Source: Cellulomonas edaphi
Lineage (GTDB): Bacteria; Actinomycetota; Actinomycetes; Actinomycetales; Cellulomonadaceae
Assembly: GCF_030362815.1 (NCBI RefSeq)
Contig: NZ_JAUCGR010000001.1
Location: 674,024 to 738,023 of the forward strand
DNA: 64,000 bases
Direction of reading: 5' to 3'
Part shown: positions 1-64,000 of the stretch, in pieces
How positions within the stretch are numbered: position 1 is the stretch's first letter
How the letters are laid out: each line of letters begins with the position of its first letter
Notes under the pieces: model-generated
Databases searched by the model: none
Told to the model about the DNA's origin: nothing
What the model saw: the letters and a program-made list of their open reading frames with translations, nothing else
Program-made: the position numbers and the translations under genes

Positions 1-87
1 CGGTACATACCGCCGGGCCGCCTCGGACTCATCGCCGTCGGACGTATCTCTCTCGTGCTCACCGGGCGGCCGCGCGACAATGGCCCC

Positions 88-543
88 ATGAGCTCCGAGA
101 CGCTGGACCGCCTGACCGCCGACCTCACCACCGCGATGAAGGCCCGCGACGCCGCGCGCACCAACACGCTGCGGCAGGCGATCGGAGCCGTGCGCGCCGA
201 GGCCAAGGCGGGCCCCGTGGAGAAGGAGCTGTCCGAGGACGACGTGCTCAAGGTGCTGTCCCGCGAGGTCAAGAAGCGCCGCGACACCGCCCAGATCTAC
301 ACCGACGCGGGCGCCACCGACCGGGCCGCGACCGAGACCGCCGAGGCCGACCTGTTCGAGACGTACCTGCCGGCCCGGTTGTCGGACGACGAGCTCGCGG
401 CGCTGGTCGCCGCCGTGATCGCGGAGACGGGCGCCGGCTCGATGCGCGACATGGGCGCCGTGATGAAGGAGGCGACCGCGCGCGCGGGCGCCTCGGCCGA
501 CGGCAAGAAGCTCTCGACGCTGGTGCGGGCCGCACTGGCCTGA
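88..543 (+). CDS. GatB/YqeY domain-containing protein
   Basis: A 151-residue soluble protein that looks like a full-length YqeY family member (usual length about 150). The family resembles the C-terminal tRNA-binding tail of GatB, the amidotransferase subunit that acts on misacylated tRNA. Stand-alone YqeY proteins have no settled function. Visible family features are the N-terminal segment with DLTTAMKARD, the KKRRDTAQIYTDAG helix and the C-terminal GAVMKEATARAGASADGKKL stretch. I chose the ATG at 88 because the family begins near MSSETLDRL; an upstream GTG-type start at 55 would add 11 unconserved residues. No strong ribosome binding site is visible. The gene stands alone and is followed directly by a strong hairpin. 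Family call secure, role uncertain. Confidence 0.9.
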   Translation: MSSETLDRLTADLTTAMKARDAARTNTLRQAIGAVRAEAKAGPVEKELSEDDVLKVLSREVKKRRDTAQIYTDAGATDRAATETAEADLFETYLPARLSDDELAALVAAVIAETGAGSMRDMGAVMKEATARAGASADGKKLSTLVRAALA

Positions 544-547
544 CGTG

Positions 548-583
548 CCGCGAGCGACCCGGCAGCTGCCGGGTCGCTCGCGG
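548..583. terminator. perfect 36-bp palindromic terminator after the YqeY gene
   Basis: Bases 548-565 pair exactly with 566-583, beginning CCGCGAGCGACC and centred on GGCAGCTGCC. It starts five bases after the YqeY stop and lies between two convergent genes, so it can act on both. There is no U-tract, as is common in GC-rich actinobacteria. Confidence 0.8.
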
Positions 584-649
584 GGTCCTGCTGGAGCCGA
601 GGGGCCCCGGTCAGGGTGGGAGTCGACCGGTGCCCCTCGGCGGTTCAGG

Positions 650-3600
650 TCAGCGGTGCCTCACCTGCAGCACTGCCGTGTGCGACGTGACCGACCCGGC
701 GCGGTTGCGCACGACCACCCGGTAGGACGTCCCGTCCGTGCGCGCGCCGGCCTTCACGACGAGCGTCCGGCCGGTCGCCCCCGTGACGCGGTACCACGAC
801 GAGCTGCCGGGCGCTCGCTGGTACCACTGGAGCAAGGGCGCCGGCGTGCCCGACACCGTGACGGAGAACCGCACGGTCGTCCCGCTGGCCACCCGCACGG
901 ACCGAGGCTGGCTCGTGATGCGGGGCGTCACCGGGGTGGGGTACACCGTCGCCGTCCTCGTCACCGCCTGGCCGCCCCGGTTGGTGAACACCGCGCGGTA
1001 CGCGACCCGCGTGGCGCCGACCGTCACCGTGAGCGAGGGCCGGGTGGCCCCGCTGACCGCACGCCAGGTCGTGGACCCGGCGGCGCGCTTCTGCCACCGC
1101 ACGGTGGGAGCCGGGTACCCGCTCGCCGCCGCCTTCAGGGTGACCGACCGTCCCGTCCGGGCCTGCGTGGACCGCGGCTGGGTGGTGACCTTGGGGGCCT
1201 GCACCTTGACCTTCACCGCGGCCGTCGCGGTGGTCGCCACGCCCGAGGCGTTGGTGAACACCGCCCGGTAGCGGCTCCCGTCGGTGCTGGCCGACAGCGT
1301 CACGGCCAGTGACGGGCTCGTCGCGCCCGGGACGTCGACCCAGGTGCTGCCCAGGCGCTGCCACCGGACCGTGGGGGCCGGCACGCCGCTGGCGGCGGCG
1401 GTGAGCTTCACGGTCGACCCGAGGGTCCCGGTGACGGACGCGGGCTGCCGGGTGACGGCCGGTGCCGCCGGCTGCGGACCGGCGGGCTCGACGAACCGGC
1501 CCACCCCCCACCGGCTCGTGTCCTGGTACGAGCGTCCCGTGGGGTCCGACCACGTGCGCACCGCGTCCCGGACGCCCGCGGTGGCGTCGTTGACCTGGAA
1601 GTCGAGCCCAGCGAGGTCACCCGCCGTGACGGCGTGACCGAGCGAGAGCGACGCCTCGACGACGTAGCCGCCGTCCACCACGCGGGTGGCGCTGGTCAGC
1701 CGGTCGCCGATCACCGAGAGGTCGCCGCTGACGGACTCCGCGCCGGTGTAGCTGATCCGGTACTGGCCGTCGGCCGGGTTGTAGGCCCCTGCCTTGGCGT
1801 TGACCGGGTCGAGGAAGATCTCGACCGAGTCCTGCTCCCACGCGTTGGAGCTGGTGGCGTCCAGGTGGGGGTCCGTCACCTCGGCGAGCACGTCAATCGA
1901 GTCGCCGTGCCAGAGCAGCCGCACGTTCGCGGACGCGCCGCCGGTGCCCTCCACCTGCACGTCGGTCCGGACGCTCGGGGCGTCCGCCCACGCGGCGTCG
2001 ACCACGCCGTCGATCGTGGGTGCCGCGGCCGTCCGCGGCACGTCGACGACGCCGATCGGCCCGATGAGCGTGACCACGCCCAGCGCCCCACCCGTCTCCT
2101 GGTGGTTCGAGAGGTCGTTCCACGACGCGGTGCTGCCGCTGCCGTCGGCGACGCGCACGTCGAACGGCACGGTCGCGCCGACGGCACCCGGTGCCGTGAG
2201 CGGCACGTCCACGACGACGTCGTAGCCCGTGCTCGTCGAAGTCGCCTCGCTGCGCGTGACGACGACGGGCTCACCGGGGCCGAACAGCGTCACCGAGTCG
2301 TCGGCGCCGTCGTCGGTCGCGTCCACCACGTGCACGCGCGCGGTGAGCTGGCTGCCCGACCAGCGCAGCTGGAAGCCCGTGCCACCCGAGATCTCGACGT
2401 CGGGCAGCAGCGCCCAGCTGTCGTCGGGCGACGTCTGCTGTGCGTTGGCCGCGCGTGTCAGCGTGGGCAGCTTGCTCGGGTCGACGATGCCCCAGTACGC
2501 GGGCTTGGCCTGCAGCTCGTCGTCGAACACGAGCGGTGCACCCGTGCGCCAGCTGCGGCTGTCGTACGGGCCCCACACCGTCACGGAGAACAGGTCCGGG
2601 AACTCGCGCAGCATGGAGAAGACGCTCGCGAAGTAGTAGCCCTGCGCCACCAGCTTCTCCTGCGTGACCGTGCCGTCGATCTGCACGTCGAGCTCGGAGA
2701 CGTCCTGCAGGACGCCCAGCGTCGCGAACTTCTCGAGCGACGTGCGCATCTGGTCCACCGGCTGCGCGAGGCTCACGTGGAACTGGTGGCCCACGCCGTT
2801 GATGGGGGTGCCGGACGTGAGCAACCCGTCCACGACGTCGAACATCGCCTGCCGCTTGGCGGGCAGCTCGGTGTTGTAGTCGTTGATGAACAGCTTCACG
2901 GGACCGTCGACGTCACCGTCGTTGAAGGCCTGCGAGGCGATCTCGAAGGCGTCCTTGATGTAGCCCGAGCCCAGGGTCCGGTACCACTCGCTGCGGCGGA
3001 GGCCGTCGCTCTCGCTCTCCGCGATCGCCTCGTTGACCACGTCGAAACCGACGATCGGGTTGCCGGCCGTGCCGTACTCGCCGTACTTGGTGCGGAAGTG
3101 GTTCGCCACGGTCTCGATGTGGGTCGTCATGCGCCCCAGCAGCAGCGCCTTGTCGTCGGCGCTGTCCGCGAGCGGCGTGCCGTCCTCGTGCTGGAAGAAC
3201 CACGCCGGCGTCTGGCTGTGCCACACGAGCGTGTGCCCGTAGACGCGCAGCCCGTTCGCGATCGCGAAGTCGACCAGCTGGTCGGCGGCCTCGAACGTGA
3301 AGGTGCCCTCCGTCGGCTGGATCGCCTCGGGCTTCATGACGTTCTCGGGCGTGAGCTGGTCGAAGTGCTTGGTGACCAGCTCCTTGCCGGGCCCGGCGGT
3401 CTCGCGCTCGTCGATGGCCACGCCCACCGGCCACGGCAGCTCGTCCTTGAGCGACGGGATGTCCTGCTGGACGGGAGGCGCGGTGGACCCGGTGACCACG
3501 ATGTCGTCCACCAGGAACGACGCCGTGCCCGAGGCCGTCTCGAAGTAGAGCAGGGCGGTGTCGGCCGAGGTCATGGTGTAGCTGCCCGTCAGGCGCGTCC

Positions 3601-5179
3601 ACGCATCGGCCGTGACGTCCTCCGCCGTCGTGACCGTGTCGTACGACGAGGTGCCGCCGTTGTCACGCTGCACGCTCACGCGGACGTCGGCGGGAGCGGT
3701 CTCGTCCGCCGCGAGGCGGACCCAGGCGGAGATCGCGTACGTGCGCCCGCTGACGAACGCGTCGGTGACCGAGGCGCCGAGGCCGTGCCAGCCGTCGGTG
3801 CGGCCGGTCACGCTCGCCGAGTGTGCGCCGCCGTGCGCGACGTCGGAGACGGCCACCACCGGGGCGGTGCCGTTGCCGCGCGCCGACCACACGCCCAGGC
3901 CGTCCTCGAAGCCGGTCGACAGCGCCGTCGGGACCGTCCCGTCCCCGTCGGCCCCGCCGGCGGGCAGCGTGAACGACCAGCCGGCGGCCAGGCGCTCGGC
4001 GACCACCGTGCGCACCGCGGCGAGCGTCCCGGAGCGGTCGCCTCCGCCGTCGTGCGCGAGCACGACCTGGCCGGGCTTCATCGCGGCACGCAGGTTGGTG
4101 GTGAGCGTCGAGACGTCCTGCGTCTCCCAGTCGCTGATGGTGTTGGTCACCGCGAGCGGCTGCATGCCGAGGTCCACCGCCACCTGCGCCGTCTGGCCCC
4201 AGCTGCCGTTGGGGGCGCGGAAGTACGGCACCTTCGCCTGCGGGTCGCCGAGCGCGTCACGGATGATCGCGAGGTTCTCGACGAGGTCCGCCCGCACCTG
4301 GGCCGCCGACCAGCTGCCCATGTCGGCGTACGACGTGGTGTGGTTGCACAGCGTGTGGCCCTCCGCGACGATCCGGCGCAGCATCTCGGCGCCGCCCGGC
4401 GCCTGGATGTTCTGGCCGATGACGCAGAAGGTCGCGTGGATGCCCTGCTCGGCCAGGAAGTCGAGCAACGCGCCCGTGGTGGCGCCGTTGGGGCCGTCGT
4501 CGAACGTGAGCGCCGCGACGTCGCCGGTGCCGCGCGCGGCCGAGACGGGGGTGGGCACGGGGTTCACGGCGCCTCCGGGCACGACGTCGGGGTCCGGGTC
4601 GGCTCCGCCGCCGGGGGTCGTCACGAGGACGTCGTCGACCAGGAAGGAGGGGTTCGCGCCGTCGATGGGCGCGGCCTCCAGGTAGAGCGACGCGGACGTC
4701 ACCGACGCCGCGCGGGTGTACGTGCCGGTCAGCTGCGCCCAGCCGTCGGCGGTCACGGTGACGGGCGAGCCGACCCACGCGAACTGGTTGTCCGCGGGGC
4801 TCTGCTCGACGGTGAAGTGCATCGCCGACGAGCCCGTGGTCCCGGGCGCGAGCCGCACCCACGCGGAGACGGTCACGGCGGAGCCGGCGGGGAACAGGCT
4901 GCTCACGTCGGTGGCCGGCCCGTTCCAGTCACCCGTGCGGCCGGTCACGGCCAGGCTGCGGCTGCCCGAGTGGGCGGCCGTGTCCACCACGGTCAGGGAG
5001 ACGGGTCCGCGCGGGCCCCACGGCGTCGCACCCCCGGACTCGAAGTCGTTGGCGATCAGCGTCGCCGGGCCGTCGTCGGCGGCCACGGCCGGGCCGGTGG
5101 TCACGCCGGCGGTCACAGCCGCGACGGCGACGGCGACGATCGCCGTACCGATCCTCCTGAGAGTTCGTACCGGTCTCAT
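650..5179 (-). CDS. secreted multimodular xylanase / polysaccharide deacetylase (CE4-GH10-CBM9-Ig)
   Basis: A 1509-residue exported enzyme for xylan breakdown. Order by rough residue: signal peptide 1-34; CBM4/9/22-type sandwich 38-190; NodB/CE4 deacetylase 218-405; second CBM4/9/22-type module 418-563; GH10 endo-1,4-beta-xylanase 573-905; diverged CBM9-like segment about 918-1035; CBM9 1045-1232; three Ig-like repeats 1238-1327, 1328-1414 and 1415-1509. GH10 acid/base is E717 in DVVNEAI and the nucleophile E829 in VSELDVQI. CE4 shows TFDDGPN (225-231), RAPNGSWG and LAHDGGG, but motif 2 reads HTTSY, with Tyr where the second metal His is expected. The start at 5179 follows AAAGGAGCGCTG. It is divergent from the sugar importer across LacI operators, so substrate-induced control is expected. 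The Ig tail is probably a wall or substrate contact region (inference). Confidence 0.95.
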   Translation of the reverse strand: MRPVRTLRRIGTAIVAVAVAAVTAGVTTGPAVAADDGPATLIANDFESGGATPWGPRGPVSLTVVDTAAHSGSRSLAVTGRTGDWNGPATDVSSLFPAGSAVTVSAWVRLAPGTTGSSAMHFTVEQSPADNQFAWVGSPVTVTADGWAQLTGTYTRAASVTSASLYLEAAPIDGANPSFLVDDVLVTTPGGGADPDPDVVPGGAVNPVPTPVSAARGTGDVAALTFDDGPNGATTGALLDFLAEQGIHATFCVIGQNIQAPGGAEMLRRIVAEGHTLCNHTTSYADMGSWSAAQVRADLVENLAIIRDALGDPQAKVPYFRAPNGSWGQTAQVAVDLGMQPLAVTNTISDWETQDVSTLTTNLRAAMKPGQVVLAHDGGGDRSGTLAAVRTVVAERLAAGWSFTLPAGGADGDGTVPTALSTGFEDGLGVWSARGNGTAPVVAVSDVAHGGAHSASVTGRTDGWHGLGASVTDAFVSGRTYAISAWVRLAADETAPADVRVSVQRDNGGTSSYDTVTTAEDVTADAWTRLTGSYTMTSADTALLYFETASGTASFLVDDIVVTGSTAPPVQQDIPSLKDELPWPVGVAIDERETAGPGKELVTKHFDQLTPENVMKPEAIQPTEGTFTFEAADQLVDFAIANGLRVYGHTLVWHSQTPAWFFQHEDGTPLADSADDKALLLGRMTTHIETVANHFRTKYGEYGTAGNPIVGFDVVNEAIAESESDGLRRSEWYRTLGSGYIKDAFEIASQAFNDGDVDGPVKLFINDYNTELPAKRQAMFDVVDGLLTSGTPINGVGHQFHVSLAQPVDQMRTSLEKFATLGVLQDVSELDVQIDGTVTQEKLVAQGYYFASVFSMLREFPDLFSVTVWGPYDSRSWRTGAPLVFDDELQAKPAYWGIVDPSKLPTLTRAANAQQTSPDDSWALLPDVEISGGTGFQLRWSGSQLTARVHVVDATDDGADDSVTLFGPGEPVVVTRSEATSTSTGYDVVVDVPLTAPGAVGATVPFDVRVADGSGSTASWNDLSNHQETGGALGVVTLIGPIGVVDVPRTAAAPTIDGVVDAAWADAPSVRTDVQVEGTGGASANVRLLWHGDSIDVLAEVTDPHLDATSSNAWEQDSVEIFLDPVNAKAGAYNPADGQYRISYTGAESVSGDLSVIGDRLTSATRVVDGGYVVEASLSLGHAVTAGDLAGLDFQVNDATAGVRDAVRTWSDPTGRSYQDTSRWGVGRFVEPAGPQPAAPAVTRQPASVTGTLGSTVKLTAAASGVPAPTVRWQRLGSTWVDVPGATSPSLAVTLSASTDGSRYRAVFTNASGVATTATAAVKVKVQAPKVTTQPRSTQARTGRSVTLKAAASGYPAPTVRWQKRAAGSTTWRAVSGATRPSLTVTVGATRVAYRAVFTNRGGQAVTRTATVYPTPVTPRITSQPRSVRVASGTTVRFSVTVSGTPAPLLQWYQRAPGSSSWYRVTGATGRTLVVKAGARTDGTSYRVVVRNRAGSVTSHTAVLQVRHR

Positions 5180-5235
5180 CAGCGCTCCTTTGCGCGATTC
5201 GGGTCCCACCCCGCCCGGGAGGCTACGCAGAAATC

Positions 5236-5281
5236 GGACACGTTTCGATAACGTTACCTATAACGTTATCGAAACGTGTCC
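5236..5281. promoter_or_regulatory. double LacI-type operator in the divergent xylanase/ABC promoter
   Basis: Two perfect 21-base inverted arms, 5236-5256 and 5261-5281, are separated by CCTA. Each arm carries CGATAACGTTA, so the element reads as two adjacent operator copies facing each other. It lies 57 bases upstream of the xylanase start. The same core recurs at 5335-5348 and upstream of the LacI gene, which identifies the likely regulator. Confidence 0.8.
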
Positions 5282-5334
5282 AAGAGGTCCTGGCGACGAG
5301 CAGAGACGCTGGTCACCCGGGCGGAGCAACGTTT

Positions 5335-5348
5335 CGATAACGTTATCG
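5335..5348. promoter_or_regulatory. LacI-type operator proximal to the ABC importer
   Basis: CGATAACGTTATCG is a perfect 14-base palindrome matching the core of the neighbouring double operator. It sits 78 bases upstream of the binding-protein start and just upstream of a TTGACA hexamer, so a bound repressor would overlap the polymerase site. Confidence 0.78.
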
Positions 5349-5355
5349 CTAACGA

Positions 5356-5361
5356 TTGACA
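5356..5361 (+). promoter_or_regulatory. candidate -35 element for the sugar ABC operon
   Basis: A consensus TTGACA hexamer lies 66 bases upstream of the binding-protein ATG and eight bases after the palindromic operator. No convincing -10 hexamer is visible at the expected distance, so this is a tentative promoter. Confidence 0.35.
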
Positions 5362-5426
5362 GAGCGCCCCGCGAACTGTCAACGTTGCGTCGTCCATCCC
5401 TCTCAGTGACGACGAGGAGTTCAAAG

Positions 5427-6740
5427 ATGAAGAGGACGCCAGTCCTGCGTGCCCTGGCCGTCGGCGTGGGTCTCGCACTGCTCGGAGCGTGCAGCTCGGG
5501 CGGATCCAGCAACGAGGCGGACCCCAGCACGTCCGCCTCGGGCGGTGCCAAGGACGTGACCATCACGTGGTGGCACAACTCGAACACCGACCCCGGCATG
5601 AGCTACTACGCCAAGGTCGCCAAGGACTTCGAGGCAGCCAACCCGGGCGTGACCATCAAGGTCAGCGCCATGCAGCACGAGGACATGCTCACCAAGCTGG
5701 ACGCCGCCTTCCAGAGCGACGACGCCCCGGACATCTACATGGAGCGTGGTGGCGGCGAGCTCGCCGACCACGTCGAGGCGGGCCTCACCAAGGACATCTC
5801 CGAGTCGGCGAAGGACGTCATCGACAAGATCGGTGGCTCCGTGGCGGGTTGGCAGGTCGACGGCAAGACGTACGCGCTGCCGTTCTCGGTCGGCGTCGTG
5901 GGCTTCTGGTACAACAAGGCGCTCTTCGAGCAGGCGGGGATCACCGAGACCCCCACCTCGTGGGACGACCTGTACGCCGACATCGACAAGATCAAGGCCG
6001 CGGGCATCGAGCCCATCTCCGTGGGTGCGGGCGACAAGTGGCCCGCCGCGCACTACTGGTACCAGTTCGCGCTGCGCGAGTGCTCGCAGCAGGTGCTGAC
6101 CGACGCGGTCAAGTCGCTCGAGTTCTCCGACCCCTGCTTCATCAAGGCCGGCGAGGACCTGCAGAAGGTCATCGCCGCGAAGCCGTTCAACAAGGGCTTC
6201 CTGTCCACCCCGGCCCAGACCGGCCCGACGAGCGCCTCCGGCCTGCTCGCCACCGGCAAGGTCGCGATGGAGATGCAGGGGCACTGGGAGCCCGGCGTCA
6301 TGCAGGGGCTGACCGAGGACAAGAAGGGCCTCGGCGAGAACACCGGCTGGTTCTCGTTCCCGTCCGTGCAGGGTGGCCAGGGTGACCCGGCCGCGCAGCT
6401 CGGCGGCGGCGACGCGTGGGCCGTCTCGCAGAAGGCGCCCGACCAGGCCGTGGAGTTCGTCAAGTACCTGCTGTCCGACGAGGTCCAGAAGGGCTTCGCC
6501 GAGCAGGACATGGGTCTGCCCACCAACTCGACGGCCTCGCAGTACGTGTCCGACCCGGCGCTCGCCGGCCTGCTCAAGGTGCGCGACGCGGCCCCGTACG
6601 TCCAGCTCTACTTCGACACGGCGTTCGGTTCCGCGGTCGGTGGCGCGATGAACGACGAGATCGCCCTGATGTTCGCCGGCAAGGCGAGCCCGCAGGACAT
6701 CGTCGACGCCACGCAGCAGGCAGCTGACGCAGAGAAGTGA
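5427..6740 (+). CDS. sugar ABC transporter substrate-binding lipoprotein (xylan locus)
   Basis: A 437-residue extracytoplasmic solute-binding protein of the family-1 sugar type, lipid-anchored at C22 (LLGACSS). It should capture an oligosaccharide, most likely xylobiose or xylo-oligosaccharides given the adjacent xylanase, and deliver it to the two permeases that follow. Features include the ITWWHNSNTDPG strand near the mature N terminus and aromatic residues spread through the cleft region. The ATG at 5427 follows GAGGAGTT; the reading frame is open much further upstream but without a signal peptide start. It overlaps the next gene by four bases (GTGA). Substrate is inferred from context only. 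Confidence 0.92.
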   Translation: MKRTPVLRALAVGVGLALLGACSSGGSSNEADPSTSASGGAKDVTITWWHNSNTDPGMSYYAKVAKDFEAANPGVTIKVSAMQHEDMLTKLDAAFQSDDAPDIYMERGGGELADHVEAGLTKDISESAKDVIDKIGGSVAGWQVDGKTYALPFSVGVVGFWYNKALFEQAGITETPTSWDDLYADIDKIKAAGIEPISVGAGDKWPAAHYWYQFALRECSQQVLTDAVKSLEFSDPCFIKAGEDLQKVIAAKPFNKGFLSTPAQTGPTSASGLLATGKVAMEMQGHWEPGVMQGLTEDKKGLGENTGWFSFPSVQGGQGDPAAQLGGGDAWAVSQKAPDQAVEFVKYLLSDEVQKGFAEQDMGLPTNSTASQYVSDPALAGLLKVRDAAPYVQLYFDTAFGSAVGGAMNDEIALMFAGKASPQDIVDATQQAADAEK

Positions 6741-7783
6741 CCGACGTGGCAGACGACACGACCGCCTCTGGCGGAACCACCGTCTCGGCTGCGACGTCCA
6801 TTCCCCAGGCCCCGGCCGCCGGTCGCGCTTCGGCGCGGCCGGCCGGCCCGGTCCCGGGTGGGCGCCGTCGGTCGAGCACGTCGGTCCGCATGCGCCTCGA
6901 GATCCTGTTCTTCGTGGCACCGGCCCTGCTGGTGTTCCTGTTCTTCGTGGTCTGGCCGATCATCAAGGCCGTCCAGTTCTCCGTGTACCGCTGGAAGGGC
7001 TACGGCCCGCTGGTCGACTTCGTCGGCCTGAAGAACTACGCGTCGGTGCTGCAGAACGAGGTCTTCACCGACGCGTTCATGCACAACATCACCATCGTCG
7101 TCTTCTCGATCCTCATCCAGCTGCCCCTCGGGCTGGCGATCGCCCTGCTGCTGAACCGCAAGATGTGGGGTCAGAGCGCGCTGCGGACCATCATCTTCGT
7201 GCCGTACGTGCTGGCCGAGGTCATCGCCGGCGTGGTGTGGTTCCAGCTGCTGCAGCCGCAGTACGGCGTGATCGACACCATCCTCAGTGCGATCGGCCTG
7301 CACGGCCCGGAGGAGGGCTGGCTCGGTACGCCCGACGTCGCGCTGTACACGGTGATCGCCGTCCTGACGTGGAAGTACCTGGGCCTCGCGGTGATCCTGT
7401 TCCTCGCCGGCCTGCAGGGCGTTCCCGAGGAGCTCTACGAGGCGGCCTCGATCGACGGCGCCACCTGGTGGCAGGTGCAGCGCAAGATCACGATCCCCCT
7501 GCTCGGCCCCACCATCCGCACCTGGGCGTTCCTGTCGATGATCGGCTCGCTGCAGCTGTTCGACATGGTCTGGATCCTCACGGGCGGCGGACCGGCCAAC
7601 TCGACGACCACCATGGCGACCTTCCTCATCACGGAGGGCACCAAGCGGTCCAACTACGGCATCGCCTCCGCGGCTTCGGTGATCCTCTTCGTCGTCGCTC
7701 TCGTGATGGCCCTGCTGTACCAGTACTTCGTCCTGCGCCGTGACTCGCAGGACGCCCCCCGGAACAAGAGGGCCAAGCGATGA
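6737..7783 (+). CDS. sugar ABC transporter permease, MalF/UgpA type
   Basis: A 348-residue inner-membrane permease with a Pro/Ala/Arg-rich cytoplasmic N terminus of about 55 residues and six predicted membrane segments, the first at LEILFFVAPALLVFLFFVVW. The EAA loop that docks the ATPase is present as YEAASIDGATWWQVQRK. GTG at 6737 overlaps the preceding stop (GTGA); a GTG at 6746 is a possible alternative. It pairs with the next gene to form the channel. No ATP-binding subunit is encoded nearby, which fits actinobacterial importers that share an MsiK-type ATPase. Confidence 0.92.
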   Translation: MTDVADDTTASGGTTVSAATSIPQAPAAGRASARPAGPVPGGRRRSSTSVRMRLEILFFVAPALLVFLFFVVWPIIKAVQFSVYRWKGYGPLVDFVGLKNYASVLQNEVFTDAFMHNITIVVFSILIQLPLGLAIALLLNRKMWGQSALRTIIFVPYVLAEVIAGVVWFQLLQPQYGVIDTILSAIGLHGPEEGWLGTPDVALYTVIAVLTWKYLGLAVILFLAGLQGVPEELYEAASIDGATWWQVQRKITIPLLGPTIRTWAFLSMIGSLQLFDMVWILTGGGPANSTTTMATFLITEGTKRSNYGIASAASVILFVVALVMALLYQYFVLRRDSQDAPRNKRAKR

Positions 7784-8670
7784 GCGCGGGCATGATGACG
7801 GACGCGGTCGCCGCGCCGAAGCGGCAGGCGACGCACACGCGGCGGATCAAGCGCCACGGCGGGGGAAGCCCGCTGATCTACCTGATCGCCCTGGTCGTGG
7901 TCGGCTTCACGGTGGGGCCGGTGCTCTACGGGGTGCTCGGCGGCTTCCGCACCAACGCGCAGCTGGCCGACAAGCCGGCCGCGCTGCCCTCACCCTGGGT
8001 GCTGAGCAACTACACGGGCGTGCTGACCAACCCGAGCTTCTGGCACTACGCGGTGAACTCGACCGTCATCGCCCTGCTCACCACGACGATCGTGGTGGTC
8101 TTCGGGATGATGGCGGCCTACCCGCTGGCCAGGTACAAGTTCCGCGGGCGCGAGCCGCTGTTCCTCGTGTTCGTGCTCGGCCTGCTCTTCCCAGCCACGG
8201 TGGCGATCATCCCGCTGTTCATCCTCATCACGAAGGACCTCAACATGGGGAACACGTGGTGGGGGGTGGCGCTGCCCCAGGCGGCGTTCGCGCTGCCCAT
8301 GACGGTGGTGATCCTGCGCCCGTTCCTCATGGCCCTGCCCAACGAGCTCGAGGAGGCGGCGCTGCTGGACGGCGCGTCCCGCATCGGCTTCTTCTGGCGG
8401 ATCCTCGTGCCGCTCTCGGGCCCGGGCATGGTCACGGTCGGCGTGCTCGCCTTCGTCGGCTCGTGGAACGCCTACCTGCTCCCGCTGCTCCTGCTGCAGG
8501 ACGACATGAAGACCCTCCCGCTCGGTGTCGCCGACTTCTCCTCGGAGCACGCGTCGGACACCGCCGGGGTCTTCGCCTTCACGACGCTCGCGATGATCCC
8601 CGCGCTGGTGTTCTTCCTCGCGCTGCAGAAGCGGATCGTCAACGGGCTCCAGGGCGCCGTCAAGGGCTGA
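7780..8670 (+). CDS. sugar ABC transporter permease, MalG/UgpE type
   Basis: A 296-residue partner permease with six predicted membrane segments, starting at LIYLIALVVVGFTVGPVLYG. Its ATPase-docking loop reads LEEAALLDGASRIGFFWRI. The ATG overlaps the stop of the preceding permease (ATGA), indicating translational coupling and equimolar assembly. Together with the upstream binding protein it forms a three-gene carbohydrate importer without its own ATPase. The GH3 gene follows after 34 bases, so the imported sugar is probably the substrate of that enzyme. Confidence 0.92.
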   Translation: MSAGMMTDAVAAPKRQATHTRRIKRHGGGSPLIYLIALVVVGFTVGPVLYGVLGGFRTNAQLADKPAALPSPWVLSNYTGVLTNPSFWHYAVNSTVIALLTTTIVVVFGMMAAYPLARYKFRGREPLFLVFVLGLLFPATVAIIPLFILITKDLNMGNTWWGVALPQAAFALPMTVVILRPFLMALPNELEEAALLDGASRIGFFWRILVPLSGPGMVTVGVLAFVGSWNAYLLPLLLLQDDMKTLPLGVADFSSEHASDTAGVFAFTTLAMIPALVFFLALQKRIVNGLQGAVKG

Positions 8671-8704
8671 GCGCCCACTCAACACTTTCGAAGGAGATCG
8701 ATCC

Positions 8705-10981
8705 GTGACGGATCTGCAGACCCCCTCGGTCGTGGGGACCTCCCGCGCGCACGCGCTGCTGGCCCGGATGACCCTGGACGAGAAGCTCGCGCAGCTGGTC
8801 GGCTTCTGGGAGAAGGGCGACGGCGAGGTCGTGGCCCCCCTGCAGGGCGAGTTCGCCGTGGAGCAGGGTCTCGACGACGCCGTCCGGCACGGCCTCGGGC
8901 ACCTGACCCGGCCGTACGGCACGCGCCCGGTCGACGCGGGCGACCGCGCGCGATGGCTGTGGGCGCAGCAGCGCCGGCTGGTCCGCGAGACCCGGCTCGG
9001 CATCCCGGCCCTGGTGCACGAGGAGTGCCTGACGGGCCTGTCGGCCTGGCGGGCTGCCACCTTCCCGACACCGCTCGCATGGGGAGCGGCCTTCGACCCG
9101 GAGCTGGTCGAGGAGATGGGAGCGGCCATCGGCGGCTCGATGCGCACCCTCGGCATCCACCAGGGCCTGGCTCCCGTGCTCGACGTCATCCGGGACCCCC
9201 GCTGGGGCCGGGTCGACGAGTGCATCTCCGAGGACCCGTACGTCGTGGGCTCGCTGGGCACCGCCTACGTGCAGGGGCTGCAGTCCACGGGCGTGCACGC
9301 GACGCTCAAGCACTTCGTCGGGTACTCGGCCTCCCAGGCCGGACGCAACTTCGCACCCGTGCACGCGGGGCCTCGCGAGATCGAGGACGTGCTGCTCCTG
9401 CCGTTCGAGATGGCGGTGCTCGACGGCGGCGTGCGCTCGGTCATGCACTCCTACGCGGAGATCGACGGCGTGCCCGTGGCGGCGTCGGCCGAGCTCCTCA
9501 CCGGTGTCCTGCGCGACCGCTGGCGGTTCGACGGCACGGTCGTGGCCGACTACTTCGGCGTCGCCTTCCTGCAGCTGCTGCACGGCGTGGCCGCCGATCT
9601 CGGCGACGCCGCGGGGCAGGCGCTCGCGGCCGGCGTCGACATCGAGCTCCCGACCGGCGACGCCTTCCTGGCGCCGCTCGCCGCCGCGGTGCGCGCGGGT
9701 GCGGTCGACGAGGCCCTCGTCGACCGGGCCGTGCTCCGGGCGCTGCAGCAGAAGGAGGACCTGGGTCTGCTCGACGAGACGTTCGACGACGAGCCGCCGG
9801 CCACCATCGACCTGGACACCCCCGAGCACCGCCGCATCGCCGCACGGCTGGCCGAGGAGTCCGTGGTGCTGCTGACCAACGACGGGACGCTGCCCCTGCG
9901 GGCACCCGCGTCGGTCGCCGTGATCGGGCCCAACGCGGACCGGTACGACGCGCTCTTCGGCTGCTACTCGTTCGTCAACCACGTCCTCGCGCACCACCCC
10001 GAGGCCGAGGTGGGCCTGGAGGTCCGCACGGTACGCGAGTCGCTCGCCGCCGAGCTGCCGTCGGCGTCGGTCACGTTCGAGCGCGGCTGTGCCGTGGACG
10101 ACCAGGACGAGTCGGGGATCGCGGCAGCCGTCGCCGCTGCGGAGGCCGCCGAGGTCGCGGTCGTCGTGGTGGGCGACCACGCCGGTCTGTTCGGCCGGGG
10201 GACCGTGGGCGAGGGCTGCGACCGCGACGACCTCGAGCTGCCGGGCGTGCAGCGCGCGCTGGTCGAGGCGGTGCTCGCGACGGGCACCCCGGTGGTGCTC
10301 GTGCTCCTCACCGGCCGTCCGTACGCCGTGGACTGGGCGCTCGACCGGTGCGCCGCGGCCGTCCAGACGTTCTTCCCCGGCGAGGAGGGCGGCCCGGCGG
10401 TCGCGGGGGTGCTCACCGGACGCGTCAACCCGTCGGGGCACCTCCCCGTGAGCCTTCCCCGCTCGGCCGGTGCCCAGCCGTACTCCTACCTGCACCCCGC
10501 GCTCGGCGGCAACGGCGACGTGACCAACCTGCGCAGCACGCCCGCGCTGCCGTTCGGCCACGGCCTGTCGTACACGACGTTCGCGCGTGCGCTCGAGCTC
10601 GACTCCGAGGCCGGGACCGACGGCGCCATCCGCGCCCGGGTGCGCGTCACGAACACGGGAGACCGTGCCGGCGACGACGTCGTGCAGGTCTACGGCCGCG
10701 ACGTCGTCGCGAGCGTGACGCGGCCGGTGGCGCAGCTGCTCGGCTACCGCCGCGTGAGCCTCGAGGCCGGGCAGAGCGTCGTCGTGGACCTCACGATCCC
10801 GACCACCCGGCTCGCGTTCACGGGTCGCTCCGGCACGCGCATCGTGGAGCCCGGCGACGTCGAGGTGTGGGTCGGCCCGTCGTGCGCCACGAAGGAGTCC
10901 CAGGGCACCGTCACGCTGGTGGGCGGCGTGCACGAGGTCAGCATCGCCGACGAGCGGTGGACCACGACGCTCGTGGTCTGA
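8705..10981 (+). CDS. GH3 glycosidase, probable cytoplasmic beta-xylosidase
   Basis: A 758-residue family-3 glycoside hydrolase without a signal peptide, expected to cleave imported oligosaccharides inside the cell. The N-terminal barrel contains KHFVGYSASQAGRNF near 202-216 and the nucleophile D282 in VVADYFGV. The C-terminal alpha/beta and Fn3-like domains follow, with FGHGLSYTTF and VTNTGDRAGDDVVQVY. Instead of the common SDW, the nucleophile context is ADY, and VHEECLTG near 104 resembles the beta-xylosidase side of GH3. With the xylanase neighbour I favour xylo-oligosaccharides; beta-glucosidase activity cannot be excluded. GTG start at 8705 follows GAAGGAGATCG. Confidence 0.9.
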   Translation: MTDLQTPSVVGTSRAHALLARMTLDEKLAQLVGFWEKGDGEVVAPLQGEFAVEQGLDDAVRHGLGHLTRPYGTRPVDAGDRARWLWAQQRRLVRETRLGIPALVHEECLTGLSAWRAATFPTPLAWGAAFDPELVEEMGAAIGGSMRTLGIHQGLAPVLDVIRDPRWGRVDECISEDPYVVGSLGTAYVQGLQSTGVHATLKHFVGYSASQAGRNFAPVHAGPREIEDVLLLPFEMAVLDGGVRSVMHSYAEIDGVPVAASAELLTGVLRDRWRFDGTVVADYFGVAFLQLLHGVAADLGDAAGQALAAGVDIELPTGDAFLAPLAAAVRAGAVDEALVDRAVLRALQQKEDLGLLDETFDDEPPATIDLDTPEHRRIAARLAEESVVLLTNDGTLPLRAPASVAVIGPNADRYDALFGCYSFVNHVLAHHPEAEVGLEVRTVRESLAAELPSASVTFERGCAVDDQDESGIAAAVAAAEAAEVAVVVVGDHAGLFGRGTVGEGCDRDDLELPGVQRALVEAVLATGTPVVLVLLTGRPYAVDWALDRCAAAVQTFFPGEEGGPAVAGVLTGRVNPSGHLPVSLPRSAGAQPYSYLHPALGGNGDVTNLRSTPALPFGHGLSYTTFARALELDSEAGTDGAIRARVRVTNTGDRAGDDVVQVYGRDVVASVTRPVAQLLGYRRVSLEAGQSVVVDLTIPTTRLAFTGRSGTRIVEPGDVEVWVGPSCATKESQGTVTLVGGVHEVSIADERWTTTLVV

Positions 10982-10991
10982 GCGCGGCTCG

Positions 10992-11024
10992 TGACCCCGC
11001 GGGGCGGCTCGCCTCGCGGGGTCA
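10992..11024. terminator. bidirectional terminator between GH3 and lacI
   Basis: TGACCCCGCG (10992-11001) pairs with CGCGGGGTCA (11015-11024); after a one-base mismatch the stem continues with GGCG/CGCC around a GCT loop. It begins ten bases after the GH3 stop and includes the stop codon of the convergent LacI gene, so it serves both transcripts. Confidence 0.75.
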
Positions 11025-12023
11025 GATCCGCCGGCAGGACGCGCGCTCGACGAGGGCCGTGGGCATCCGCACGTGCGGGGTCGCGGGCTCGCGGCCCTCG
11101 AGGAGCTCCACGAGCATCTCGAGCGCGCGAGCGCCGATCGCCTGCAGCGGCTGGTCCACCGTGGTCAGCGGCGGGCTGGCGAGCGCCGACTCGGGCACGT
11201 TGTCGAAGCCGATCACCGAGACGTCGTCGGGGACGCTCAGACCCAGCTCCTGCGCGACCTCCATGGTGCGGATGGCCGAGAGGTCGTTGGCGGCGAAGAT
11301 CGCGGTGGGCGGCTCGGGGAGCGTCAGCAGCTCGCGTGCCGGCGCCGCCGCGGTCTCGGGCCGGTAGCCACCCAGGCGCACGAGGTCCTCGTCGACCGGC
11401 ACGCCCGCCGCCGCCATCGCGTGCCGGAAGCCGTCCTCGCGCAGGCGCGCCGACTCGAGGTCGGGACGACCGCCCAGCAGCGCGATCCGCCGGTGCCCCA
11501 GGCCGAGCAGGTGCTCGGTGGCCAGCACGGCACCCGCGAAGTTGTCCGAGTCGACGGTCGGGATGCCGGACGGTCCCGTGTGCGGGTCCACCGCGACCAC
11601 GGGAACGCCGTTGGAGGCGCCGACGACCGTGGGCGTGACGATGATGGCGCCGTCGATGAGCGTGCCGCCCAGGCGCGACAGAGAACGACGCTCCCAGCCG
11701 ACCGCGCCGCCGCGGTGGCCGCCCGAATAGGCGAGCAGCTCGTAGCCGGTCGAGCCGATGGCCGCCGACGCGCCCTTGAGGAGCTCGGTGCTGAACGGCT
11801 CGAACTCGGCGACCAGCACGCCTATGACGTTGGTCTTGTGGCTGCGCAGGCTCTGCGCGCCGAGGCTCGTCTCGTAGCCGAGCTCGTTGATCACCGTGGT
11901 GACGCGGTCGTGCGTCGCCTTCGAGACGCCGTAGCGGTCGTTGACCACCTTGGACACGGTCGCGACCGACACGCCCGCCGCTCGCGCGACATCCTGCATC
12001 TTCACGCGCGCGCCGCTCTCCAC
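11022..12023 (-). CDS. LacI-family transcriptional repressor of the xylan locus
   Basis: A 333-residue LacI/GalR regulator. The N-terminal helix-turn-helix reads VARAAGVSVATVSKVVN, followed by the hinge helix region near SLGAQSLRSHKTNVIGVLV, then a periplasmic-binding-like sugar-sensing domain. GTG at 12023 is used here; a second GTG at 12005, seven residues in and preceded by GGAGAG, is an equally plausible start just ahead of the HTH. The gene is convergent with the GH3 gene and carries the same GATAACGTTATC palindrome upstream as the xylanase/ABC promoter, so it likely represses both that promoter and itself until a xylo-oligosaccharide or xylose binds. Family certain, ligand inferred. Confidence 0.92.
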   Translation of the reverse strand: MESGARVKMQDVARAAGVSVATVSKVVNDRYGVSKATHDRVTTVINELGYETSLGAQSLRSHKTNVIGVLVAEFEPFSTELLKGASAAIGSTGYELLAYSGGHRGGAVGWERRSLSRLGGTLIDGAIIVTPTVVGASNGVPVVAVDPHTGPSGIPTVDSDNFAGAVLATEHLLGLGHRRIALLGGRPDLESARLREDGFRHAMAAAGVPVDEDLVRLGGYRPETAAAPARELLTLPEPPTAIFAANDLSAIRTMEVAQELGLSVPDDVSVIGFDNVPESALASPPLTTVDQPLQAIGARALEMLVELLEGREPATPHVRMPTALVERASCRRI

Positions 12024-12043
12024 GTCCCGGAGCCTATCGTGCA

Positions 12044-12063
12044 GATAACGTTATCGATAACGT
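12044..12063. promoter_or_regulatory. LacI autoregulatory operator
   Basis: GATAACGTTATC (12044-12055) is a perfect palindrome and runs into a second overlapping half-site, GATAACGTC (12055-12063). It lies 21 bases upstream of the LacI start and matches the operators at 5236-5348, so the regulator probably controls its own synthesis. Confidence 0.78.
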
Positions 12064-12196
12064 CGTGGCCGGTCGGGGGCGCGCCACCGAGCGACGGGTC
12101 GTCGGCCGCCGCCGCACACCGGCGCGCGGGCGGTGCTCGTCGAGATGGGCGGGGTACGGGCCTAGACGACGCCCGACACCCGGAGCACAGTAGATG

Positions 12197-12214
12197 CCGC
12201 CCGGTTTCGGGCGG
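12197..12214. other. short hairpin upstream of the ScyD-like gene
   Basis: CCGCCCG (12197-12203) pairs perfectly with CGGGCGG (12208-12214) around a GTTT loop, about 70 bases before the ATG at 12283. It could be a leader structure or a terminator remnant. No riboswitch consensus is recognisable. Confidence 0.3.
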
Positions 12215-12282
12215 TTCGCCCGCTTCTGGACAGGCCCGAACCCGGGCCGCAGGGCGCGCGTTCCTCGACGAGGAGGAAACCC

Positions 12283-13425
12283 ATGCGTCGTCTTCGCATG
12301 TCAGCGGTCGCCGTGGTGGCGGCTGCGGGGCTCATCGCCGCCGGGAGCAGTCCGGCACTCGCCTCTCATCGCGTCACGAACGCGCGTCACTTCGGCCACG
12401 GCGTCGTCTGGCACCCGGCCAAGCACACGCACACGCACCACCAGCCGACGGCGGGGACGCCGAAGGTCGTCGCCTCCGACCTGGCCGGTCCGCTCACGTT
12501 CGGGGTGGGTGCGCGCTCGGTCTACGTCGGGCAGGCGTTCGCGGGCATCGTCACCAAGCACACGGCGAACGCCGCGCCGCAGGTGGTGGGCGCGGCCGCC
12601 ACGGGGGCGGACGTGGCCGCCGTCGACGTGCGGCCGGGCGTGCTCACCTGGGCCGAGCGGGCTGGCGACGAGACCTCGGTCACCGCCTCGGTGCTGCACC
12701 GCCAGACGCGCGACGGGGTCGCGGACATCGACGTCCTGGCGTTCGAGAAGCAGGCCAACCCGGACAAGGGTGTCCAGTACGGCTTCCGCACTCTCGACGC
12801 CGCGTGCCTCGCGCAGGTGCCCGACATGTTCAAGCCGTACACCGGCACCATCGACTCGCACGTGTACGGCTCGGCCAACACGGGTCGCGGTGTCACGTAC
12901 CTCGCCGACGCCGGCGCGAACGCCATCCTCAAGGTGGACCGCAAGGGAACGGTCAGCACCGTCGCCGTCCTGCCCGCCGTGCCCGTGACGGTCACCGCGG
13001 CCGCAGCGACCGCCTTCGGCCTGCCTGACTGCGTGGTCGGGCAGAAGTACTACTTCGAGGCCGTCCCCACGGACGTCGAGGTGGGCCACGGTGGCGCCCT
13101 CTACGTGACGTTGCTGCCGGGTGGTCCCGAGGACGGCAGCCTGGGTTCCCAGGGCCGGTTGGTGAAGGTCGATCCCTGGTCGGGCAAGGTCTCGCTGGTC
13201 GCGAAGGGCTTCGCGGGCGCGACCGGGCTCGCGGTGGGGCCGCGGGGCCGGATCTTCGTCGCGGAGCTCAACGGCAACCAGGTCTCGAGCGTGGACCGGC
13301 ACGGCAAGGTCCGTCCGTTCGTGTCGCTCACGCAGCCCGCAGGCGTGGAGTGGGCGCACGGCAAGCTCTGGGTCTCCACCGACGTGTTCGGTGCCGGGAA
13401 GCTGGTGTCGCTGAAGGTGAAGTAG
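12283..13425 (+). CDS. secreted ScyD/ScyE-family beta-propeller-like protein
   Basis: A 380-residue exported protein with a signal peptide ending near SSPALASHR (about residue 28) and a His-rich segment KHTHTHHQ soon after. The rest is built of repeated beta-strand units such as VTYLADAGANAILKVDRKG, GALYVTLLPGG, GRIFVAELNGNQVSSVDRHG and GKLWVSTDVFG, the pattern of NHL-type propellers and of ScyD/ScyE proteins. That family is named after scytonemin-locus genes but is widespread in actinobacteria with no known role, so the name says nothing about pigment here. Start chosen at ATG 12283 after GAGGAGGAAACCC. It stands alone, with a terminator behind it. Confidence 0.82.
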   Translation: MRRLRMSAVAVVAAAGLIAAGSSPALASHRVTNARHFGHGVVWHPAKHTHTHHQPTAGTPKVVASDLAGPLTFGVGARSVYVGQAFAGIVTKHTANAAPQVVGAAATGADVAAVDVRPGVLTWAERAGDETSVTASVLHRQTRDGVADIDVLAFEKQANPDKGVQYGFRTLDAACLAQVPDMFKPYTGTIDSHVYGSANTGRGVTYLADAGANAILKVDRKGTVSTVAVLPAVPVTVTAAAATAFGLPDCVVGQKYYFEAVPTDVEVGHGGALYVTLLPGGPEDGSLGSQGRLVKVDPWSGKVSLVAKGFAGATGLAVGPRGRIFVAELNGNQVSSVDRHGKVRPFVSLTQPAGVEWAHGKLWVSTDVFGAGKLVSLKVK

Positions 13426-13433
13426 CGCGCGGT

Positions 13434-13467
13434 CAGGGGGCGGGTCTTGGCTCCGGCCCGCCCCCTG
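13434..13467. terminator. terminator after the ScyD-like gene
   Basis: CAGGGGGCGGG (13434-13444) pairs perfectly with CCCGCCCCCTG (13457-13467), loop of 12 bases, eight bases past the stop codon at 13425. It separates this gene from the TetR gene downstream. Confidence 0.75.
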
Positions 13468-13520
13468 CCGACCTGCCCTCCCCGGCTGTTCCGGGCCATC
13501 CCGGGTGGGATGCTGACGCC

Positions 13521-14141
13521 ATGACCACCGACGCCACCGAGCTCCAGGCGCGCCAGGGCTACGCCAGGGGGCGGGCCACTCGCGAGGAGATCCTCGACGC
13601 GGCCATGCGCCTGTTCGGCGACGTCGGGTACCACACGGCGTCCCTGCGGGAGGTGGCCTCGCGCGTGGGAATCTCCCACCCCGGCCTCCTGCACCACTTC
13701 GCCAGCAAGGCGGTGCTGCTGGCAGCCGTGCTCGAGCGGCGCGACGAGGTGGACCGCGTCGACTTCCGCGAGGATCTCGAGCGCGGTGTCGAGTTCTTCG
13801 ACGCGCTCGCGCGCCTGGCGGACCGCAACGCGACGCGGCCCGGCATCGTCGCGTTGTACGCCACGCTCTCCGCCGAGGCGACGTCGCCGGAGCATCCGGC
13901 GCACGGCTACTTCCAGGAGCGCTACGTCACGGTCCTCGACGGGGCGACCAGGGAGCTGGAGTCGTTGCGCTCGGCGGGGCGGCTCCGGCAGGGCGTCGAT
14001 CCCCGCACCGCGGCGCGGCTGGTGGTCGCCGGGATGGACGGCCTGCAGCTGCAGTGGCTGCTCGAGGCCGACGGCGCCGGCGAGCGCGTGGACATGGGCG
14101 CGACCATCCGCGCCCTGTACCGCAGCCTGCTCGTCGACTGA
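13521..14141 (+). CDS. TetR/AcrR-family regulator paired with a GH3 gene
   Basis: A 206-residue TetR-type repressor. The DNA-binding helices span about residues 18-62, with EILDAAMRLFGDVGYHTASL and the recognition helix context VGISHPGLLHHF. The C-terminal ligand domain is unassigned. The ATG at 13521 is the first sensible start before the HTH, although no clear ribosome binding site precedes it. The gene is convergent with the GH3 beta-glucosidase whose stop lies 18 bases away. A second TetR-GH3 pair at 55120-58405 has a very similar recognition segment (VGITHAGVLHHF), which suggests both regulators control beta-glucoside enzymes. The inducer is unknown. Confidence 0.88.
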   Translation: MTTDATELQARQGYARGRATREEILDAAMRLFGDVGYHTASLREVASRVGISHPGLLHHFASKAVLLAAVLERRDEVDRVDFREDLERGVEFFDALARLADRNATRPGIVALYATLSAEATSPEHPAHGYFQERYVTVLDGATRELESLRSAGRLRQGVDPRTAARLVVAGMDGLQLQWLLEADGAGERVDMGATIRALYRSLLVD

Positions 14142-14159
14142 GCGGCGTCCGGCCCCCCG

Positions 14160-16406
14160 TCAGGCCTGCGCGGCCACCTGCTCGACGAGGCGGTCCAGCG
14201 TGGCGTGGTCGAAGCCCGTCAGGCCGAAGTCGGCCACGGTCTTGGCCGGCATGCCGAGCATCATCGCCTGCATGGTCTCGTCCACGACCACCTCGGCTGG
14301 CGGCACGAGCGTCGCCCGCAGCAGGGGCCCACCCACCGGGTGGGCGAACCACTCCGCGATCGTCGACATCGCCTCGAGCGGTCCCCACAACGGCTCGCCC
14401 GCCACGTCGAGCTGCACGGAGCCGCGGATGTCGCGGGACGACGCGCCCACCTCGATGACGAACGCACCGCCCTCGACCACCCAGCGGCGCAGCCCCGGGT
14501 GCCAGTACGCCAGCGCGCGCGAGTCGAGGGTGAGCGCGACCTCCTGCGAGGCGCCCGGCTCGAGCTCGACCTTGGCGAACCCCTTGAGCTCGCGCACCGG
14601 CCGCACCACGGACGCCTCCGGGTCCCGGACGTAGACCTGCACCACCTCGGCACCGGCTCGGTCGCCCGTGTTGGTCACGCGGACACGCACCTCGACCGAG
14701 GCGCTCGCCCCCTCGCCGGTCAGGACCGCCCGCACGTCGGAGTACACGAACGTCGTGTAGGACAGGCCGTGGCCGAAGGGGAAGGCGACGTCGAGCTCCC
14801 GCGTGTCGTACCAGCGGTACCCCACGAGCACCCCCTCGCCGTAGCGGACGTGACCGGCCTCGCCGGGGAAGCTGCCGAACGCCGGGGTGTCCGCGAGCCG
14901 GTGCGGGATGGTCTCGGTGAGGCGGCCCGACGGGGCTCGGGTGCCGTGCAGCACCTGGGCGACGGCGCGGCCACCGGCCTGCCCGCCCAGCCACGTCTCG
15001 AGGATCGCGGGCGCGTGCGGCGCCCAGGGGAGGGAGACGGCCGAGCCGTTGGCCAGCACGACGACGACGCGCGGGTTGACCGTCGCGACGGCCTCGAGCA
15101 GCGCCACCTGGTTGTCGGGCAGCCCCAGGCGCGGGCGGTCGTAGCCCTCCGACTCGTCAGGCCCCGGCAGCCCGAGGAACACGACAACCGTCCCGGCCGT
15201 GCGCGCGGCGGCCACCGCGGCCTCCCGCAACGTCGCGTCGTCGCCGTCGGGGCCGCCGGCGATGGTGAAGCCGGGCTCGAAGGGCACGTCACCGAGCGCG
15301 TCGAGGGCGGACTCGAGCCGCGTCGGGTTCACCTGCGACGAACCGGCTCCCTGGTAGCGAGGCGTGCGCGCGAACTCACCGACCACCACGAAGTCGCCGG
15401 ACAACGGCAGCAGGGGAGCGCCGTCCACCGGCTCGTTCTTGAGCAGCACAGTGCCCGCGGCGGCCGCCTCGGTGGCGAGCGCGTGGTGGGCGTCGACGTC
15501 GAAGGAGTCGTCGCTGCGGAGCCCGGGCAGCGCGCGCTCGACCAGCCGGAGCACGCGGCGCGCCGCGCCGTCCAGCACGGACTCGTCGAGCGTCCCGGCC
15601 CGCACCGCGGCGACGACCTCGTCGTCGGGGCGCGAGCCGACCGACGGCATCTGCAGGTCGAGGCCCGCCGCCAGCGCCGGCACGCGGTCGTGCACCGCGC
15701 CCCAGTCCGAGACGACGAGTCCCTCGAACGCCCACTCGTCCCGCAGCACCTCGGTGAGCAGCCAGCGGTTCTCCGAGGCGTACGTGCCGTTGACCTTGTT
15801 GTACGAGCACATGACCGTCCACGGCTGGGCGCCGGTGACGATCGCCTCGAACGCCGGGAGGTAGATCTCGCGCAGGGTGCGCTCGTCCACGTCGGCGGAG
15901 ATCCGCATGCGGTCGGTCTCCTGGTTGTTCGCGGCGAAGTGCTTGAGCGAGGTGCCCACGCCCTGGCTCTGGATCCCCGCGACGAGCGCCGTGCCCAGCG
16001 CGCCCGCGACGTACGGGTCCTCGGAGAAGTACTCGAAGTTGCGCCCGCACAGCGGCGTGCGCTTGATGTTGACGCCTGGCCCGAGCACCACGGCCACGTC
16101 GTTCGCGCGGGTCTCGCGGCCGAGAGCCTCGCCGACGCGACGCAGCAGCCCGGTGTCCCACGACGAGCCGAGGGCCGCGGCGGGAGGGAAGCACGTGGCC
16201 GGCACCGAGTCGCCGAGGCCGAGGTGGTCGGCGTCCTCCGCCTGCTTGCGCAGCCCGTGCGGCCCGTCGGTGACCATGACCGCCGGAACCCCGGCGCGGT
16301 CGACCCCCTGGGTGTGCCAGAAGTCGGAGCCCGAGGTCAACGACGCCTTCTCCTCGAGCGTCAGGCCGGCCAGGACTCGTTCGACGTCGAACACCTCGCG
16401 TGACAT
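14160..16406 (-). CDS. GH3 beta-glucosidase
   Basis: A 748-residue family-3 glycoside hydrolase without signal peptide, so probably cytoplasmic. The barrel carries VMVTDGPHGLRKQ (about 44-54), SLKHFAANNQET (153-164) and the nucleophile D234 in LVVSDWGAV. The C-terminal domain has SEGYDRPRLGLP, the usual acid/base region, then FGHGLSYTTF and an Fn3-like segment. About 70 residues beyond the Fn3-like part (from MSTIAEWFAHPVGGPLL) form a terminal extension. The ATG at 16406 follows GAGGAGGTGCCGC; longer readings upstream lack support. A 12-base palindrome 48 bases upstream may be the operator of the adjacent TetR protein. Broad beta-glucoside specificity is likely; the exact substrate is not. 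Confidence 0.92.
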   Translation of the reverse strand: MSREVFDVERVLAGLTLEEKASLTSGSDFWHTQGVDRAGVPAVMVTDGPHGLRKQAEDADHLGLGDSVPATCFPPAAALGSSWDTGLLRRVGEALGRETRANDVAVVLGPGVNIKRTPLCGRNFEYFSEDPYVAGALGTALVAGIQSQGVGTSLKHFAANNQETDRMRISADVDERTLREIYLPAFEAIVTGAQPWTVMCSYNKVNGTYASENRWLLTEVLRDEWAFEGLVVSDWGAVHDRVPALAAGLDLQMPSVGSRPDDEVVAAVRAGTLDESVLDGAARRVLRLVERALPGLRSDDSFDVDAHHALATEAAAAGTVLLKNEPVDGAPLLPLSGDFVVVGEFARTPRYQGAGSSQVNPTRLESALDALGDVPFEPGFTIAGGPDGDDATLREAAVAAARTAGTVVVFLGLPGPDESEGYDRPRLGLPDNQVALLEAVATVNPRVVVVLANGSAVSLPWAPHAPAILETWLGGQAGGRAVAQVLHGTRAPSGRLTETIPHRLADTPAFGSFPGEAGHVRYGEGVLVGYRWYDTRELDVAFPFGHGLSYTTFVYSDVRAVLTGEGASASVEVRVRVTNTGDRAGAEVVQVYVRDPEASVVRPVRELKGFAKVELEPGASQEVALTLDSRALAYWHPGLRRWVVEGGAFVIEVGASSRDIRGSVQLDVAGEPLWGPLEAMSTIAEWFAHPVGGPLLRATLVPPAEVVVDETMQAMMLGMPAKTVADFGLTGFDHATLDRLVEQVAAQA

Positions 16407-16453
16407 GCGGCACCTCCTCGTGCGTTGCGGTGGCGCCAGGGTAGCGCGATACC

Positions 16454-16465
16454 TACCACGTGGTA
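16454..16465. promoter_or_regulatory. palindrome upstream of GH3, candidate TetR operator
   Basis: TACCACGTGGTA is a perfect 12-base palindrome between the DUF4190 stop and the GH3 start, 48 bases upstream of the GH3 ATG. Its position and the neighbouring TetR gene suggest an operator. No second copy was found at the TetR promoter itself, so the assignment is tentative. Confidence 0.5.
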
Positions 16466-16471
16466 AGGGGA

Positions 16472-17182
16472 CTACGAGGTCTTCACGAGGCAGAGCCCTG
16501 CACGGTCGCCGCGGGTCCAGCCGTCTTCGGTGGGCGCCCAGGTGACCACCGTCGCGCCGTCGGCCCGCTCCTGCTCCGTGAGCACGCACGCCCGCGCGAC
16601 GCGCGCGTCAGCGGCGGGCTGCCCCGGCCAGACCGCGTCCTGCGGGAAGTCGTACTCCGACGAGACGCGGGCGGCGTGGTCGTGCGCGCACGGCACCACC
16701 TGCACGGTGTCGACCTCGCCGTCGGGTGGCAGCGTGGCGAGGCAGTTGCCGACCACCAGCTGGCCGACGTGCGCGCTGCGTGGCGAGCTCACGTCTGCCG
16801 GGAGCGGCCGCGTCTGCATGAGCGTCACCACCACGACGGCGACGAGGACCAGCCAGGCGACCGTGGCGAGGGCGCCCAGCACGATGCCCGCGATCGCCAG
16901 GCCGCGCCCGCGGGTGCCGCGCTTGGTGGTGCGGTACAGGCCCACGAGGCCCAGCACCACCGCCACGGGCCCGAGTGCGAGCAGGCCCGTGACGAGCGCC
17001 GCGATCGAGACGCCGTCGGTGGGCGGCTTGGGCTCCTGCCAGCCGGGCGCGTAGTACGTCTCCGGGTAGCCGGCGGGCAGCACCGGACCGGGCGGCGTCG
17101 GGGGCGGTGGATAGCCGCCCGGCCCTGCGGGCTGCTGGCCGGGCCAGCTGCCGCCGGCCTCGCCGGAGTCAGGCGAGGACAT
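16472..17182 (-). CDS. DUF4190 / septum-formation-like membrane protein
   Basis: A 236-residue protein with a Pro/Gly-rich cytoplasmic N terminus (1-55), two membrane segments at about 58-83 and 95-121 spanning a DUF4190-like region, and an extracytoplasmic tail. The tail has regularly placed cysteines (C147, C165, C199 and one near 231) and the motif VVPCAHDHAARV. That pattern resembles the Septum_form domain of actinobacterial secreted and membrane proteins, where paired cysteines probably form disulfides. The name does not prove a role in division. The ATG at 17182 lies inside the last codons of the preceding gene (14-base overlap), so the two are translationally coupled. Confidence 0.78.
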   Translation of the reverse strand: MSSPDSGEAGGSWPGQQPAGPGGYPPPPTPPGPVLPAGYPETYYAPGWQEPKPPTDGVSIAALVTGLLALGPVAVVLGLVGLYRTTKRGTRGRGLAIAGIVLGALATVAWLVLVAVVVVTLMQTRPLPADVSSPRSAHVGQLVVGNCLATLPPDGEVDTVQVVPCAHDHAARVSSEYDFPQDAVWPGQPAADARVARACVLTEQERADGATVVTWAPTEDGWTRGDRAGLCLVKTS

Positions 17183-17996
17183 GGCCCCCCACCACCGCCG
17201 GCGCGATCACGCCCGCGGCGTTGGTCGACCACTCCCACGTCCCGCTGCTCGTGTCGCCGGACGCGATGAGGGCGATCACGAGCGCGACGAGGGCCAGTAG
17301 GGCCAGCGTGCCGAGCGCGCCGATGATGATCCCGGCGACGGCCAGACCGCGACCGCCCTTGCCGTTCTTCTTGATGCGGTTGAGCGCGACGATGCCGAGC
17401 ACGAGGCCCACCGGGAACGAGACGCCGATGGCCATGCCGCTGAGGCTCGTGACCAGCGAGGCCACGGCGAGACCGTCCGTCTGCGCGGCCGGCTGGCCGT
17501 ACGAGCCGTAGGGCCCGTACGGCGGCGGATAGGCGCCCGGGCCGCCGGGTGCGCCGTAGCCGGGCTGGCTGTAGCCGGGCTGCGTCGCGGCGTAGGGGGA
17601 CTGCTGGCCGTAGCCGGGCTGCGCCCCGGGGTAGGCCGGCTGGCCGTAGCCGGGATGCGCCGGGGGGTAGGCCGGCTGGCTGTAGCCGGGCTGGGCCGCG
17701 GCGGAGGCTTGCTGGCCGTAGCCGGGCTGCGGGGGAGCGTAGGGCTGCTGGCCGTCACCGGGCTGCACCTGGGGAGACGGCGCGGGCGCAGCGGGCTGGG
17801 CGTCGCCGGACGGCACCGCGTACGGAGCCGGGGGCGGCGGAGTGGCCGGCAGCTGGGCCTCGTACCCGCTCGGTGGCGGCGGGGCGGGCATGCCCGTCGC
17901 GGCAGACGGCTCGGGCGGAGCAGCCTTGCGCAGGTCCGGCGACGTGGGCGGTGCGAACGGGTTCGGCTCGGACGGCTCGCCAGGCTCGGGGCTCAT
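17169..17996 (-). CDS. Pro/Gly/Tyr-repeat DUF4190 membrane protein
   Basis: A 275-residue protein. Residues 1-170 are a low-complexity cytoplasmic region rich in Pro, Gln, Gly, Ala and Tyr, with six copies of a PGYGQ/PGYSQ unit between about residues 90 and 148. Two membrane segments follow (about 175-206 and 218-245) in a DUF4190 arrangement, then a short tail. Such tails occur in actinobacterial membrane proteins and may phase-separate or contact other proteins, but no function is established. It is the first gene of a two-gene unit with the Septum_form-like protein. The repeat array makes the coding DNA locally repetitive at 17553-17729. Confidence 0.78.
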   Translation of the reverse strand: MSPEPGEPSEPNPFAPPTSPDLRKAAPPEPSAATGMPAPPPPSGYEAQLPATPPPPAPYAVPSGDAQPAAPAPSPQVQPGDGQQPYAPPQPGYGQQASAAAQPGYSQPAYPPAHPGYGQPAYPGAQPGYGQQSPYAATQPGYSQPGYGAPGGPGAYPPPYGPYGSYGQPAAQTDGLAVASLVTSLSGMAIGVSFPVGLVLGIVALNRIKKNGKGGRGLAVAGIIIGALGTLALLALVALVIALIASGDTSSGTWEWSTNAAGVIAPAVVGGHVLA

Positions 17997-18046
17997 GACG
18001 GAAACCTACCGAACGTTCGACGCGCCCGTCCGTCCGTCGCGGCCGC

Positions 18047-18838
18047 TCAGTCGGCGAGCCGGAGCACCACGGGCACGTGGTCCGAGGGCTGCTTGCCCTT
18101 GCGCTCGTTGCGCTCGATCGTCACGCCCGTCACCCGGGCCGCGAGCGCCGGGGAGGCGTAGGTCAGGTCGATCCGCATGCCCATGTTCTTCGGGAACCGC
18201 AGCTGCTGGTAGTCCCAGTACGTGTAGGTGTGCTCCGCGGGGACGTGCTCGCGCGAGACCTCGGTGTACCCGGCGGCGGCGATGGCCGCGAACGCCTCCC
18301 GCTCGGCCGGGCTCACGTGCGTGCGGCCCGCGAAGAACCCCATGTCCCATACGTCGGTGTCGAGCGGCGCGATGTTCCAGTCGCCCACGAGCGCCACCTG
18401 GGCCTCGGGGTCGGCGGCGAGCCAACCGCCCGCGGTGTCCCGCAGGCGCGCCAGCCACTCGAGCTTGTAGGCGTAGTGCGGGTCGTCGAGCTCACGGCCG
18501 TTCGGCACGTACAGGCTCCAGACGCGCACCCCGTTGCACGTGGCACCGATCGCGCGGGCCTCGGCGGCGGCGGGGTCGCCCCAGGAGGGCATCCCCGCGA
18601 AGCCGACCTCGACGTCGTCGATGCCGACCTTCGACGCGATGGCGACGCCGTTCCACTGGCTGAAGCCGCTGGTCACCACCTCGTAGCCGAGCGCCTCGAA
18701 CTCCGCTCGCGGGAACTGCTCGTCCTTGCACTTGGTCTCCTGCAGGGCGAGCACGTCGACCCCCGTGCGCTCCAGGAAGGCGAGTGCGCGGTCGGTACGA
18801 GCACGGATCGAGTTGATGTTCCACGTGGCGACGAGCAT
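18047..18838 (-). CDS. xthA: exodeoxyribonuclease III (AP endonuclease)
   Basis: A 263-residue enzyme of the exonuclease III branch of the endonuclease/exonuclease/phosphatase family, cutting DNA at abasic sites and degrading 3' ends in base excision repair. Family marks run in order: LVATWNINSIRAR at the N terminus, LALQETKCKD with the metal-binding Glu, WNGVAIASK, VALVGDWNIAP with the catalytic Asp/Asn pair, RIDLTYAS and the terminal SDHVPVVL with the catalytic His. Length is typical. ATG at 18838 is the natural start because the family begins at MLVATWN. It stands alone downstream of a repeat-rich spacer. Confidence 0.95.
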   Translation of the reverse strand: MLVATWNINSIRARTDRALAFLERTGVDVLALQETKCKDEQFPRAEFEALGYEVVTSGFSQWNGVAIASKVGIDDVEVGFAGMPSWGDPAAAEARAIGATCNGVRVWSLYVPNGRELDDPHYAYKLEWLARLRDTAGGWLAADPEAQVALVGDWNIAPLDTDVWDMGFFAGRTHVSPAEREAFAAIAAAGYTEVSREHVPAEHTYTYWDYQQLRFPKNMGMRIDLTYASPALAARVTGVTIERNERKGKQPSDHVPVVLRLAD

Positions 18839-18912
18839 GCGCGCACGCTACCCGCCGGCACCCACGCCACCCGTCGTACGCGGGAGGCCACTCCAATGCG
18901 CCTGGCCCGCAC

Positions 18913-18977
18913 GGGTCGTCACTTTCTCGCCGAGTCGTCACTTCAAAGTGGCGACCCGACGCGAAAGTGACGACTCG
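18913..18977. repeat. clustered GTCGTCACTT repeats forming alternative hairpins
   Basis: GTCGTCACTTTC occurs at about 18916, GTCGTCACTT again at about 18935, and the inverted GAAAGTGACGAC at about 18963-18974. A near-inverse AAGTGGCGAC lies at about 18946. The second and third copies pair over GAGTCGTCACTT/AAGTGACGACTC, and the first can also pair with the third. It lies in the spacer between xthA and the glpK terminator. It resembles a dispersed palindromic element rather than a coding remnant. Confidence 0.6.
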
Positions 18978-19035
18978 CCGCGGCGAGGGGGCGGCGAGGG
19001 GCGGCGAGGGCGCGCGGCGAGGGGCGGCGCGGGCG

Positions 19036-19075
19036 CGACGACGGCCGCGACCCGGGCGGGGCGCGGCCGTCGTCG
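19036..19075. terminator. terminator of the glp operon
   Basis: CGACGACGGCCGCG (19036-19049) pairs perfectly with CGCGGCCGTCGTCG (19062-19075) around a 12-base loop, directly downstream of the glpK stop at 19088 on the minus strand. Confidence 0.8.
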
Positions 19076-19087
19076 TCGTGCGAGGCG

Positions 19088-20611
19088 TCAGCTCACGTCG
19101 TCGTCGACCCAGTCGAACGTCTTCGTGACCGCCTTCTTCCACAGCCGGTACTGCCGGTCGCGCTCGGCGTCCTCCATCGAGGGCTCCCAGCGCTTGTCCT
19201 CGGCCCAGTTGTCGATGACGTCCTGCTCGCCGGACCAGAACCCGACTGCGATGCCGGCCGCGTAGGCGGCACCGAGCGCGGTCGTCTCGGCGACCTTCGG
19301 CCGGACCACCGGCACACCGAGGATGTCGGCCTGGAACTGCATGAGCAGCTCGTCCTGGACCATGCCGCCGTCGACCTTGAGCTCGGTGAGGTCCACGCCC
19401 GAGTCGGCGTTCATGGCCTCGAGCACCTCGCGGGTCTGGAAGGCGGTGGCCTCCAGCGCGGCCCGGGCGATGTGGCCCTTGTTGACGAACCGCGTGAGCC
19501 CGACGAGCGCACCGCGCGCGTCCGAGCGCCAGTACGGCGCGAACAGTCCCGAGAACGCGGGCACGAAGTACGCGCCGCCGTTGTCGTCGACCGTCTTGGC
19601 GAGCTCCTCGATCTCCGGGGCGGACTTGATGATCCCCAGGTTGTCGCGAAGCCACTGCACGAGCGAGCCCGAGACCGCGATAGACCCCTCGAGCGCGTAG
19701 ACCGCGTCCTGGTCGCCGATCTTGTAGCAGACGGTCGTCAGCAGGCCGTTCTTCGACGGGATGGGCGTCGTGCCCGTGTTGAGCAGCATGAAGTTGCCGG
19801 TGCCGTACGTGTTCTTGGCGTGGCCCACCTCGAAGCACGCCTGGCCGAACGTGGCCGCCTGCTGGTCGCCGAGGATGCCCGCGATGGGCACGCCCGCCAG
19901 GAGGCCGCCCTCGCGGCCGTTGCCATAGACCTCGGACGACGAGCGGATCTCCGGGAGCATCGAGACGGGGATGCCCATCTCGCCCGCGATCTCCTCGTTC
20001 CACGTAAGGGTGTCCAGGTTCATCAGCATCGTGCGCGAGGCGTTGGTGACGTCGGTGACGTGGATGCCGCCCTCGACCCCGCCCGTCATGTTCCACAGGA
20101 CCCACGAGTCGGTGTTCCCGAACGCCAGGTCGCCGGCCTCCGCGGCCTCCCGCGCGCCGTCGACGTTGTCGAGGATCCAGCGCACCTTCGGGCCCGAGAA
20201 GTACGTGGCCAGGGGCAGCCCCACCTTCTCCTTGTAGCGGTCGGCGCCGCCGCCGAGCGCGCCCAGCTCGTCGGCGATCTTCTGCGTACGGGTGTCCTGC
20301 CAGACGATCGCGTTGTAGACCGGCTCACCGGTCTTGCGGTTCCAGACGACGGCGGTCTCGCGCTGGTTGGTGATGCCGACCGCCGCGATGTCGCGCGCCG
20401 TCAGGTTCGCCTTGGCGAGCGCCAGGCCGACGACCTCGCGGACGTTGACCCAGATCTCGGCCGCGTCGTGCTCCACCCATCCCGCACGCGGGAAGATCTG
20501 CTCGTGCTCCTTCTGACCGGTCGCGACGATCTGCCCGCCGTGGTCGAAGATGATCGCCCGGCTGCTGGTGGTGCCCTGGTCGATCGCGAGGACGTACTTG
20601 CTGTCCGCCAT
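19088..20611 (-). CDS. glpK: glycerol kinase
   Basis: A 507-residue FGGY-family kinase that phosphorylates glycerol to glycerol 3-phosphate in the cytoplasm. The N-terminal phosphate-binding strand [19 protein letters not shown], the [17 protein letters not shown] glycerol region and the [16 protein letters not shown] segment are all intact. Length matches the family. The ATG at 20611 follows GGAGGAAGCCACC. It is the last gene of glpD-glpF-glpK on the minus strand; a hairpin lies between glpF and glpK and a terminator follows. With the facilitator and dehydrogenase it feeds glycerol into dihydroxyacetone phosphate. Confidence 0.97.
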
Positions 20612-20645
20612 GGTGGCTTCCTCCGAGTTGTTGGTCTGCTGAGGC

Positions 20646-20685
20646 GGGACGGGCCGCGCGGCTGCCCTCACGCGGGGCCCGTCCC
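20646..20685. terminator. hairpin between glpF and glpK
   Basis: GGGACGGGCC (20646-20655) pairs with GGCCCGTCCC (20676-20685). It may attenuate transcription into glpK or stabilise the upstream message; both genes keep their own ribosome binding sites. Confidence 0.55.
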
Positions 20686-20703
20686 AGGTCGATCAGGGGT
20701 GGG

Positions 20704-21468
20704 TCAGAAGACGTACGCGCTGGCCGCGAGACCGGCGAGCAGACCGCCGACGAGCGGGCCGAGCACCGGCACCCACGAGTAGCCCCAGTCGCTGCCGCCC
20801 TTGCCGCGGATCGGCAGCACGGCGTGCGCGATGCGGGGACCGAGGTCACGCGCCGGGTTGATCGCGTAGCCGGTCGGGCCACCGAGCGAGGCGCCGATGC
20901 CGACCACCAGGAACGCCACGGCGAGCGGCCCGAGACCCGAAGGGGTGGGGCCGAAGCACAGGATCACGAACACCAGCACGAAGGTCGCGATGACCTCGGT
21001 GATGAAGTTCCACGCGTAGGACCGCAGCTCGGGACCCGTCGAGAAGACCGCGAGCTTGATGCCGGGCTCGGCCTCCTCGTCGAAGTGCTTCTTGTACGCC
21101 AGGAAGGCGATGACGGCACCGATGAAGGCGCCGATGAGCTGCGCCAGGAAGTACCACATGGCGTTGCCGAACGTCGGCAGGAGCGACGCGGTCACCGCCC
21201 CGCCCGGTCCCGTCACGGAGTAGAACGGCTGGTCCGCGGTCCACAACCCGACGGTCACCGCCGGGTTGAGGTGCGCCCCGGACTTGAACGCGACGTAGAC
21301 GCCGGCGAACACGGCAAGGCCCCAACCGAAGTTGATCAGCAGCCAGCCACCGCCGAAGCCCTTGGTCTTCGGCAGGATCACGTTCGCGACCACTCCGGCA
21401 CCGAGCAGGATCAGCATCGCTGTTCCCAGGATCTCGGAGACGAACGCGTGAGACATCAGTGTGCTCAC
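20704..21468 (-). CDS. glpF: glycerol uptake facilitator (aquaglyceroporin)
   Basis: A 254-residue MIP-family channel with six membrane segments and two half-helices carrying the NPA boxes, at residues 68-70 and 204-206. The second box is followed by RDLGPR; Asp after NPAR is the mark of glycerol facilitators rather than water-only channels. It passes glycerol down its gradient for trapping by GlpK. GTG at 21468 is favoured because AAGGGA lies at suitable distance; an ATG five codons in (21456) is an alternative. It sits between glpD and glpK, and a hairpin is found on each side. Confidence 0.95.
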   Translation of the reverse strand: MSTLMSHAFVSEILGTAMLILLGAGVVANVILPKTKGFGGGWLLINFGWGLAVFAGVYVAFKSGAHLNPAVTVGLWTADQPFYSVTGPGGAVTASLLPTFGNAMWYFLAQLIGAFIGAVIAFLAYKKHFDEEAEPGIKLAVFSTGPELRSYAWNFITEVIATFVLVFVILCFGPTPSGLGPLAVAFLVVGIGASLGGPTGYAINPARDLGPRIAHAVLPIRGKGGSDWGYSWVPVLGPLVGGLLAGLAASAYVF

Positions 21469-21507
21469 TGAGCTATCCCTTCTGTACGGACGACGTTGTC
21501 ACGTGCA

Positions 21508-21528
21508 CCCCGCGCACCGGGCGCGGGG
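21508..21528. terminator. hairpin between glpD and glpF
   Basis: CCCCGCGC (21508-21515) pairs perfectly with GCGCGGGG (21521-21528) around ACCGG, eight bases after the glpD stop. It probably acts as a partial terminator within the operon. Confidence 0.55.
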
Positions 21529-21535
21529 AGTTCTG

Positions 21536-23347
21536 TCAGGTCCCGGCGGGTTGCGACGAGCCCTTGCCCGCGGGCGAGCCCGGCTTGGTGCCGCCGGCGG
21601 GACCGCGGCCGAGCGGCTGCATGGGCGCGAGGTCGTCCGCCTCCAGGCGGGCCACCTCGGCGCTGTGGTCGTCGGGCTGCGAGGCCGCGGCCTCCTCGGC
21701 CTCGGCGCGGGCGCGGTACGCGGCGATCTCCTTGGCGCGCGTGGCCGCGTCCCAGCCCAGGATGGGCGCCACGAGGTCGGCCATCTCCTCGAGGGCTCCC
21801 ACGCCCTTGTCGGCCTGCTCGTAGTTGAGGCGCGTGCGGTGCATGAGGATGTCGTCGAGGTGCAGCGCGCCCTCGTGGCTGGCGGCGTAGACGATCTCCG
21901 CCCCGATGTACGCGCTCGCGTTGACGAGCGGCTTGGCGAGCTCGGGGTTCGCCTCGCACAGGTCGATGATCTCGCCGAGCAGCGAGCCGTACCGGTGCAG
22001 CAGGTGGTCCATGCGCTTGCGGTCCCAGTCGAACCGCGCGCCGATGGCCCGCGCCTGGCGCTGGAACACGCGCAGGCCCTCGGCACCGACCAGCGGGACC
22101 TCGTGGGTGATCGACGGCAGCGTGGTGGCGCGCGAACCGATCGCGAAGTCGACCGCGTCCTTGGCCATCACGCGATAGGTGGTGAGCTTGCCGCCCGCGA
22201 TGACGGTGAGGCCCGGGGTCGGCGACGCGACGGTGTGCTCGCGCGACACCTTGGCCGACGAGGTGCCCTCCTTGGTGCCGGGCTGCAGCAGCGGCCGCAG
22301 GCCCGCCCAGGTGCCGATCACGTCCTCGCGCGTGAGCGGTCGGCTCAGCACCGCGTTCGCGTGCTCGATGACGTAGTCGATGTCCGCACTCGTGGCGACG
22401 GGGTGCGTGAGCTCCTGCTCCCACGGGGTGTCGGTGGTGCCGATGACCCAGTAGCGCGACCAGGGGATGACGAAGAGCACCGACTTCTCGGTCTGCAGGA
22501 TCAGGCCGACGTCCCCGGCGATGCGCGAGCGCGGCACCACGATGTGGATGCCCTTGCTCGCCAGCACCTTGAGGCCGCCCTCGGACCCCGCGAGCGACTC
22601 GGTCGACTCGGTCCACACGCCGGTGGCGTTGATGACCTGACGCGCCCGGACGTCGAACTGCTCGCCCGTCTCCAGGTCCACCAGCCGCGCGCCGGTCACC
22701 GCGCCGCCGGTCGTCGTGTGCAGGTCGACCAGCTGGGTGCGCGACGCGGCGTGCGCGCCGTAGCTGACCGCCGTGCGGATGATCGTCTCGACCAGCCGTG
22801 CGTCGTCGACGCTCGCGTCCCAGTACCGGACGGCGCCGATGGCCGCGTCGTGACGCAGGTCGGGGAACAGCCGCTCCATGCCCTTGCGGGTGAGGTGGCG
22901 GTGGATGGGCATCGCGCGCTTGCCGCCGTTGACCGACGCGAGCGTGTCGTACAGCGCGACGCCGGCGCCCACGTAGGCCCGCTCCCACACGCGGTTCTCC
23001 AGCGGGTACAGGAAGCTCACGGGCTTGACGAGGTGCGGTGCTAGCCGGTTGATCAGCAGGTCCCGCTCGGTGAGCGCCTCGCGCACCAGGTGGAAGTCGA
23101 GCATCTGCAGGTAGCGCAGGCCGCCGTGCACCAGCTTCGAGGACCGGGACGACGTTCCCGAGGCCCAGTCCTGCGCCTCGACGACGGCCGTCGACAGGCC
23201 GCGGGTCACGGCGTCGAGCGCCACTCCGGCGCCGGTCACGCCCCCGCCGATCACCAGGACGTCGAGCTCGTCGTCCCGGGTCGCGCTGCCCCGCAACGCC
23301 GCCAGCGCGTCGGAACGGGCCTGGGCGGTGAGCGGTGCGGTCCTCAT
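21536..23347 (-). CDS. glpD: aerobic glycerol-3-phosphate dehydrogenase
   Basis: A 603-residue FAD enzyme oxidising glycerol 3-phosphate to dihydroxyacetone phosphate and passing electrons to the quinone pool at the membrane surface. The N-terminal FAD site reads VLVIGGGVTGAGVALDAVTR, followed by SSRSSKLVHGGLRYLQ, typical of GlpD. The C-terminal domain carries the usual helical cap and ends in a charged tail from about residue 545 (EEAAASQPDDHSAEVARLE) that looks disordered. The ATG at 23347 follows GAGGAGACATCGCCCC. It is the promoter-proximal gene of the glp operon and is divergent from a SorC-type regulator 123 bases away, the likely control point. Confidence 0.96.
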   Translation of the reverse strand: MRTAPLTAQARSDALAALRGSATRDDELDVLVIGGGVTGAGVALDAVTRGLSTAVVEAQDWASGTSSRSSKLVHGGLRYLQMLDFHLVREALTERDLLINRLAPHLVKPVSFLYPLENRVWERAYVGAGVALYDTLASVNGGKRAMPIHRHLTRKGMERLFPDLRHDAAIGAVRYWDASVDDARLVETIIRTAVSYGAHAASRTQLVDLHTTTGGAVTGARLVDLETGEQFDVRARQVINATGVWTESTESLAGSEGGLKVLASKGIHIVVPRSRIAGDVGLILQTEKSVLFVIPWSRYWVIGTTDTPWEQELTHPVATSADIDYVIEHANAVLSRPLTREDVIGTWAGLRPLLQPGTKEGTSSAKVSREHTVASPTPGLTVIAGGKLTTYRVMAKDAVDFAIGSRATTLPSITHEVPLVGAEGLRVFQRQARAIGARFDWDRKRMDHLLHRYGSLLGEIIDLCEANPELAKPLVNASAYIGAEIVYAASHEGALHLDDILMHRTRLNYEQADKGVGALEEMADLVAPILGWDAATRAKEIAAYRARAEAEEAAASQPDDHSAEVARLEADDLAPMQPLGRGPAGGTKPGSPAGKGSSQPAGT

Positions 23348-23470
23348 GGGGCGATGTCTCCTCGGCGTGGCGCAGCCGGGCGGCGCTCGCGCCACCGGCT
23401 CTTGCTCGCTATCGTCGCCATGCCAGAACGAACGCGCAACCGGGGCGCACAAACGTGCACGGGGGGCCTG

Positions 23471-24457
23471 ATGGAGTACGACCGGGAGCAGGACATGCTC
23501 CGGGCAGCATCGATGTATTACCTGCAGGACCTGAAGATGGAGGTCATCGCGCGCCACCTCGGCACGTCGCGGTCCACCGTCTCGCGCATGCTCAAGCAGG
23601 CGCGCGCCTCCGGGCTCGTGGAGATCACGCTGCGACCGTCGAGCACGCGCGCCCCCGGGCTCGGCCGGTCGGTGGCCGCGGCGTTTGGGATCGACTCCTA
23701 CGTCGTGCCGGTGCCCGACTCGTCCAGCCACATCGAGCGGCTCACCCAGGTCTCGATGACGGCCGCCCGGCTGCTGTCGTCGTGGTTCGACTCGGACATG
23801 GTGATGGGCGTCGCGTGGGGCACCACGCTCGCGTCGGTCTCCCGGTTCCTGGTGCCCAAGCCGACGCGAGGGGCGGCGGTCGTGCAGCTGAACGGCGCCG
23901 CGAACATGCGCACGAGCGGCGTGGAGTACGCGTCGGACCTCATCTCGTCATTCGGCAGCGCGTTCGATGCCGCGGTGCACCATTTCTCGGTCCCGGCGTT
24001 CTTCGACTACCCGGAGACGAAGGCAGCCATGTGGCGCGAGCGGTCCGTGCGCCGCGTCGTGGACATGCAGGAGCGCGCCGACATCGCCGTCTTCTCGGTC
24101 GGCGCGGTGGCCGGCGCGGTGCCGTCGCACGTCTACTCGGCCGGCTACCTCGACGACGCGGACGTCCAGCTCCTGCACCGCGAGGGCGTGGTGGGCGACG
24201 TCTGCACGGTGTTCCTGCGCGCGGACGGGTCGTGGCAGGACGTCGCCCTCAACGCCCGTGCGACCGGGCCCGACCCGCAGCAGCTCGAGCACGTCCCGCG
24301 CAGGCTGTGCGTGGTGGCGGGGGACAACAAGGTGGCTCCGCTCCTCGCGGCCCTGCGTGCAGGCGTGGTCACCGACCTGGTGGTCGACGAGATCACCGCG
24401 GCGCTGCTCCTCGAGCAGGTGGACAGTGCACGGACGCGGGCACGTGCCCGGGCGTGA
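23471..24457 (+). CDS. SorC/DeoR-type sugar-binding transcriptional regulator, probable glp regulator
   Basis: A 328-residue regulator with an N-terminal helix-turn-helix (MEVIARHLGTSRSTVSRML, about 24-42) and a C-terminal sugar-phosphate-binding domain typical of SorC/DeoR-C proteins (VMGVAWGTTLASV, FSVGAVAG, LVVDEITAALLL). It is divergent from glpD, so control of glycerol use, with glycerol 3-phosphate or a related phosphate as effector, is the natural inference. Streptomyces uses an IclR-type regulator (GylR) for this purpose, so the family differs. The ATG at 23471 follows a G-rich stretch; the frame is open upstream but would lack the family N terminus. No clear operator was found. Confidence 0.85.
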   Translation: MEYDREQDMLRAASMYYLQDLKMEVIARHLGTSRSTVSRMLKQARASGLVEITLRPSSTRAPGLGRSVAAAFGIDSYVVPVPDSSSHIERLTQVSMTAARLLSSWFDSDMVMGVAWGTTLASVSRFLVPKPTRGAAVVQLNGAANMRTSGVEYASDLISSFGSAFDAAVHHFSVPAFFDYPETKAAMWRERSVRRVVDMQERADIAVFSVGAVAGAVPSHVYSAGYLDDADVQLLHREGVVGDVCTVFLRADGSWQDVALNARATGPDPQQLEHVPRRLCVVAGDNKVAPLLAALRAGVVTDLVVDEITAALLLEQVDSARTRARARA

Positions 24458-24476
24458 GCCCGGTTACCGTGAGCGC

Positions 24477-24983
24477 GTGACCTCGACCGACGTGCTCATC
24501 CGGCCCGCGCTGCCCGCGGACGTCCGCGCGATCCGCGCCCTGGTCCAGCCGTACGCCGACGACCGCATCCTGCTCGCCAAGGAGTGGGTGGGCTACTACG
24601 AGGCCGTGCAGGAGTTCCTGGTCGCCGAGATCGACGACGAGGTCGTCGGCTGCGGCGCGCTGCACGTCATGTGGGACGACCTGGCCGAGATCCGCACGCT
24701 CGCGGTCGACGCGTCCCAGCGCGGCCGCCGGGTGGGGCACGCGCTGCTGTCGGGGCTGCTGGAGCGCGCCCGCGCCCTGGGCCTGCGCCGCGTGTTCTGC
24801 CTGACGTTCGAGGTCGACTTCTTCACGGCCCACGGCTTCCACGTGATCGAGGGGACCCCGGTCACCACGGAGGTCTACGCGGAGCTGCTGCGCTCGCACG
24901 ACGACGGCGTCGCGGAGTTCCTCGACCTCGCGCGCGTGAAGCCCAACACCCTGGGCAACACGCGCATGCTCATCGAGCTGTAG
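24477..24983 (+). CDS. GNAT amino-acid N-acetyltransferase (N-acetylglutamate synthase type)
   Basis: A 168-residue GNAT protein resembling the short actinobacterial N-acetylglutamate synthases (ArgA, as in Mycobacterium), which make the first intermediate of arginine synthesis from glutamate and acetyl-CoA. Visible are LLAKEWVGYYEAVQEFLVAE, the acetyl-CoA loop ASQRGRRVGHALL, FFTAHGFHVIEG, and the C-terminal KPNTLGNTRMLIEL that is characteristic of this group. GTG at 24477 is the only start near the family N terminus. It has no ribosome binding site and may be leaderless (TACCGT lies eight bases upstream). No other arginine gene is nearby. Confidence 0.85.
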   Translation: MTSTDVLIRPALPADVRAIRALVQPYADDRILLAKEWVGYYEAVQEFLVAEIDDEVVGCGALHVMWDDLAEIRTLAVDASQRGRRVGHALLSGLLERARALGLRRVFCLTFEVDFFTAHGFHVIEGTPVTTEVYAELLRSHDDGVAEFLDLARVKPNTLGNTRMLIEL

Positions 24984-24999
24984 CGCCGCCCGCGGCTGC

Positions 25000-25353
25000 T
25001 CAGGGTTCGGCCGGGTGGTGGTAGAGGTCGAACGTGCCGTCGGTCTCGGCGATGACGGCGACGACCTCGGTGAGCGCCCACGTCTGGTGCTCCTCCCCGG
25101 GTGACCAGACCACCAGCGCACCCGGGCCGATCTCGCGCACGCCGTCCGGCGCCTCGACGCGCGCCCGACCGTTCACCAGCGCGAACGCCTGGCTGCGCAC
25201 CGCGGGATGCCGCCCGATGGTGCCGCCGGCGGCCACCCGCGCGACGTGCACCTGGGTCGAGGCGCCGTCGACGGCGGGGGGAAGCGCGTCCATCTGCACG
25301 CCGTCGGAGCCGAAGTGCTCGACGGGGTAGGAGGGCATCACCGAGATGTGCAT
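25000..25353 (-). CDS. cupin-domain protein
   Basis: A 117-residue single-domain cupin. The barrel core is readable as TIGRHPAVRSQAFALVNGRA (motif 1, reduced in metal ligands) and GALVVWSPGEEHQTWALTE (motif 2, retaining one His). Small cupins of this kind bind ligands or metals and many have unknown function. The ATG at 25353 follows GGATGGCGGG. It is in the same direction as mutY and 60 bases behind it, so it could share the transcript, but no functional link is evident. Confidence 0.8.
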   Translation of the reverse strand: MHISVMPSYPVEHFGSDGVQMDALPPAVDGASTQVHVARVAAGGTIGRHPAVRSQAFALVNGRARVEAPDGVREIGPGALVVWSPGEEHQTWALTEVVAVIAETDGTFDLYHHPAEP

Positions 25354-25413
25354 CCCGCCATCCTCACCGTCCGCACGGCCGCGCGTCGACCCGCCGGGTG
25401 CCGCCCACGCGGC

Positions 25414-26352
25414 TCAGGCCGGGAGCGTGAAGGTGGGCTCGTCGTCGATGCTCGCGGGCGGGACCCGAGTGACCAGGCCGTCAGCCTCGAGCGACTCCAG
25501 GCAGCGGGTCCGCTGCGCGGCGTCCGGCCAGACCGCGTCGACGGCGTGCAGGGGCACCGGGTGCAGCGCGTCGCGCAGCAGGGCCATGATGCGTCCGCGG
25601 ACCTGCCGGTCCGTCCCCGCCCAGGCCTGCGTGCGGCGCCGGCCGGGGTGGTCGTCGGCCGGACGGCCCCGGGCGAGCCACGCGCACGACGAGGCCACCG
25701 GGCAGACCTCGCACCGCGGCGAGCGTGCCGTGCACACCAGTGCGCCCAGCTCCATCGAGGCGGCCGCCCAGCGCGCCGCCGCCACGTCGTCCGCGGGGAC
25801 CAGAGCGGCCGCGTCCCGGACCTCGCCCGCCGTCAGGGAGGGCGCGGGAAGGGCGGCCCCGGCCACCACGCGCGCCAGCACGCGGCGCACGTTGGTGTCG
25901 AGCACCACCGACCGTCGCCCGAACGCGAAGGCCCGCACCGCCGCCGCCGTGTACGCACCGATGCCGGGCAGCGCCAGGAGCGCCTCCTCGTCGTCGGGGA
26001 CGCGGCCCCCGTGCCGGGCGACGATCGCTCGCGCGCACTCCTGGAGCCGTAGCGCGCGGCGCGGGTAGCCCAGGCGGTCCCAGGCGCGCAGCACGTCGGC
26101 GGTCGACGCCGCGGCGAGGTCCGCCGGCGTGGGCCATGCGGCCATCCAGGCTCGCCACGCGGGCTCGACGCGCACCACGGGCGTCTGCTGGAGCATGACC
26201 TCGCTGACCAGCACGCCCCACGGGCTGCGGTCCGCCGCGCGCCAGGGCAGGTCCCGCGCCGACTCCTCGAACCACGCCACGACCCGCTCGACCAGCGGCG
26301 CGGCCTCCGCAGGGTGGGCCGCTGCCGCCGCGACGCGGGCTCTCGGCGTCAC
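25414..26352 (-). CDS. mutY: A/G-specific adenine glycosylase
   Basis: A 312-residue HhH-GPD glycosylase that removes adenine mispaired with 8-oxoguanine. Catalytic E51 lies in SEVMLQQTP and D152 in VLDTNVRRVL, after the hairpin LPGIGAYTAAAV (about 128-139). The [4Fe-4S] cluster cysteines are C207, C214, C217 and C223 with the expected X6-X2-X5 spacing. The C-terminal MutT-like recognition domain is short, as in other actinobacterial MutY proteins. The GTG at 26352 overlaps the stop of the DyP peroxidase gene (GTGA), so this repair enzyme is translationally coupled to exported oxidative-metabolism genes. Confidence 0.94.
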   Translation of the reverse strand: MTPRARVAAAAAHPAEAAPLVERVVAWFEESARDLPWRAADRSPWGVLVSEVMLQQTPVVRVEPAWRAWMAAWPTPADLAAASTADVLRAWDRLGYPRRALRLQECARAIVARHGGRVPDDEEALLALPGIGAYTAAAVRAFAFGRRSVVLDTNVRRVLARVVAGAALPAPSLTAGEVRDAAALVPADDVAAARWAAASMELGALVCTARSPRCEVCPVASSCAWLARGRPADDHPGRRRTQAWAGTDRQVRGRIMALLRDALHPVPLHAVDAVWPDAAQRTRCLESLEADGLVTRVPPASIDDEPTFTLPA

Positions 26353-27500
26353 GTGAACAGGGGGGAACCGAGCGGACGGGTGCGGGAGAAGCCCGGCAGC
26401 ACCAGGAAGCTGCCGCTCGCCGTCGCGGTGGCGTACGTCATGAGGTCGTCGACCTCGTCGAGGCGCAGCTGGGTGCGCACGAAGGCGTCCAGGTCGCGCG
26501 CGAAGCAGACGAAGAGCAGGCCCGCGTCGTCGACGCCCGACGTCGGGTCGGGACCCCGGTCGAACGCGTAGCCCCGGCGCAGCATGAGCGCGCTGCCGGT
26601 GAACGACGGGTGGGCCGCCCGCGCGTGGGCACGCGCGGGCACCAGGTACTCGCCCTCGGGGGTCTTGGCCTGCAGGTCCACCTGCGTGCGGGGTCCGCCG
26701 CCGGACAGCGGCCGGCCGTCGGCGTGACGCCCGATGACGCCGTCGCGGGCGGGCACGTCCAGGGCCGTGAACGCGCGCCGGTCGAGCCGCAGCCGGCGCA
26801 GCACGCACACCGTCGCACCGGCGAGCGGGCCCGACGTGATCCACACGTTCTCGTCGAGCTCGTCCTGGCCCTCGGGCACGATGATGCCGTCGAGGTAGCC
26901 GAGCGGGTTGCGCGCGACCGTGCCCTCCCCGGCGGCGCGGAACCCGTGCTCGGCCCAGAGCGGCACCAGCGTCGGGACCGCCTGGAGCAGGTGGTCCAGC
27001 GCGGGGCGCAGCGCACCGGCGTCGCTCGAGGCGAGCGCGACGAGCAGGTCGCCGTCGCGGCGGTCGGCGGCGATCGCGTCGTCGCGGGCGAAGGACGGCA
27101 TGGGCGTCGCGCCGGGGAGCGACGGGTCGATGGCGCGCAGCGGTCTCGGTCCGAGGCCGACGTGCACCGTGAGGTCGCCGGGTCCGTCGGGCAGGGTCGG
27201 GTTCGGCGTCTGGCTCGGGCCGTCGAGCAGGGCGAGGATCGCCGAGCCGAGCGCGGCCAGGTCGCGCTGCAGCCTCGAGGTGTCGGGCACGGCGAAGACC
27301 GCGTGCAGCGCGTTGCGCTGCGGCGTGGCCGGCCGCGCGACGCCCGCCTGCGTGCGCCCCGCCGCCGAGAGTCGCCGGCCGGTGGGCTCCGGCGTCGCCT
27401 GGTCGATCGCCGCCGCGGCTCCGGCGGCGGCGAGCGTCGCCCCGGCGACGAGCGCACCACCGCCCAGCAGCAGCGAGCGCCGGCTCAGCTCGGGGCTCAC
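26349..27500 (-). CDS. Tat-exported DyP-type haem peroxidase
   Basis: A 383-residue dye-decolorizing peroxidase. The N terminus has a twin-arginine signal (SRRSLLLGGG) and an Ala-rich hydrophobic core to about residue 32, so haem loading in the cytoplasm and Tat export are expected. The DyP motif appears as GYLDG (201-205, catalytic D204), the proximal haem ligand is probably H297 in RAAHPSF, and the distal Arg lies in LMLRRGYAFD. EfeB of iron-uptake operons is a close family relative, but no EfeU or EfeO is encoded here. It is preceded by two lipoprotein genes and followed by mutY, each joined by a four-base overlap. Substrate unknown. Confidence 0.9.
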   Translation of the reverse strand: MSPELSRRSLLLGGGALVAGATLAAAGAAAAIDQATPEPTGRRLSAAGRTQAGVARPATPQRNALHAVFAVPDTSRLQRDLAALGSAILALLDGPSQTPNPTLPDGPGDLTVHVGLGPRPLRAIDPSLPGATPMPSFARDDAIAADRRDGDLLVALASSDAGALRPALDHLLQAVPTLVPLWAEHGFRAAGEGTVARNPLGYLDGIIVPEGQDELDENVWITSGPLAGATVCVLRRLRLDRRAFTALDVPARDGVIGRHADGRPLSGGGPRTQVDLQAKTPEGEYLVPARAHARAAHPSFTGSALMLRRGYAFDRGPDPTSGVDDAGLLFVCFARDLDAFVRTQLRLDEVDDLMTYATATASGSFLVLPGFSRTRPLGSPLFT

Positions 27501-28165
27501 GAGCCCTCCGCCGGGACCAGGGCGTCCAGCCGGCTCGGGTCGAGCGAGTCGCCGAGGTCGATGGTCACCCACTCGCCGCCCACCAGCACCTCGGCCCGTC
27601 GCAGCAGCCCGTCGCCGTCCACCCAGTAGCGCGCGTTGCCCGCGCTGGTGGCCGTGAACACGTCGACGGGCGCCCCCTGCACCTCGTCCGAGCGCAGCCA
27701 CCGAGCGCCGCCCTGCTGGAGCAGCAGCGGGTTCTCCGGGCGGTCCGAGCCGAGGTCGAGCAGCACCAGCAGCAGCGCGTGCTCGGCCGACGCCGAGGCG
27801 TCGAGCGGCGAACGCTGCGCGGACGCGAGCTCCGCTGGCGGGGGCAGCGGTGCGGTGGCGGCTGCTGCCGGCGCGAGCGCCGCCGACTCCCCGTCCCAGG
27901 TGAGCAGGCTCGGGGCCGCGCCCTCCTGGTCGAGGCTGGCGTAGCCCACGTGGTCGACGAAGTCGACCCAGCCGTCGAGGTGCACCGGGCCCTGCGCGTC
28001 CTCGGTGGACGCGGCGACGACGCGCGCGCCCGCGTCGTAGTTGCGGAACCGCACCTGCGCGAGGGTCTGTGCCTCCTCGGACGTCACGGGGCGCGCCTCG
28101 TCGCCCCCGCTGCCGCACGCGCCGAGCAGCCCGGCGGCGAGGAGGGTGACCAGGACGCGCCTCAT
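27497..28165 (-). CDS. conserved lipoprotein of unknown function
   Basis: A 222-residue predicted lipoprotein with lipobox LLGACGSGG (C17). I do not recognise the family with certainty. The region from about 35 onward alternates beta-strand-like stretches (ARVVAASTEDAQGPVHLDGW, ARYWVDGDGLLRRAEVLVGG) in a pattern reminiscent of LppX/LprG-like lipoproteins. Both ends overlap neighbours by four bases: ATGA with the beta-helix lipoprotein upstream and GTGA with the DyP peroxidase downstream. The three exported products therefore come from one coupled message and probably act together in the envelope. Confidence 0.8.
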   Translation of the reverse strand: MRRVLVTLLAAGLLGACGSGGDEARPVTSEEAQTLAQVRFRNYDAGARVVAASTEDAQGPVHLDGWVDFVDHVGYASLDQEGAAPSLLTWDGESAALAPAAAATAPLPPPAELASAQRSPLDASASAEHALLLVLLDLGSDRPENPLLLQQGGARWLRSDEVQGAPVDVFTATSAGNARYWVDGDGLLRRAEVLVGGEWVTIDLGDSLDPSRLDALVPAEGS

Positions 28166-29463
28166 GCGGTCCCCGACATCGCGGCGAGGAAGTCCGCGGG
28201 GGGCACCGGGAAGCCGGCCGGGTCCGGCATGGTCACCCGTGCGGGCAGGGGGGCCGCCTGGCCGGTCCACGCGCCCATGTCGGGCTGGGCGACCGGCGAC
28301 GCGACGCGCAGGAAGCTGGTGCCGCGCGGGACGCTCGTGCCCTCCAGCGGGGCGGCGGGCTGTGCTGCCGTGCCGGGGCAGGGCGCCAGGAGGTCCGCGG
28401 GCGACGTGGTGGGCGTCCCGTCGGCGCAGTTGCCGGCGGCGGGCGCGCGCGTCGCCGAGGTGTTGGCGAGGTCCACGCCGTTGCCCTCGAAGGCGTTGCC
28501 CGTGAAGGCGTTGGACGCCGCGGCGAGGTCCTCGGTGTTGGCGAGCTGGACGCCCGCGACGGGGTTGCCGCTGATCCGGTTGCGGGTGAGCGCGTTCTCG
28601 ATGCCGCCGCTGATGCCCAGGCCGAGCCCGAACGAGCCGCTGGCCTGGGCGGGCGAGTCCGGCTCGGCGTTGTCCGCGAGCAGGTTGCCCACCACGGTGT
28701 TGGCGCGCTGCGGGGTGAACGCCTCCTGGTAGTTCGAGATCAGCGTCATGCCGACGCGATTTCCCGAGAACCTGTTCCCGGCGATCATCACCGAGTCGGA
28801 CGCGTTGGCATTCTCGAACCCGACGGCATTTCTTTCCGCGACATTTCCGGTCACGAGGATCCCGCATTGTCGGCACTGGCCCACGTAGAAACCGCTGTCC
28901 GCCGACCCCGACGCGTAGGAGTCCTGGATGACGCCGTCGTGGGCGTCGAACGCGTAGATCCCGTAGAGGCCGTTGTTGGCAGCGGTCACGTGGTCGATCG
29001 AGAACCGGCGGACGGGCGGGAACTTGTCCGGGTCGAGCCGGGTGTAGCCGTCGCCGTTGTGCGCCGACGGGCCGTTCTCGTCGTGCAGGCCCGTCACGAG
29101 CACGCCGTAGAACGTGGTCTCGCGCACCGTGAGGTTCTCGATCCGGGCACCGTCCGCCGTCGCGACGATGCCGTACGGCCGCTTCCCCTCCCCGGTGATG
29201 ACCGTCGCATTGCGGTCCTCGCCGCGGATCGTCACGTCCGTGGTGCTCAGCAGCACCTGCTCGGGGTAGGTCCCGGCGGCGACGAGCACGGTCCCACCGG
29301 GAGCGACGCGCTCGACGGCGTCCGTGATGGTCGCTGCGTCCGCGGGCACGCGGACAAGCTCCTGGCTCCCCTGCGAGGAGCTGCACGCACCCGCCGACAG
29401 CGCCGCGACCGCACCGAGGACCACGGCGAGCGTGGTCGGGATCAGGCGGGGGCGGGGGCGCAC
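28162..29463 (-). CDS. right-handed parallel beta-helix lipoprotein
   Basis: A 433-residue lipoprotein (lipobox near [10 protein letters not shown]27) with a NosD/pectate-lyase-like parallel beta-helix. Successive coils show the repeating pattern seen in [88 protein letters not shown] and [22 protein letters not shown] pair near residue 200 could bind metal or form a disulfide. The C terminus (from about 345) is Pro/Ala-rich. Parallel beta-helices of this sort bind or cut polysaccharides, but no lyase catalytic set is visible. GTG at 29463 is the start. First gene of the coupled beta-helix/lipoprotein/DyP/MutY cluster. Confidence 0.88.
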
Positions 29464-29696
29464 GGGGTGAGTCTAGGTGGCCGCTCCGGGGCAGCCGCGA
29501 GGCGCTGGTCACACTCCGTCGGGTGATTGTGATGGGCCGGATGGGCGGTACCACCCAGGCACATCGGACAGCCTCCGGGCGGGAAATTCGCCGCGTGATT
29601 GGCTTTCGCCCCGACCGCCGTTCGCGACCGCGCCCAAAATGGGCGAATTCGCACAAAGGGCTCCTCGACGGCCCATCGATAAAGGGATCTCGCCTC

Positions 29697-32600
29697 GTGC
29701 ACCTGAATGTCATCCGACCCGCCCGCCGAGCCGTCTCGGGCGTGACCGTCGCGGCTCTGCTCGCGACGGGGCTCGTCGCCGGCGCGAGCACGGCGAGCGC
29801 CGCGACCGACACGGTGGGTGGCCGGGTGTACCGGGACTTCAACGGCAACGGCGCGTACGACACTGTCGTGGCCGTCGGCGTCGCGAAGGACGTGGGCCTG
29901 CCCGGCGTCGACGTCGTCGTCACGGACGGCAGAGGCGCGAGCACCACCGTCCAGACCGGGCCGACCGGGCAGTGGACCGCGGACGTCACCTCGCTGACCG
30001 GTCCACGGTTCCGGGTGCAGCTCGAGACCCCGGACGCGTTGGTGACCTCGGCGGTGGGTTCGGCCAACCGCAGCTCGGTGCAGTTCGTCGAGGCGGGCGC
30101 CACGGACGTCGACTACGGCGTCAACGTCCCGGCCGACCACACGCAGGACCACGTCCCGCTGGTGACGACGATCCAGTACGCGGGCACCCGCGCAGGGGCC
30201 GATGTCAAGGACCTGGCGGCGGTCACCGCGACCCCGTGGGACGTGGCGCGCAACGACTCGGGCGCCAACGACTACTCGCGGTTCGCCGCGCGGACCACGA
30301 TCGCCACCTACGGGCAGGTCGGCTCCGTCTGGTCCACCGCGTACTCGGGGGTCACCGACGACCTGTATGTCTCGGCCACCTACAAGCGCCACGCGGACCT
30401 CGGGCCCGGTGGCCTGGGGGCGATCTACCGCTTCGCCGACCTCACCGCCGACGACGGCACGGTCCGCACCACGCCCGCGATGAGCACGATCGACGTGACG
30501 ACGCTCCGCGACCAGGACGGCAACCTCATCGACGTGGGGACGGCCGCACGGCCGGCGCTCGGCTCGTCGTCGAGCCTCGCGCCGGACGCCGACGCCTTCG
30601 CGAAGGCCGCCAAGGTGGGCATCGGCGGCATCTCGCTGAACGCCCGCGGGACCGTGCTCTACTTCGTCAACCTGCGTGACGCGCAGCTGTACGCGGTCGA
30701 CCTCACCGCGACCCCGCGCACGGCGCTGCGCGTGGGCTCGGGAGCGGGTGCGGGGGAGCAGCCCTGGGCGCTCTCGGTGCGCGGCGGCAAGGTCTACGTC
30801 GGGTCGACCGACACCGGCGCCGTGGCCGGCCAGCCGGCGGGCACTGCCGGCCTGCGCGCCCACGTCCGCGTCGCGTCCGAGGCCGCGGTGCTGGCGGGGT
30901 CGCCCGTGTGGACCTCGGTCGTCAAGAACGGTGACGGCACCGACGGCGTGGCCCTCGGCTACACCAAGGGCAACCCGATCTCGGGCTGGTCCGGCCGAGG
31001 GACGTACTGGGCCGACACCAAGCCGCAGGTGAAGCGGTGGAACACGTGGTCCGACACGTGGACTTTCGCGGGTGGGGCGGTCGGCTTCGCCGCTCCGGAC
31101 GCCTCCGGCGCGGCCGGCTGGGGGCCGGTGCACGCCTACCCCCAGGCCGTGCTCACCGACCTCACGTTCGACCAGGACGGCTTCCTGATCCTCAGCCTCG
31201 CGGACCGCACCGCGATCCAGGGCGGCAACCGCAACAGCGCGTCCGACCCCGCGGTCACCGGCACGTTCGAGTCGGTCTCGGCGGGCGACATGCTCATCGC
31301 CGGTGCGACGGACGTGGCGCACACCCAGTTCCGGGCGGAGTCCAACGGCTCGGTCACGGGGTACAACTACCTCGGTGCGAGCGTCGTGCGCTCGGGGCAG
31401 GTCGGCAACGGGCAGGGCCCCGGGGGCGGCGAGTTCTACGCCGACCAGCAGAACCTCGGGACGGGTGCCACGCACTACGAGACCACGCTGGGCAGCGCGG
31501 TCTCCTTCCCGGGCGCGCCGCAGCCCGTGCTCGCCACGGTGTTCGACCCCCTCGGCGGCATCCGGCTCGCGGGCCTCATGTGGTTCAACGGGACCACCGG
31601 CGCCGCGGTGCGCGGCTACGAGCACACGCTCGACACCGCGCAGACGTCGGGCAGCCGCACGTTCCAGAAGGGCGGCGGGCTGGGCGCCATCGAGGCGCTC
31701 GCCGGTGAGGCACCGGTGGAGATCGGCAACCGCGTGTGGTTCGACGCGGACCAGGACGGCATCCAGGACGCCGACGAGCCGGCCGTCGCCGGTGTCGTCG
31801 TCGGGCTCGTCGACCAGGGCGGGACCACGGTCGCGACCAGGACCACCGACGCGTCGGGCGAGTACTACTTCCGCTCGGACACCGACGGCTTCGACGCCTT
31901 CGGCGCCTACACCCTCACGTTCACGCGGCCGAGCACGGGCTCGTGGTCCGGCGGCGCGTTCGGCGACGTGCCGTGGAGCAGGCTGAGCTTCACGACGCAG
32001 GACGCCGGCAGCGACGACACCGTGGACTCCGACGCGGACACGACCGGGACGCTCACGTACACCGTGCGCGGGCCGGGCGAGAACGACCACACGCTCGACG
32101 TCGGCCTGGTCGCCGACGCCTCCTTCACCGTCGAGAAGGCCATCAGCCCGGACGGCGGCACCGCGGACCCCGGCGCGACCTTCGCCATGCACGTGCAGGC
32201 GACCAGCTTCCGCGGCGAGCCGCTGAGCCTGCCGGCCGGTGACACCGACTTCGACGTGAGCGTGGGCTCGGGGAACGGCCACACCGTGAGCGTGCCGCTC
32301 GGGACGCGCGTGGAGGTGACCGAGACGACCACGACCGGCCTGCGCTCGCCGGCCACGGTGGACCCCGCGGGCTCGTTCGCCGTGCTCAGCACGGGACAGC
32401 CGCAGCTCGTCACCGTGACCAACACGCTCGTGGAGCCGGGCACCTTCTCGGTCCACAAGAGCGTCACGGGCCCCGGGGCCGCCTACGTCCCCGCGGGGAC
32501 GGGTTTCACGGTGGAGTACAGCACCGACGCGGGCAGCACGTGGAAGACGCTGACCGTCGCGGACGGCGCCACGGTCACCTCTCCCGAGCTGCCGGCCGGC

Positions 32601-35288
32601 AGCACCGTGCTGGTGCGCGAGGCCCCGCGCCCCGCGGTCACGGGTGTGGTCTGGGGCGCGGCGACGTGGACCATCGGCTCCGCCACCTCGACGGGCACGC
32701 AGTCCGTGACGATCGGCGACGGCACGGACATCGGCCTCGCGCTGGAGAACCCGACGACGCTCGTGTCGAGCGGCTTCTCCGTGACCAAGGACGTCGCGGG
32801 CGCGGCGGCGGGCTCGGTGCCCGACGACTTCGCCTTCACGGTGCACTACGCGTACGTCGACGCTGCCGGCGCCGACGTCACGGGCGACCTCGAGCTGAGC
32901 AAGTCCGCCCCGACCGACGGCGTGGCGGGCGTGCCGTTCGGCACGAGCGTGACGCTCTCGGAGTCGACCCCGACCGGCGCACCCGCCGACGTGCGGTGGG
33001 GCGCGCCCGGCTGGGCGGGGACCGGTGTGACCGACAACGGCGACGGGTCGGCGACGCTGGTCGTCGGTGCGAGCACCGCTGCCGTGACGCTCACCAACCC
33101 CACGACGCAGCGGACCGGCGGCTTCGACATCACCAAGCGCGTGACCGGCGCGGCCAGCGGCTCGGCACCGGACGCCGACTACACGGTGCACTACGCGTAC
33201 GGCACGACGTCGGGCACGTTGAGCATGGCGGCCGACGAGACCGACGGCGTCACCGGGATCCCCGCGGGCACCGAGGTGCTGCTGTGGGAGGGCACGCGCC
33301 CCGCCGGTGCACCGGACCTCTCCTGGGGCACGCCCGTGTGGGGCGGCGCCGGGGTCACGGACAACGGCGACGGCACGGCGACGCTCGTCGTGGGCGACGG
33401 CGTGGTCGCGGACGTCGAGCTGACCAACCCGACCACGCAGCTGGTGGGCGGCTTCTCGGTGACCAAGGCGGTCACCGGTGACGCATCCGCGTCGGTGCCC
33501 CCGACCTTCCAGTTCACCGTGCGCTACGCACTGGACGGCGTCGACCAGCCGCCGATCACGCTCACCACGGCCGACCCCACCCGTGCGTTCGCCGGCCTTC
33601 CCCGCGGCGCCGTCGTGACGCTCGACGAGGTGAGCCCCACGGGAGCGCCCGCCGACGTGCGGTGGGGGAACCCGGTCTGGAGCGGCACGGGAGTGACCGT
33701 CCAGGGCGACGGCTCTGCGTCGTTCGTGGTGGGTGACCAGGCCGTCGCCGTGACGCTGACGAACCCGACCGCGCGTGTGCTCGGCTCGTTCGCGGTGACC
33801 AAGCGCGTCGTCGGCGAGGGCCGTCGCGTGCTCGAGGGCGACCCCGCCTTCTCGGTGACCTACAGCCACCCCGGCGCGCAGCCTGAGACGATCACGGTGC
33901 ACGACGGCGAGCGCTGGGCCTCGCCGCAGCTGCCCGCCGGCACGGTGGTCACGCTCAGCGAGGCCCGCCCCCTCGTCGGCCTGCCGGCCGGCGCCACGTG
34001 GGGCACGCCGCGCTTCCTCGTGGGCGGCGTCGAGGTCGACAGTGTGACGATCGGCGACGGCACCACCGTCGAGGTCACGCTCGAGAACCCGACCGCGGTC
34101 ACGCCGCTGGTCGACATCGAGAAGGGTGACGGCGTCGGCAGCACCATCACGCACGACGCCGACACGATGGCCGACGGCGAGGTCTACGCGCCCGGCGAGC
34201 GGCGCCGGGTGGTGCTCACCGTCGCCAACACGGGCACCGAGCGTCTGCGCGACGTCGTCCTGCGTGACAGCACGGTCTCCGGCGCCGACGTCACGGCGAT
34301 CCGCTGGACGTTCCCCGACGGCAGCACGGCGCTGGCGGATCGAGTGAGCGGCGCCTGGGAGGCCCGCTGGGAGGCGACCTTCGACGGCAGCACCTCCTTC
34401 GCCCCGGGTGCGGTGATCACCGGGATCGCCACGCTGACGGTGCGGGCCGGCGACGCGCCGCACGTGGACCGTGCGCGCGTGGACGCGGTCGGTGTCGCGA
34501 GCGGCACGCGCGTCGACGACAGGGACGACTACCACGCGTTCACGGGCGCCATCCAGGTGATCAAGTACGACGGGTCGCACGCCGACCCGGTGGTCCGGGA
34601 CGGCGGCGACTGGGTGATCCCCGCGAAGCCGCTCGTGGACCCGGCGCAGGACGCGAACGACGCGGCCCACGCCGTGCACCTGCCCGCCGGGGCGCCGAGC
34701 CCGGTGCGCTGGGTCGTCACCAACACGGGATCGACCACCCTGACGGACGTCGACCTCGTCGACGTGACCCGGGACGGCCCGGCGCTGACCGGGATCACCT
34801 GTGACCTGTCGGAGCTCGGCGGCCCCGCGACGTTCGCGCCGTCGCGCGGCACCTGGCACGGGCTCCTCCCGCCGTCCGCCTCGTTCTTCTGCACCGGCAC
34901 GCTGACGCTGGCCACCGGCGCGCACGCCGACACGGTGACCGCCACGGCGACGGTCGTGGTCCCGGCGGTCGACGCCGGCGGAGTCCCGACCGGTGCGCCG
35001 TCCCTGGGCGGGCGCGGTCGGCCGGTGGTGGCGACGCACGACGACGGCACCCCCGTGCGCGTCACGGACGCCGATCCGTTCCACGCGGTCGACGTCGTCG
35101 AGCCGACCGAGCGGCCGGGTGTGGACCCGACCGAGCCGACGCCCGGCGGCCCGGCACCGAAGCCCGTTCCGGACGACGAGTCGCTCGCGCGCACCGGCTC
35201 CGACGTCGCGCCGGCGCTCGGGGTGGCGCTGCTCGCGGTGCTGCTGGGTGGTCTCGCCGTCGGGGTCGCCCGGAGGCGTCGCTCCTGA
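29697..35288 (+). CDS. giant LARTG-anchored repeat surface protein
   Basis: An 1863-residue cell-surface protein. Order: signal peptide 1-36 (ending [10 protein letters not shown]); SdrD-B-like module about 38-125 ([15 protein letters not shown]); a 550-residue beta-rich, propeller-like region; a second SdrD-B/Cna-B-like module about 675-800 ([15 protein letters not shown]); six tandem DUF5979-like repeats of 105-116 residues (about 806-1471), each starting near F(S/D/A)(V/I)(T/H)K; two DUF11-like modules; and a C-terminal LARTG (1830-1834), membrane helix and RRRR tail. LAxTG is the class E sortase signal of high-GC actinobacteria. GTG at 29697 follows AAAGGGATC. Probably an adhesin or stalk protein; its ligand is unknown. 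It stands alone, divergent from the beta-helix cluster. Confidence 0.9.
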
Positions 35289-35444
35289 CGTGACGCGGAT
35301 CGGGCGGCGCGCCGCGCGCGTTCGCCCGGTCCACGTGCGCCCGCTCGTACCGTGGTCGGGTCGGACCACGGCTCTCGTCGGGCGCGTGGCCGGCACGGGC
35401 GGGTGGCCGGCACGGCCCGGTAGGCGAGCGAGGGGGAGGTGGCC

Positions 35445-36110
35445 ATGAGTCAGGGACGTCCGACGGGCGTGACGCCACCGCACGTGTACCGCCGTCGGCG
35501 GCTCGTGGTCCTGGGCCTGCCTCTGCTGCTGGTCGCGCTCGTCGTCTGGCTCGTGGGCCGCGGCTCCGCTGGTGAGCCCGCCGCGGCCGCGACGCCGACC
35601 GTCGCGGCCACCGGCAAGGCGCCCGCCTCGGAGCGGCGCGCTGCGCCGACGAAGGAGAAGCCGACGAAGCAGAAGCCGACGAGGCCCACGCCGACGGCGA
35701 CCACTCCGACGGTGGCCCCCAACGTGCCGGGTTGCGACTCGGTCGACCTCGACCTGAGCGCGGACGCGAAGTCCTACTCGGCGGGCGAGAACCCTCGACT
35801 GACCATGACCGTGACCAACACGGGGTCCGCCGCCTGCCTCGTGGACGACGGCACCGCGCACGCCGTCCTGGTGATTACCTCGGGCGACGACGACGTCTGG
35901 TCGAACCAGCACTGCGCCGCCGCGGGCTCGCGGTCGCACCCGCTGCTGCTGTCGGCCGGGAAGAGCGCCACCACGGACGTCACGTGGAAGCGCGTGCGGT
36001 CGAGCGAGGCCTGCGCGGCGTCACCGGCCGCCGCGAAGACCGGTACCTACGCCGTGACGTACTCGCTGGACGGCGAGAACGCGGCGCCGGTGGTGCTGCG
36101 GCTGCGCTGA
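35445..36110 (+). CDS. membrane-anchored protein with exposed beta-sandwich domain
   Basis: A 221-residue protein of unknown function. A basic N terminus (YRRRR) precedes one membrane segment (about 19-38), then a Pro/Thr/Lys-rich linker with KPT repeats (about 45-92), then an extracytoplasmic domain with four cysteines. The segment YSAGENPRLTMTVTNTGSAA looks like the start of a BsuPI-like or DUF4232-like beta sandwich. ATG at 35445 is preceded by GGGGGAGG. It stands between the surface protein and the convergent disA gene. Confidence 0.75.
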   Translation: MSQGRPTGVTPPHVYRRRRLVVLGLPLLLVALVVWLVGRGSAGEPAAAATPTVAATGKAPASERRAAPTKEKPTKQKPTRPTPTATTPTVAPNVPGCDSVDLDLSADAKSYSAGENPRLTMTVTNTGSAACLVDDGTAHAVLVITSGDDDVWSNQHCAAAGSRSHPLLLSAGKSATTDVTWKRVRSSEACAASPAAAKTGTYAVTYSLDGENAAPVVLRLR

Positions 36111-36146
36111 GCCGGGAGTCCGGCGCACCGCGGGTGACCGGGCCTG

Positions 36147-37226
36147 CTAGACGTACCGCTCCAGGATGCTCGACTCGGCGAGCCGGGACAGGCCCTCGCG
36201 CACCGCGCGCGCCCGCTGCTCGCCCACGCCGTCCACGGCCATGAGGTCGTCGATGCCGGCCGCGAGCAGCTTCTGGAGCCCGCCGAAGTGGGACACGAGA
36301 CGGTCGACGATGGCGCCGGGGAGGCGCGGGACCTTCGAGAGCAGGCGGTAGCCGCGCGGGCCCGCCGCCGCGTCGAGCGCGTCGCCGCCGCCGGGCAGCC
36401 CCAGCACGCGGGCGATGTGCGCGATGTCGAGCAGCTCCGTCGAGTCCAGCTCTGCGAGGGCCGCCTGCACGGAGTCGATGTCGCGGCGGCTGGTGTCCAC
36501 GTAGTCGCGGATGACGAGCTCGCGGTCGGAGCCGATGCCGCCCACCAGCTCGTCCAGCTGGAGCGTGAGGAGGCGGCCGTCGGTGCCGAGCTCGACGACG
36601 TAGCCCTCGATCTCCTCGGAGATGCGGCGCACCATCTCCAGCCGCTGCACCACCGCGGAGACGTCGCGCACCGTGACCAGGTCCTCGATCTCCAGCGCCG
36701 AGAGGGTGCCGCTGACCTCGTCGAGCCGCGACTTGTACCGCTCGAGGGTGGCGAGCGCCTGGTTGGCGCGGGACAGGATGGTGGTGGACCCCTCCAGCAC
36801 GTAGCGCTGGTCCCCGACGTACAGGGCGATGATCCGCATCGAGGCGGACACGGAGATGACCGGCAGGCCGGTCTGCTTGGCCACCCGCTCCGCGGTGCGG
36901 TGGCGGGTGCCGGACTCCGTCGTCTCGATGGTCACGTCCGGGAGCAGCTGCACGGCGGCGCGCACGATGCGGCTGATGTCCTGGTCGACCACCACCGCGC
37001 CGTCCATCTTGGCCAGCTCGCGCAGGCGCGTCGCCGAGAACTCCACGTCGAGCACGAACCCGCCCGAGCAGATGGACTCCACGGTCTTGTCGAAGCCGAG
37101 CACGATGAGCGCGCCCGTGCGGCCGCGCAGGATCCGCTCCAGGCCGTCGCGCAGCGCCCCGCCGGGTGCGACTGCGGCGAGCGTGGACCTCATGAGGTCG
37201 TCGGGGGCGTGCGGGGTGGACGGCAC
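36147..37226 (-). CDS. disA: DNA integrity scanning diadenylate cyclase DisA
   Basis: A 359-residue DisA, which makes cyclic di-AMP from two ATP and reports on DNA integrity. The N-terminal DAC domain has DGA at 75-77 ([11 protein letters not shown]) and RHR at 108-110 ([17 protein letters not shown]), both needed for ATP binding. A helical spine follows, then C-terminal helix-hairpin-helix DNA-binding motifs ([39 protein letters not shown]). GTG at 37226 gives the normal family length; an ATG 11 codons further in is a possible alternative, and neither has a strong ribosome binding site. In many actinobacteria disA adjoins radA; here radA is about 9 kb away. Confidence 0.96.
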
Positions 37227-37335
37227 GTGAGCATGGTAACGAGCGGCGACGGTGCGCGGACCCCGCGACCCGCCCTCGAGCCTGCACATCCACCCAGGGG
37301 CGCGCCGACGCGCGGCGATCACCTCGCCGATCCCG

Positions 37336-37369
37336 CATCGTCACGCCGGTTCGGACCGGCGTGATGATG
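37336..37369. terminator. terminator of the methyltransferase gene
   Basis: CATCGTCACGCCGGT (37336-37350) pairs with ACCGGCGTGATGATG (37355-37369) around TCGG, with one G-T wobble. On the minus strand it begins six bases past the methyltransferase stop. Confidence 0.8.
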
Positions 37370-37375
37370 CCGAAC

Positions 37376-38197
37376 CTACGAAGCGACGGGTCGCACACCC
37401 AGCGTGTAGCGGACCTCCTGGCCCAGCGCGATGCCGCCGTCGGTGGCGAGCCGGTCCGCCAGGGAGACGACCTGGGCCCGGACGTCGTCGTGCGCCTCGG
37501 GCGGGACCGCGTCCCACATCGCGCGCTGGCCGTGCGACCGCGTGAAGGCCAGCAGGTGCTCGGCGTCCCGCGCCACGGCGTGCACCGCGCGCGTCACGGT
37601 GCGGATCTGGGTGAGCCCGGCGCCGGCGAACAGCCCCTCCATCCCGGCGTCCGTCGCGAACGGTCCGGTCCTCCCGCTCGTGCGGGCGTCGAGCAGCGCG
37701 GGCGGGAGGTAGGGCAGGAAGACCTCGTCGAGCGCCCGCCACCGCTCGTCCTGCGCGCCGAACGTGGTGACGCCGACCCGCCCGCCTGGCGCCACGAGGG
37801 CGGTCCACGCGGCGAGCGCCGCGGCGGGGTCGGGCAGGAAGAACAGCACGAGCGACGCGGAGACCACCTCGAACGACGCGGGCGGGAACGCGGGCGCCTG
37901 CGCGTCGCCCACGAGCACCTCCACCTGGGCCAGGTCCGCGAGGTCACGGGCGGTGAGCTCGACCATGCGCGGCGCGAGGTCGATCCCGACGGCACGCCCG
38001 TGCGGCCCGGTCGCCTCCGCAAGGGGTCGGAGTGCCGCGCCACGCCCGCAGCCGATGTCGAGCACGCGCTCGCCGGGCTGGACTGCGAGCTGCTCGACGA
38101 GTCCCGCGGCGATCGGGGTGAACCATGGCACGCCGACCGCGTCGTACGTGTCGGCGACGCGGTCGAAGACGCCGCCGGCTCCTTGAGGCTGGGGCAT
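37376..38197 (-). CDS. class I SAM-dependent methyltransferase
   Basis: A 273-residue methyltransferase of the UbiE/Methyltransf_11 type. Motif I is VLDIGCGRGAALRPL with the acidic residue of motif II in AVGIDLAPRMVELTA; motif III/post I is EVLVGDAQAPAFPPASFEVV. The N-terminal FDRVADTYDAVGVPWF segment is common in quinone- and small-molecule methyltransferases. Substrate cannot be assigned from sequence. The ATG at 38197 is the sole start near the family N terminus. It is divergent from the small repeat protein gene and followed by its own terminator. Confidence 0.85.
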   Translation of the reverse strand: MPQPQGAGGVFDRVADTYDAVGVPWFTPIAAGLVEQLAVQPGERVLDIGCGRGAALRPLAEATGPHGRAVGIDLAPRMVELTARDLADLAQVEVLVGDAQAPAFPPASFEVVSASLVLFFLPDPAAALAAWTALVAPGGRVGVTTFGAQDERWRALDEVFLPYLPPALLDARTSGRTGPFATDAGMEGLFAGAGLTQIRTVTRAVHAVARDAEHLLAFTRSHGQRAMWDAVPPEAHDDVRAQVVSLADRLATDGGIALGQEVRYTLGVRPVAS

Positions 38198-38321
38198 CCG
38201 GCCACCGTGGCACCGCGCGGGGCGGCGCGACAAGGCCTCGCCGTGCGGGACGTGGCCGGTGAGCGCACGCTGAAGGCGTGCCGACACCCCCGGCGCAGCA
38301 CTCGACCCGAGGAGGAACGCG

Positions 38322-38663
38322 ATGAGCAACGACGACATCAGCGCGATGCCCAGCACCACCACGCACGGCAAGCCCGACGTCCTCGACGACGGCGACACGG
38401 CTCGCATCGTCGAGGGCGACGCCGTCGGGCACCTGGTGCCGGACGACGGTGACGAGGTGCTCGACCACGGCGAGACGGCTCGCGTGGTCGAGGGGGAGGG
38501 GCTCGCCGAGGCCGGGCACCGCCACGACGCTGACGTGACCGGGCACCGCCATGACGCCGACGTGACGGGCGACGTGACCGGGCACCGGCACCAGGACGGC
38601 GTGCTCGACGACGGCGAGACCGCGCAGGTCGTCGAGACCGACGGCCCCCCCAAGGGCCCCTGA
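38322..38663 (+). CDS. small acidic His-containing repeat protein, unknown
   Basis: A 113-residue hydrophilic protein that I do not recognise. It is made of two repeat types. The first is VLDDGDTARIVEGD, VLDHGETARVVEGE and VLDDGETAQVVETD (about residues 19-32, 47-60 and 93-106). The second is GHRHDADVT twice plus GHRHQDG between them (about 65-92). It is strongly acidic, lacks Cys, Trp and Phe, and has no signal peptide or membrane segment. A strong AGGAGGAA ribosome site before the ATG and the in-frame repetition argue for a real gene. His-Asp-rich repeats suggest metal binding (inference). It lies just upstream of the ROK operon promoter. Confidence 0.7.
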   Translation: MSNDDISAMPSTTTHGKPDVLDDGDTARIVEGDAVGHLVPDDGDEVLDHGETARVVEGEGLAEAGHRHDADVTGHRHDADVTGDVTGHRHQDGVLDDGETAQVVETDGPPKGP

Positions 38664-38732
38664 GCACGTCCTCGCTTCGCACCGGTAACCACCTCGTTAC
38701 CGGACCGAGACGCGCCTGAATCGTCGACCCCG

Positions 38733-38759
38733 TTGACTGTTAGGAAACTTACCTATTAG
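38733..38759 (+). promoter_or_regulatory. promoter with embedded ROK operator
   Basis: TTGACT (38733-38738) and TATTAG (38754-38759) flank the near-palindrome TTAGGAAACTTACCTAT (38740-38756, two mismatches around a central C). The -35/-10 spacing is short (15). TTAGGAAA-type palindromes are, from memory, typical of actinobacterial ROK regulators of chitosanase genes. The regulator gene starts 60 bases downstream, so autorepression of the whole cluster is likely. Confidence 0.6.
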
Positions 38760-38815
38760 TTTGACGGGGTCGACGCGTGCTCGCGTCGACCTCGGTCGAC
38801 GGTGATCGGAGCACG

Positions 38816-39991
38816 ATGGCAGGCACGGCGAACCAGCCCGGTACTCCCGGCCTGCTGCGCGCCATGAACGACCGCGCCGCGCTCGCCCTGCTGCTCGACG
38901 ACGGCCCCCTCACCCGTGCCCAGATCGGTGACCGCACCGGCCTGTCCAAGCCGACGGCGTCCCAGGTGGTCGCCCGCCTCGAGGCGGCGGACCTCATCGA
39001 GGTGGTCGGGTCCGTCGCCGCCACCCGCGGACCCAGCGCCGTCACCTACGGCGCGCGCGGCGGCCGGCTGCACGCGGTCGCCGTGGACGTGCGCCCGCAC
39101 CAGGTGGTGTCGACCGTGGTCGACCCCTGCGGCACGGAGCACCCCGTCGCGGACGTGCCGCTGGCCAAGGCGGCGTCCGGGCGATCGGCGGTCTCTGACA
39201 TCCGGGCCGCGATCGATGCCGCGTGCGCCGCCGCAGGCACCGACCCCGCGACGGTGGTCACCGCGGTCGTCGGCCTGCAGGGAGCGGTGGACCCGCGCAC
39301 CGACGACCTCGCGTTCACCGGTCTGATGCCCGGCTGGCCGCGGCGCAACGTGCGCGCCGAGCTGGAGGCGGGACTCGGCATCCCGGTGCGCATCGACAAC
39401 GACGTGAACCTTGCCGCGGTCGCCGAGCGGAACGACGGCTCCGTCGCTCCCGACGAGGACTTCGCGCTGCTCTGGCTCGGTGACGGGCTCGGCGTCGCGC
39501 TGCATCTGCGCGGCGAGCTCCACCGCGGCGCGGCGGGCGGGGCCGGCGAGATCGGCTACCTGCCGGTCTCGCGCTCGGCCGCGCAGATCGACCCCACGGC
39601 CGACGACCTCCAGGACGTCGCGGGCGGCATCGCGGTCGCCCGCGTCGCGCGTGCCCACGGCGTCCGTGGCCGGCGGCTCTCGGACGCCCTGGCCGCCCTG
39701 GCCACGAGCCCGGCGCGCGACGCCGTGCTGACCGAGCTGGCCCCCCGCGTCGCGGAGGCCGTGCTCCCCGTTCTCGCCGTGCTCGAGCCCCATCGGGTCG
39801 TGCTTGGCGGACCGACCGGCATGGCCGGCGGTCAGGCCCTCGCCGACCAGGTCAGGAGCCACATCCGCAGGACCACCCGCTGGTCCCCGTCCATCTCCGC
39901 GAGCTCCGTGCCTGATCAGCCGGTCCTTCGTGGAGCCCGTGCCGTGATCGGCGCCGATCTTCGTGACCGGCTGCTCGACCTCGTCACCTAG
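38816..39991 (+). CDS. ROK-family transcriptional regulator (CsnR-like)
   Basis: A 391-residue ROK repressor with an N-terminal winged helix (LTRAQIGDRTGLSKPTASQVV, about 34-54) and a C-terminal ROK sugar-sensing domain (RIDNDVNLAAVAERN, GEIGYLPVS). The Cys-rich zinc signature of ROK kinases is absent, consistent with a regulator. It heads a cluster running to a GH46 chitosanase, the same order I recall for csnR-csnE-csnF-csnG-csnH-csnK in Streptomyces (recollection, unverified). The ATG at 38816 follows GGAGCACG; a GTG 13 codons earlier is possible. An operator-like palindrome lies inside its promoter. Confidence 0.85.
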   Translation: MAGTANQPGTPGLLRAMNDRAALALLLDDGPLTRAQIGDRTGLSKPTASQVVARLEAADLIEVVGSVAATRGPSAVTYGARGGRLHAVAVDVRPHQVVSTVVDPCGTEHPVADVPLAKAASGRSAVSDIRAAIDAACAAAGTDPATVVTAVVGLQGAVDPRTDDLAFTGLMPGWPRRNVRAELEAGLGIPVRIDNDVNLAAVAERNDGSVAPDEDFALLWLGDGLGVALHLRGELHRGAAGGAGEIGYLPVSRSAAQIDPTADDLQDVAGGIAVARVARAHGVRGRRLSDALAALATSPARDAVLTELAPRVAEAVLPVLAVLEPHRVVLGGPTGMAGGQALADQVRSHIRRTTRWSPSISASSVPDQPVLRGARAVIGADLRDRLLDLVT

Positions 39992-40018
39992 CGCCCCACA
40001 CCACCTAGCGCTCCACAC
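39985..40018 (+). repeat. 17-bp tandem duplication across the ROK stop codon
   Basis: CACCTAGCGCCCCACAC (39985-40001) is immediately repeated as CACCTAGCGCTCCACAC (40002-40018), one base different. The TAG in the first copy is the ROK stop codon. It looks like a slippage duplication. Confidence 0.7.
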
Positions 40019-40114
40019 CACCCACACATCCCGCACCGCCCGCGCTCCTGCGCCGGACGTCGATGGCTCACACCCTGAAGCGGCCCGCGCAGCCACCTTG
40101 AACGGAGTACCGCA

Positions 40115-41455
40115 GTGAGATCACGACGTGCGCTCCTCGTCGTCCCGGCCCTCGTGTCGCTCGCGCTCGCCACCGCGGCGTGCAGCGGCTCGCCCTCGGA
40201 CGGCCCCACCGCGGCGGCCTCGGCGCCGCCCACCGTGTCGGGCACCATCCAGTTCTGGCACTTCTTCACCGACCGCGAGGCCGATGTCATCCAGGGCGTC
40301 GTCGACGACTTCGAGGCCGCCAACCCCGGCGTGAAGGTCGTCGTGAAGTCCGGGCAGGACGACCAGAAGATGCGCCAGGCCATCTCGGCCGGGCAGCCCA
40401 TCGACGTCGGCCTGAGCTACTCCACCGACCAGGTGGGCCCGCTGTGCTCGTCGGGCGACTTCACGGACCTCGCGAGCTTCATCGAGCGCGACAAGGTGGA
40501 CCTGACGCAGATCCCCGACACCGTGCTGGGGTACACCGAGTACAAGGGCAAGCGCTGCACCATGCCGGCGCTGGCCGACGTCTACGGGCTCTACTACAAC
40601 AAGAAGCTGCTGGCCGACGCGGGCTACACCGCGCCGCCCAAGACGCTCGCCGAGCTGACGGACATGGCGGTCAAGCTCACGACGTTCAAGGCGGACGGCT
40701 CCATCAAGACGCTCGGCTTCATGCCGCTGCTCGGCTACTACGAGAACGCGGAGGCGCACTGGGCGCCGTCGGCGGACGCGCAATGGCTCAACGAGGACGG
40801 CACGTCGGCGATCAGCGGATCGCCCGGCTGGACCACGCTGCTCGAGTGGCAGAAGGACCTCATCGCCAAGCTCGGCGGCTACGACAAGCTCGCCAAGTTC
40901 CAGGCGGGGCTCGGCGAGGAGTTCTCGGCGCAGAACGACTTCCAGACCGGCCGCGTCGCGATGAACCTGGACGGCGAGTACCGCACGGCGTTCATCGACG
41001 ACCAGGCCGAGGACCTCGACTACGGCACGGCGCCGTTCCCGTCCGCGCAGGGCTTCGAGAGCACGTACGGCGGCGGGTACATCACGGGCAACATCGTCGG
41101 CATCGGCAAGGGCTCGACCAACCCCGAGGCCGCGTGGGCGTTCGTCAAGTACCTGACGACGAACACCGACGCGCAGGTCAAGCTGTCGAACGGGCTCAAG
41201 AACGTGCCGACCATGCACGACGCGATCGCGTCCCCGGACCTGGAGGTCTCGCCGCAGTTCCAGACGTTCCTGGACATCTTCGAGAACGAGCACTCCGCGA
41301 CCACGCCGCCCAGCGGCATCGGGGCGGAGTACCAGACGATCTTCGGCACGCACACCGCCAAGTGGCAGTCCGGCAAGGAGACCGACCTGCCGGCGATGCT
41401 CAAGACCGTCGATCAGGAGATCGACGCGGCCGTGCAGCTCCAGGCCGGGAGCTGA
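40115..41455 (+). CDS. sugar ABC substrate-binding lipoprotein (chitosan cluster, CsnE-like)
   Basis: A 446-residue solute-binding lipoprotein, lipidated at C23 (LATAACSGS). The family-1 sugar-binding fold is seen from GTIQFWHFFTDREADVIQGV, with VYGLYYNKKLLADAGY in the hinge and EGYRTAFIDD-type segments (DGEYRTAFID) in the second lobe. Context with GH46 chitosanase, a sugar kinase and GH4 suggests glucosamine oligosaccharides as ligand. GTG at 40115 is preceded by CGGAGTACCGCA. Followed three bases later by its first permease. Confidence 0.9.
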   Translation: MRSRRALLVVPALVSLALATAACSGSPSDGPTAAASAPPTVSGTIQFWHFFTDREADVIQGVVDDFEAANPGVKVVVKSGQDDQKMRQAISAGQPIDVGLSYSTDQVGPLCSSGDFTDLASFIERDKVDLTQIPDTVLGYTEYKGKRCTMPALADVYGLYYNKKLLADAGYTAPPKTLAELTDMAVKLTTFKADGSIKTLGFMPLLGYYENAEAHWAPSADAQWLNEDGTSAISGSPGWTTLLEWQKDLIAKLGGYDKLAKFQAGLGEEFSAQNDFQTGRVAMNLDGEYRTAFIDDQAEDLDYGTAPFPSAQGFESTYGGGYITGNIVGIGKGSTNPEAAWAFVKYLTTNTDAQVKLSNGLKNVPTMHDAIASPDLEVSPQFQTFLDIFENEHSATTPPSGIGAEYQTIFGTHTAKWQSGKETDLPAMLKTVDQEIDAAVQLQAGS

Positions 41456-41458
41456 GCC

Positions 41459-42394
41459 ATGGCCTCGGCGATCCGCCGCCGTCGCACGCTGACGGCGTAC
41501 ACGTTCCTCGCACCGTCGTTGCTCGGCATGGTCATCTTCTTCGTCTTCCCGCTGATCATGACCGTCGTCTACTCGTTCACGGCGTTCGACCTGTCGAACC
41601 CGCCACGGTGGAACAACTTCGCGAACTGGAAGTTCCTGTTCGGCGGGGACCCGCTCATCGGCCAGGCCGCGCTGAACACGTTGTGGTTCGTCGCGATCCT
41701 CGTGCCGGTGCGGATCGCCGGGGCCATGCTCGTCGCGTGGGCGCTCACTCGCGCCCGCCGCTCGTCGGGCGCGCTGCGCACCGTCTACTACCTTCCGGCG
41801 CTCGTGCCGCCGGTGGCCTCCACCATCGCCTTCGTCTTCCTGCTCAACCCCGCGACGGGCCCGGTGAACCGGGCGCTCGCGGCGGTCGGCATCGAGGGAC
41901 CGGGCTGGTTCACCGACCCCTCGTGGTCGAAGCCCGCGCTCGTCATGCTCGGGCTCTGGGTGCTCGGCGACATCATGGTGATCTTCCTCGCCGCGCTGCT
42001 CGACGTGCCCACCGAGCAGTACGAGGCGGCCGAGCTCGACGGCGCCAACGGGGTGCAGCGGTTCCGGCACATCACCCTGCCGAACATGGCGCCGGTCCTG
42101 CTGTTCGCGCTGATCACGGGAGTCATCGCGGCGCTGCAGTACTTCACCGAACCGGCCGTGGCGTCCGCGACCGCCATGGGCAAGTCCTCCGTCGGGGCGG
42201 GCACGAGCCAGCTGCTCGGCTGGCCCGATGGCTCGACCCTCACGTACGGCCAGCTCCTGTACTCCAAGGCGTTCGGCGCCAACCTGTTCGGGTACGCCTC
42301 GGCGATGGCGGTCGTGCTGTTCCTCGTCGCGGGCGTCACCACCGCCGTCCTGCTGCGCCGCTTCTCCTCGTTCACCCCGGAGGTGGCCAGTTGA
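41459..42394 (+). CDS. sugar ABC permease, MalF type (CsnF-like)
   Basis: A 311-residue permease with six predicted membrane helices, starting at AYTFLAPSLLGMVIFFVFPL. The cytoplasmic docking loop is YEAAELDGANGVQRFRHIT. It forms the channel with the next product. The ATG follows the binding-protein stop after three bases, and its stop overlaps the following start (TTGA). As in the xylan locus, no ATPase gene is present, so a shared MsiK-like subunit encoded elsewhere is implied. Confidence 0.92.
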   Translation: MASAIRRRRTLTAYTFLAPSLLGMVIFFVFPLIMTVVYSFTAFDLSNPPRWNNFANWKFLFGGDPLIGQAALNTLWFVAILVPVRIAGAMLVAWALTRARRSSGALRTVYYLPALVPPVASTIAFVFLLNPATGPVNRALAAVGIEGPGWFTDPSWSKPALVMLGLWVLGDIMVIFLAALLDVPTEQYEAAELDGANGVQRFRHITLPNMAPVLLFALITGVIAALQYFTEPAVASATAMGKSSVGAGTSQLLGWPDGSTLTYGQLLYSKAFGANLFGYASAMAVVLFLVAGVTTAVLLRRFSSFTPEVAS

Positions 42395-43290
42395 GCGCGC
42401 CCACCCTGACCCGACCGGCGTCCCGCGTGCGTGCCTCGCGTCCCAACGTCGACGGCGCGAGCCTGCGCAGGCGCACGCCGCTGGTGTTCATCGCGGACCA
42501 CGCACTGCTCATCGCCCTGGCCGTCATCTTCCTCGCGCCGTTCGTGTTCGTGCTGCTCACGGCCGTGATGTCGCCGGAGCAGGCCGGGACGGCGTTCGCG
42601 TGGCCCACGTCGTGGCACTGGGACAACTTCGCCCAGGTCTTCGACAAGCTGCCGATGCTCAAGTACTTCGGCAACTCGTTCCTCTACGCGGGCGCGGCGA
42701 CGCTGTTCATGCTGCTCTCGTCGGTCCCCGCGGCGTACGCGCTCGCGCGCATCCAGTTCCGCGGATCGCGGTTCTTCATGTTCGCGATCATCGGCGCGAT
42801 GCTCCTGCCGCCCCAGGTCACGTCGGTGCCGCTGTACGTCATGTGGTCGAACCTCGGGCTCACCGGGAGCCTGTGGCCGCTGATCCTGCCCAACCTGCTG
42901 GGTGACGCGTTCTCGATCTTCCTGCTGCGCCAGTTCTTCCTGACCATCCCGCGCGAGTACACCGAGGCGGCGCGGATCGACGGCTGCGGCGAGGTCCGCA
43001 CGCTGTGGAAGGTGGTGCTGCCGATGGCCCGGCCCGGCATCGCGGCGACGTCGATCTTCCTGTTCTTCGCATCGTGGAACGACTACTACGGGCCGCTGCT
43101 CTACACCTCCGAGAACGAGAACGCCTGGCCGGTCTCGTACGCCCTGGCGCAGTTCCGCAGCTCCCGCTCGGTGGACTGGAACCTGACCATGGCCGCGACC
43201 CTGATCGCGATGGTCCCGGTGGTGCTCGTCTTCCTGCTCGCGCAGCGGTCGTTCGTGCGCGGCGTGACCCTGACAGGAGTGAAGGGATGA
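42391..43290 (+). CDS. sugar ABC permease, MalG type (CsnG-like)
   Basis: A 299-residue permease with an Arg-rich N-terminal tail of about 30 residues and six predicted membrane helices from ADHALLIALAVIFLAPFVFV onward. The docking loop is YTEAARIDGCGEVRTLWKVV. The best start is TTG at 42391, which overlaps the previous stop (TTGA) and is preceded by GGAGGTGG; no ATG or GTG fits. Its stop overlaps the GH4 start (ATGA). Completes the three-gene importer. Confidence 0.9.
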   Translation: MSAPTLTRPASRVRASRPNVDGASLRRRTPLVFIADHALLIALAVIFLAPFVFVLLTAVMSPEQAGTAFAWPTSWHWDNFAQVFDKLPMLKYFGNSFLYAGAATLFMLLSSVPAAYALARIQFRGSRFFMFAIIGAMLLPPQVTSVPLYVMWSNLGLTGSLWPLILPNLLGDAFSIFLLRQFFLTIPREYTEAARIDGCGEVRTLWKVVLPMARPGIAATSIFLFFASWNDYYGPLLYTSENENAWPVSYALAQFRSSRSVDWNLTMAATLIAMVPVVLVFLLAQRSFVRGVTLTGVKG

Positions 43291-44549
43291 AGCTCACCGT
43301 CGTCGGCGGGGGATCGACGTACACGCCCGAGCTGGTGGACGGCTTCGCGCGGCTGCGCGAGCTGCTGCCGCTCACCGAGCTGTGCCTGGTGGACCCGGAC
43401 GCGTCCCGGTTGGAGCTCGTCTCCGGGGTGTCGCGGCGCATGTTCGCGCACGCCGGGTACGACGTGCGCGTCACCACGACGTCCGACGTGGCGGCGGGCG
43501 TGTCCGACTCGTCGGCCGTCCTCCTGCAGCTGCGGATCGGGGGCCAGGCGGCGCGGCACTCCGACGAGACCTTCCCGCACGCCTGCGGCTGCCTCGGTCA
43601 GGAGACCACCGGACCCGGAGGGCTCGCGAAGGCGCTGCGGACGGTGCCGGTGGTCCTCTCGGTCGCCGAGCAGGTACGGCGGCACGCGGCACCGGGCGCG
43701 TGGATCGTCGACTTCACCAACCCCGTGGGGATCGTGACCCGCGCGCTGCTGAACGAGGGGCACCGGGCCGTCGGGCTGTGCAACGTCGCGATCGGCTTCC
43801 AGCGGAGGTTCGCCGCGCTGCTGGGGGTCGCGCCGGCGTCGGTGCAGCTCGACCATGTGGGGCTCAACCACCTGACCTGGGAGCGCGGGGCCGTGGCGGA
43901 CGGTGTGGACCGCCTGCCCGGGCTTCTGGCGGCCCACCGCAAGGAGCTGGCCGAGGAGGTCGAGCTCGCGCCCGAGCTGCTCGACCTGCTGGGCTGCGTC
44001 CCGTCGTACTACCTGCGCTACTACTACGCGCACGACGAGGTGCTCGCCGAGCAGCTCGCGGGCGGGCAGAGTCGCGCGCAGGCCGTCATGGACGTCGAGG
44101 CGGAGCTGCTCGCGCAGTACGCCGACCCCGGAGTGGTCACCAAGCCCGAGGCGCTGTCCCGCCGCGGCGGCGCGTTCTACTCCGAGGCGGCGGTGGACCT
44201 GCTCGCCTCGCTCACCGCCGACCGCGGCGACGTGCAGGTGGTCAACGTGCGCAACGACGGCGTGCTGCCGTTCCTGCCCGACGACCACGTCGTCGAGGTG
44301 CCCGCCGTGGTGGGCGCCGACGGCGTCGCTCCGCTGCCCGCCGCCCCGCTGGCCTCGCCTGCCGCGGGACTCGTCGCGCACGTCGCCGACTACGAGCGGC
44401 TCGCGCTCGACGCGGCGCTGCAGGGAGGACGGTCGCGGGTCGAGCGCGCCCTGCTCGCGCACCCCCTCGTGGGTCAGCACGAGAGGGCCGCTCGCCTGAC
44501 GGACCTGCTCCTCGACGCCAACCGCGACCACCTGGCCTGGGCCCGATGA
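43287..44549 (+). CDS. GH4 NAD-dependent 6-phospho-beta-glycosidase (CsnH-like)
   Basis: A 420-residue family-4 glycosidase. GH4 enzymes use NAD(+) and a divalent metal and cleave by a redox elimination mechanism, mostly on 6-phosphorylated glycosides. The Rossmann entry is KLTVVGGGSTYTPELVDG. The metal ligands are C165 in GLCNVAIGFQ and H195 in GLNHLTW. The sequence is closest in type to 6-phospho-beta-glucosidases. Together with the kinase gene that follows, a likely role is splitting 6-phospho-glucosamine disaccharide imported by the ABC system (inference; cellobiose 6-phosphate is the alternative). Overlaps neighbours on both sides by ATGA. Confidence 0.88.
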   Translation: MKLTVVGGGSTYTPELVDGFARLRELLPLTELCLVDPDASRLELVSGVSRRMFAHAGYDVRVTTTSDVAAGVSDSSAVLLQLRIGGQAARHSDETFPHACGCLGQETTGPGGLAKALRTVPVVLSVAEQVRRHAAPGAWIVDFTNPVGIVTRALLNEGHRAVGLCNVAIGFQRRFAALLGVAPASVQLDHVGLNHLTWERGAVADGVDRLPGLLAAHRKELAEEVELAPELLDLLGCVPSYYLRYYYAHDEVLAEQLAGGQSRAQAVMDVEAELLAQYADPGVVTKPEALSRRGGAFYSEAAVDLLASLTADRGDVQVVNVRNDGVLPFLPDDHVVEVPAVVGADGVAPLPAAPLASPAAGLVAHVADYERLALDAALQGGRSRVERALLAHPLVGQHERAARLTDLLLDANRDHLAWAR

Positions 44550-45535
44550 CCGAGGTGCTGCTCGCCGTCGACGGCGGCGGCTCGAAGACCGACGTGCTCG
44601 CGATCGGGCTCGACGGCACGGTGCTCGCCCATGCCCGCGGCGGCGGCTCGTGCCCGCAGGTCATCGGCGTAGACCCGGCGCTCGCGGTGGTCGACGCGCT
44701 CGTGACGACCGTCCTCGACGAGGTGCCGGGGGCGAGGGTGGTCCGCGCCGGGGTGTACCTGTCGGGCCTCGACCTGCCCGTGGAGATCGCGACCTTCACC
44801 GCCGCCCTCGCCGCCCTGCCGTGGTTCCCGCGCGACGCGGCGGTGGTGGACAACGACACGTTCGCCCTGCTCAGGGCGGGCACGCAGGCCGACGAGGGCG
44901 TCGCGGTGGTGTGCGGGACGGGCATCAACTGCGTGGGCCGACGAGCCGACGGTGCCACGGCCCGCTTCCCCGCCCTCGGCCGCATCTCGGGCGACTGGGG
45001 CGGCGGCTGGGAGCTGGGGGAGCAGGCCGTCTGGCACGCGGCCCGCGCTCTCGACGGGCGCGGCCCGACGACCTCGCTCACGGCGCTCGTCCCGTCCGCG
45101 CTCGACCGGACCGACATGCTCGCCGTCATCGAGGACCTGCACTTCGGCAGGCTCTCGGACCGGGCCTACACCCTCCTTGCGCCCGTGCTGCTCGCCGCCT
45201 CGGCCGCGGGCGATGCGGTGGCCCGGTCTGTGGTGGAGCGCCAGGCCGACGAGATCGCCGCGTTGGCGCTCGCCGCCCTGGCCCGGCTCGACCTGATGGA
45301 CTCCGACGTCCCCGTGGTGCTCGGGGGCGGGGTCATGGCGGCGCGCGACGCGATCCTCACCGACGGCATCCGCTCGCGGATCGTCGCGGCCGCACCGCGT
45401 GCCGTGCTGTCGTTCGTCACCGAGCGCCCCGTGCTCGGTGCTGCTCTGCTGGTGGTCGAGGCGGCGGGAGCGGGCACCGCCGCCGAGCAGCGCGTCCGCT
45501 CGACCGTCGGCGCCCACGCCGCGCTCGCCACCTGA
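44546..45535 (+). CDS. BadF/BadG/BcrA-type sugar kinase (CsnK-like)
   Basis: A 329-residue ASKHA-fold kinase of the BadF/BadG group, which includes N-acetylglucosamine and glucosamine kinases. Phosphate 1 is LLAVDGGGSKTDVLAI, phosphate 2 and adenosine motifs are VVCGTGINCVG and VVLGGGVMAARDAIL, with ISGDWGGGWELGEQA typical of GlcNAc-kinase-like members. In this cluster it would phosphorylate imported glucosamine or its dimer to give the substrate of GH4. The ATG overlaps the GH4 stop (ATGA). The chitosanase gene follows 26 bases later. Confidence 0.87.
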   Translation: MTEVLLAVDGGGSKTDVLAIGLDGTVLAHARGGGSCPQVIGVDPALAVVDALVTTVLDEVPGARVVRAGVYLSGLDLPVEIATFTAALAALPWFPRDAAVVDNDTFALLRAGTQADEGVAVVCGTGINCVGRRADGATARFPALGRISGDWGGGWELGEQAVWHAARALDGRGPTTSLTALVPSALDRTDMLAVIEDLHFGRLSDRAYTLLAPVLLAASAAGDAVARSVVERQADEIAALALAALARLDLMDSDVPVVLGGGVMAARDAILTDGIRSRIVAAAPRAVLSFVTERPVLGAALLVVEAAGAGTAAEQRVRSTVGAHAALAT

Positions 45536-45561
45536 GCCCGCCCGCACCGAGGAGGCCCGCC

Positions 45562-46431
45562 GTGCCCGCACGACCGCTCGTCGCGGTGCCGATCGCGATC
45601 GCTCTGGCGTGCGCGGGCTGCACGTCGACGCCCTCCGCCGGTCCGTCGTCGACCGTGAGCACGCCGACCACCGCCGAGCCGCCCGCATCGACGCCCTCCG
45701 CAGTGGCGACTGCACCCCCGGCGCGCGTGGGCCTGGACGAGCCGGGCCACAAGGAGCTGGCGATGGAGCTCGTGTCGAGCGCCGAGAACTCGTCGCTGGA
45801 CTGGAGGGCGCAGTACGGCTACATCGAGGACATCGGCGACGGCCGTGGCTACACCGCGGGCATCGTCGGCTTCTGCTCCGGCACCTCGGACATGCTCGAG
45901 CTCGTCGGGGCGTACACCGCGACCTCGCCCGACAACCCGCTCGCGCCGTACCTGCCCGCGCTGCGCGCCGTCGACGGCAGCGACTCCCACGAGGGACTCG
46001 ACCCGGGCTTCGTCCCCGCCTGGAAGCAGGCCGCCGACGATCCCGTCTTCCAGGCGGCGCAGGACCGCGAGCGCGACACCGTCTACTTCGACCCGGCCGT
46101 GGCGCTCGCGAAGGCGGACGGACTGGGCGCGCTCGGGCAGTTCGCGTACTACGACGCCGCGGTGATGCACGGGTTCGACGGCATGCAGGGCGTGCGCTCC
46201 CGCGCGCTGGTTGAGGCCGCGACCCCGGCTGCCGGCGGCGACGAGACGGCCTACCTCGCCGCGTTCCTCGACGAGCGGGTGGTCGAGATGAACAAGGAGG
46301 AGGCGCACTCGGACACCTCCCGGGTGGACGACGCGCAGCGCGTGTTCCTCGACGCGGGGAACCTGGAGCTGGATCCGCCGCTGCGCTGGCACGTGTACGG
46401 CGACGCGTACGAGATCGCCGCGCTCGGCTGA
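45562..46431 (+). CDS. csn: GH46 chitosanase with lipoprotein-like N terminus
   Basis: A 289-residue exported chitosanase that cuts beta-1,4 glucosamine chains. From about residue 57 it follows the Streptomyces N174-type enzyme closely: KELAMELVSSAENSSLDW carries the general acid E75 and IEDIGDGRGYTAG carries D93. Later blocks DRERDTVYFDPA and ALGQFAYYDAAVMHG are also family marks. The N terminus (ALACAGCTSTPS) has a lipobox-like site at C20, then a Ser/Thr/Pro linker of about 35 residues. This implies membrane anchoring, unlike the freely secreted family norm. GTG at 45562 follows GAGGAGG. It ends the ROK-ABC-GH4-kinase operon, convergent with radA. Confidence 0.93.
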   Translation: MPARPLVAVPIAIALACAGCTSTPSAGPSSTVSTPTTAEPPASTPSAVATAPPARVGLDEPGHKELAMELVSSAENSSLDWRAQYGYIEDIGDGRGYTAGIVGFCSGTSDMLELVGAYTATSPDNPLAPYLPALRAVDGSDSHEGLDPGFVPAWKQAADDPVFQAAQDRERDTVYFDPAVALAKADGLGALGQFAYYDAAVMHGFDGMQGVRSRALVEAATPAAGGDETAYLAAFLDERVVEMNKEEAHSDTSRVDDAQRVFLDAGNLELDPPLRWHVYGDAYEIAALG

Positions 46432-46437
46432 GACAGC

Positions 46438-47859
46438 TCAGTCCCGCCGGAGCGGAACCACGTTGTCGGTCATGCTCGCCACCTGCACGGCCTGCGCCAG
46501 GTCGGAGGCGCCCAGCACGGTCATGCCGGTCGGGACGGCCAGCCCGGCGACCGAGGCGTGCGGCACGATCGCGCGGGTGAAGCCGAGCCGGGCGGCCTCC
46601 GCCAGGCGGCGGCCGACACCCGTGACGTTGCGGATCTCCCCGGCGAGTCCGACCTCGCCGATCGCCACGAGTCCGCGCGGGAGCGAGGTGTTCTCGCGCG
46701 ACCCGACCGCGGCGAGGGCGAGTGCGAGGTCCGCGGCGGGCTCGACGACCCGCGCGCCGCCCACCGTCGAGAGGTAGACGTCCTGGTCGGCCAGTCGCGC
46801 GCCCAGGCGGCGCTGCAGCACGGCGAGCACCATGGCGAGGCGGGAGGAGTCGATCCCGCTGGTCGTGCGCCGCGGGTTCGGGACCTGGGACGGGGCGACC
46901 AGCGCTTGGATCTCCGTGGCGAGCGGGCGCCGGCCCTCGAGCGTCACCGTGAGGCACGTGCCCGGCACGGGGCTGTGCGCCTGGGACATGAACAGGCCCG
47001 AGGGGTCGGCGAGGCCCACGATGCCCTGCTCCGAGAGGTCGAAGCAGCCCACCTCGTCGGTGGGGCCGTAGCGGTTCTTGGTGGCGCGCAGCATCCGCAG
47101 CCGCGAGTGGCGGTCGCCCTCGAACTGGCAGACCACGTCGACGAGGTGCTCGAGCGTGCGCGGCCCGGCCACGGAGCCGTCCTTGGTGACGTGGCCGACG
47201 AGCACCACCGGAAGGTCCCGCGACTTGGCCGCCTGGATCACCGCGGCGCTGACCTCGCGGACCTGCGCGACGCCGCCCGCCGTGCCCTCGACGGCCGCCG
47301 ACGCGATGGTCTGGACGGAGTCGAGCACGAAGAGGTCGGGGTCCACCTGCTCGATGTGGCCCAGGACCGTGGCCAGGTCGGTCTCGTCGGCGAGCAGCAG
47401 GTTCGGGTCGAGCGCGTCGATGCGACCGGCTCGCAGCCGGACCTGCGCGACGGACTCCTCGCCGGTCACGTACAGCACGCGCCGGCCGCCTCGGGCTGCC
47501 CGTGCGGCGACGTCGAGCAGCAGGGTCGACTTGCCGACGCCCGGCTCCCCGGCCAGCAGCACCACGGCGCCCGGCACCAGGCCGCCGCCGAGCACGCGGT
47601 CCAGCTCGTCGACCCCGGTGGGCCGTGCGTGCGCCGACTCCACGGAGATCTCGCTGATCGGCCGCGCCGGCGCGCGCGTGGGCGCGGTCGCCACCGTGCG
47701 CGGTGCGCCGCCGCCGGGGCCGGTGTCCTCGAGGACGGACCCCCACGCCTGGCACTCGCCGCACCGACCCGCCCACTTCGCGGAGGTCCAGCCGCACTCG
47801 GTGCAGCGGAAGCCGGGGCGGGCCGCCTTCTCGGCGCGGCGGGTCGCGGTGGTGCTCAT
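46438..47859 (-). CDS. radA: DNA repair protein RadA
   Basis: A 473-residue RadA/Sms protein, a RecA-related motor that helps branch migration and processing of recombination intermediates. Order: C4 zinc finger C19, C22, C33, C36 (FRCTECGWTSAKWAGRCGEC); Walker A GEPGVGKST with K110; Walker B region LFVLDSVQTI; the RadA signature KNRYG (RATKNRYGPTDEVG); and a C-terminal Lon-like domain (SLPRGLVAIGEVGLAGEI). Length is typical. The ATG at 47859 precedes the zinc finger; no strong ribosome site is seen. It is convergent with the chitosanase gene, six bases apart. Confidence 0.97.
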   Translation of the reverse strand: MSTTATRRAEKAARPGFRCTECGWTSAKWAGRCGECQAWGSVLEDTGPGGGAPRTVATAPTRAPARPISEISVESAHARPTGVDELDRVLGGGLVPGAVVLLAGEPGVGKSTLLLDVAARAARGGRRVLYVTGEESVAQVRLRAGRIDALDPNLLLADETDLATVLGHIEQVDPDLFVLDSVQTIASAAVEGTAGGVAQVREVSAAVIQAAKSRDLPVVLVGHVTKDGSVAGPRTLEHLVDVVCQFEGDRHSRLRMLRATKNRYGPTDEVGCFDLSEQGIVGLADPSGLFMSQAHSPVPGTCLTVTLEGRRPLATEIQALVAPSQVPNPRRTTSGIDSSRLAMVLAVLQRRLGARLADQDVYLSTVGGARVVEPAADLALALAAVGSRENTSLPRGLVAIGEVGLAGEIRNVTGVGRRLAEAARLGFTRAIVPHASVAGLAVPTGMTVLGASDLAQAVQVASMTDNVVPLRRD

Positions 47860-47937
47860 GCCACGGACCGTAGCCGCCCGCACCGACACACCCCGTCAGG
47901 CGGGCCCGCCACCCGCACGACGTGACGCGTCCCGCAG

Positions 47938-49386
47938 TCAGGACGACAGCGGCCAGGTCCAGTCGTGGTACGGATCCTCCACGCCCCAGCCGCTGCCGTA
48001 CCGCTCCTCGAGGAAGGCCTCCGGCCGGTGCGGCACGGGCACGTCCCGGCCGCGCAGCTCACGGCGCCCGTGCGGCTCGAGGACGTCGAGGGCCATCGTC
48101 TCGAGCCGCATCGACGTCATGTGCAGCGTCGCGAGCTCGCCGTCCACCAGATAGGGGAAGACGTCGACGTGCCGCTTCGTGGCGCGCTCGATGACGTGGA
48201 AGTTGAGTCCCGTCGGGTTGCTCCAGATGCCGTAGCCCCGGCTGCGCAGCTGGGACTTGAGCGCGTCGAGCGCGGGCTTGGCCGCCGCCGCGTCGGTGGC
48301 GTCGAGGCGGAACAGCATGTCGATGTCGTCGTCGTGCTTGAGGAAGTCGCCCTCGCGCACCGCACCCAGCAACGTGCCGTAGGCCAGGACCAGCGGGTGG
48401 CCCAGCTCGGCGAACTCGGTCGAGAGGCGCTCGACCAGGTCGAGGTGCCCGTCCGCGTCGGTCTGCAGGGCGCCCAGCTCGGACACCCCGTGGCGCGTGA
48501 TCGCGTGCGGCCCCAGGCCCGCGCACGCGGCGAACCGGTTCACGTCGTCGGTGAGCCTGCGCAGGGCCGCCCGGTCGGGGAGCACGTCGCCGAACGAGCG
48601 GATGCTGGTGGCGGTGCGGGGGACGGCCACCCGCTGCGCCACCAGCAGGGCTGCGAGCAGGTGCGACTCCGCCTCGGTGAGGCCGGGTGCGTCGGGGCGC
48701 GGGCTGCTCGGCACGAGCGCGAAGAGCAGGCGCAGGTCCTCGCGGCTCGTGGTGCCGATGCTCCCGGACCCGGCGGCATCGACCAGGTGGGCCAGGACGG
48801 CCGCGCGCGTGCGCTGCGCCCACTGCGCCCGCCGCCACCGCGGAGGGCGAAGCCGCAGCCCGACGAGCCGCTCGACGACCGCGACCGCCGCGGCCAGGTC
48901 GTCGTCCTGCAGGTCCCACAGCGTGGTCCACGGCGCGTCCGGGGACCCCACCCGCGCCTTGACCACCATGGACCGGCTGCGCCGGCCGGCTCCGTCGCGG
49001 CGGTTGTACAGGCGCAGCGAGGTGGCGCCGACGGGCTCCACGAACCTCACCTGCCACCACGGCCCGGCCTGCTTGCGGGTGGTCAGCGGGGTCCCCCCGG
49101 TCAGCGGGGCGGCGGGGTCCTGCGGGCGGGTCTTGGCGATCGAGCTGGCCGTCGCCACGATGGCCGACGCGGGCACCTTCACGAGCGCGTTGCCGCGCGC
49201 GAGCTCGATGAGCCGGACCGACAGGCTCTCCTGCGGTGTGCGCGGCAGCTGCAGCCGCAGGGCGACGAGGTCGGGCGGGAGGGCGACCTCGACGCGGTCC
49301 ACGACCTTGGCCCCGTAGAAGCCGAGAGACGGGAAGAGCGTCGCGCGCGTCCGTGCGTCCCACCGCGCGTCGATGGCGTCGGTCAT
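47938..49386 (-). CDS. LicD-family protein with N-terminal beta-sandwich extension
   Basis: A 482-residue protein without signal peptide. The C-terminal third (about 328-480) is LicD-like: [20 protein letters not shown] followed by DIDM, then [17 protein letters not shown]. This is the metal-binding core of enzymes that transfer phosphocholine or related groups onto surface glycans. The N-terminal part (about 40-165) has [19 protein letters not shown] and [18 protein letters not shown], a pattern of F5/8-type galactose-binding sandwiches. The middle is helical. Such a fusion suggests targeting to a glycan acceptor (inference). ATG at 49386; a second ATG four codons upstream (49398) is possible. 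Divergent from an ABC exporter. Confidence 0.75.
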
Positions 49387-49546
49387 CCGTCTCCTCATCC
49401 GACCCGGTGCGACCCCCGAGGTCGCGGCGCACCACAGGATGCCACGAGCCGCTCGAACGCCGGGATCGGCGAGTCCTTGGCCGGCGAGTCCGCGCAGGTG
49501 TTGGGTGGAGGGGTTGCCTGCTGCGCGCCGACCCGAAGGACGAGCC

Positions 49547-50464
49547 ATGACCGACGCCATCCGTGCCACCGGGCTCGTCAAGACGTTCGGCCCCAAGCGC
49601 GCGCTGGACGGCTTCGACCTGCAGGTGGCGAGCGGCGAGGTGCACGGCTTCCTGGGGCCCAACGGCGCCGGGAAGTCGACCACCATCCGGGTGCTGCTGG
49701 GCCTGCTCAAGGCCGACGCCGGAGAGGTCACGCTGCTGGGTGGCGACCCGTGGCGCGATGCCGTGGCCCTGCACCGCCGGCTCGCGTACGTGCCCGGGGA
49801 CGTGACGCTGTGGCCGACGTTGTCCGGCGGGGAGTCGATCGACCTGCTGGGCAGGCTGCGCGGCGGCCTCGACCCTCGACGCCGGGCCGACCTCGTCGAC
49901 CGGTTCGAGCTGGACACCAAGGTCAAGGGGCGCGCCTACTCCAAGGGCAACCGGCAGAAGGTCGCGCTCGTCGCCGCGCTGGCGGCGGACGTCGAGCTGC
50001 TGCTCATGGACGAGCCCACCAGCGGCCTCGACCCGCTCATGGAGGCGCTGTTCCAGGAGGTGGTGCGGGAGGCCGCGGCCGACGGGCGCACGGTGCTGCT
50101 GTCCAGCCACATCCTGGCCGAGGTCGAGGCGCTGGCCCGGCGCGTCACGATCATCCGCGCGGGCAGGGCCGTGCAGAGCGGGTCGCTCGAGGAGCTCCGC
50201 TCGCTGACGCGCACCTCGGTGACCGTCGGCGTCCGGGACCCCGACGGGGCGCTCGCGGCGCTGAGCACGCGCGCCGGGGTCCACCACGCGCGTCAGGACG
50301 ACGGCCACGTGACGTTCGACGTCGATGCGGACGCGCTCGACGGCGTGCTCGCGACACTGCCGGCGCACGGCGTGCACTCCCTGGTCGCGCACCCGCCCAC
50401 GCTCGAGGACCTCTTCCTGCGGCAGTACGGCGAGGAGCTCGCCACCATGAAGGCGGAGCAGTGA
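49547..50464 (+). CDS. ABC-2 exporter ATP-binding protein
   Basis: A 305-residue cytoplasmic ATPase. Walker A is GPNGAGKST (37-45), the signature reads YSKGNRQKV rather than LSGGQ, as in drug/antibiotic exporter ATPases of this branch, and Walker B is [12 protein letters not shown]. The C-terminal tail beyond the ATPase domain (about 220-305) has [20 protein letters not shown] and [15 protein letters not shown], the usual DUF4162-like end. The ATG at 49547 is preceded by GAAGGACGAGCC. It overlaps the permease start (GTGA), forming a two-gene export system whose substrate is unknown. Confidence 0.9.
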
Positions 50465-52071
50465 CGGCGGTCGCCGAGCGCACGTCGGACCCGCTCGCGG
50501 GGACGCGCGGCCTGGTGCGGCTGGCACTGCGGGCGGACCGCTGGCGCATCGCGGTGTGGGCCGTGGCGGTCGCCTGGCTGAGCGTCGTCTCGGTGCAGGC
50601 GCTCGAGACGGTCTACACCTCGCCGGAGTCGCGGGCCGCGCGCGCCGAGCTCATCGCGTCACCCGCCGCGACGGCCCTCGCCGGCCCCGGGTACGGGCTC
50701 GACGACTACACGATCGGCGCGATGACGGCCAACGAGCTCGCGCTGTGGATCATGCTGCCCGTCGCGATCATGGCCGTCCTGGCGGTCACGCGGCACCTGC
50801 GCGCCCCCGAGGAGGACGGCCGCCTGGAGCTGGTGCGGTCGCAGCCCGTCGGGTCTGCGGCGCCGGTCGTCGCGGGGCTCGTGGCGGCGGCCGCGGCGGT
50901 GCTGGCGGTCGGTGGTCTCACCTTCGTCGGCCTGCTCACCACGTCGCTCGACCCGGCCGGGTCGGCCCTCATGTGCGCCTCGGTCGTCGTCGTCGCGCTC
51001 GTGCTGGCCGGGGCGTCCGCTGTCGCGTCCCAGCTCTCGACCCACGCACGCACCGCGTCGTCGCTGGGGATGGCTGCCGTCGGAGCTGCCTTCGTGCTGC
51101 GGGCGGTCGGTGACGTCCAAGGCCCCCGAAGCACGAGCGTGTGGTCCTGGCTGTCGCCGTTCGGCTGGTCGCAGGCCACCGCGCCCTACACCGTCGACCG
51201 GTGGTGGCCGCTGCTGCTCGGCCTCGCGGCCACCGCCGTGAGCATCGCCGTCGCGTTCGCGCTCGCGGGTCGGCGCGACCTCGGCACGGGCCTCCTGCCC
51301 GACCGGCCGGGGCGCGAGCACGGCCGGGTCGGCGGCGTCGTCGGGCTGACGTGGAGGCGTCAGCGCACCGCGATCTGGTCGTGGGGCGCGGCCATCGTGC
51401 TGTCCGGCCTGCTGGTGGGTGTGCTCGCGGCGCAGCTGGTCGACTTCGTGGCCGAGCAGCCCGCGTTCGCCGACCTCTACCCCGGGGGCGTGGGCGGTGC
51501 GACGGCCGCCGCCTTCGCGCTCTACAGCGTCTTCCTGGCGGTGCTGGCGTCCGCGTACGTCACCACGGCGGTCGGTGCGGCCCGCCACGAGGAGACCTCC
51601 GGCCGGGCGGAGACGTTGCTGGCGCTGCCGCTGTCCCGCACGCGCTGGCTGGGCGCACAGCTGGGGCTCGCGCTGGGTGCGGCCGTGACGATGCTGCTGG
51701 TGGCCGGCGTGGTGATGGGTCTGACGGCTGCGGCGAGCCTGGACGACGACAGCCAGGTGGCGACCCTGGTGGGTGCGACGGCCGTGACCGTCCCGGGGGT
51801 GCTGTGCGTGCTGGCCTTCGCCGTGCTGGTGCTCGGGTGCGCTCCGCGCGCGTTCCCGCTGGTGTGGGCCTACGTCGCCTACGTCGGCGTGATGGCGATG
51901 TTCGGCGAGCTGCTCCCCGACGGGGCGGACGTCGCGTCGCCCTTCACGTACCTGCCCGCCCTTCCCGCGGAACCGATGAGCTGGGCACCCGTGGTGGCGT
52001 GCACGCTCGTCGCCCTCGTGCTCGCGCTCGGCGGGCTGGCCGGCTTCCGCCGACGCGATCTGGGCGCCTGA
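50461..52071 (+). CDS. ABC-2 exporter permease (polyketide-antibiotic exporter type)
   Basis: A 536-residue membrane protein with about 12 predicted helices in two halves, the arrangement of the TnrB-like permeases often annotated as exporters of polyketide antibiotics. N-terminal half: [20 protein letters not shown], then [20 protein letters not shown] with the [11 protein letters not shown] loop. A second, homologous loop [20 protein letters not shown] begins the C-terminal half, indicating internal duplication. GTG at 50461 overlaps the ATPase stop. No biosynthetic cluster is nearby, so the exported compound or lipid is unknown. Confidence 0.88.
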
Positions 52072-52141
52072 GGAGGGCGGGCTCGGGCCCTGGATAGGCT
52101 GCGGGCGTCCGGCACCGGACGTCACGACGAGGGGGACAGCG

Positions 52142-52822
52142 ATGAGCGACACCGGGGGACCCGTGCGGCCCGGACCGGACGCGGACGGACCGGAGCCGGC
52201 CGCGCCCGACGGCACTGGCGCGACGAGCAGGAACCGCCCCGCCTGGCTGGTCCCGGCCGCCGTCGTGGCCGCGGTGGTCGTCGTCGCCGGGATCGTGGTC
52301 GCGGTCGTCGTCTCTCGGGGCGGCGACGCCGACCCGGCGGGCACGCCCGTCGCGACGCCGACCATCGTGGGACCAGTCCCCACGCCGACCGTCACACCCG
52401 CCCAGCGCAAGGACCCCACGGCGTTCACCGCGGCGCTGCCCGCGAGCGTGCTCCAGTACGCGTTCACGGGGGAGAAGCCGGCTGCTGCGTGGGCCAAGGC
52501 CGGCGCGGTCGAGGCCGTGACCGACACCTACTCCGACGGTGGCACGGGCACGCTCGTCGTCGACGCCGGGCAGTTCCCGACGGCCAAGGAGGCGACCGCG
52601 TTCGCGAAGACCCTGCTGGACGGCGACGGCACGGTCGACGCCGACGCCGGGCTGCCGGCCGCGGGCGAGGTCAGCGCAGGCGGCACGAAGGTCGGCACCT
52701 TCGTGATCCAGGACCGGGGCGACGGCACCGGCGTCGCGGTGTGGACCAACCGCACCTCGGTGTTCCGTCTGGTGACGGCGGTCGAGGACGTCGTCAACGC
52801 CTACAACGCGTACCCGCTCTGA
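52142..52822 (+). CDS. membrane-anchored protein with Pro/Thr linker, unknown
   Basis: A 226-residue protein with a Pro/Asp-rich cytoplasmic N terminus (1-33), one membrane helix (about 35-58) and an extracytoplasmic domain after a Pro/Thr linker (TPTIVGPVPTPTVTPAQ). The domain contains AATAFAKTLLDG-like helix (KEATAFAKTLLDG) and strands such as GTLVVDAGQF and GVAVWTNRTSVFRLV. I do not recognise the family. ATG at 52142 is preceded by GAGGGGGACAGC. It is in line with the ABC exporter 70 bases upstream and convergent with the histidine kinase. Confidence 0.75.
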   Translation: MSDTGGPVRPGPDADGPEPAAPDGTGATSRNRPAWLVPAAVVAAVVVVAGIVVAVVVSRGGDADPAGTPVATPTIVGPVPTPTVTPAQRKDPTAFTAALPASVLQYAFTGEKPAAAWAKAGAVEAVTDTYSDGGTGTLVVDAGQFPTAKEATAFAKTLLDGDGTVDADAGLPAAGEVSAGGTKVGTFVIQDRGDGTGVAVWTNRTSVFRLVTAVEDVVNAYNAYPL

Positions 52823-52834
52823 CCGACCGGTTGC

Positions 52835-54325
52835 TCACGTGCGCGCAGCCGCGGGCAGGCGCACCGTGAACGTCGTCCCGCCGCGCGGTCCGGCTCCCGC
52901 GGTGATGCGGCCGTCGTGCGCGCCCACCACGGCGTCGACGATAGCCAGCCCCAGGCCCGTGGATCCCGTGCCGCGCGTGCGGGACTCGTCGCCGCGCGTG
53001 AAGCGCTGGAACAGGGAGTCGCGCAGCTCGTCGGGGATGCCGGGTCCGTCGTCCGTCACCCGCACCTCGACGTCCGTGCCGACACTGCGCACCTGCACGG
53101 TGACGGTGGTGCCGGCGGGCGTGTGCAGGCGCGCGTTGGTGAGCAGGTTCGCGAACACCTGCCGCAGCCGGTGCTCGTCGCCGAGCACGAGCGGCCCGTC
53201 GTCGTCCTCGTCCACCTCCGGAAGGTCCAGCAGCCATTCGTGGTCCGGACCCGCCGCGTGCGCGTCGCCCACGGCGTCGATCGCGAGCATGCCGAGGTCG
53301 ACGGGCGCGGCCTCGAGCGTGCGCCCCGCGTCGAGGCGCGCCAGCAGCAGCATGTCCTCGACGAGGGCCGTCATGCGCGCGGCCTCGGACTCGATGCGGC
53401 CCATCGCGGTGACCGCACCGTCGGGCAGCACCTCGGGCGAGCGGCGCACCAGCTCGGCGTAGCCGCGGATCGAGGCCAGCGGCGTGCGCAGCTCGTGGCT
53501 CGCGTCGGCCACGAACTGGCGCACCTGCGACTCGGACTCGTGCCGGGCCGTCAGCGCCTCGGCCACGTGACCGAGGAGCTCGTTGAGCGCCGAGCCCACC
53601 TGGCCGACCTCGGTGGCGGGGTCCGTGTCGCGCTCGGCCACGCGCTCCGCGAGCACCACCTCGCCGCGGTCCAGCGGGAGCTTGCTCACGCGCGTCGCGG
53701 TCGCGGCCATCCGGTCCAGCGGCCGCAGCTCGCGCCGCACCAGCAGCAGGCCAAGGGCGGCGGCCGCCAGGAGGGCGAGGACGCCGACCACCAGCTCCAC
53801 GACGACGAAGCGGGTGACCGTGCTGGTCACCGCCGCGGTGGGCAGCGCCGTCACGGCGGTCGCGCCGCTGGACGTGGTGGTCGAGATGGCGCGGTAGTGA
53901 CCGAGCGGGTCCAGGTCCACCGGGTGGACCTCGCCGTCGCTGGGCACGGCGAGCAGGGTGTCCACCTGGGCGTCGTCGAGGTACTGGCGCTCGCCCGACT
54001 CGTCGATGTAGTCGGCGCGCACGGCGTCCTCGTCGCCCTGCCGGAACAGGTTGATGGTGCCGGCGGCCTGGCCGGGCACCCGGTTGCCGGGGCTCGGGCG
54101 GTCGATGGCGCCAGGGCCGTCGGTGCTCGGGTCGCGCGCCCACGCGGGCGCGTTGACGGCGCGCTGGTTCGCGGCGTGCAGCTGGTCGTCCACCTGCCGC
54201 ACCAGCGACCCGCGCAGGGCGAGGGCGGAGACGGCGCCCATGCCGAGCGCGACCACGGCAACGAGGGACACCAGGACGACGACGAGCCGCCGGCGCAGGG
54301 TCCAGCGCGACGGCGTGCGCATCAC
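52835..54325 (-). CDS. sensor histidine kinase
   Basis: A 496-residue membrane sensor kinase. Membrane helices at about 13-37 and 172-196 enclose a 135-residue extracytoplasmic sensor region; HAMP follows (about 197-260). The phosphoacceptor is H277 in VADASHELRTPLASI. The ATPase domain has VFANLLTNARLHTP (N box), VTDDGPGIP (G1) and GTGSTGLGLAIV (G2). GTG at 54325 overlaps the regulator stop; ATG at 54322 is equally possible. The architecture resembles TrcS/MprB-type kinases. The signal is unknown. Confidence 0.93.
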   Translation of the reverse strand: MMRTPSRWTLRRRLVVVLVSLVAVVALGMGAVSALALRGSLVRQVDDQLHAANQRAVNAPAWARDPSTDGPGAIDRPSPGNRVPGQAAGTINLFRQGDEDAVRADYIDESGERQYLDDAQVDTLLAVPSDGEVHPVDLDPLGHYRAISTTTSSGATAVTALPTAAVTSTVTRFVVVELVVGVLALLAAAALGLLLVRRELRPLDRMAATATRVSKLPLDRGEVVLAERVAERDTDPATEVGQVGSALNELLGHVAEALTARHESESQVRQFVADASHELRTPLASIRGYAELVRRSPEVLPDGAVTAMGRIESEAARMTALVEDMLLLARLDAGRTLEAAPVDLGMLAIDAVGDAHAAGPDHEWLLDLPEVDEDDDGPLVLGDEHRLRQVFANLLTNARLHTPAGTTVTVQVRSVGTDVEVRVTDDGPGIPDELRDSLFQRFTRGDESRTRGTGSTGLGLAIVDAVVGAHDGRITAGAGPRGGTTFTVRLPAAART

Positions 54326-55056
54326 GCGGGCTTGAGCACGTACCCGACGCCGCGCAGCGTGTGCAGCATCGGCTCACGGCCCTTGTCGATCTTGCGACGC
54401 AGGTAGGAGACGTACAGCTCGACGATGTTGGCCTGACCGCCGAAGTCGTACTGCCACACGCGGTCGAGGATCTGCGCCTTGGAGAGCACCCGCCGCGGGT
54501 TGCGCATGAAGTAGCGCAGCAGCTCGAACTCGGTGGCGGTCAGCCGGACGTCGTCCCCGCCGCGCGACACCTCGTGGCTGTCCTCGTCGAGCACCAGGTC
54601 GCCGACCACCAGCACAGCGTCCTCGCGGGCCGTCGTGGCGCCGGTGCGACGCAGCAGCGCGCGCAGCCGGGCGACGACCTCCTCGAGGCTGAACGGCTTG
54701 GTCACGTAGTCGTCCCCGCCCGCTGTCAGCCCGGCGATGCGGTCCTCGACCGCGTCCCGCGCCGTGAGGAACAGGACGGGCACGTCGGGGTGCGTGGCGC
54801 GGACGCGGCGCAGCACCTCCAGGCCGGACAGGTCCGGCAGCATGACGTCGAGGACGATGACGTCGGGGTCGGTCGCCTTGACCTGCTTGATCGCCGCCTG
54901 CCCGGACAGGGCGTGCTCCACCTGCCAGCCCTCGTAGCGCAGCGCGGTGGACAGGAGCTCCGCGAGGGTGGGCTCGTCGTCGACCACGAGCGCGCGGACG
55001 GGCGAGCCGTCGGCACGCGTGAGGGCCTGGGGTCGGTTGCCTGTCGTGATCGTCAT
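54322..55056 (-). CDS. OmpR-family response regulator
   Basis: A 244-residue regulator with a receiver domain (VRALVVDDEPTLAELL; phosphoacceptor D70 in VIVLDVMLPD; K120 in DDYVTKPFSL) and a C-terminal winged helix (LTATEFELLRYFMRNPRRVL, VELYVSYLRRKIDKG). The sequence is of the TrcR/MprA type. ATG at 55056 follows GGAGGCTGCTCCC. It precedes its cognate kinase and is translationally coupled to it by a four-base overlap. Target genes cannot be named; the neighbouring TetR-GH3 locus and the ABC exporter are candidates by position only. Confidence 0.94.
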   Translation of the reverse strand: MTITTGNRPQALTRADGSPVRALVVDDEPTLAELLSTALRYEGWQVEHALSGQAAIKQVKATDPDVIVLDVMLPDLSGLEVLRRVRATHPDVPVLFLTARDAVEDRIAGLTAGGDDYVTKPFSLEEVVARLRALLRRTGATTAREDAVLVVGDLVLDEDSHEVSRGGDDVRLTATEFELLRYFMRNPRRVLSKAQILDRVWQYDFGGQANIVELYVSYLRRKIDKGREPMLHTLRGVGYVLKPA

Positions 55057-55119
55057 GGGAGCAGCCTCCGACGCGTCGCTGCCGAACCCCTGTGCTGGAC
55101 CTGTGAGCTTCCTGAGAGG

Positions 55120-55794
55120 CTAGCCCGGCAGGCGCGTGACCCCCGCGGGGTGAAGCACGGCCGACAGGATCGCCTCGATGGCGAACGCCGTCGACTCGGC
55201 CAGGTCCACGGTGCCGTCCAGCAGCCACTGGATCTGCAGCCCGTCCATGACGCCGATGATCGCGTTGGCGGCGCGCAGCGCCTGCTCGTCGCTGATGGGC
55301 TGCTCGGCGATCTCCTGGATCGCGCGCGCGATCTCGCCGCGCAGCACGCTGAAGCGGTGCGTGACCCAGTTCCGTGCGGGGTGGTCCTCGGTGACGGACT
55401 CGCCGGTCAGGACGGTGTACCCCTGCACGATGCCGCGGCGCTCGACGTTGTGCCGCGCGGTCCGCACCAGGTGCTGGAACAGCTCCATCCCGTCGGGGAT
55501 GTGCTGCCCCTCGAGGTCGCGCACGTCCTCGAGGTCGCGGTACTCGAGCACCTCGATGAGGAGCTGCTCCTTGGTGCCGAAGTGGTGCAGCACGCCCGCG
55601 TGGGTGATGCCCACCTGCTCGGCGACGTCTGCCAGCGAGCCGTTCTTGTAGCCCTTCGACCCGAAGGTGTGGGCGGCGGCGCGGAGGATCTCAGCGCGTC
55701 GCTCCGCCGTGCCCTTGCGCGGGTTGCGCACCGGGGATCGGCGGTTCGTGCCCGCGGGCACCCTTGGTACGTCGTCGTCCATGACTGCAACCAT
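55120..55794 (-). CDS. TetR/AcrR-family regulator of the GH3/Opp locus
   Basis: A 224-residue TetR repressor. DNA-binding region: RRAEILRAAAHTFGSKGYKN then SLADVAEQVGITHAGVLHHF (about 32-71). The ligand domain has DGMELFQHLVRTARHN and GVMDGLQIQWLLDG; the same GMDGLQLQWLLE-type segment occurs in the TetR at 13521, so the two are paralogues. It is divergent from a GH3 gene, with a palindrome in the 55-base gap that overlaps both promoters. ATG at 55794 has no ribosome site; an ATG four codons in is also possible. Likely represses the beta-glucoside enzyme and the importer downstream. Confidence 0.9.
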   Translation of the reverse strand: MVAVMDDDVPRVPAGTNRRSPVRNPRKGTAERRAEILRAAAHTFGSKGYKNGSLADVAEQVGITHAGVLHHFGTKEQLLIEVLEYRDLEDVRDLEGQHIPDGMELFQHLVRTARHNVERRGIVQGYTVLTGESVTEDHPARNWVTHRFSVLRGEIARAIQEIAEQPISDEQALRAANAIIGVMDGLQIQWLLDGTVDLAESTAFAIEAILSAVLHPAGVTRLPG

Positions 55795-55809
55795 ACTGTG
55801 ACCGAACGC

Positions 55810-55829
55810 CTTACTGACAAGTCAGCAAG
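55810..55829. promoter_or_regulatory. TetR operator in the divergent TetR/GH3 promoter
   Basis: CTTACTGAC (55810-55818) and GTCAGCAAG (55821-55829) form an inverted repeat with one mismatch around AA. It lies in the 55-base gap between the divergent TetR and GH3 starts. A TTACAT -10-like hexamer at 55836-55841 sits eight bases before the GH3 ATG, so that message is probably leaderless. Confidence 0.7.
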
Positions 55830-55849
55830 ATGTGCTTACATATCGCCAG

Positions 55850-58405
55850 ATGACAACGACGTCCCGGATGGAGCACCACTCCGTGTCTCTCGACACAGCT
55901 ACTCAGCCCACGGCCGACCGGCCGGCGACTCCCCTCGCGGAGCTGCGTGCGCAGCTCACGCTCGAGGAGAAGGTCCGCCTCCTGGTCGGTGCCGGGTTGT
56001 GGGACACCACGGCGATCCCGCACATCGGCCTCCGCTCCGTGTTCGTCTCCGACGGTCCCGCCGGCGTGCGCGGCGTCTCCGAGGACGTGTCCGAGACCTC
56101 GGCCTCGTTCCCCGCCCCGAGCGCGCTCGCCGCGACGTGGGACGCCGACCTGGCCGACGAGGTGGGCGCGCTGTTCGCGTCGGAGGCCCGCCGGCATGGC
56201 GTCGACGTGGTGCTCGCGCCGCAGGTCAACCTGCAGCGCACGCCGGTCGGCGGCCGCCACTTCGAGTGCTACTCGGAGGACCCGGTCCTGACCGGCGAGA
56301 TCGCGGTCCACGTGGTGCGCGCGGCGCAGGAGCGCGGTGTCGGCATGTGCGTCAAGCACTTCGTGGCGAACGACTCCGAGACCGAGCGCACCTCCTACCT
56401 GGCGCGCGTGGACGAGAAGACGCTGCGCGAGGTGTACCTCGCGCCGTTCGAGCGGCTGGTGCACGAGGCGCAGGCCTGGTCCGTGATGGGCGCGTACTCG
56501 GGCATCGACGACGGCACGACGGCCGCGCCGGTCCTCGAGCACCGGCCCCTGCTGACCGGCGTGCTCAAGGACGAGTGGGGCTTCGACGGCGTCGTGGTGA
56601 GCGACTGGGTCGCCACCAAGTCGGTGGGTGCGGCGCTCGAGGGCGGCCTGGACCTGCAGATGCCGGGGCCGGACGGCGTGTGGGGCGACGGGCTGCTCGA
56701 GGCCGTGCGCTCGGGCGCCGTGGACGAGGCGCTCGTCGACGAGAAGGTGGACCGCCTGCTGCTGCTCGCGCAGCGTGTGGGCGCGCTCGCCGGGCACGAG
56801 CCGGCCGGGGCCCTGCGCGACGAGGTCTTCGCGGTCGACGTCCCCGCGGTGCTGCGGCGCCTGGTGTCCCGCTCCATGGTCGTCCTGCGCGACGACGAGC
56901 ACGCGCTGCCGCTCGCCACCGAGGCCGTCACCCGCATCGCCCTCATCGGCCCCAACGCCGTCTCGCCTTTCGTGCAGGGCGGCGGCTCCGCGTACGTCCG
57001 CCCGGACCGCACCTCGACGCCGGCCGACGCGCTCGCCGAGGCGTTCGGCGCCGACGTGTCCGTGCACGCCGGTGCCGTGTCCCGCATGCTGCCCCCGCAG
57101 CTCGACCTCGCGGGCCGCTGCCGGACGCCGCAGGGCGAGGTCGGTGCGCTGGTCGAGGTGCTGGACGCCGACGGCTCGGTCATCGACTCGCGCGTCGTGA
57201 CCGCGTGGCACGGCTGGCTCCGCGAGCCCGCCGAGCACGCCGCCTCGGTCCGCATCCGCACCACGGTCGCCCTCGACGAGCCGGGCCACCACGAGGTGGG
57301 CGTCGGCACCGTCGGGCGCCACCGCATCGAGGTCGGCGGGGTCGTGCTCTCCACGGGCGACACCGTGGTGGGTGCCGAGGTGATCCTGGACTCGAGCGTC
57401 AACGCGCCCGCCCCCGCGATCCTGTCCATCGACGTCGACGAGCCCACCACGGTCGTCGTCGACGCCCTCGTGCAGGCGGTCCACCCGGTGGGGTACGCCT
57501 CGTTCGCCCGTGCCGAGCTGGTCCACCGGACGCCGGGCACGTCGCCCGACGAGCTGCTGACCGCGGCCGTGGAGGCCGCCGAGGCGGCCGACCTGGCCGT
57601 CGTCGTCGTCGGGACCAACGAGGAGATCGAGTCCGAGGGCTACGACCGGACGTCCCTGGCCCTGCCCGGCACGCAGGACCAGATGGTCAAGGCGGTCCTG
57701 GCCGCCAACCCCCGCACCATCGTCGTGGTCAACGCGGGCGCGCCGGTCCTCCTGCCGTGGCTCGACGAGGTGCCGTGCGTGCTGTGGGCCTGGCTCGGTG
57801 GCCAGGAGTGGCCCGAGGCGCTCGCGGACGTGCTCGCGGGACGCACCGAGCCCTCCGGCCGGCTCCCCTGGACGCTGCCCGCCGACGAGACCGACGTGCC
57901 CGTGCCGCACGCGGTGCCGGTGGACGGCGTGATCGACTACCACGAGGGCGTGCACGTGGGGTACCGCTCGTGGCTCCGGCTGGGCCGCACGCCCGCCGCG
58001 CCGTTCGGGCACGGGCTCGGCTGGACCACGTGGGAGCACGAGGACGCCGCGGCCGCGCTCGCCGACGACGGCAGCGTCACGGTGCAGGTCTCCGTCTGCA
58101 ACACCGGCCGCCGCGCGGGTCGCGAGGTCGTCCAGGTCTACGTCGAGCCCCCGGAGGCGCCCTCGGGCGACCGCCCGGTGCGCTGGCTCGGCGGGTTCGC
58201 TGTCGTGCACGCCGAGCCTGGCGAGCGCACGACCGTCCCTGTCCGGGTGGACGCGCAGGCGTTCCGGACCTGGGACACGGCACGGTCCGGCTGGGTCATC
58301 CCGCCCGGCCCGTACCGGATCCGCGTCGGCCGCTCGGTGAGCGACCTGCGTCATACCGTCGAGGTGAGCCACCCCGGCTCGCTCCCGGCGGACCCGGACA
58401 GCTAG
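55850..58405 (+). CDS. GH3 beta-glucosidase with PA14-like insertion
   Basis: An 851-residue GH3 enzyme without a signal peptide. The barrel contains RSVFVSDGPAGVRG (62-75), CVKHFVANDSETER (167-180) and the nucleophile D252 in VVVSDWVAT. The alpha/beta domain holds a roughly 150-residue beta-rich insertion (about 415-570, EVLDADGSVIDSRVVTAW and HEVGVGTVGRHRIEVGG) like the PA14 domain of many bacterial beta-glucosidases. ESEGYDRTSLALPGTQ and FGHGLGWTTWEHE follow. The ATG at 55850 fits a -10-like hexamer just upstream, implying a leaderless transcript; an ATG at 55868 is an alternative. It precedes the SBP_bac_5 importer, probably its supplier of beta-glucosides. Confidence 0.92.
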   Translation: MTTTSRMEHHSVSLDTATQPTADRPATPLAELRAQLTLEEKVRLLVGAGLWDTTAIPHIGLRSVFVSDGPAGVRGVSEDVSETSASFPAPSALAATWDADLADEVGALFASEARRHGVDVVLAPQVNLQRTPVGGRHFECYSEDPVLTGEIAVHVVRAAQERGVGMCVKHFVANDSETERTSYLARVDEKTLREVYLAPFERLVHEAQAWSVMGAYSGIDDGTTAAPVLEHRPLLTGVLKDEWGFDGVVVSDWVATKSVGAALEGGLDLQMPGPDGVWGDGLLEAVRSGAVDEALVDEKVDRLLLLAQRVGALAGHEPAGALRDEVFAVDVPAVLRRLVSRSMVVLRDDEHALPLATEAVTRIALIGPNAVSPFVQGGGSAYVRPDRTSTPADALAEAFGADVSVHAGAVSRMLPPQLDLAGRCRTPQGEVGALVEVLDADGSVIDSRVVTAWHGWLREPAEHAASVRIRTTVALDEPGHHEVGVGTVGRHRIEVGGVVLSTGDTVVGAEVILDSSVNAPAPAILSIDVDEPTTVVVDALVQAVHPVGYASFARAELVHRTPGTSPDELLTAAVEAAEAADLAVVVVGTNEEIESEGYDRTSLALPGTQDQMVKAVLAANPRTIVVVNAGAPVLLPWLDEVPCVLWAWLGGQEWPEALADVLAGRTEPSGRLPWTLPADETDVPVPHAVPVDGVIDYHEGVHVGYRSWLRLGRTPAAPFGHGLGWTTWEHEDAAAALADDGSVTVQVSVCNTGRRAGREVVQVYVEPPEAPSGDRPVRWLGGFAVVHAEPGERTTVPVRVDAQAFRTWDTARSGWVIPPGPYRIRVGRSVSDLRHTVEVSHPGSLPADPDS

Positions 58406-58508
58406 TCCTGCACCACCCCTCCCTCGACGTGATCCGCAGTCACGTCGATGCAGTTCCCGACATGTCCCGCAGTCCCCGCAGTTTCCCCGAAAGTGCAAGG
58501 AGGCACTC

Positions 58509-60224
58509 GTGAGAAAGCACAAGCTCGCAGGCATCGTGGCCGGTGTGGCAACGATCGCCCTGCTCGCTACGGCATGCACGTCCGACAACAAGAGCAACGA
58601 CGACCCGAAGGACCCGGCCAGCACCGCGTCCAACGGCTCGGGCACGCCCAAGGCGTCCGACAAGATCCTCACCATCGGCATGCCGAACGCTCAGCAGAAG
58701 CCGAACCAGAACCCCCTGGCCCCGGGCTCGGCCTCCCTGTCGCTCGGCTACGCCTTCGCGGTCTACGAGTCCCTGATGCAGGTCAACGAGCTCAAGCCGA
58801 CCGACCCCCCGACGCCCTGGCTCGCCCAGTCCGTCGAGTGGAACGCCGACTCGACCGAGGCCGTCATCACGGCTCGCGACGGTGTGAAGTGGTCGGACGG
58901 CACGCCGTTCACCGCCGAGGACATCGCGTACTCGATCCAGCTCCGCAAGGACCACAAGGAGCTGAACACCGACTTCCCCGACCAGTACAAGGACATCGCG
59001 GTCGAGGGCAACAAGGTCACGGTGAGCTTCACCACCGGCCAGTACGTCAACCAGGCCAAGCTGCTCAAGCTCCTGATCGTCCCCAAGCACCTGTGGGAGG
59101 GCCAGGACCCCGTGACGTGGACCGACCCCGAGATGATCGGGACCGGCCCCTTCAAGCTCAAGCAGTTCACGCCGCAGTCGGTCTCGCTCGAGCCCAACGC
59201 CGACTACTGGGGCACCAAGCCCCTCGTCGGTGGCCTGCGCTACGACACGTTCAACGACAACAACGGTCTGACCACCGCCCTCACCACCGGTGAGGCGCAG
59301 TGGGGCTGGGTGTTCATCCCCGACTTCGAGAACACCTTCATCGCCAAGGACCCCGACCACTACCACCAGGTCGCGGGCGGTGGCTTCGGCGTCGACGTGC
59401 TCTACCTGAACAACGAGACCAAGCCGTTCAACGACGTGGCGTTCCGCAAGGCGCTCAACATGGTCGTCGACCGCACGGACATCTCGGCGACCGCCGGCTA
59501 CGGCGTGTGGCCCGAGATCAAGAGCGTGACCGGCCTGCCGCCGGGCACGGGCGACCCGTTCATCTCGCCCGAGTACCAGGGCAAGGAGCTGTCGGTCGAC
59601 GTCGACGGGGCCAAGCAGGTCCTGACGACGGCCGGCTACACGTGGGACTCGAAGGGCGCGCTGCTCGACCCCGACGGCGAGAAGGTCTCCTTCACGCTGA
59701 CCAACCCCACCGGCTGGACCGACTACCTCGACGCTCTCGCGATCATCAAGGAGGGTGCCGTCAAGCTCGGTGCCTCCGCCGATGTCAAGGGTGCCGTCCA
59801 GGACACGTGGTTCAACGACATCATCCCGCTCGGCAACTTCCAGGCGTCGCTGCACTGGACCGACGGTGGCAGCACGCCGTGGAACATGTACTCCAACATC
59901 ATGGACGGGGCCTCGTACGTCCCGCTCAAGAAGCCGGCCACGTGGAACTTCGGCCGGTACAAGAACGACGACGTCACGAAGGCCCTCGCCGACTTCAAGA
60001 GCGGCTCCTCGGAGGAGCAGCGCACCGACGCCCTCGCGGTCGTGCAGAAGCACTTCGTCGACGACGTCCCCGGCCTGGTCATCTGGTCGCGTCCGGCCGT
60101 CGCGCAGTACTCGACGGTCAACTACACCGGGTTCCCGACGGACGAGGACCCGTACGCGAACCCGCAGCCGACGGGTCCGCAGGCGGCGCTCATCCTCTCG
60201 AAGCTCGTTCCGACGGAGGACTGA
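58509..60224 (+). CDS. SBP_bac_5 oligosaccharide/peptide-binding lipoprotein
   Basis: A 571-residue binding lipoprotein (lipobox LLATACTS, C23) of the DppA/OppA family. Typical segments are RDGVKWSDGTPFTAEDIAYS, LLIVPKHLW, GTGPFKLKQF, LNNETKPFNDVAFRKALNM and PGLVIWSRPA. Family members bind peptides, but a branch binds cello- and other oligosaccharides; the GH3 gene upstream favours a beta-glucan oligosaccharide here (inference). GTG at 58509 follows AAGGAGGCACTC. It heads the Opp/Dpp-type operon and is separated from the ATPase gene by two hairpins, which may raise its level over the membrane subunits. Confidence 0.92.
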   Translation: MRKHKLAGIVAGVATIALLATACTSDNKSNDDPKDPASTASNGSGTPKASDKILTIGMPNAQQKPNQNPLAPGSASLSLGYAFAVYESLMQVNELKPTDPPTPWLAQSVEWNADSTEAVITARDGVKWSDGTPFTAEDIAYSIQLRKDHKELNTDFPDQYKDIAVEGNKVTVSFTTGQYVNQAKLLKLLIVPKHLWEGQDPVTWTDPEMIGTGPFKLKQFTPQSVSLEPNADYWGTKPLVGGLRYDTFNDNNGLTTALTTGEAQWGWVFIPDFENTFIAKDPDHYHQVAGGGFGVDVLYLNNETKPFNDVAFRKALNMVVDRTDISATAGYGVWPEIKSVTGLPPGTGDPFISPEYQGKELSVDVDGAKQVLTTAGYTWDSKGALLDPDGEKVSFTLTNPTGWTDYLDALAIIKEGAVKLGASADVKGAVQDTWFNDIIPLGNFQASLHWTDGGSTPWNMYSNIMDGASYVPLKKPATWNFGRYKNDDVTKALADFKSGSSEEQRTDALAVVQKHFVDDVPGLVIWSRPAVAQYSTVNYTGFPTDEDPYANPQPTGPQAALILSKLVPTED

Positions 60225-60246
60225 TCCTCAGGTTCGCATGAGGATC
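60223..60246. terminator. first hairpin after the binding-protein gene
   Basis: GATCCTCA (60223-60230) pairs perfectly with TGAGGATC (60239-60246) around an 8-base loop, beginning within the binding-protein stop codon. It likely protects the 3' end or assists termination with the stronger hairpin that follows. Confidence 0.6.
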
Positions 60247-60256
60247 TGACGATGGA

Positions 60257-60291
60257 GGTGCGGCGGGCGCGGATCCCGCGCCCGCCGCACC
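60257..60291. terminator. strong intercistronic hairpin, partial terminator
   Basis: A perfect 16-base stem (60257-60272 with 60276-60291, GGTGCGGCGGGCGCGG in the left arm) has an ATC loop. It lies 32 bases past the binding-protein stop and 36 bases before the ATPase gene. This fits differential expression of the binding protein. Confidence 0.75.
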
Positions 60292-60327
60292 ATCGTGCCG
60301 CCCCGCCCAATCCCCCCAGGTGATCTG

Positions 60328-61467
60328 ATGAGTGCACAGCCCACAGGCCTGCCACCGGCGTCCCGCCTCGGCAAGGCCCCGTCCGACGAAGTCCCCGTCC
60401 TCGCGGCGGTGGACCTGCGCAAGCACTTCCCGGTGCGCGGCTTCCGTTCCAAGCAGGTGGTCCACGCCGTCGACGACGTGAACCTCGAGCTGCACCGCGG
60501 CCGCGTGGTCGCCCTGGTGGGCGAGTCCGGCTCCGGCAAGTCGACGATCGCGCGCCTGCTGGCGCAGCTGATGCCCGTGACGGGCGGCCAGCTGCTGCTG
60601 CACGGCGAGGACGCCACGGCGGGCAACCGTCGCGCGTTCCGCCGCTACGTGCGCCGCGTCCAGATGATCTTCCAGGACCCGTTCGGGTCGCTGAACCCCA
60701 TCCACACCGTGCGCTACACGCTGACGCGGAGTGTGAAGATCCACCAGGGACGGCTCCGCGGCGAGGAGCTCGAGACGGCGCTCAGCACGCTGCTGCAGCG
60801 CGTCCAGCTCACGCCCCCCGAGCGGTACATCGACAAGTTCCCGCACGAGCTGTCCGGCGGGCAGCGGCAGCGCGTCGCGATCGCCCGCGCGCTCGCCGCC
60901 GACCCCGAGGTGCTGCTCGCGGACGAGCCGATCTCCATGCTCGACGTGTCGATCCGCCTCGGCATCCTCAACCTGCTGCGCGACCTGCGGGACCGGCTGC
61001 AGATCGCCATCCTCTACATCACGCACGACATCGCGTCGGCCCGGTACTTCGCCGACACCACGATGGTCATGTACGCCGGTCGCGTCGTCGAGACCGGCGA
61101 CTCGGAGTCCGTGACGCAGGACCCCAAGCACCCCTACACGCAGCTCCTCGTGCGGTCGGCCCCCGACCCGGACGACCTCGACGCCCGTGCTCGCGGCGCC
61201 CGCGGCGAGGCGCCCAGCCTGGTGCGCCCGCCGTCCGGCTGCCGGTTCAACCCGCGCTGCCCGTTCGCCACCGACGTGTGCCGCGCCGAGGTCCCGCCGC
61301 TCCTGCCCGTGGGCGAGGGGCGCGAGGCGGCCTGCTGGGGCTACGCCGACCGTCCCGACCGCCCGGTGCTGGGCTCCGTCCTCGACGCCTTCGGCGAGCG
61401 CCCCCCGGTCGACATCAGCCTGCTGCCGGTCACCGGCGGCGCCGACACCGAGGAGGAGGGCCGATGA
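60328..61467 (+). CDS. Opp/Dpp-type ABC ATP-binding protein (first ATPase)
   Basis: A 379-residue cytoplasmic ATPase of the DppF/OppF branch. Walker A is GESGSGKST (65-73), the signature is [15 protein letters not shown], and Walker B is [12 protein letters not shown], where the usual glutamate is present. The C-terminal oligopeptide-transport tail has the Cys-rich motif [16 protein letters not shown] that may carry an Fe-S centre. ATG at 60328 follows AGGTGATCTG. Overlaps the first permease by four bases (ATGA). Powers the importer together with the second ATPase at 63441. Confidence 0.92.
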
Positions 61468-62444
61468 GGTTCTTCGTCCGGCGCATCATCTTCTACCTGA
61501 TCACCCTCTGGGCCGCGATCACCATCAACTTCTTCATCCCGCGCGTCATGCCCGGTGACCCGGTGCAGGCGGCCATCGCGGCGGCCGGCGGCTCCATCAG
61601 CCCCGACGCGATCCCCGCCCTCGAGGCGCTGTTCGGCCTGGACCCGGACGCCTCGCTCTGGTCGCAGTACGTCGACTACCTCGGCCTGCTCCTGCACGGC
61701 GACCTCGGCGTCTCGTTCAGCTACACCGGGTTCGCGGTCACGGACGTCATCAAGGACGCGCTGCCCTGGACCATCGGGCTCGTCGGCATCGCGACCATCA
61801 TCAGCTTCGTCATCGGCACGCTGATCGGCAGCGGCATCGGCTGGCGCCGCGGCACCTGGGCCGACTCGCTGCTGCCCATCTCGACGTTCTTCTCGGCCGT
61901 GCCGTACTTCTGGCTCGCGCTGCTGTCCATCGCGATCTTCTCGGTCGGCCTCGGCTGGTTCCCGGCCAGCGGCAGCTACGACCGCAACATGGCCCCCAAC
62001 TGGTCGTGGGAGTTCGTGGGCTCGGTGATCTACTACGGCGCCCTGCCCGCGCTGACGATCGTCATCTCGTCCATCGCCGGCTGGATCCTCGGCATGCGCA
62101 ACATGATGGTCACGGTCTCGTCCGAGGACTACGTCACCGTCGCGCAGGCCAAGGGCCTCTCGGAGCGCAAGGTGCTGTTCGGCTACGCCGCGCGCAACGC
62201 GATCCTCCCGCAGATCTCGAGCTTCGCCCTCTCGCTCGGCTTCATCGTCGGCGGGACGCTGGTCATGGAGATCGTGTTCTCCTACCAGGGCATCGGCTTC
62301 ATGCTCTTCAACGCGGTGAACGCCAAGGACTACCCGCTCATGCAGGGGTGCTTCCTGGTGATCACGTTGGCGGTGCTGCTCGCCAACATCCTGGCCGACT
62401 TCGTCTACGGCGTGCTCGACCCGCGCACGCGTCAGGAGGGTTGA
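61464..62444 (+). CDS. Opp/Dpp-type ABC permease (DppB/OppB)
   Basis: A 326-residue permease with six predicted membrane helices. The N-terminal helix [17 protein letters not shown] is followed by the family periplasmic segment with [10 protein letters not shown], and the cytoplasmic docking loop is [23 protein letters not shown] at 61464 overlaps the ATPase stop. The next permease starts one base after its stop (TGACATG). Together they form the channel for the binding protein at 58509. Confidence 0.94.
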
Positions 62445-62445
62445 C

Positions 62446-63440
62446 ATGACCGCCGTCGACAACACCGTCATCAACGACACGGTGGACCTCGCGACCGACG
62501 CGACCGCACCCGACCAGGGGCGCCGCAAGTTCCTGTTCATGCGCAACGCCAAGGCCGTCACCGGCCTGGTGATCCTCGGGTTCTTCACGCTCATCGCGAT
62601 CATCGGCCCGTACATCGCGCCGTACGACCCCAACGCGCGCAGCAAGGACATCCTGCAGCCGCCCTCGATGGCGCACCTGTTCGGGACGACCCACGTGGGG
62701 CAGGACATCTTCTCCCAGATCGTGGTCGGCACCCGTGGCGTCATGGTGGTCGGCTTCGTGGCCGGCATCGTGGCGACCACCATCGGCGTGCTGATCGGCG
62801 TGACCGCCGGCTTCATCGGCGGCTGGGGCGACGAGAGCCTGTCGGCCCTGTCCAACGTGTTCCTCGTGATCCCGCAGCTCCCGCTCATCATCATCATCGC
62901 CGGGCAGCTGCCGTCCGCGGGCGGTCTCACCGTGGCGCTCGTCATCGCCGCGACCGGCTGGGCGTGGGGCGCGCGCGTGCTGCGCGCGCAGACGCTGTCA
63001 CTGCGACGGCGCGACTTCGTGGAGGCCGCGCGCGCCAACGGCGAGAAGACGTGGCGCATCATCACCGCGGAGATCCTGCCCAACCTCACCGCGATCATCG
63101 CCGCCGGCTTCGTCGGCACGGTCGGCTTCGCCGTCCTCTCGCAGATCACGCTGTCGTTCATCGGCATCACGAGCGTGAGCGACTGGAACTGGGGGACGGT
63201 GCTGTTCTGGGCCCAGCAGCAGCTCGCGCTGCAGCGTGGCGCCTGGTGGTGGTTCGTGCCGGCCGGTCTGTGCATCGCCCTGCTGGGCATGGCGCTGACC
63301 CTGATCAACTTCGGCATCGACGAGTTCGTCAACCCCCGCCTGCGGAGCACCGGCCTCAACGCCCGGTCGCTGCGCAAGCGCAAGATCCGCCCCCGCATCG
63401 GCTTCACGCCGGTGGTCTACGAGGCCAAGGAGGACCGGGG

Positions 63441-63444
<4 letters not shown>
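62446..63444 (+). CDS. Opp/Dpp-type ABC permease (DppC/OppC)
   Basis: A 332-residue permease. A cytoplasmic N-terminal tail of about 40 residues precedes the first helix ([18 protein letters not shown]), then [18 protein letters not shown] and [15 protein letters not shown], the family marks of the DppC group. The docking loop is [20 protein letters not shown]. Six helices in total. ATG at 62446; its stop overlaps the second ATPase gene by four bases (ATGA). Confidence 0.94.

Positions 63445-64000
<556 letters not shown>

Follow-up and report, generated by a model that had tools for sequence, protein, structure and literature searches.

Four genes for exported proteins, encoding a beta-helix lipoprotein (A), a small lipoprotein (B), a DyP-type peroxidase (C) and a giant surface protein (D), occur together almost all-or-none and are clustered in shuffled orders. 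What the present analysis supports best is this linkage, with the four products taking part in a single process at the cell surface. Because the set is inherited in a nearly all-or-none manner across actinobacteria, it probably constitutes an undescribed cell-surface system. Our best model, to which we assign a probability of a little under 40%, casts D as a fibrillar adhesin, A and B as membrane-lipoprotein accessories and C as an enzyme that oxidizes or cross-links either D or the ligand of D.

The window, a stretch of 64,000 nucleotides from Cellulomonas edaphi (NZ_JAUCGR010000001.1, positions 674,024 to 738,023), carries A, B and C as consecutive open reading frames on the minus strand. 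Gene A (28162-29463; 433 aa) encodes a right-handed parallel beta-helix lipoprotein with the lipobox LSAGAC, gene B (27497-28165; 222 aa) a small lipoprotein with the lipobox LLGAC, and gene C (26349-27500; 383 aa) a Tat-exported DyP-type haem peroxidase with the twin-arginine start SRRSLLLGG. Stop and start codons overlap by four bases on the minus strand both between A and B (ATGA, 28162-28165) and between B and C (GTGA, 27497-27500), which agrees with the preliminary description of an exported trio with overlapping genes. Since C overlaps the MutY-type glycosylase gene (25414-26352, minus strand) by four bases as well, overlap alone is no proof of shared function; it is conservation, not the overlap itself, that indicates a shared function of A, B and C. 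Gene D (29697-35288, plus strand; 1863 aa; alternative GTG start at 29523) is divergent from A. The trio is a real and conserved unit, co-transcribed in appearance, in support of the preliminary description. The view of the trio as the whole unit had missed D, the most informative partner, which lies outside the coordinates given there, and has to be extended to at least four genes.

A -10-like element, TAGACT (29470-29475, minus strand), lies 6 nt before the GTG start of A. TANACT is found 6-8 nt before the start of A in the window and in the related loci L001-L008, and TATGAT takes its place in L009. The position of this element suggests that the A-B-C mRNA may be leaderless. It was also the only element to emerge when a conserved operator between A and D was sought by alignment.

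When bacterial and archaeal genomes were scanned with A, close homologues turned up in ten complete related loci (L001-L010). Carriers include Cellulomonas, Microbacterium, Pseudactinotalea, Occultella, Agromyces, Myceligenerans, Pseudoclavibacter and others. In each of these ten loci A, B and C are adjacent, in most of them with four-base overlaps at both the A/B and the B/C junction, so the expected conservation of the trio across actinobacteria was borne out: A-B-C stand in a row in 10/10 full-length loci. In L001-L009 and in most loci of the class sample, D adjoins all or part of the trio, in differing gene orders, and A, B, C and D are the only broadly conserved neighbours in the clusters. 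In the window and in L001-L008, A-B-C is divergent from D, and L009 has the order A-B-C-D. The orders D-A-B-C on a single strand (L057), D-B-A-C (L082, L085), C-B-D with A divergent (L052/L074, with C located in L038) and B-A divergent from D-C (L072) were also seen, as were alternating strands in L051 and L088. The latter locus is on plasmid pCLA1 of Streptomyces clavuligerus ATCC 27064, where all four genes lie within about 6 kb (NZ_CP027859.1, about 1570348-1576562); the table of the plasmid collection lists no gene at this region of pCLA1. In genus g46, B and C are beside D and A is far off (in genome G117, for example, 4.12 Mb vs 0.29 Mb), and A is nonetheless present in every genome despite this distance. 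Fusions of C with D or of A with D were not seen. A metagenome-assembled genome labelled Mycobacterium (L011) has an A gene of 66% identity at a contig end, possibly through binning contamination, and no viral copies of A were found.

The surroundings of the cluster are far less constant. Among the related loci compared, the nearest relative, L001, a Cellulomonas locus, is alone in having mutY downstream of C, and the disA/mutY flanks of the window (disA at 36147-37289, minus strand, on the other flank of the module) are likewise common to L001 only, the other loci having unrelated surroundings. The linkage of A, B, C and D is therefore not leftover synteny. The module is placed between the mutY-type gene and disA, a context shared by L001 alone, so that relatives without the module may have an empty disA-mutY site.

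Co-occurrence extends to genomes sampled more widely. In the class sample (n = 297), A was found in 23 genomes (E below 1e-100), each of them with B, and D in 22 of these 23, the exception being G171, where B is at a contig end. C was detected in 21 genomes at E<=1e-80, or in 23 when two weaker matches at the locus are counted, and B in 26/297. Every genome of the class sample with a strong match to A, C or D also had B (exceptions, 0/297). Pairwise Fisher tests over the 297 genomes gave p values of 8e-28 to 2e-32, which overstate independence since about half of the positives belong to one genus. B and D were found in the identical 8/198 genomes of the order sample, five of them from a family outside the positives of the class sample, and in the identical 2/198 genomes of the phylum sample; the profile of D was partly built from neighbours of B, and the loci behind profiles A1 and A3 were independent. 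B-like matches without other module genes were found in G093 and, weakly, in G082 and G176.

D has a signal peptide, an Ig-like and beta-propeller-like head, an SdrD_B domain, DUF5979 repeats and an LARTG sorting signal. The head (about aa 37-675; 29805-31720, plus strand) is the part conserved in the homologues of D. It was modelled as an Ig-like plus a propeller-like domain with only moderate confidence (mean pLDDT about 63), and the model matches SdrD/UafA B domains and various beta-propellers. On the same strand follow the SdrD_B domain (31719-32108), the DUF5979 stalk repeats (32445-34094), five with Lys, Glu and Asn at regular spacing, and the C-terminal sorting signal (35184-35285), composed of LARTG, a hydrophobic stretch and RRRRS. 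The Lys, Glu and Asn residues are predicted to form a CnaB-like isopeptide triad and the stalk to be of the isopeptide type; a published list of CnaB-like isopeptide domains includes DUF5979 (PMC12617251). Across the homologues, head and sorting signal are constant and the stalk varies, with SdrD_B repeats in L009 and a short form in L051 and L088. Having a signal peptide, stalk repeats and an LPxTG-like sorting signal, D has the architecture of sortase-anchored fibrillar adhesins, a class of which ligand binding would also be expected. Because of the propeller-like head, D was also considered as a radical copper oxidase matured like GlxA by DtpA, a candidate that was rejected, as D has two cysteines only and no conserved Tyr-Cys pair was seen. 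Some genomes (loci L081, L079, L065 and L063) contain two or three paralogues of D with additional SdrD_B repeats, or incomplete second copies of the module. In several families, clusters with D have large regulators of the LuxR type, with a GerE domain, beside them (L078, L082, L085, L045, L048, L049 and L079). None was detected beside the cluster of the window, and a regulator of this type is not a fixed extra gene.

C is recognized as a DyP peroxidase by the Pfam model Dyp_perox_C (E = 4e-20; 72.7 bits, cut-off 20) and by TIGR01413 (129.6 bits, cut-off 100.5). D204 of the GxxDG motif, H292, R308/R309 and the twin arginines are kept in at least 95% of 36 sequences; we take the GxxDG aspartate, the proximal histidine and the distal arginine (D204, H292 and R308/R309) to be the DyP catalytic residues. 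The closest relatives in the PDB are actinobacterial DyPs, namely 5jxu and SCO3963/DtpA.

In the model that we favour, D would be a fibrillar, wall-anchored adhesin whose head is held up by stalk repeats of the isopeptide type. A and B would be lipoproteins anchored at the outer face of the membrane, working on D or keeping C near D. C, exported in a folded state via Tat, would use peroxide to oxidize aromatic groups of D or of its ligand, and the surface fibre could thereby be hardened or covalently coupled. We infer oxidation or cross-linking of D or its ligand by C, with A and B positioning or servicing them, from the localization of the proteins, from the fact that C is a peroxidase and D has a stalk of the isopeptide type, and from the precedent of DtpA and GlxA, in which a Tat-exported DyP is needed for maturation of a surface enzyme (PMC4736821). 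Likewise presumed are a physical interaction among the proteins, D as the target of C, the chemistry of cross-linking and what A and B do. In its strictest form, the idea is improbable on present evidence: two lipoproteins would hold an exported peroxidase dedicated to the covalent oxidation or cross-linking of its own wall-anchored adhesin. If true, it would provide a bacterial counterpart of peroxidase-hardened extracellular matrices and an undescribed class of surface machine.

The main rival to cross-linking is a role in metal or haem handling, to which we give perhaps one chance in five. Here C would oxidize or extract metal in the manner of DtpA or EfeB, with the NosD-like A and with B as chaperone or relay and D as surface receptor or recipient. 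A does match the Pfam models Beta_helix (E = 7e-21) and NosD (E = 3e-14), and all five of its cysteines are invariant at the 95% level in 28 A sequences, namely the lipobox C27, C197-x-x-C200, C346 and C362. The CxxC is consistent with such a role, although no metal ligand set is apparent in A beyond it. In genome G010, a distant homologue of A is fused to a cupredoxin and stands beside another cupredoxin and a sortase, and a DyP is found together with lipoproteins in the clusters of DtpA and EfeB (PMC4736821). However, A remains far below the cut-off of the NosD subfamily model TIGR04247 (50.8 bits, cut-off 300), C far below that of EfeB, and no metal transporter, Sco, ECuC, EfeU/EfeO or NosF/NosY/NosL gene is conserved in the clusters. 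The NosD-like metal role suggested in the preliminary description is thus left with indirect leads. At L076 (4957-8399), the order is sortase, Ig-like protein, cupredoxin and the cupredoxin-beta-helix fusion distantly related to A, a gene set from another family that is possibly the equivalent of the module for copper.

Against the EfeB equivalog model TIGR01412, C scores 154.7 bits (cut-off 428), and the positive control, L018, reaches 476.5. L018 is a true EfeB elsewhere in the genome (G000:C1:1246742-1247974, 476 bits) next to an EfeO-like gene, so that the genome has an Efe-type iron system of its own. Model cut-off and separate EfeB together rule out C as EfeB of an EfeUOB system, and this separate EfeB and the two cysteines of D also speak against metal or haem handling. 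EfeU and EfeO families are absent among the conserved neighbours of the cluster. The reported absence of EfeUO partners therefore holds locally and for partners of the module but not genome-wide, given the EfeB and EfeO-like gene at G000:C1:1246742.

In another explanation of about equal, low probability, A and B would serve D in its display, folding or quality control, B being like RseB or LolA, and C would protect against peroxide at the surface and not modify D. B has no sequence-level family match in Pfam, NCBIfam or the PDB; R39, R142, R179 and W181 are among its conserved residues. Its AlphaFold model (pLDDT 86.2) is a half-barrel with a helix, which with good confidence is predicted to be a fold of the LolA/LprG/LppX/RseB type; the top Foldseek matches are LprG, RseB, LppX and LolA (E 4e-5 to 1e-4; TM about 0.4-0.5). 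This resemblance agrees with a role for B in display. So does G493, from another class of the phylum, in which A-B with a four-base overlap and D persist and no DyP comparable to C is found. C is thus the most dispensable part of the module, and peroxidase action is not indispensable. A replacement enzyme for C was considered there and rejected, as the gene after A-B encodes a lamin-tail/GmrSD_C nuclease-like protein and not a redox enzyme. Against a merely protective C, the peroxidase is otherwise linked as tightly as A and D and is joined to A or B by a four-base overlap in many loci.

Less probable still is outward oxidation, in which D anchors the cell to a plant or microbial polymer and C oxidizes lignin-like aromatics or those of glycans. 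In its favour, C is exported and retains the catalytic residues of a DyP, its nearest PDB relatives are actinobacterial, and Cellulomonas and Microbacterium are among the carriers. However, C is without a carbohydrate-binding domain, and A and B are predicted lipoproteins, hence membrane-bound rather than released. Lignin or glycan targeting, raised in the preliminary description, found no supporting evidence, and no polymer-degrading or carbohydrate-binding gene is conserved with the cluster. Little is known of what DyP peroxidases do in the cell, and lignin is commonly taken to be their target. When the distribution of a DyP follows that of a giant adhesin and two lipoproteins nearly genome for genome, a role at the cell surface is indicated instead.

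That the four are neighbouring envelope genes without a common task is very improbable: four-base overlaps are common in GC-rich genomes and C overlaps mutY too, but a chance cluster was rejected because the genes are present or absent together across families, while their order and their flanking genes differ.

The individual folds are known, while the four-part combination matches no known system by the models used. Nor was a description of it found in the open-access literature, subscription journals being outside the search, and the locus keeps its place as a candidate undescribed system. The module provides the first context for an unnamed family of LolA-fold lipoproteins and for such SdrD_B surface proteins, and it offers a concrete gene set with named carriers such as Streptomyces clavuligerus ATCC 27064. 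With NosD and TIGR03805 proteins, A has the beta-helix superfamily and export in common, but it falls below both cut-offs (for TIGR03805, 71.3 bits, or 56.9 in the search of its own genome, against 141.5) and has its own CxxC and lipobox. NosF, NosY, NosZ, NosL or a cytochrome partner are not among the conserved neighbours of the cluster, and score and partners rule out membership of A in NosD maturation. The partner of TIGR03805 proteins is an exported dihaem cytochrome, and this would be a parallel to the pairing of beta-helix and haem protein seen here. EfeB of EfeUOB is also a Tat-exported DyP, and its equivalog model is the closest named NCBIfam model to C, which differs in its score, its neighbours and the separate EfeB of the genome. 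The predicted fold of B resembles LprG, LppX, LolA and RseB, of which LprG and LppX are also actinobacterial lipoproteins, but the likeness is one of TM-scores of only about 0.4-0.5, with no family match in sequence. D shares the SdrD_B domain, the CnaB-like DUF5979 stalk and the sorting signal with fibrillar adhesins of the SdrD/UafA/CnaB type (PMC8286594, PMC9210967, PMC12617251), whereas for its conserved propeller-like head with a near-constant DyP and two lipoproteins no description was found. The DtpA-Sco-ECuC cluster of Streptomyces lividans (PMC4736821) likewise encodes a Tat-exported DyP together with lipoproteins, and SCO3963 (DtpA) is one of the PDB entries that match C best. In contrast to that operon, the conserved neighbours of the module include no Sco, ECuC or copper-transporter gene, and the peroxidase is accompanied by a giant sortase-type protein and two lipoproteins, one a beta-helix and the other with a LolA fold.

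Follow-up and report, generated by a model that had tools for sequence, protein, structure and literature searches.

A small acidic repeat protein family found so far in a few Cellulomonas species

The repeat gene and its surroundings

The window, a 64,000-nucleotide stretch of a Cellulomonas edaphi contig, contains on its forward strand a small gene for an acidic repeat protein. The 113 residues have a pI of 4.29 and include 28 aspartates or glutamates, 7 lysines or arginines and 9 histidines, with neither cysteine nor aromatic residues. An original prediction, made from the DNA letters alone, had described this reading frame and a ribosome binding site in front of it. Both agree with our reading, the motif GAGGAGG (38309-38315) ending six bases ahead of the ATG at 38322. 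The features are:

38238..38298, + strand, 5' block, a probable control region, aligning in four species including Cellulomonas sp. JH27-2
38309..38315, + strand, Shine-Dalgarno-like GAGGAGG, read from the sequence
38322..38663, + strand, coding sequence of the 113-residue acidic repeat protein (ATG at 38322, stop codon ending at 38663)
38379..38420, + strand, unit 1, VLDDGDTARIVEGD, 14 residues
38457..38498, + strand, unit 2, VLDHGETARVVEGE, 14 residues
38514..38600, + strand, histidine-rich linker separating units 2 and 3, with three GHRH segments
38601..38642, + strand, unit 3, VLDDGETAQVVETD, 14 residues
38682..38703, no strand assigned, inverted repeat CCGGTAAC...GTTACCGG after the stop codon, read from the sequence

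The units start at residues 20, 46 and 94, the GHRH segments at residues 65, 74 and 87; the third segment reads GHRHQDG, not GHRHDAD. In the DNA, two direct-repeat families can be told apart, one comprising the three units and the other the histidine segments. The best internal 14-mer self-score of the protein was 55, against a maximum of 44 and a mean of 24.5 in 300 residue shuffles. The repeats are more than chance, since the same unit recurs in four other Cellulomonas species. Three VLDxGxTAxxVE units and three GHRH segments are thus present as predicted, but they do not make up almost the whole protein: units (42 residues) and GHRH segments (29 residues) cover 71 of 113 residues (63%). They were also called interleaved, a loose wording for the actual order of two units, three histidine segments and one unit (V-V-HHH-V).

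The repeat gene is divergent from a methyltransferase gene, which is followed by disA (DAC and DisA-linker domains). Downstream lie a gene for a ROK-family regulator and genes of a binding-protein-dependent ABC transporter. The inverted repeat at 38682..38703 may be a terminator or part of the control region of the ROK regulator; a terminator with a T run was not found. A similar stretch, AGGTAAC...GTTACCGG, is also located 3' of the small gene in Cellulomonas sp. PhB150. In three relatives (loci L011, L013 and L012) long G+C-rich hairpins were seen by eye directly 3' of the stop codon; they probably act as terminators lacking a T run. The ROK regulator gene is closely preceded by GTTAGGAAACTTACCTATTAG (38739-38759), an imperfect AT-rich inverted repeat that has one match within the window at up to 3 mismatches and is a likely operator of this regulator.

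Relatives and distribution

The original prediction recognised no family, and the window protein indeed had no match in NCBIfam or in Pfam (0 families, DUF5709 included, at E values up to 10). Among the five family members described below, the only Pfam listing was Hirudin for one protein (E 0.13), which is not credible; PHROGs and PADLOC gave no credible match for any of the five. Two listings among solved structures (E 0.021 and 0.33) were short stretches of unrelated enzymes and were taken as chance. In the open-licence full texts of PubMed Central, no mention of VLDDGETA was found, and a broader literature search of the same collection yielded no title on this protein.

Homologues with conserved repeats, whose absence the prediction had counted as part of its refutation, were found in four other species. 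The search of genome contigs with the single protein covered 405 pattern stretches and returned no relative; the search with an alignment gave 100 stretches including four relatives, all from Cellulomonas: C. massiliensis JC225, Cellulomonas sp. PhB150, Cellulomonas sp. JH27-2 and C. rhizosphaerae. Within the genus, a search with the single protein identified 5 carriers among 81 genomes, including the genome of the window. The proteins have 113 residues and three units (window), 58 residues and two units (PhB150), 61 and two (C. rhizosphaerae), 60 and two (JH27-2), and 118 and three (C. massiliensis, whose start is uncertain by two residues, another ATG being located two codons further in). 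A degenerate DNA pattern of the unit occurred at 11 places in five of the 81 Cellulomonas genomes, all inside this gene, and the reversed-pattern control had no match. In a sample of the order, a stricter exact pattern was present in 2 of 396 genomes, both carriers, at four places inside this gene; the sample also contained JH27-2 (G058), the units of which do not fit the stricter pattern.

Profile searches extended the list by weak matches. In the genus, 12 of 81 genomes had a match at E 0.01, seven of them weak (E 0.0026 to 0.0099) and in frames of 628 to 1541 residues; these seven were treated as chance, because the unit pattern had no match in the respective genomes. The family sample gave 11 matching genomes of 200, all from the same genus, namely four carriers and seven weak matches. 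The window's own genome was the only match among 394 genomes of the class. It was accompanied in the phylum sample (2 of 396 genomes) by a single match at E 9.6e-4, taken as chance, with GDVLDDGETARHVAV occurring once in a 138-residue frame and no further units. In these wide samples up to 13 candidates per genome were scored (26 in the family sample), a limit at which weak relatives may escape notice. No relative came from plasmids, phages or viral contigs (67 stretches). Judged by these sequences, the repeat gene is a member of a real protein family whose carriers found so far are a few Cellulomonas species.

The distribution was compared with a nucleotide tree of disA from 30 of the 81 genomes, chosen for their disA matches, which were the best. 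In it the window's genome clusters with PhB150 and C. rhizosphaerae, and C. massiliensis stands far off. JH27-2 forms a pair with a genome lacking a repeat-gene match (G039), and a second such genome (G036) branches nearby; several supports in this tree are low (0.05 and 0.31, for example). The patchy distribution may be due to loss, transfer or both.

Gene order and the upstream block

In PhB150 the gene order of the window is kept through the ROK gene; C. rhizosphaerae shares the part with disA and the methyltransferase. The small gene of JH27-2 is located between these two genes, and together with its 5' block it lies on the other side of the methyltransferase (L012, about 7989-8171, versus L013, 8001-8186), a local relocation. 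Small gene, disA and methyltransferase are at separate places in C. massiliensis, where by ORF reading the neighbour of the small gene looks like a LacI-type regulator. A conserved operon is absent, as the gene placement differs in JH27-2 and C. massiliensis. The small gene adjoins disA or is one gene away from it in four of the five species. All 81 Cellulomonas genomes possess disA. The methyltransferase (window 37376-38197) was matched in 13 of the 81 genomes (E 1e-50), including all five carriers. A motif scan for diverged copies at 30 of the 81 disA loci gave nine matches, all in the four genomes with a gene near disA, and a scan of 14 methyltransferase loci matched the same four genomes.

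About 60 bases upstream of the small gene align in four species, and the JH27-2 copy precedes the small gene though the methyltransferase is elsewhere. By blastn, the JH27-2 block matched that of PhB150 over 63 nt (73%, E 0.001) and that of C. rhizosphaerae over 35 nt (E 0.005), and had no match to the window. Since the block stays with the small gene in JH27-2, the comparison suggests that 38238..38298 is the gene's own control region. A possible hairpin was seen by eye in the block, but a covariation term of +0.25 lends no support to an RNA structure, and Rfam returned nothing for 38100-38850 at E values up to 1. A DNA search with 38245-38321 in the five carrier genomes returned, besides itself, 11 short weak matches elsewhere; it says little on other copies, because the homologous blocks seen in the local comparison were not returned.

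Conserved units and variable linkers

Across the 12 units in the five genes, V1, L2, D3, G5, T7 and E12 are invariant, position 8 is alanine or serine, and position 11 is valine in 11 units. This invariance is partly a product of selection by the collecting pattern, which fixed V1, L2, D3, G5, T7, alanine or serine at position 8, and E12. No further units were seen on reading through the five sequences. The second unit of JH27-2 deviates from the motif in having VAES, not VVEG. Between-unit differences per site amounted to 0.362 at the third codon position, versus 0.153 and 0.126 at the other two. Identical residues are encoded by different codons, with four alanine codons at position 8 and three valine codons at position 1. 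The location of the codon differences mainly at third positions points to selection on the protein sequence of the units. The pair PhB150 and C. rhizosphaerae has five synonymous and six non-synonymous codon differences (4, 3 and 5 by codon position; dN 0.053, dS 0.145), by itself weak evidence of selection.

The linkers vary in length and sequence among the five proteins. PhB150 and C. rhizosphaerae have HEHHEH runs, the window protein has GHRHDADVT and JH27-2 a glycine/threonine stretch. Histidine is rich in the linkers of three species, moderately frequent in a fourth and nearly absent in the fifth. Inside the units one histidine each was counted in the window and C. massiliensis proteins, and none in the other three.

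Predicted disorder and possible function

AlphaFold models based on the five-sequence alignment had a mean pLDDT of 55 for the window protein and 59 for the PhB150 protein, with a pTM of 0.11; neither model presented secondary structure or a confident region. The low confidence may also stem from the shallow alignment, whose five sequences include a close pair with 90% identity. In the charge-hydropathy plot, each of the five proteins lies on the disordered side of the line. The chain is probably unfolded, although these predictions are suggestive and not proof.

Our preferred explanation, to which we assign a probability of roughly 40%, is a translated, genus-restricted, disordered acidic protein acting as a multivalent short-motif ligand. 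A putative partner would offer one surface to which each of the VLDxGxT[AS]xxVE units, two or three per protein, binds; within a unit, VL and VV would serve as hydrophobic anchors on either side of an acidic turn. The variable, usually histidine-rich acidic linkers would space the units and may render the binding metal- or pH-dependent. A disordered acidic chain that carries a short, hydrophobically anchored motif two or three times has the layout of a multivalent docking protein, and the conserved hydrophobic residues inside the units suggest binding rather than a solvent-loving filler. Conserved relatives, protein-level selection on the units, variable linkers and the lack of a predicted fold support the model; translation, partner binding by the units and metal or proton binding by the linkers are the steps that we infer. 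Against docking stand the missing conserved operon partner, the small number of five sequences and the deviating second unit of JH27-2.

A cytosolic metal buffer or chaperone, in which histidine, aspartate and glutamate of the linkers bind zinc, nickel or copper and the VLD units do no more than hold the protein in place or direct it, is a less probable alternative. Outside the units, histidine accounts for 8 of 30 residues in PhB150 and 10 of 33 in C. rhizosphaerae (HEHHEH type), 8 of 71 in the window protein (GHRH type) and 7 of 76 in C. massiliensis, and the differing histidine sequences across species may hint that the histidine content itself is kept. However, JH27-2 has both units and only a single histidine (1 of 32 residues outside the units, 1 of 60 in the whole protein; the other four proteins have 9, 8, 10 and 8), the best conserved part carries almost no histidine, cysteine is lacking, and none of six window neighbours searched against Pfam was a metal protein. 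The metal binding proposed in the original prediction is plausible for some members, and binding through histidine may occur in most of them, but with a histidine content that varies among the members it is hardly a constant function of the family. Nothing was seen that points to polyamines, the other ligand proposed.

A protective role under stress like that of hydrophilins, in which a soluble, disordered filler hydrates other molecules without a specific partner, is unlikely. Acidity, the absence of aromatic residues in four of five members and the lack of a predicted fold agree with such a role, but a filler would need neither the invariant V1 and L2 nor the valine kept at position 11. Slightly more doubtful is a young or drifting gene without important function, or one that is not translated. 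The patchy occurrence in 5 of 81 genomes would fit, as would the two genomes that lack a match yet stand among carriers in the disA tree, where several supports are low; on the other side are the third-position bias of the unit differences, a coding-like GC content by codon position, the ribosome binding site and the 5' block, which apparently accompanies the gene. A function as regulator or partner of either neighbour, the c-di-AMP synthase DisA or the methyltransferase, is improbable: proximity to disA in four species and the methyltransferase in all carriers are in favour, but the three genes are unlinked in C. massiliensis, both neighbours are transcribed from the other strand, disA is far more widespread than the repeat gene, and co-occurrence has little weight, since the four linked cases may represent one acquisition. 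Most speculative is a metal- or pH-switchable adaptor whose histidine linkers would stiffen on metal and alter the engagement of the units, possibly with DisA or the methyltransferase as partner; if true, c-di-AMP signalling or another process would be under a new kind of control by a small protein in some Cellulomonas.

Comparison with known families

Among small acidic actinobacterial proteins, DUF5709 (Pfam PF18970) shares with the window protein only a DxLDxG-like stretch (DDLLDEGYSPPER versus DVLDDGETA). Membership was rejected: hhalign against a six-row DUF5709 alignment gave a probability of 1.5% over 12 columns. The LDEGYSPPER-type core and the GETxWEE...ETIDQR region of DUF5709 are absent, by eye, from the window protein and its four relatives, and no tandem units were present in 13 DUF5709 pieces read. 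A separate DUF5709 gene exists on contig C3 of the window's genome, and such a gene was present in 29 of 30 genomes of the genus searched.

Histidine-rich metal-storage proteins of the Hpn type keep a high histidine content across their members. They resemble the Cellulomonas family in small size and, for three of its five members, in richness in histidine; the difference is that histidine is not constant in Cellulomonas, JH27-2 being nearly free of it, a distinction drawn from composition. Hpn of Helicobacter pylori is presented as a nickel-storage gene in PMC7055735. Metallothionein-like metal buffers are cysteine-rich (PMC10612145). None of the five Cellulomonas proteins contains a cysteine. 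Hydrophilins and dehydrins are disordered and hydrophilic with a motif-repeat layout, and in this layout the family is similar to them; its units differ by carrying hydrophobic anchors. A 'bacterial dehydrin' has also been described (PMC12733033). The Pfam dehydrin family had no match in any of the five proteins. Pup, the prokaryotic ubiquitin-like protein, terminates in GGE or GGQ, and the Cellulomonas proteins end in PKGP, DESV, DEAP, TKAP and RAVP.

As far as searched, the family is undescribed, but its kind is ordinary: small disordered repeat proteins restricted to one lineage. It joins the large class of lineage-restricted orphans and leaves the general picture unchanged, and its interest is modest. 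With a clearly repeated motif and linkers that vary, this genus-restricted family, which none of the searched libraries contains, is a neat case for studying how disordered repeat proteins originate and how a short motif persists in them as the sequence in between turns over.
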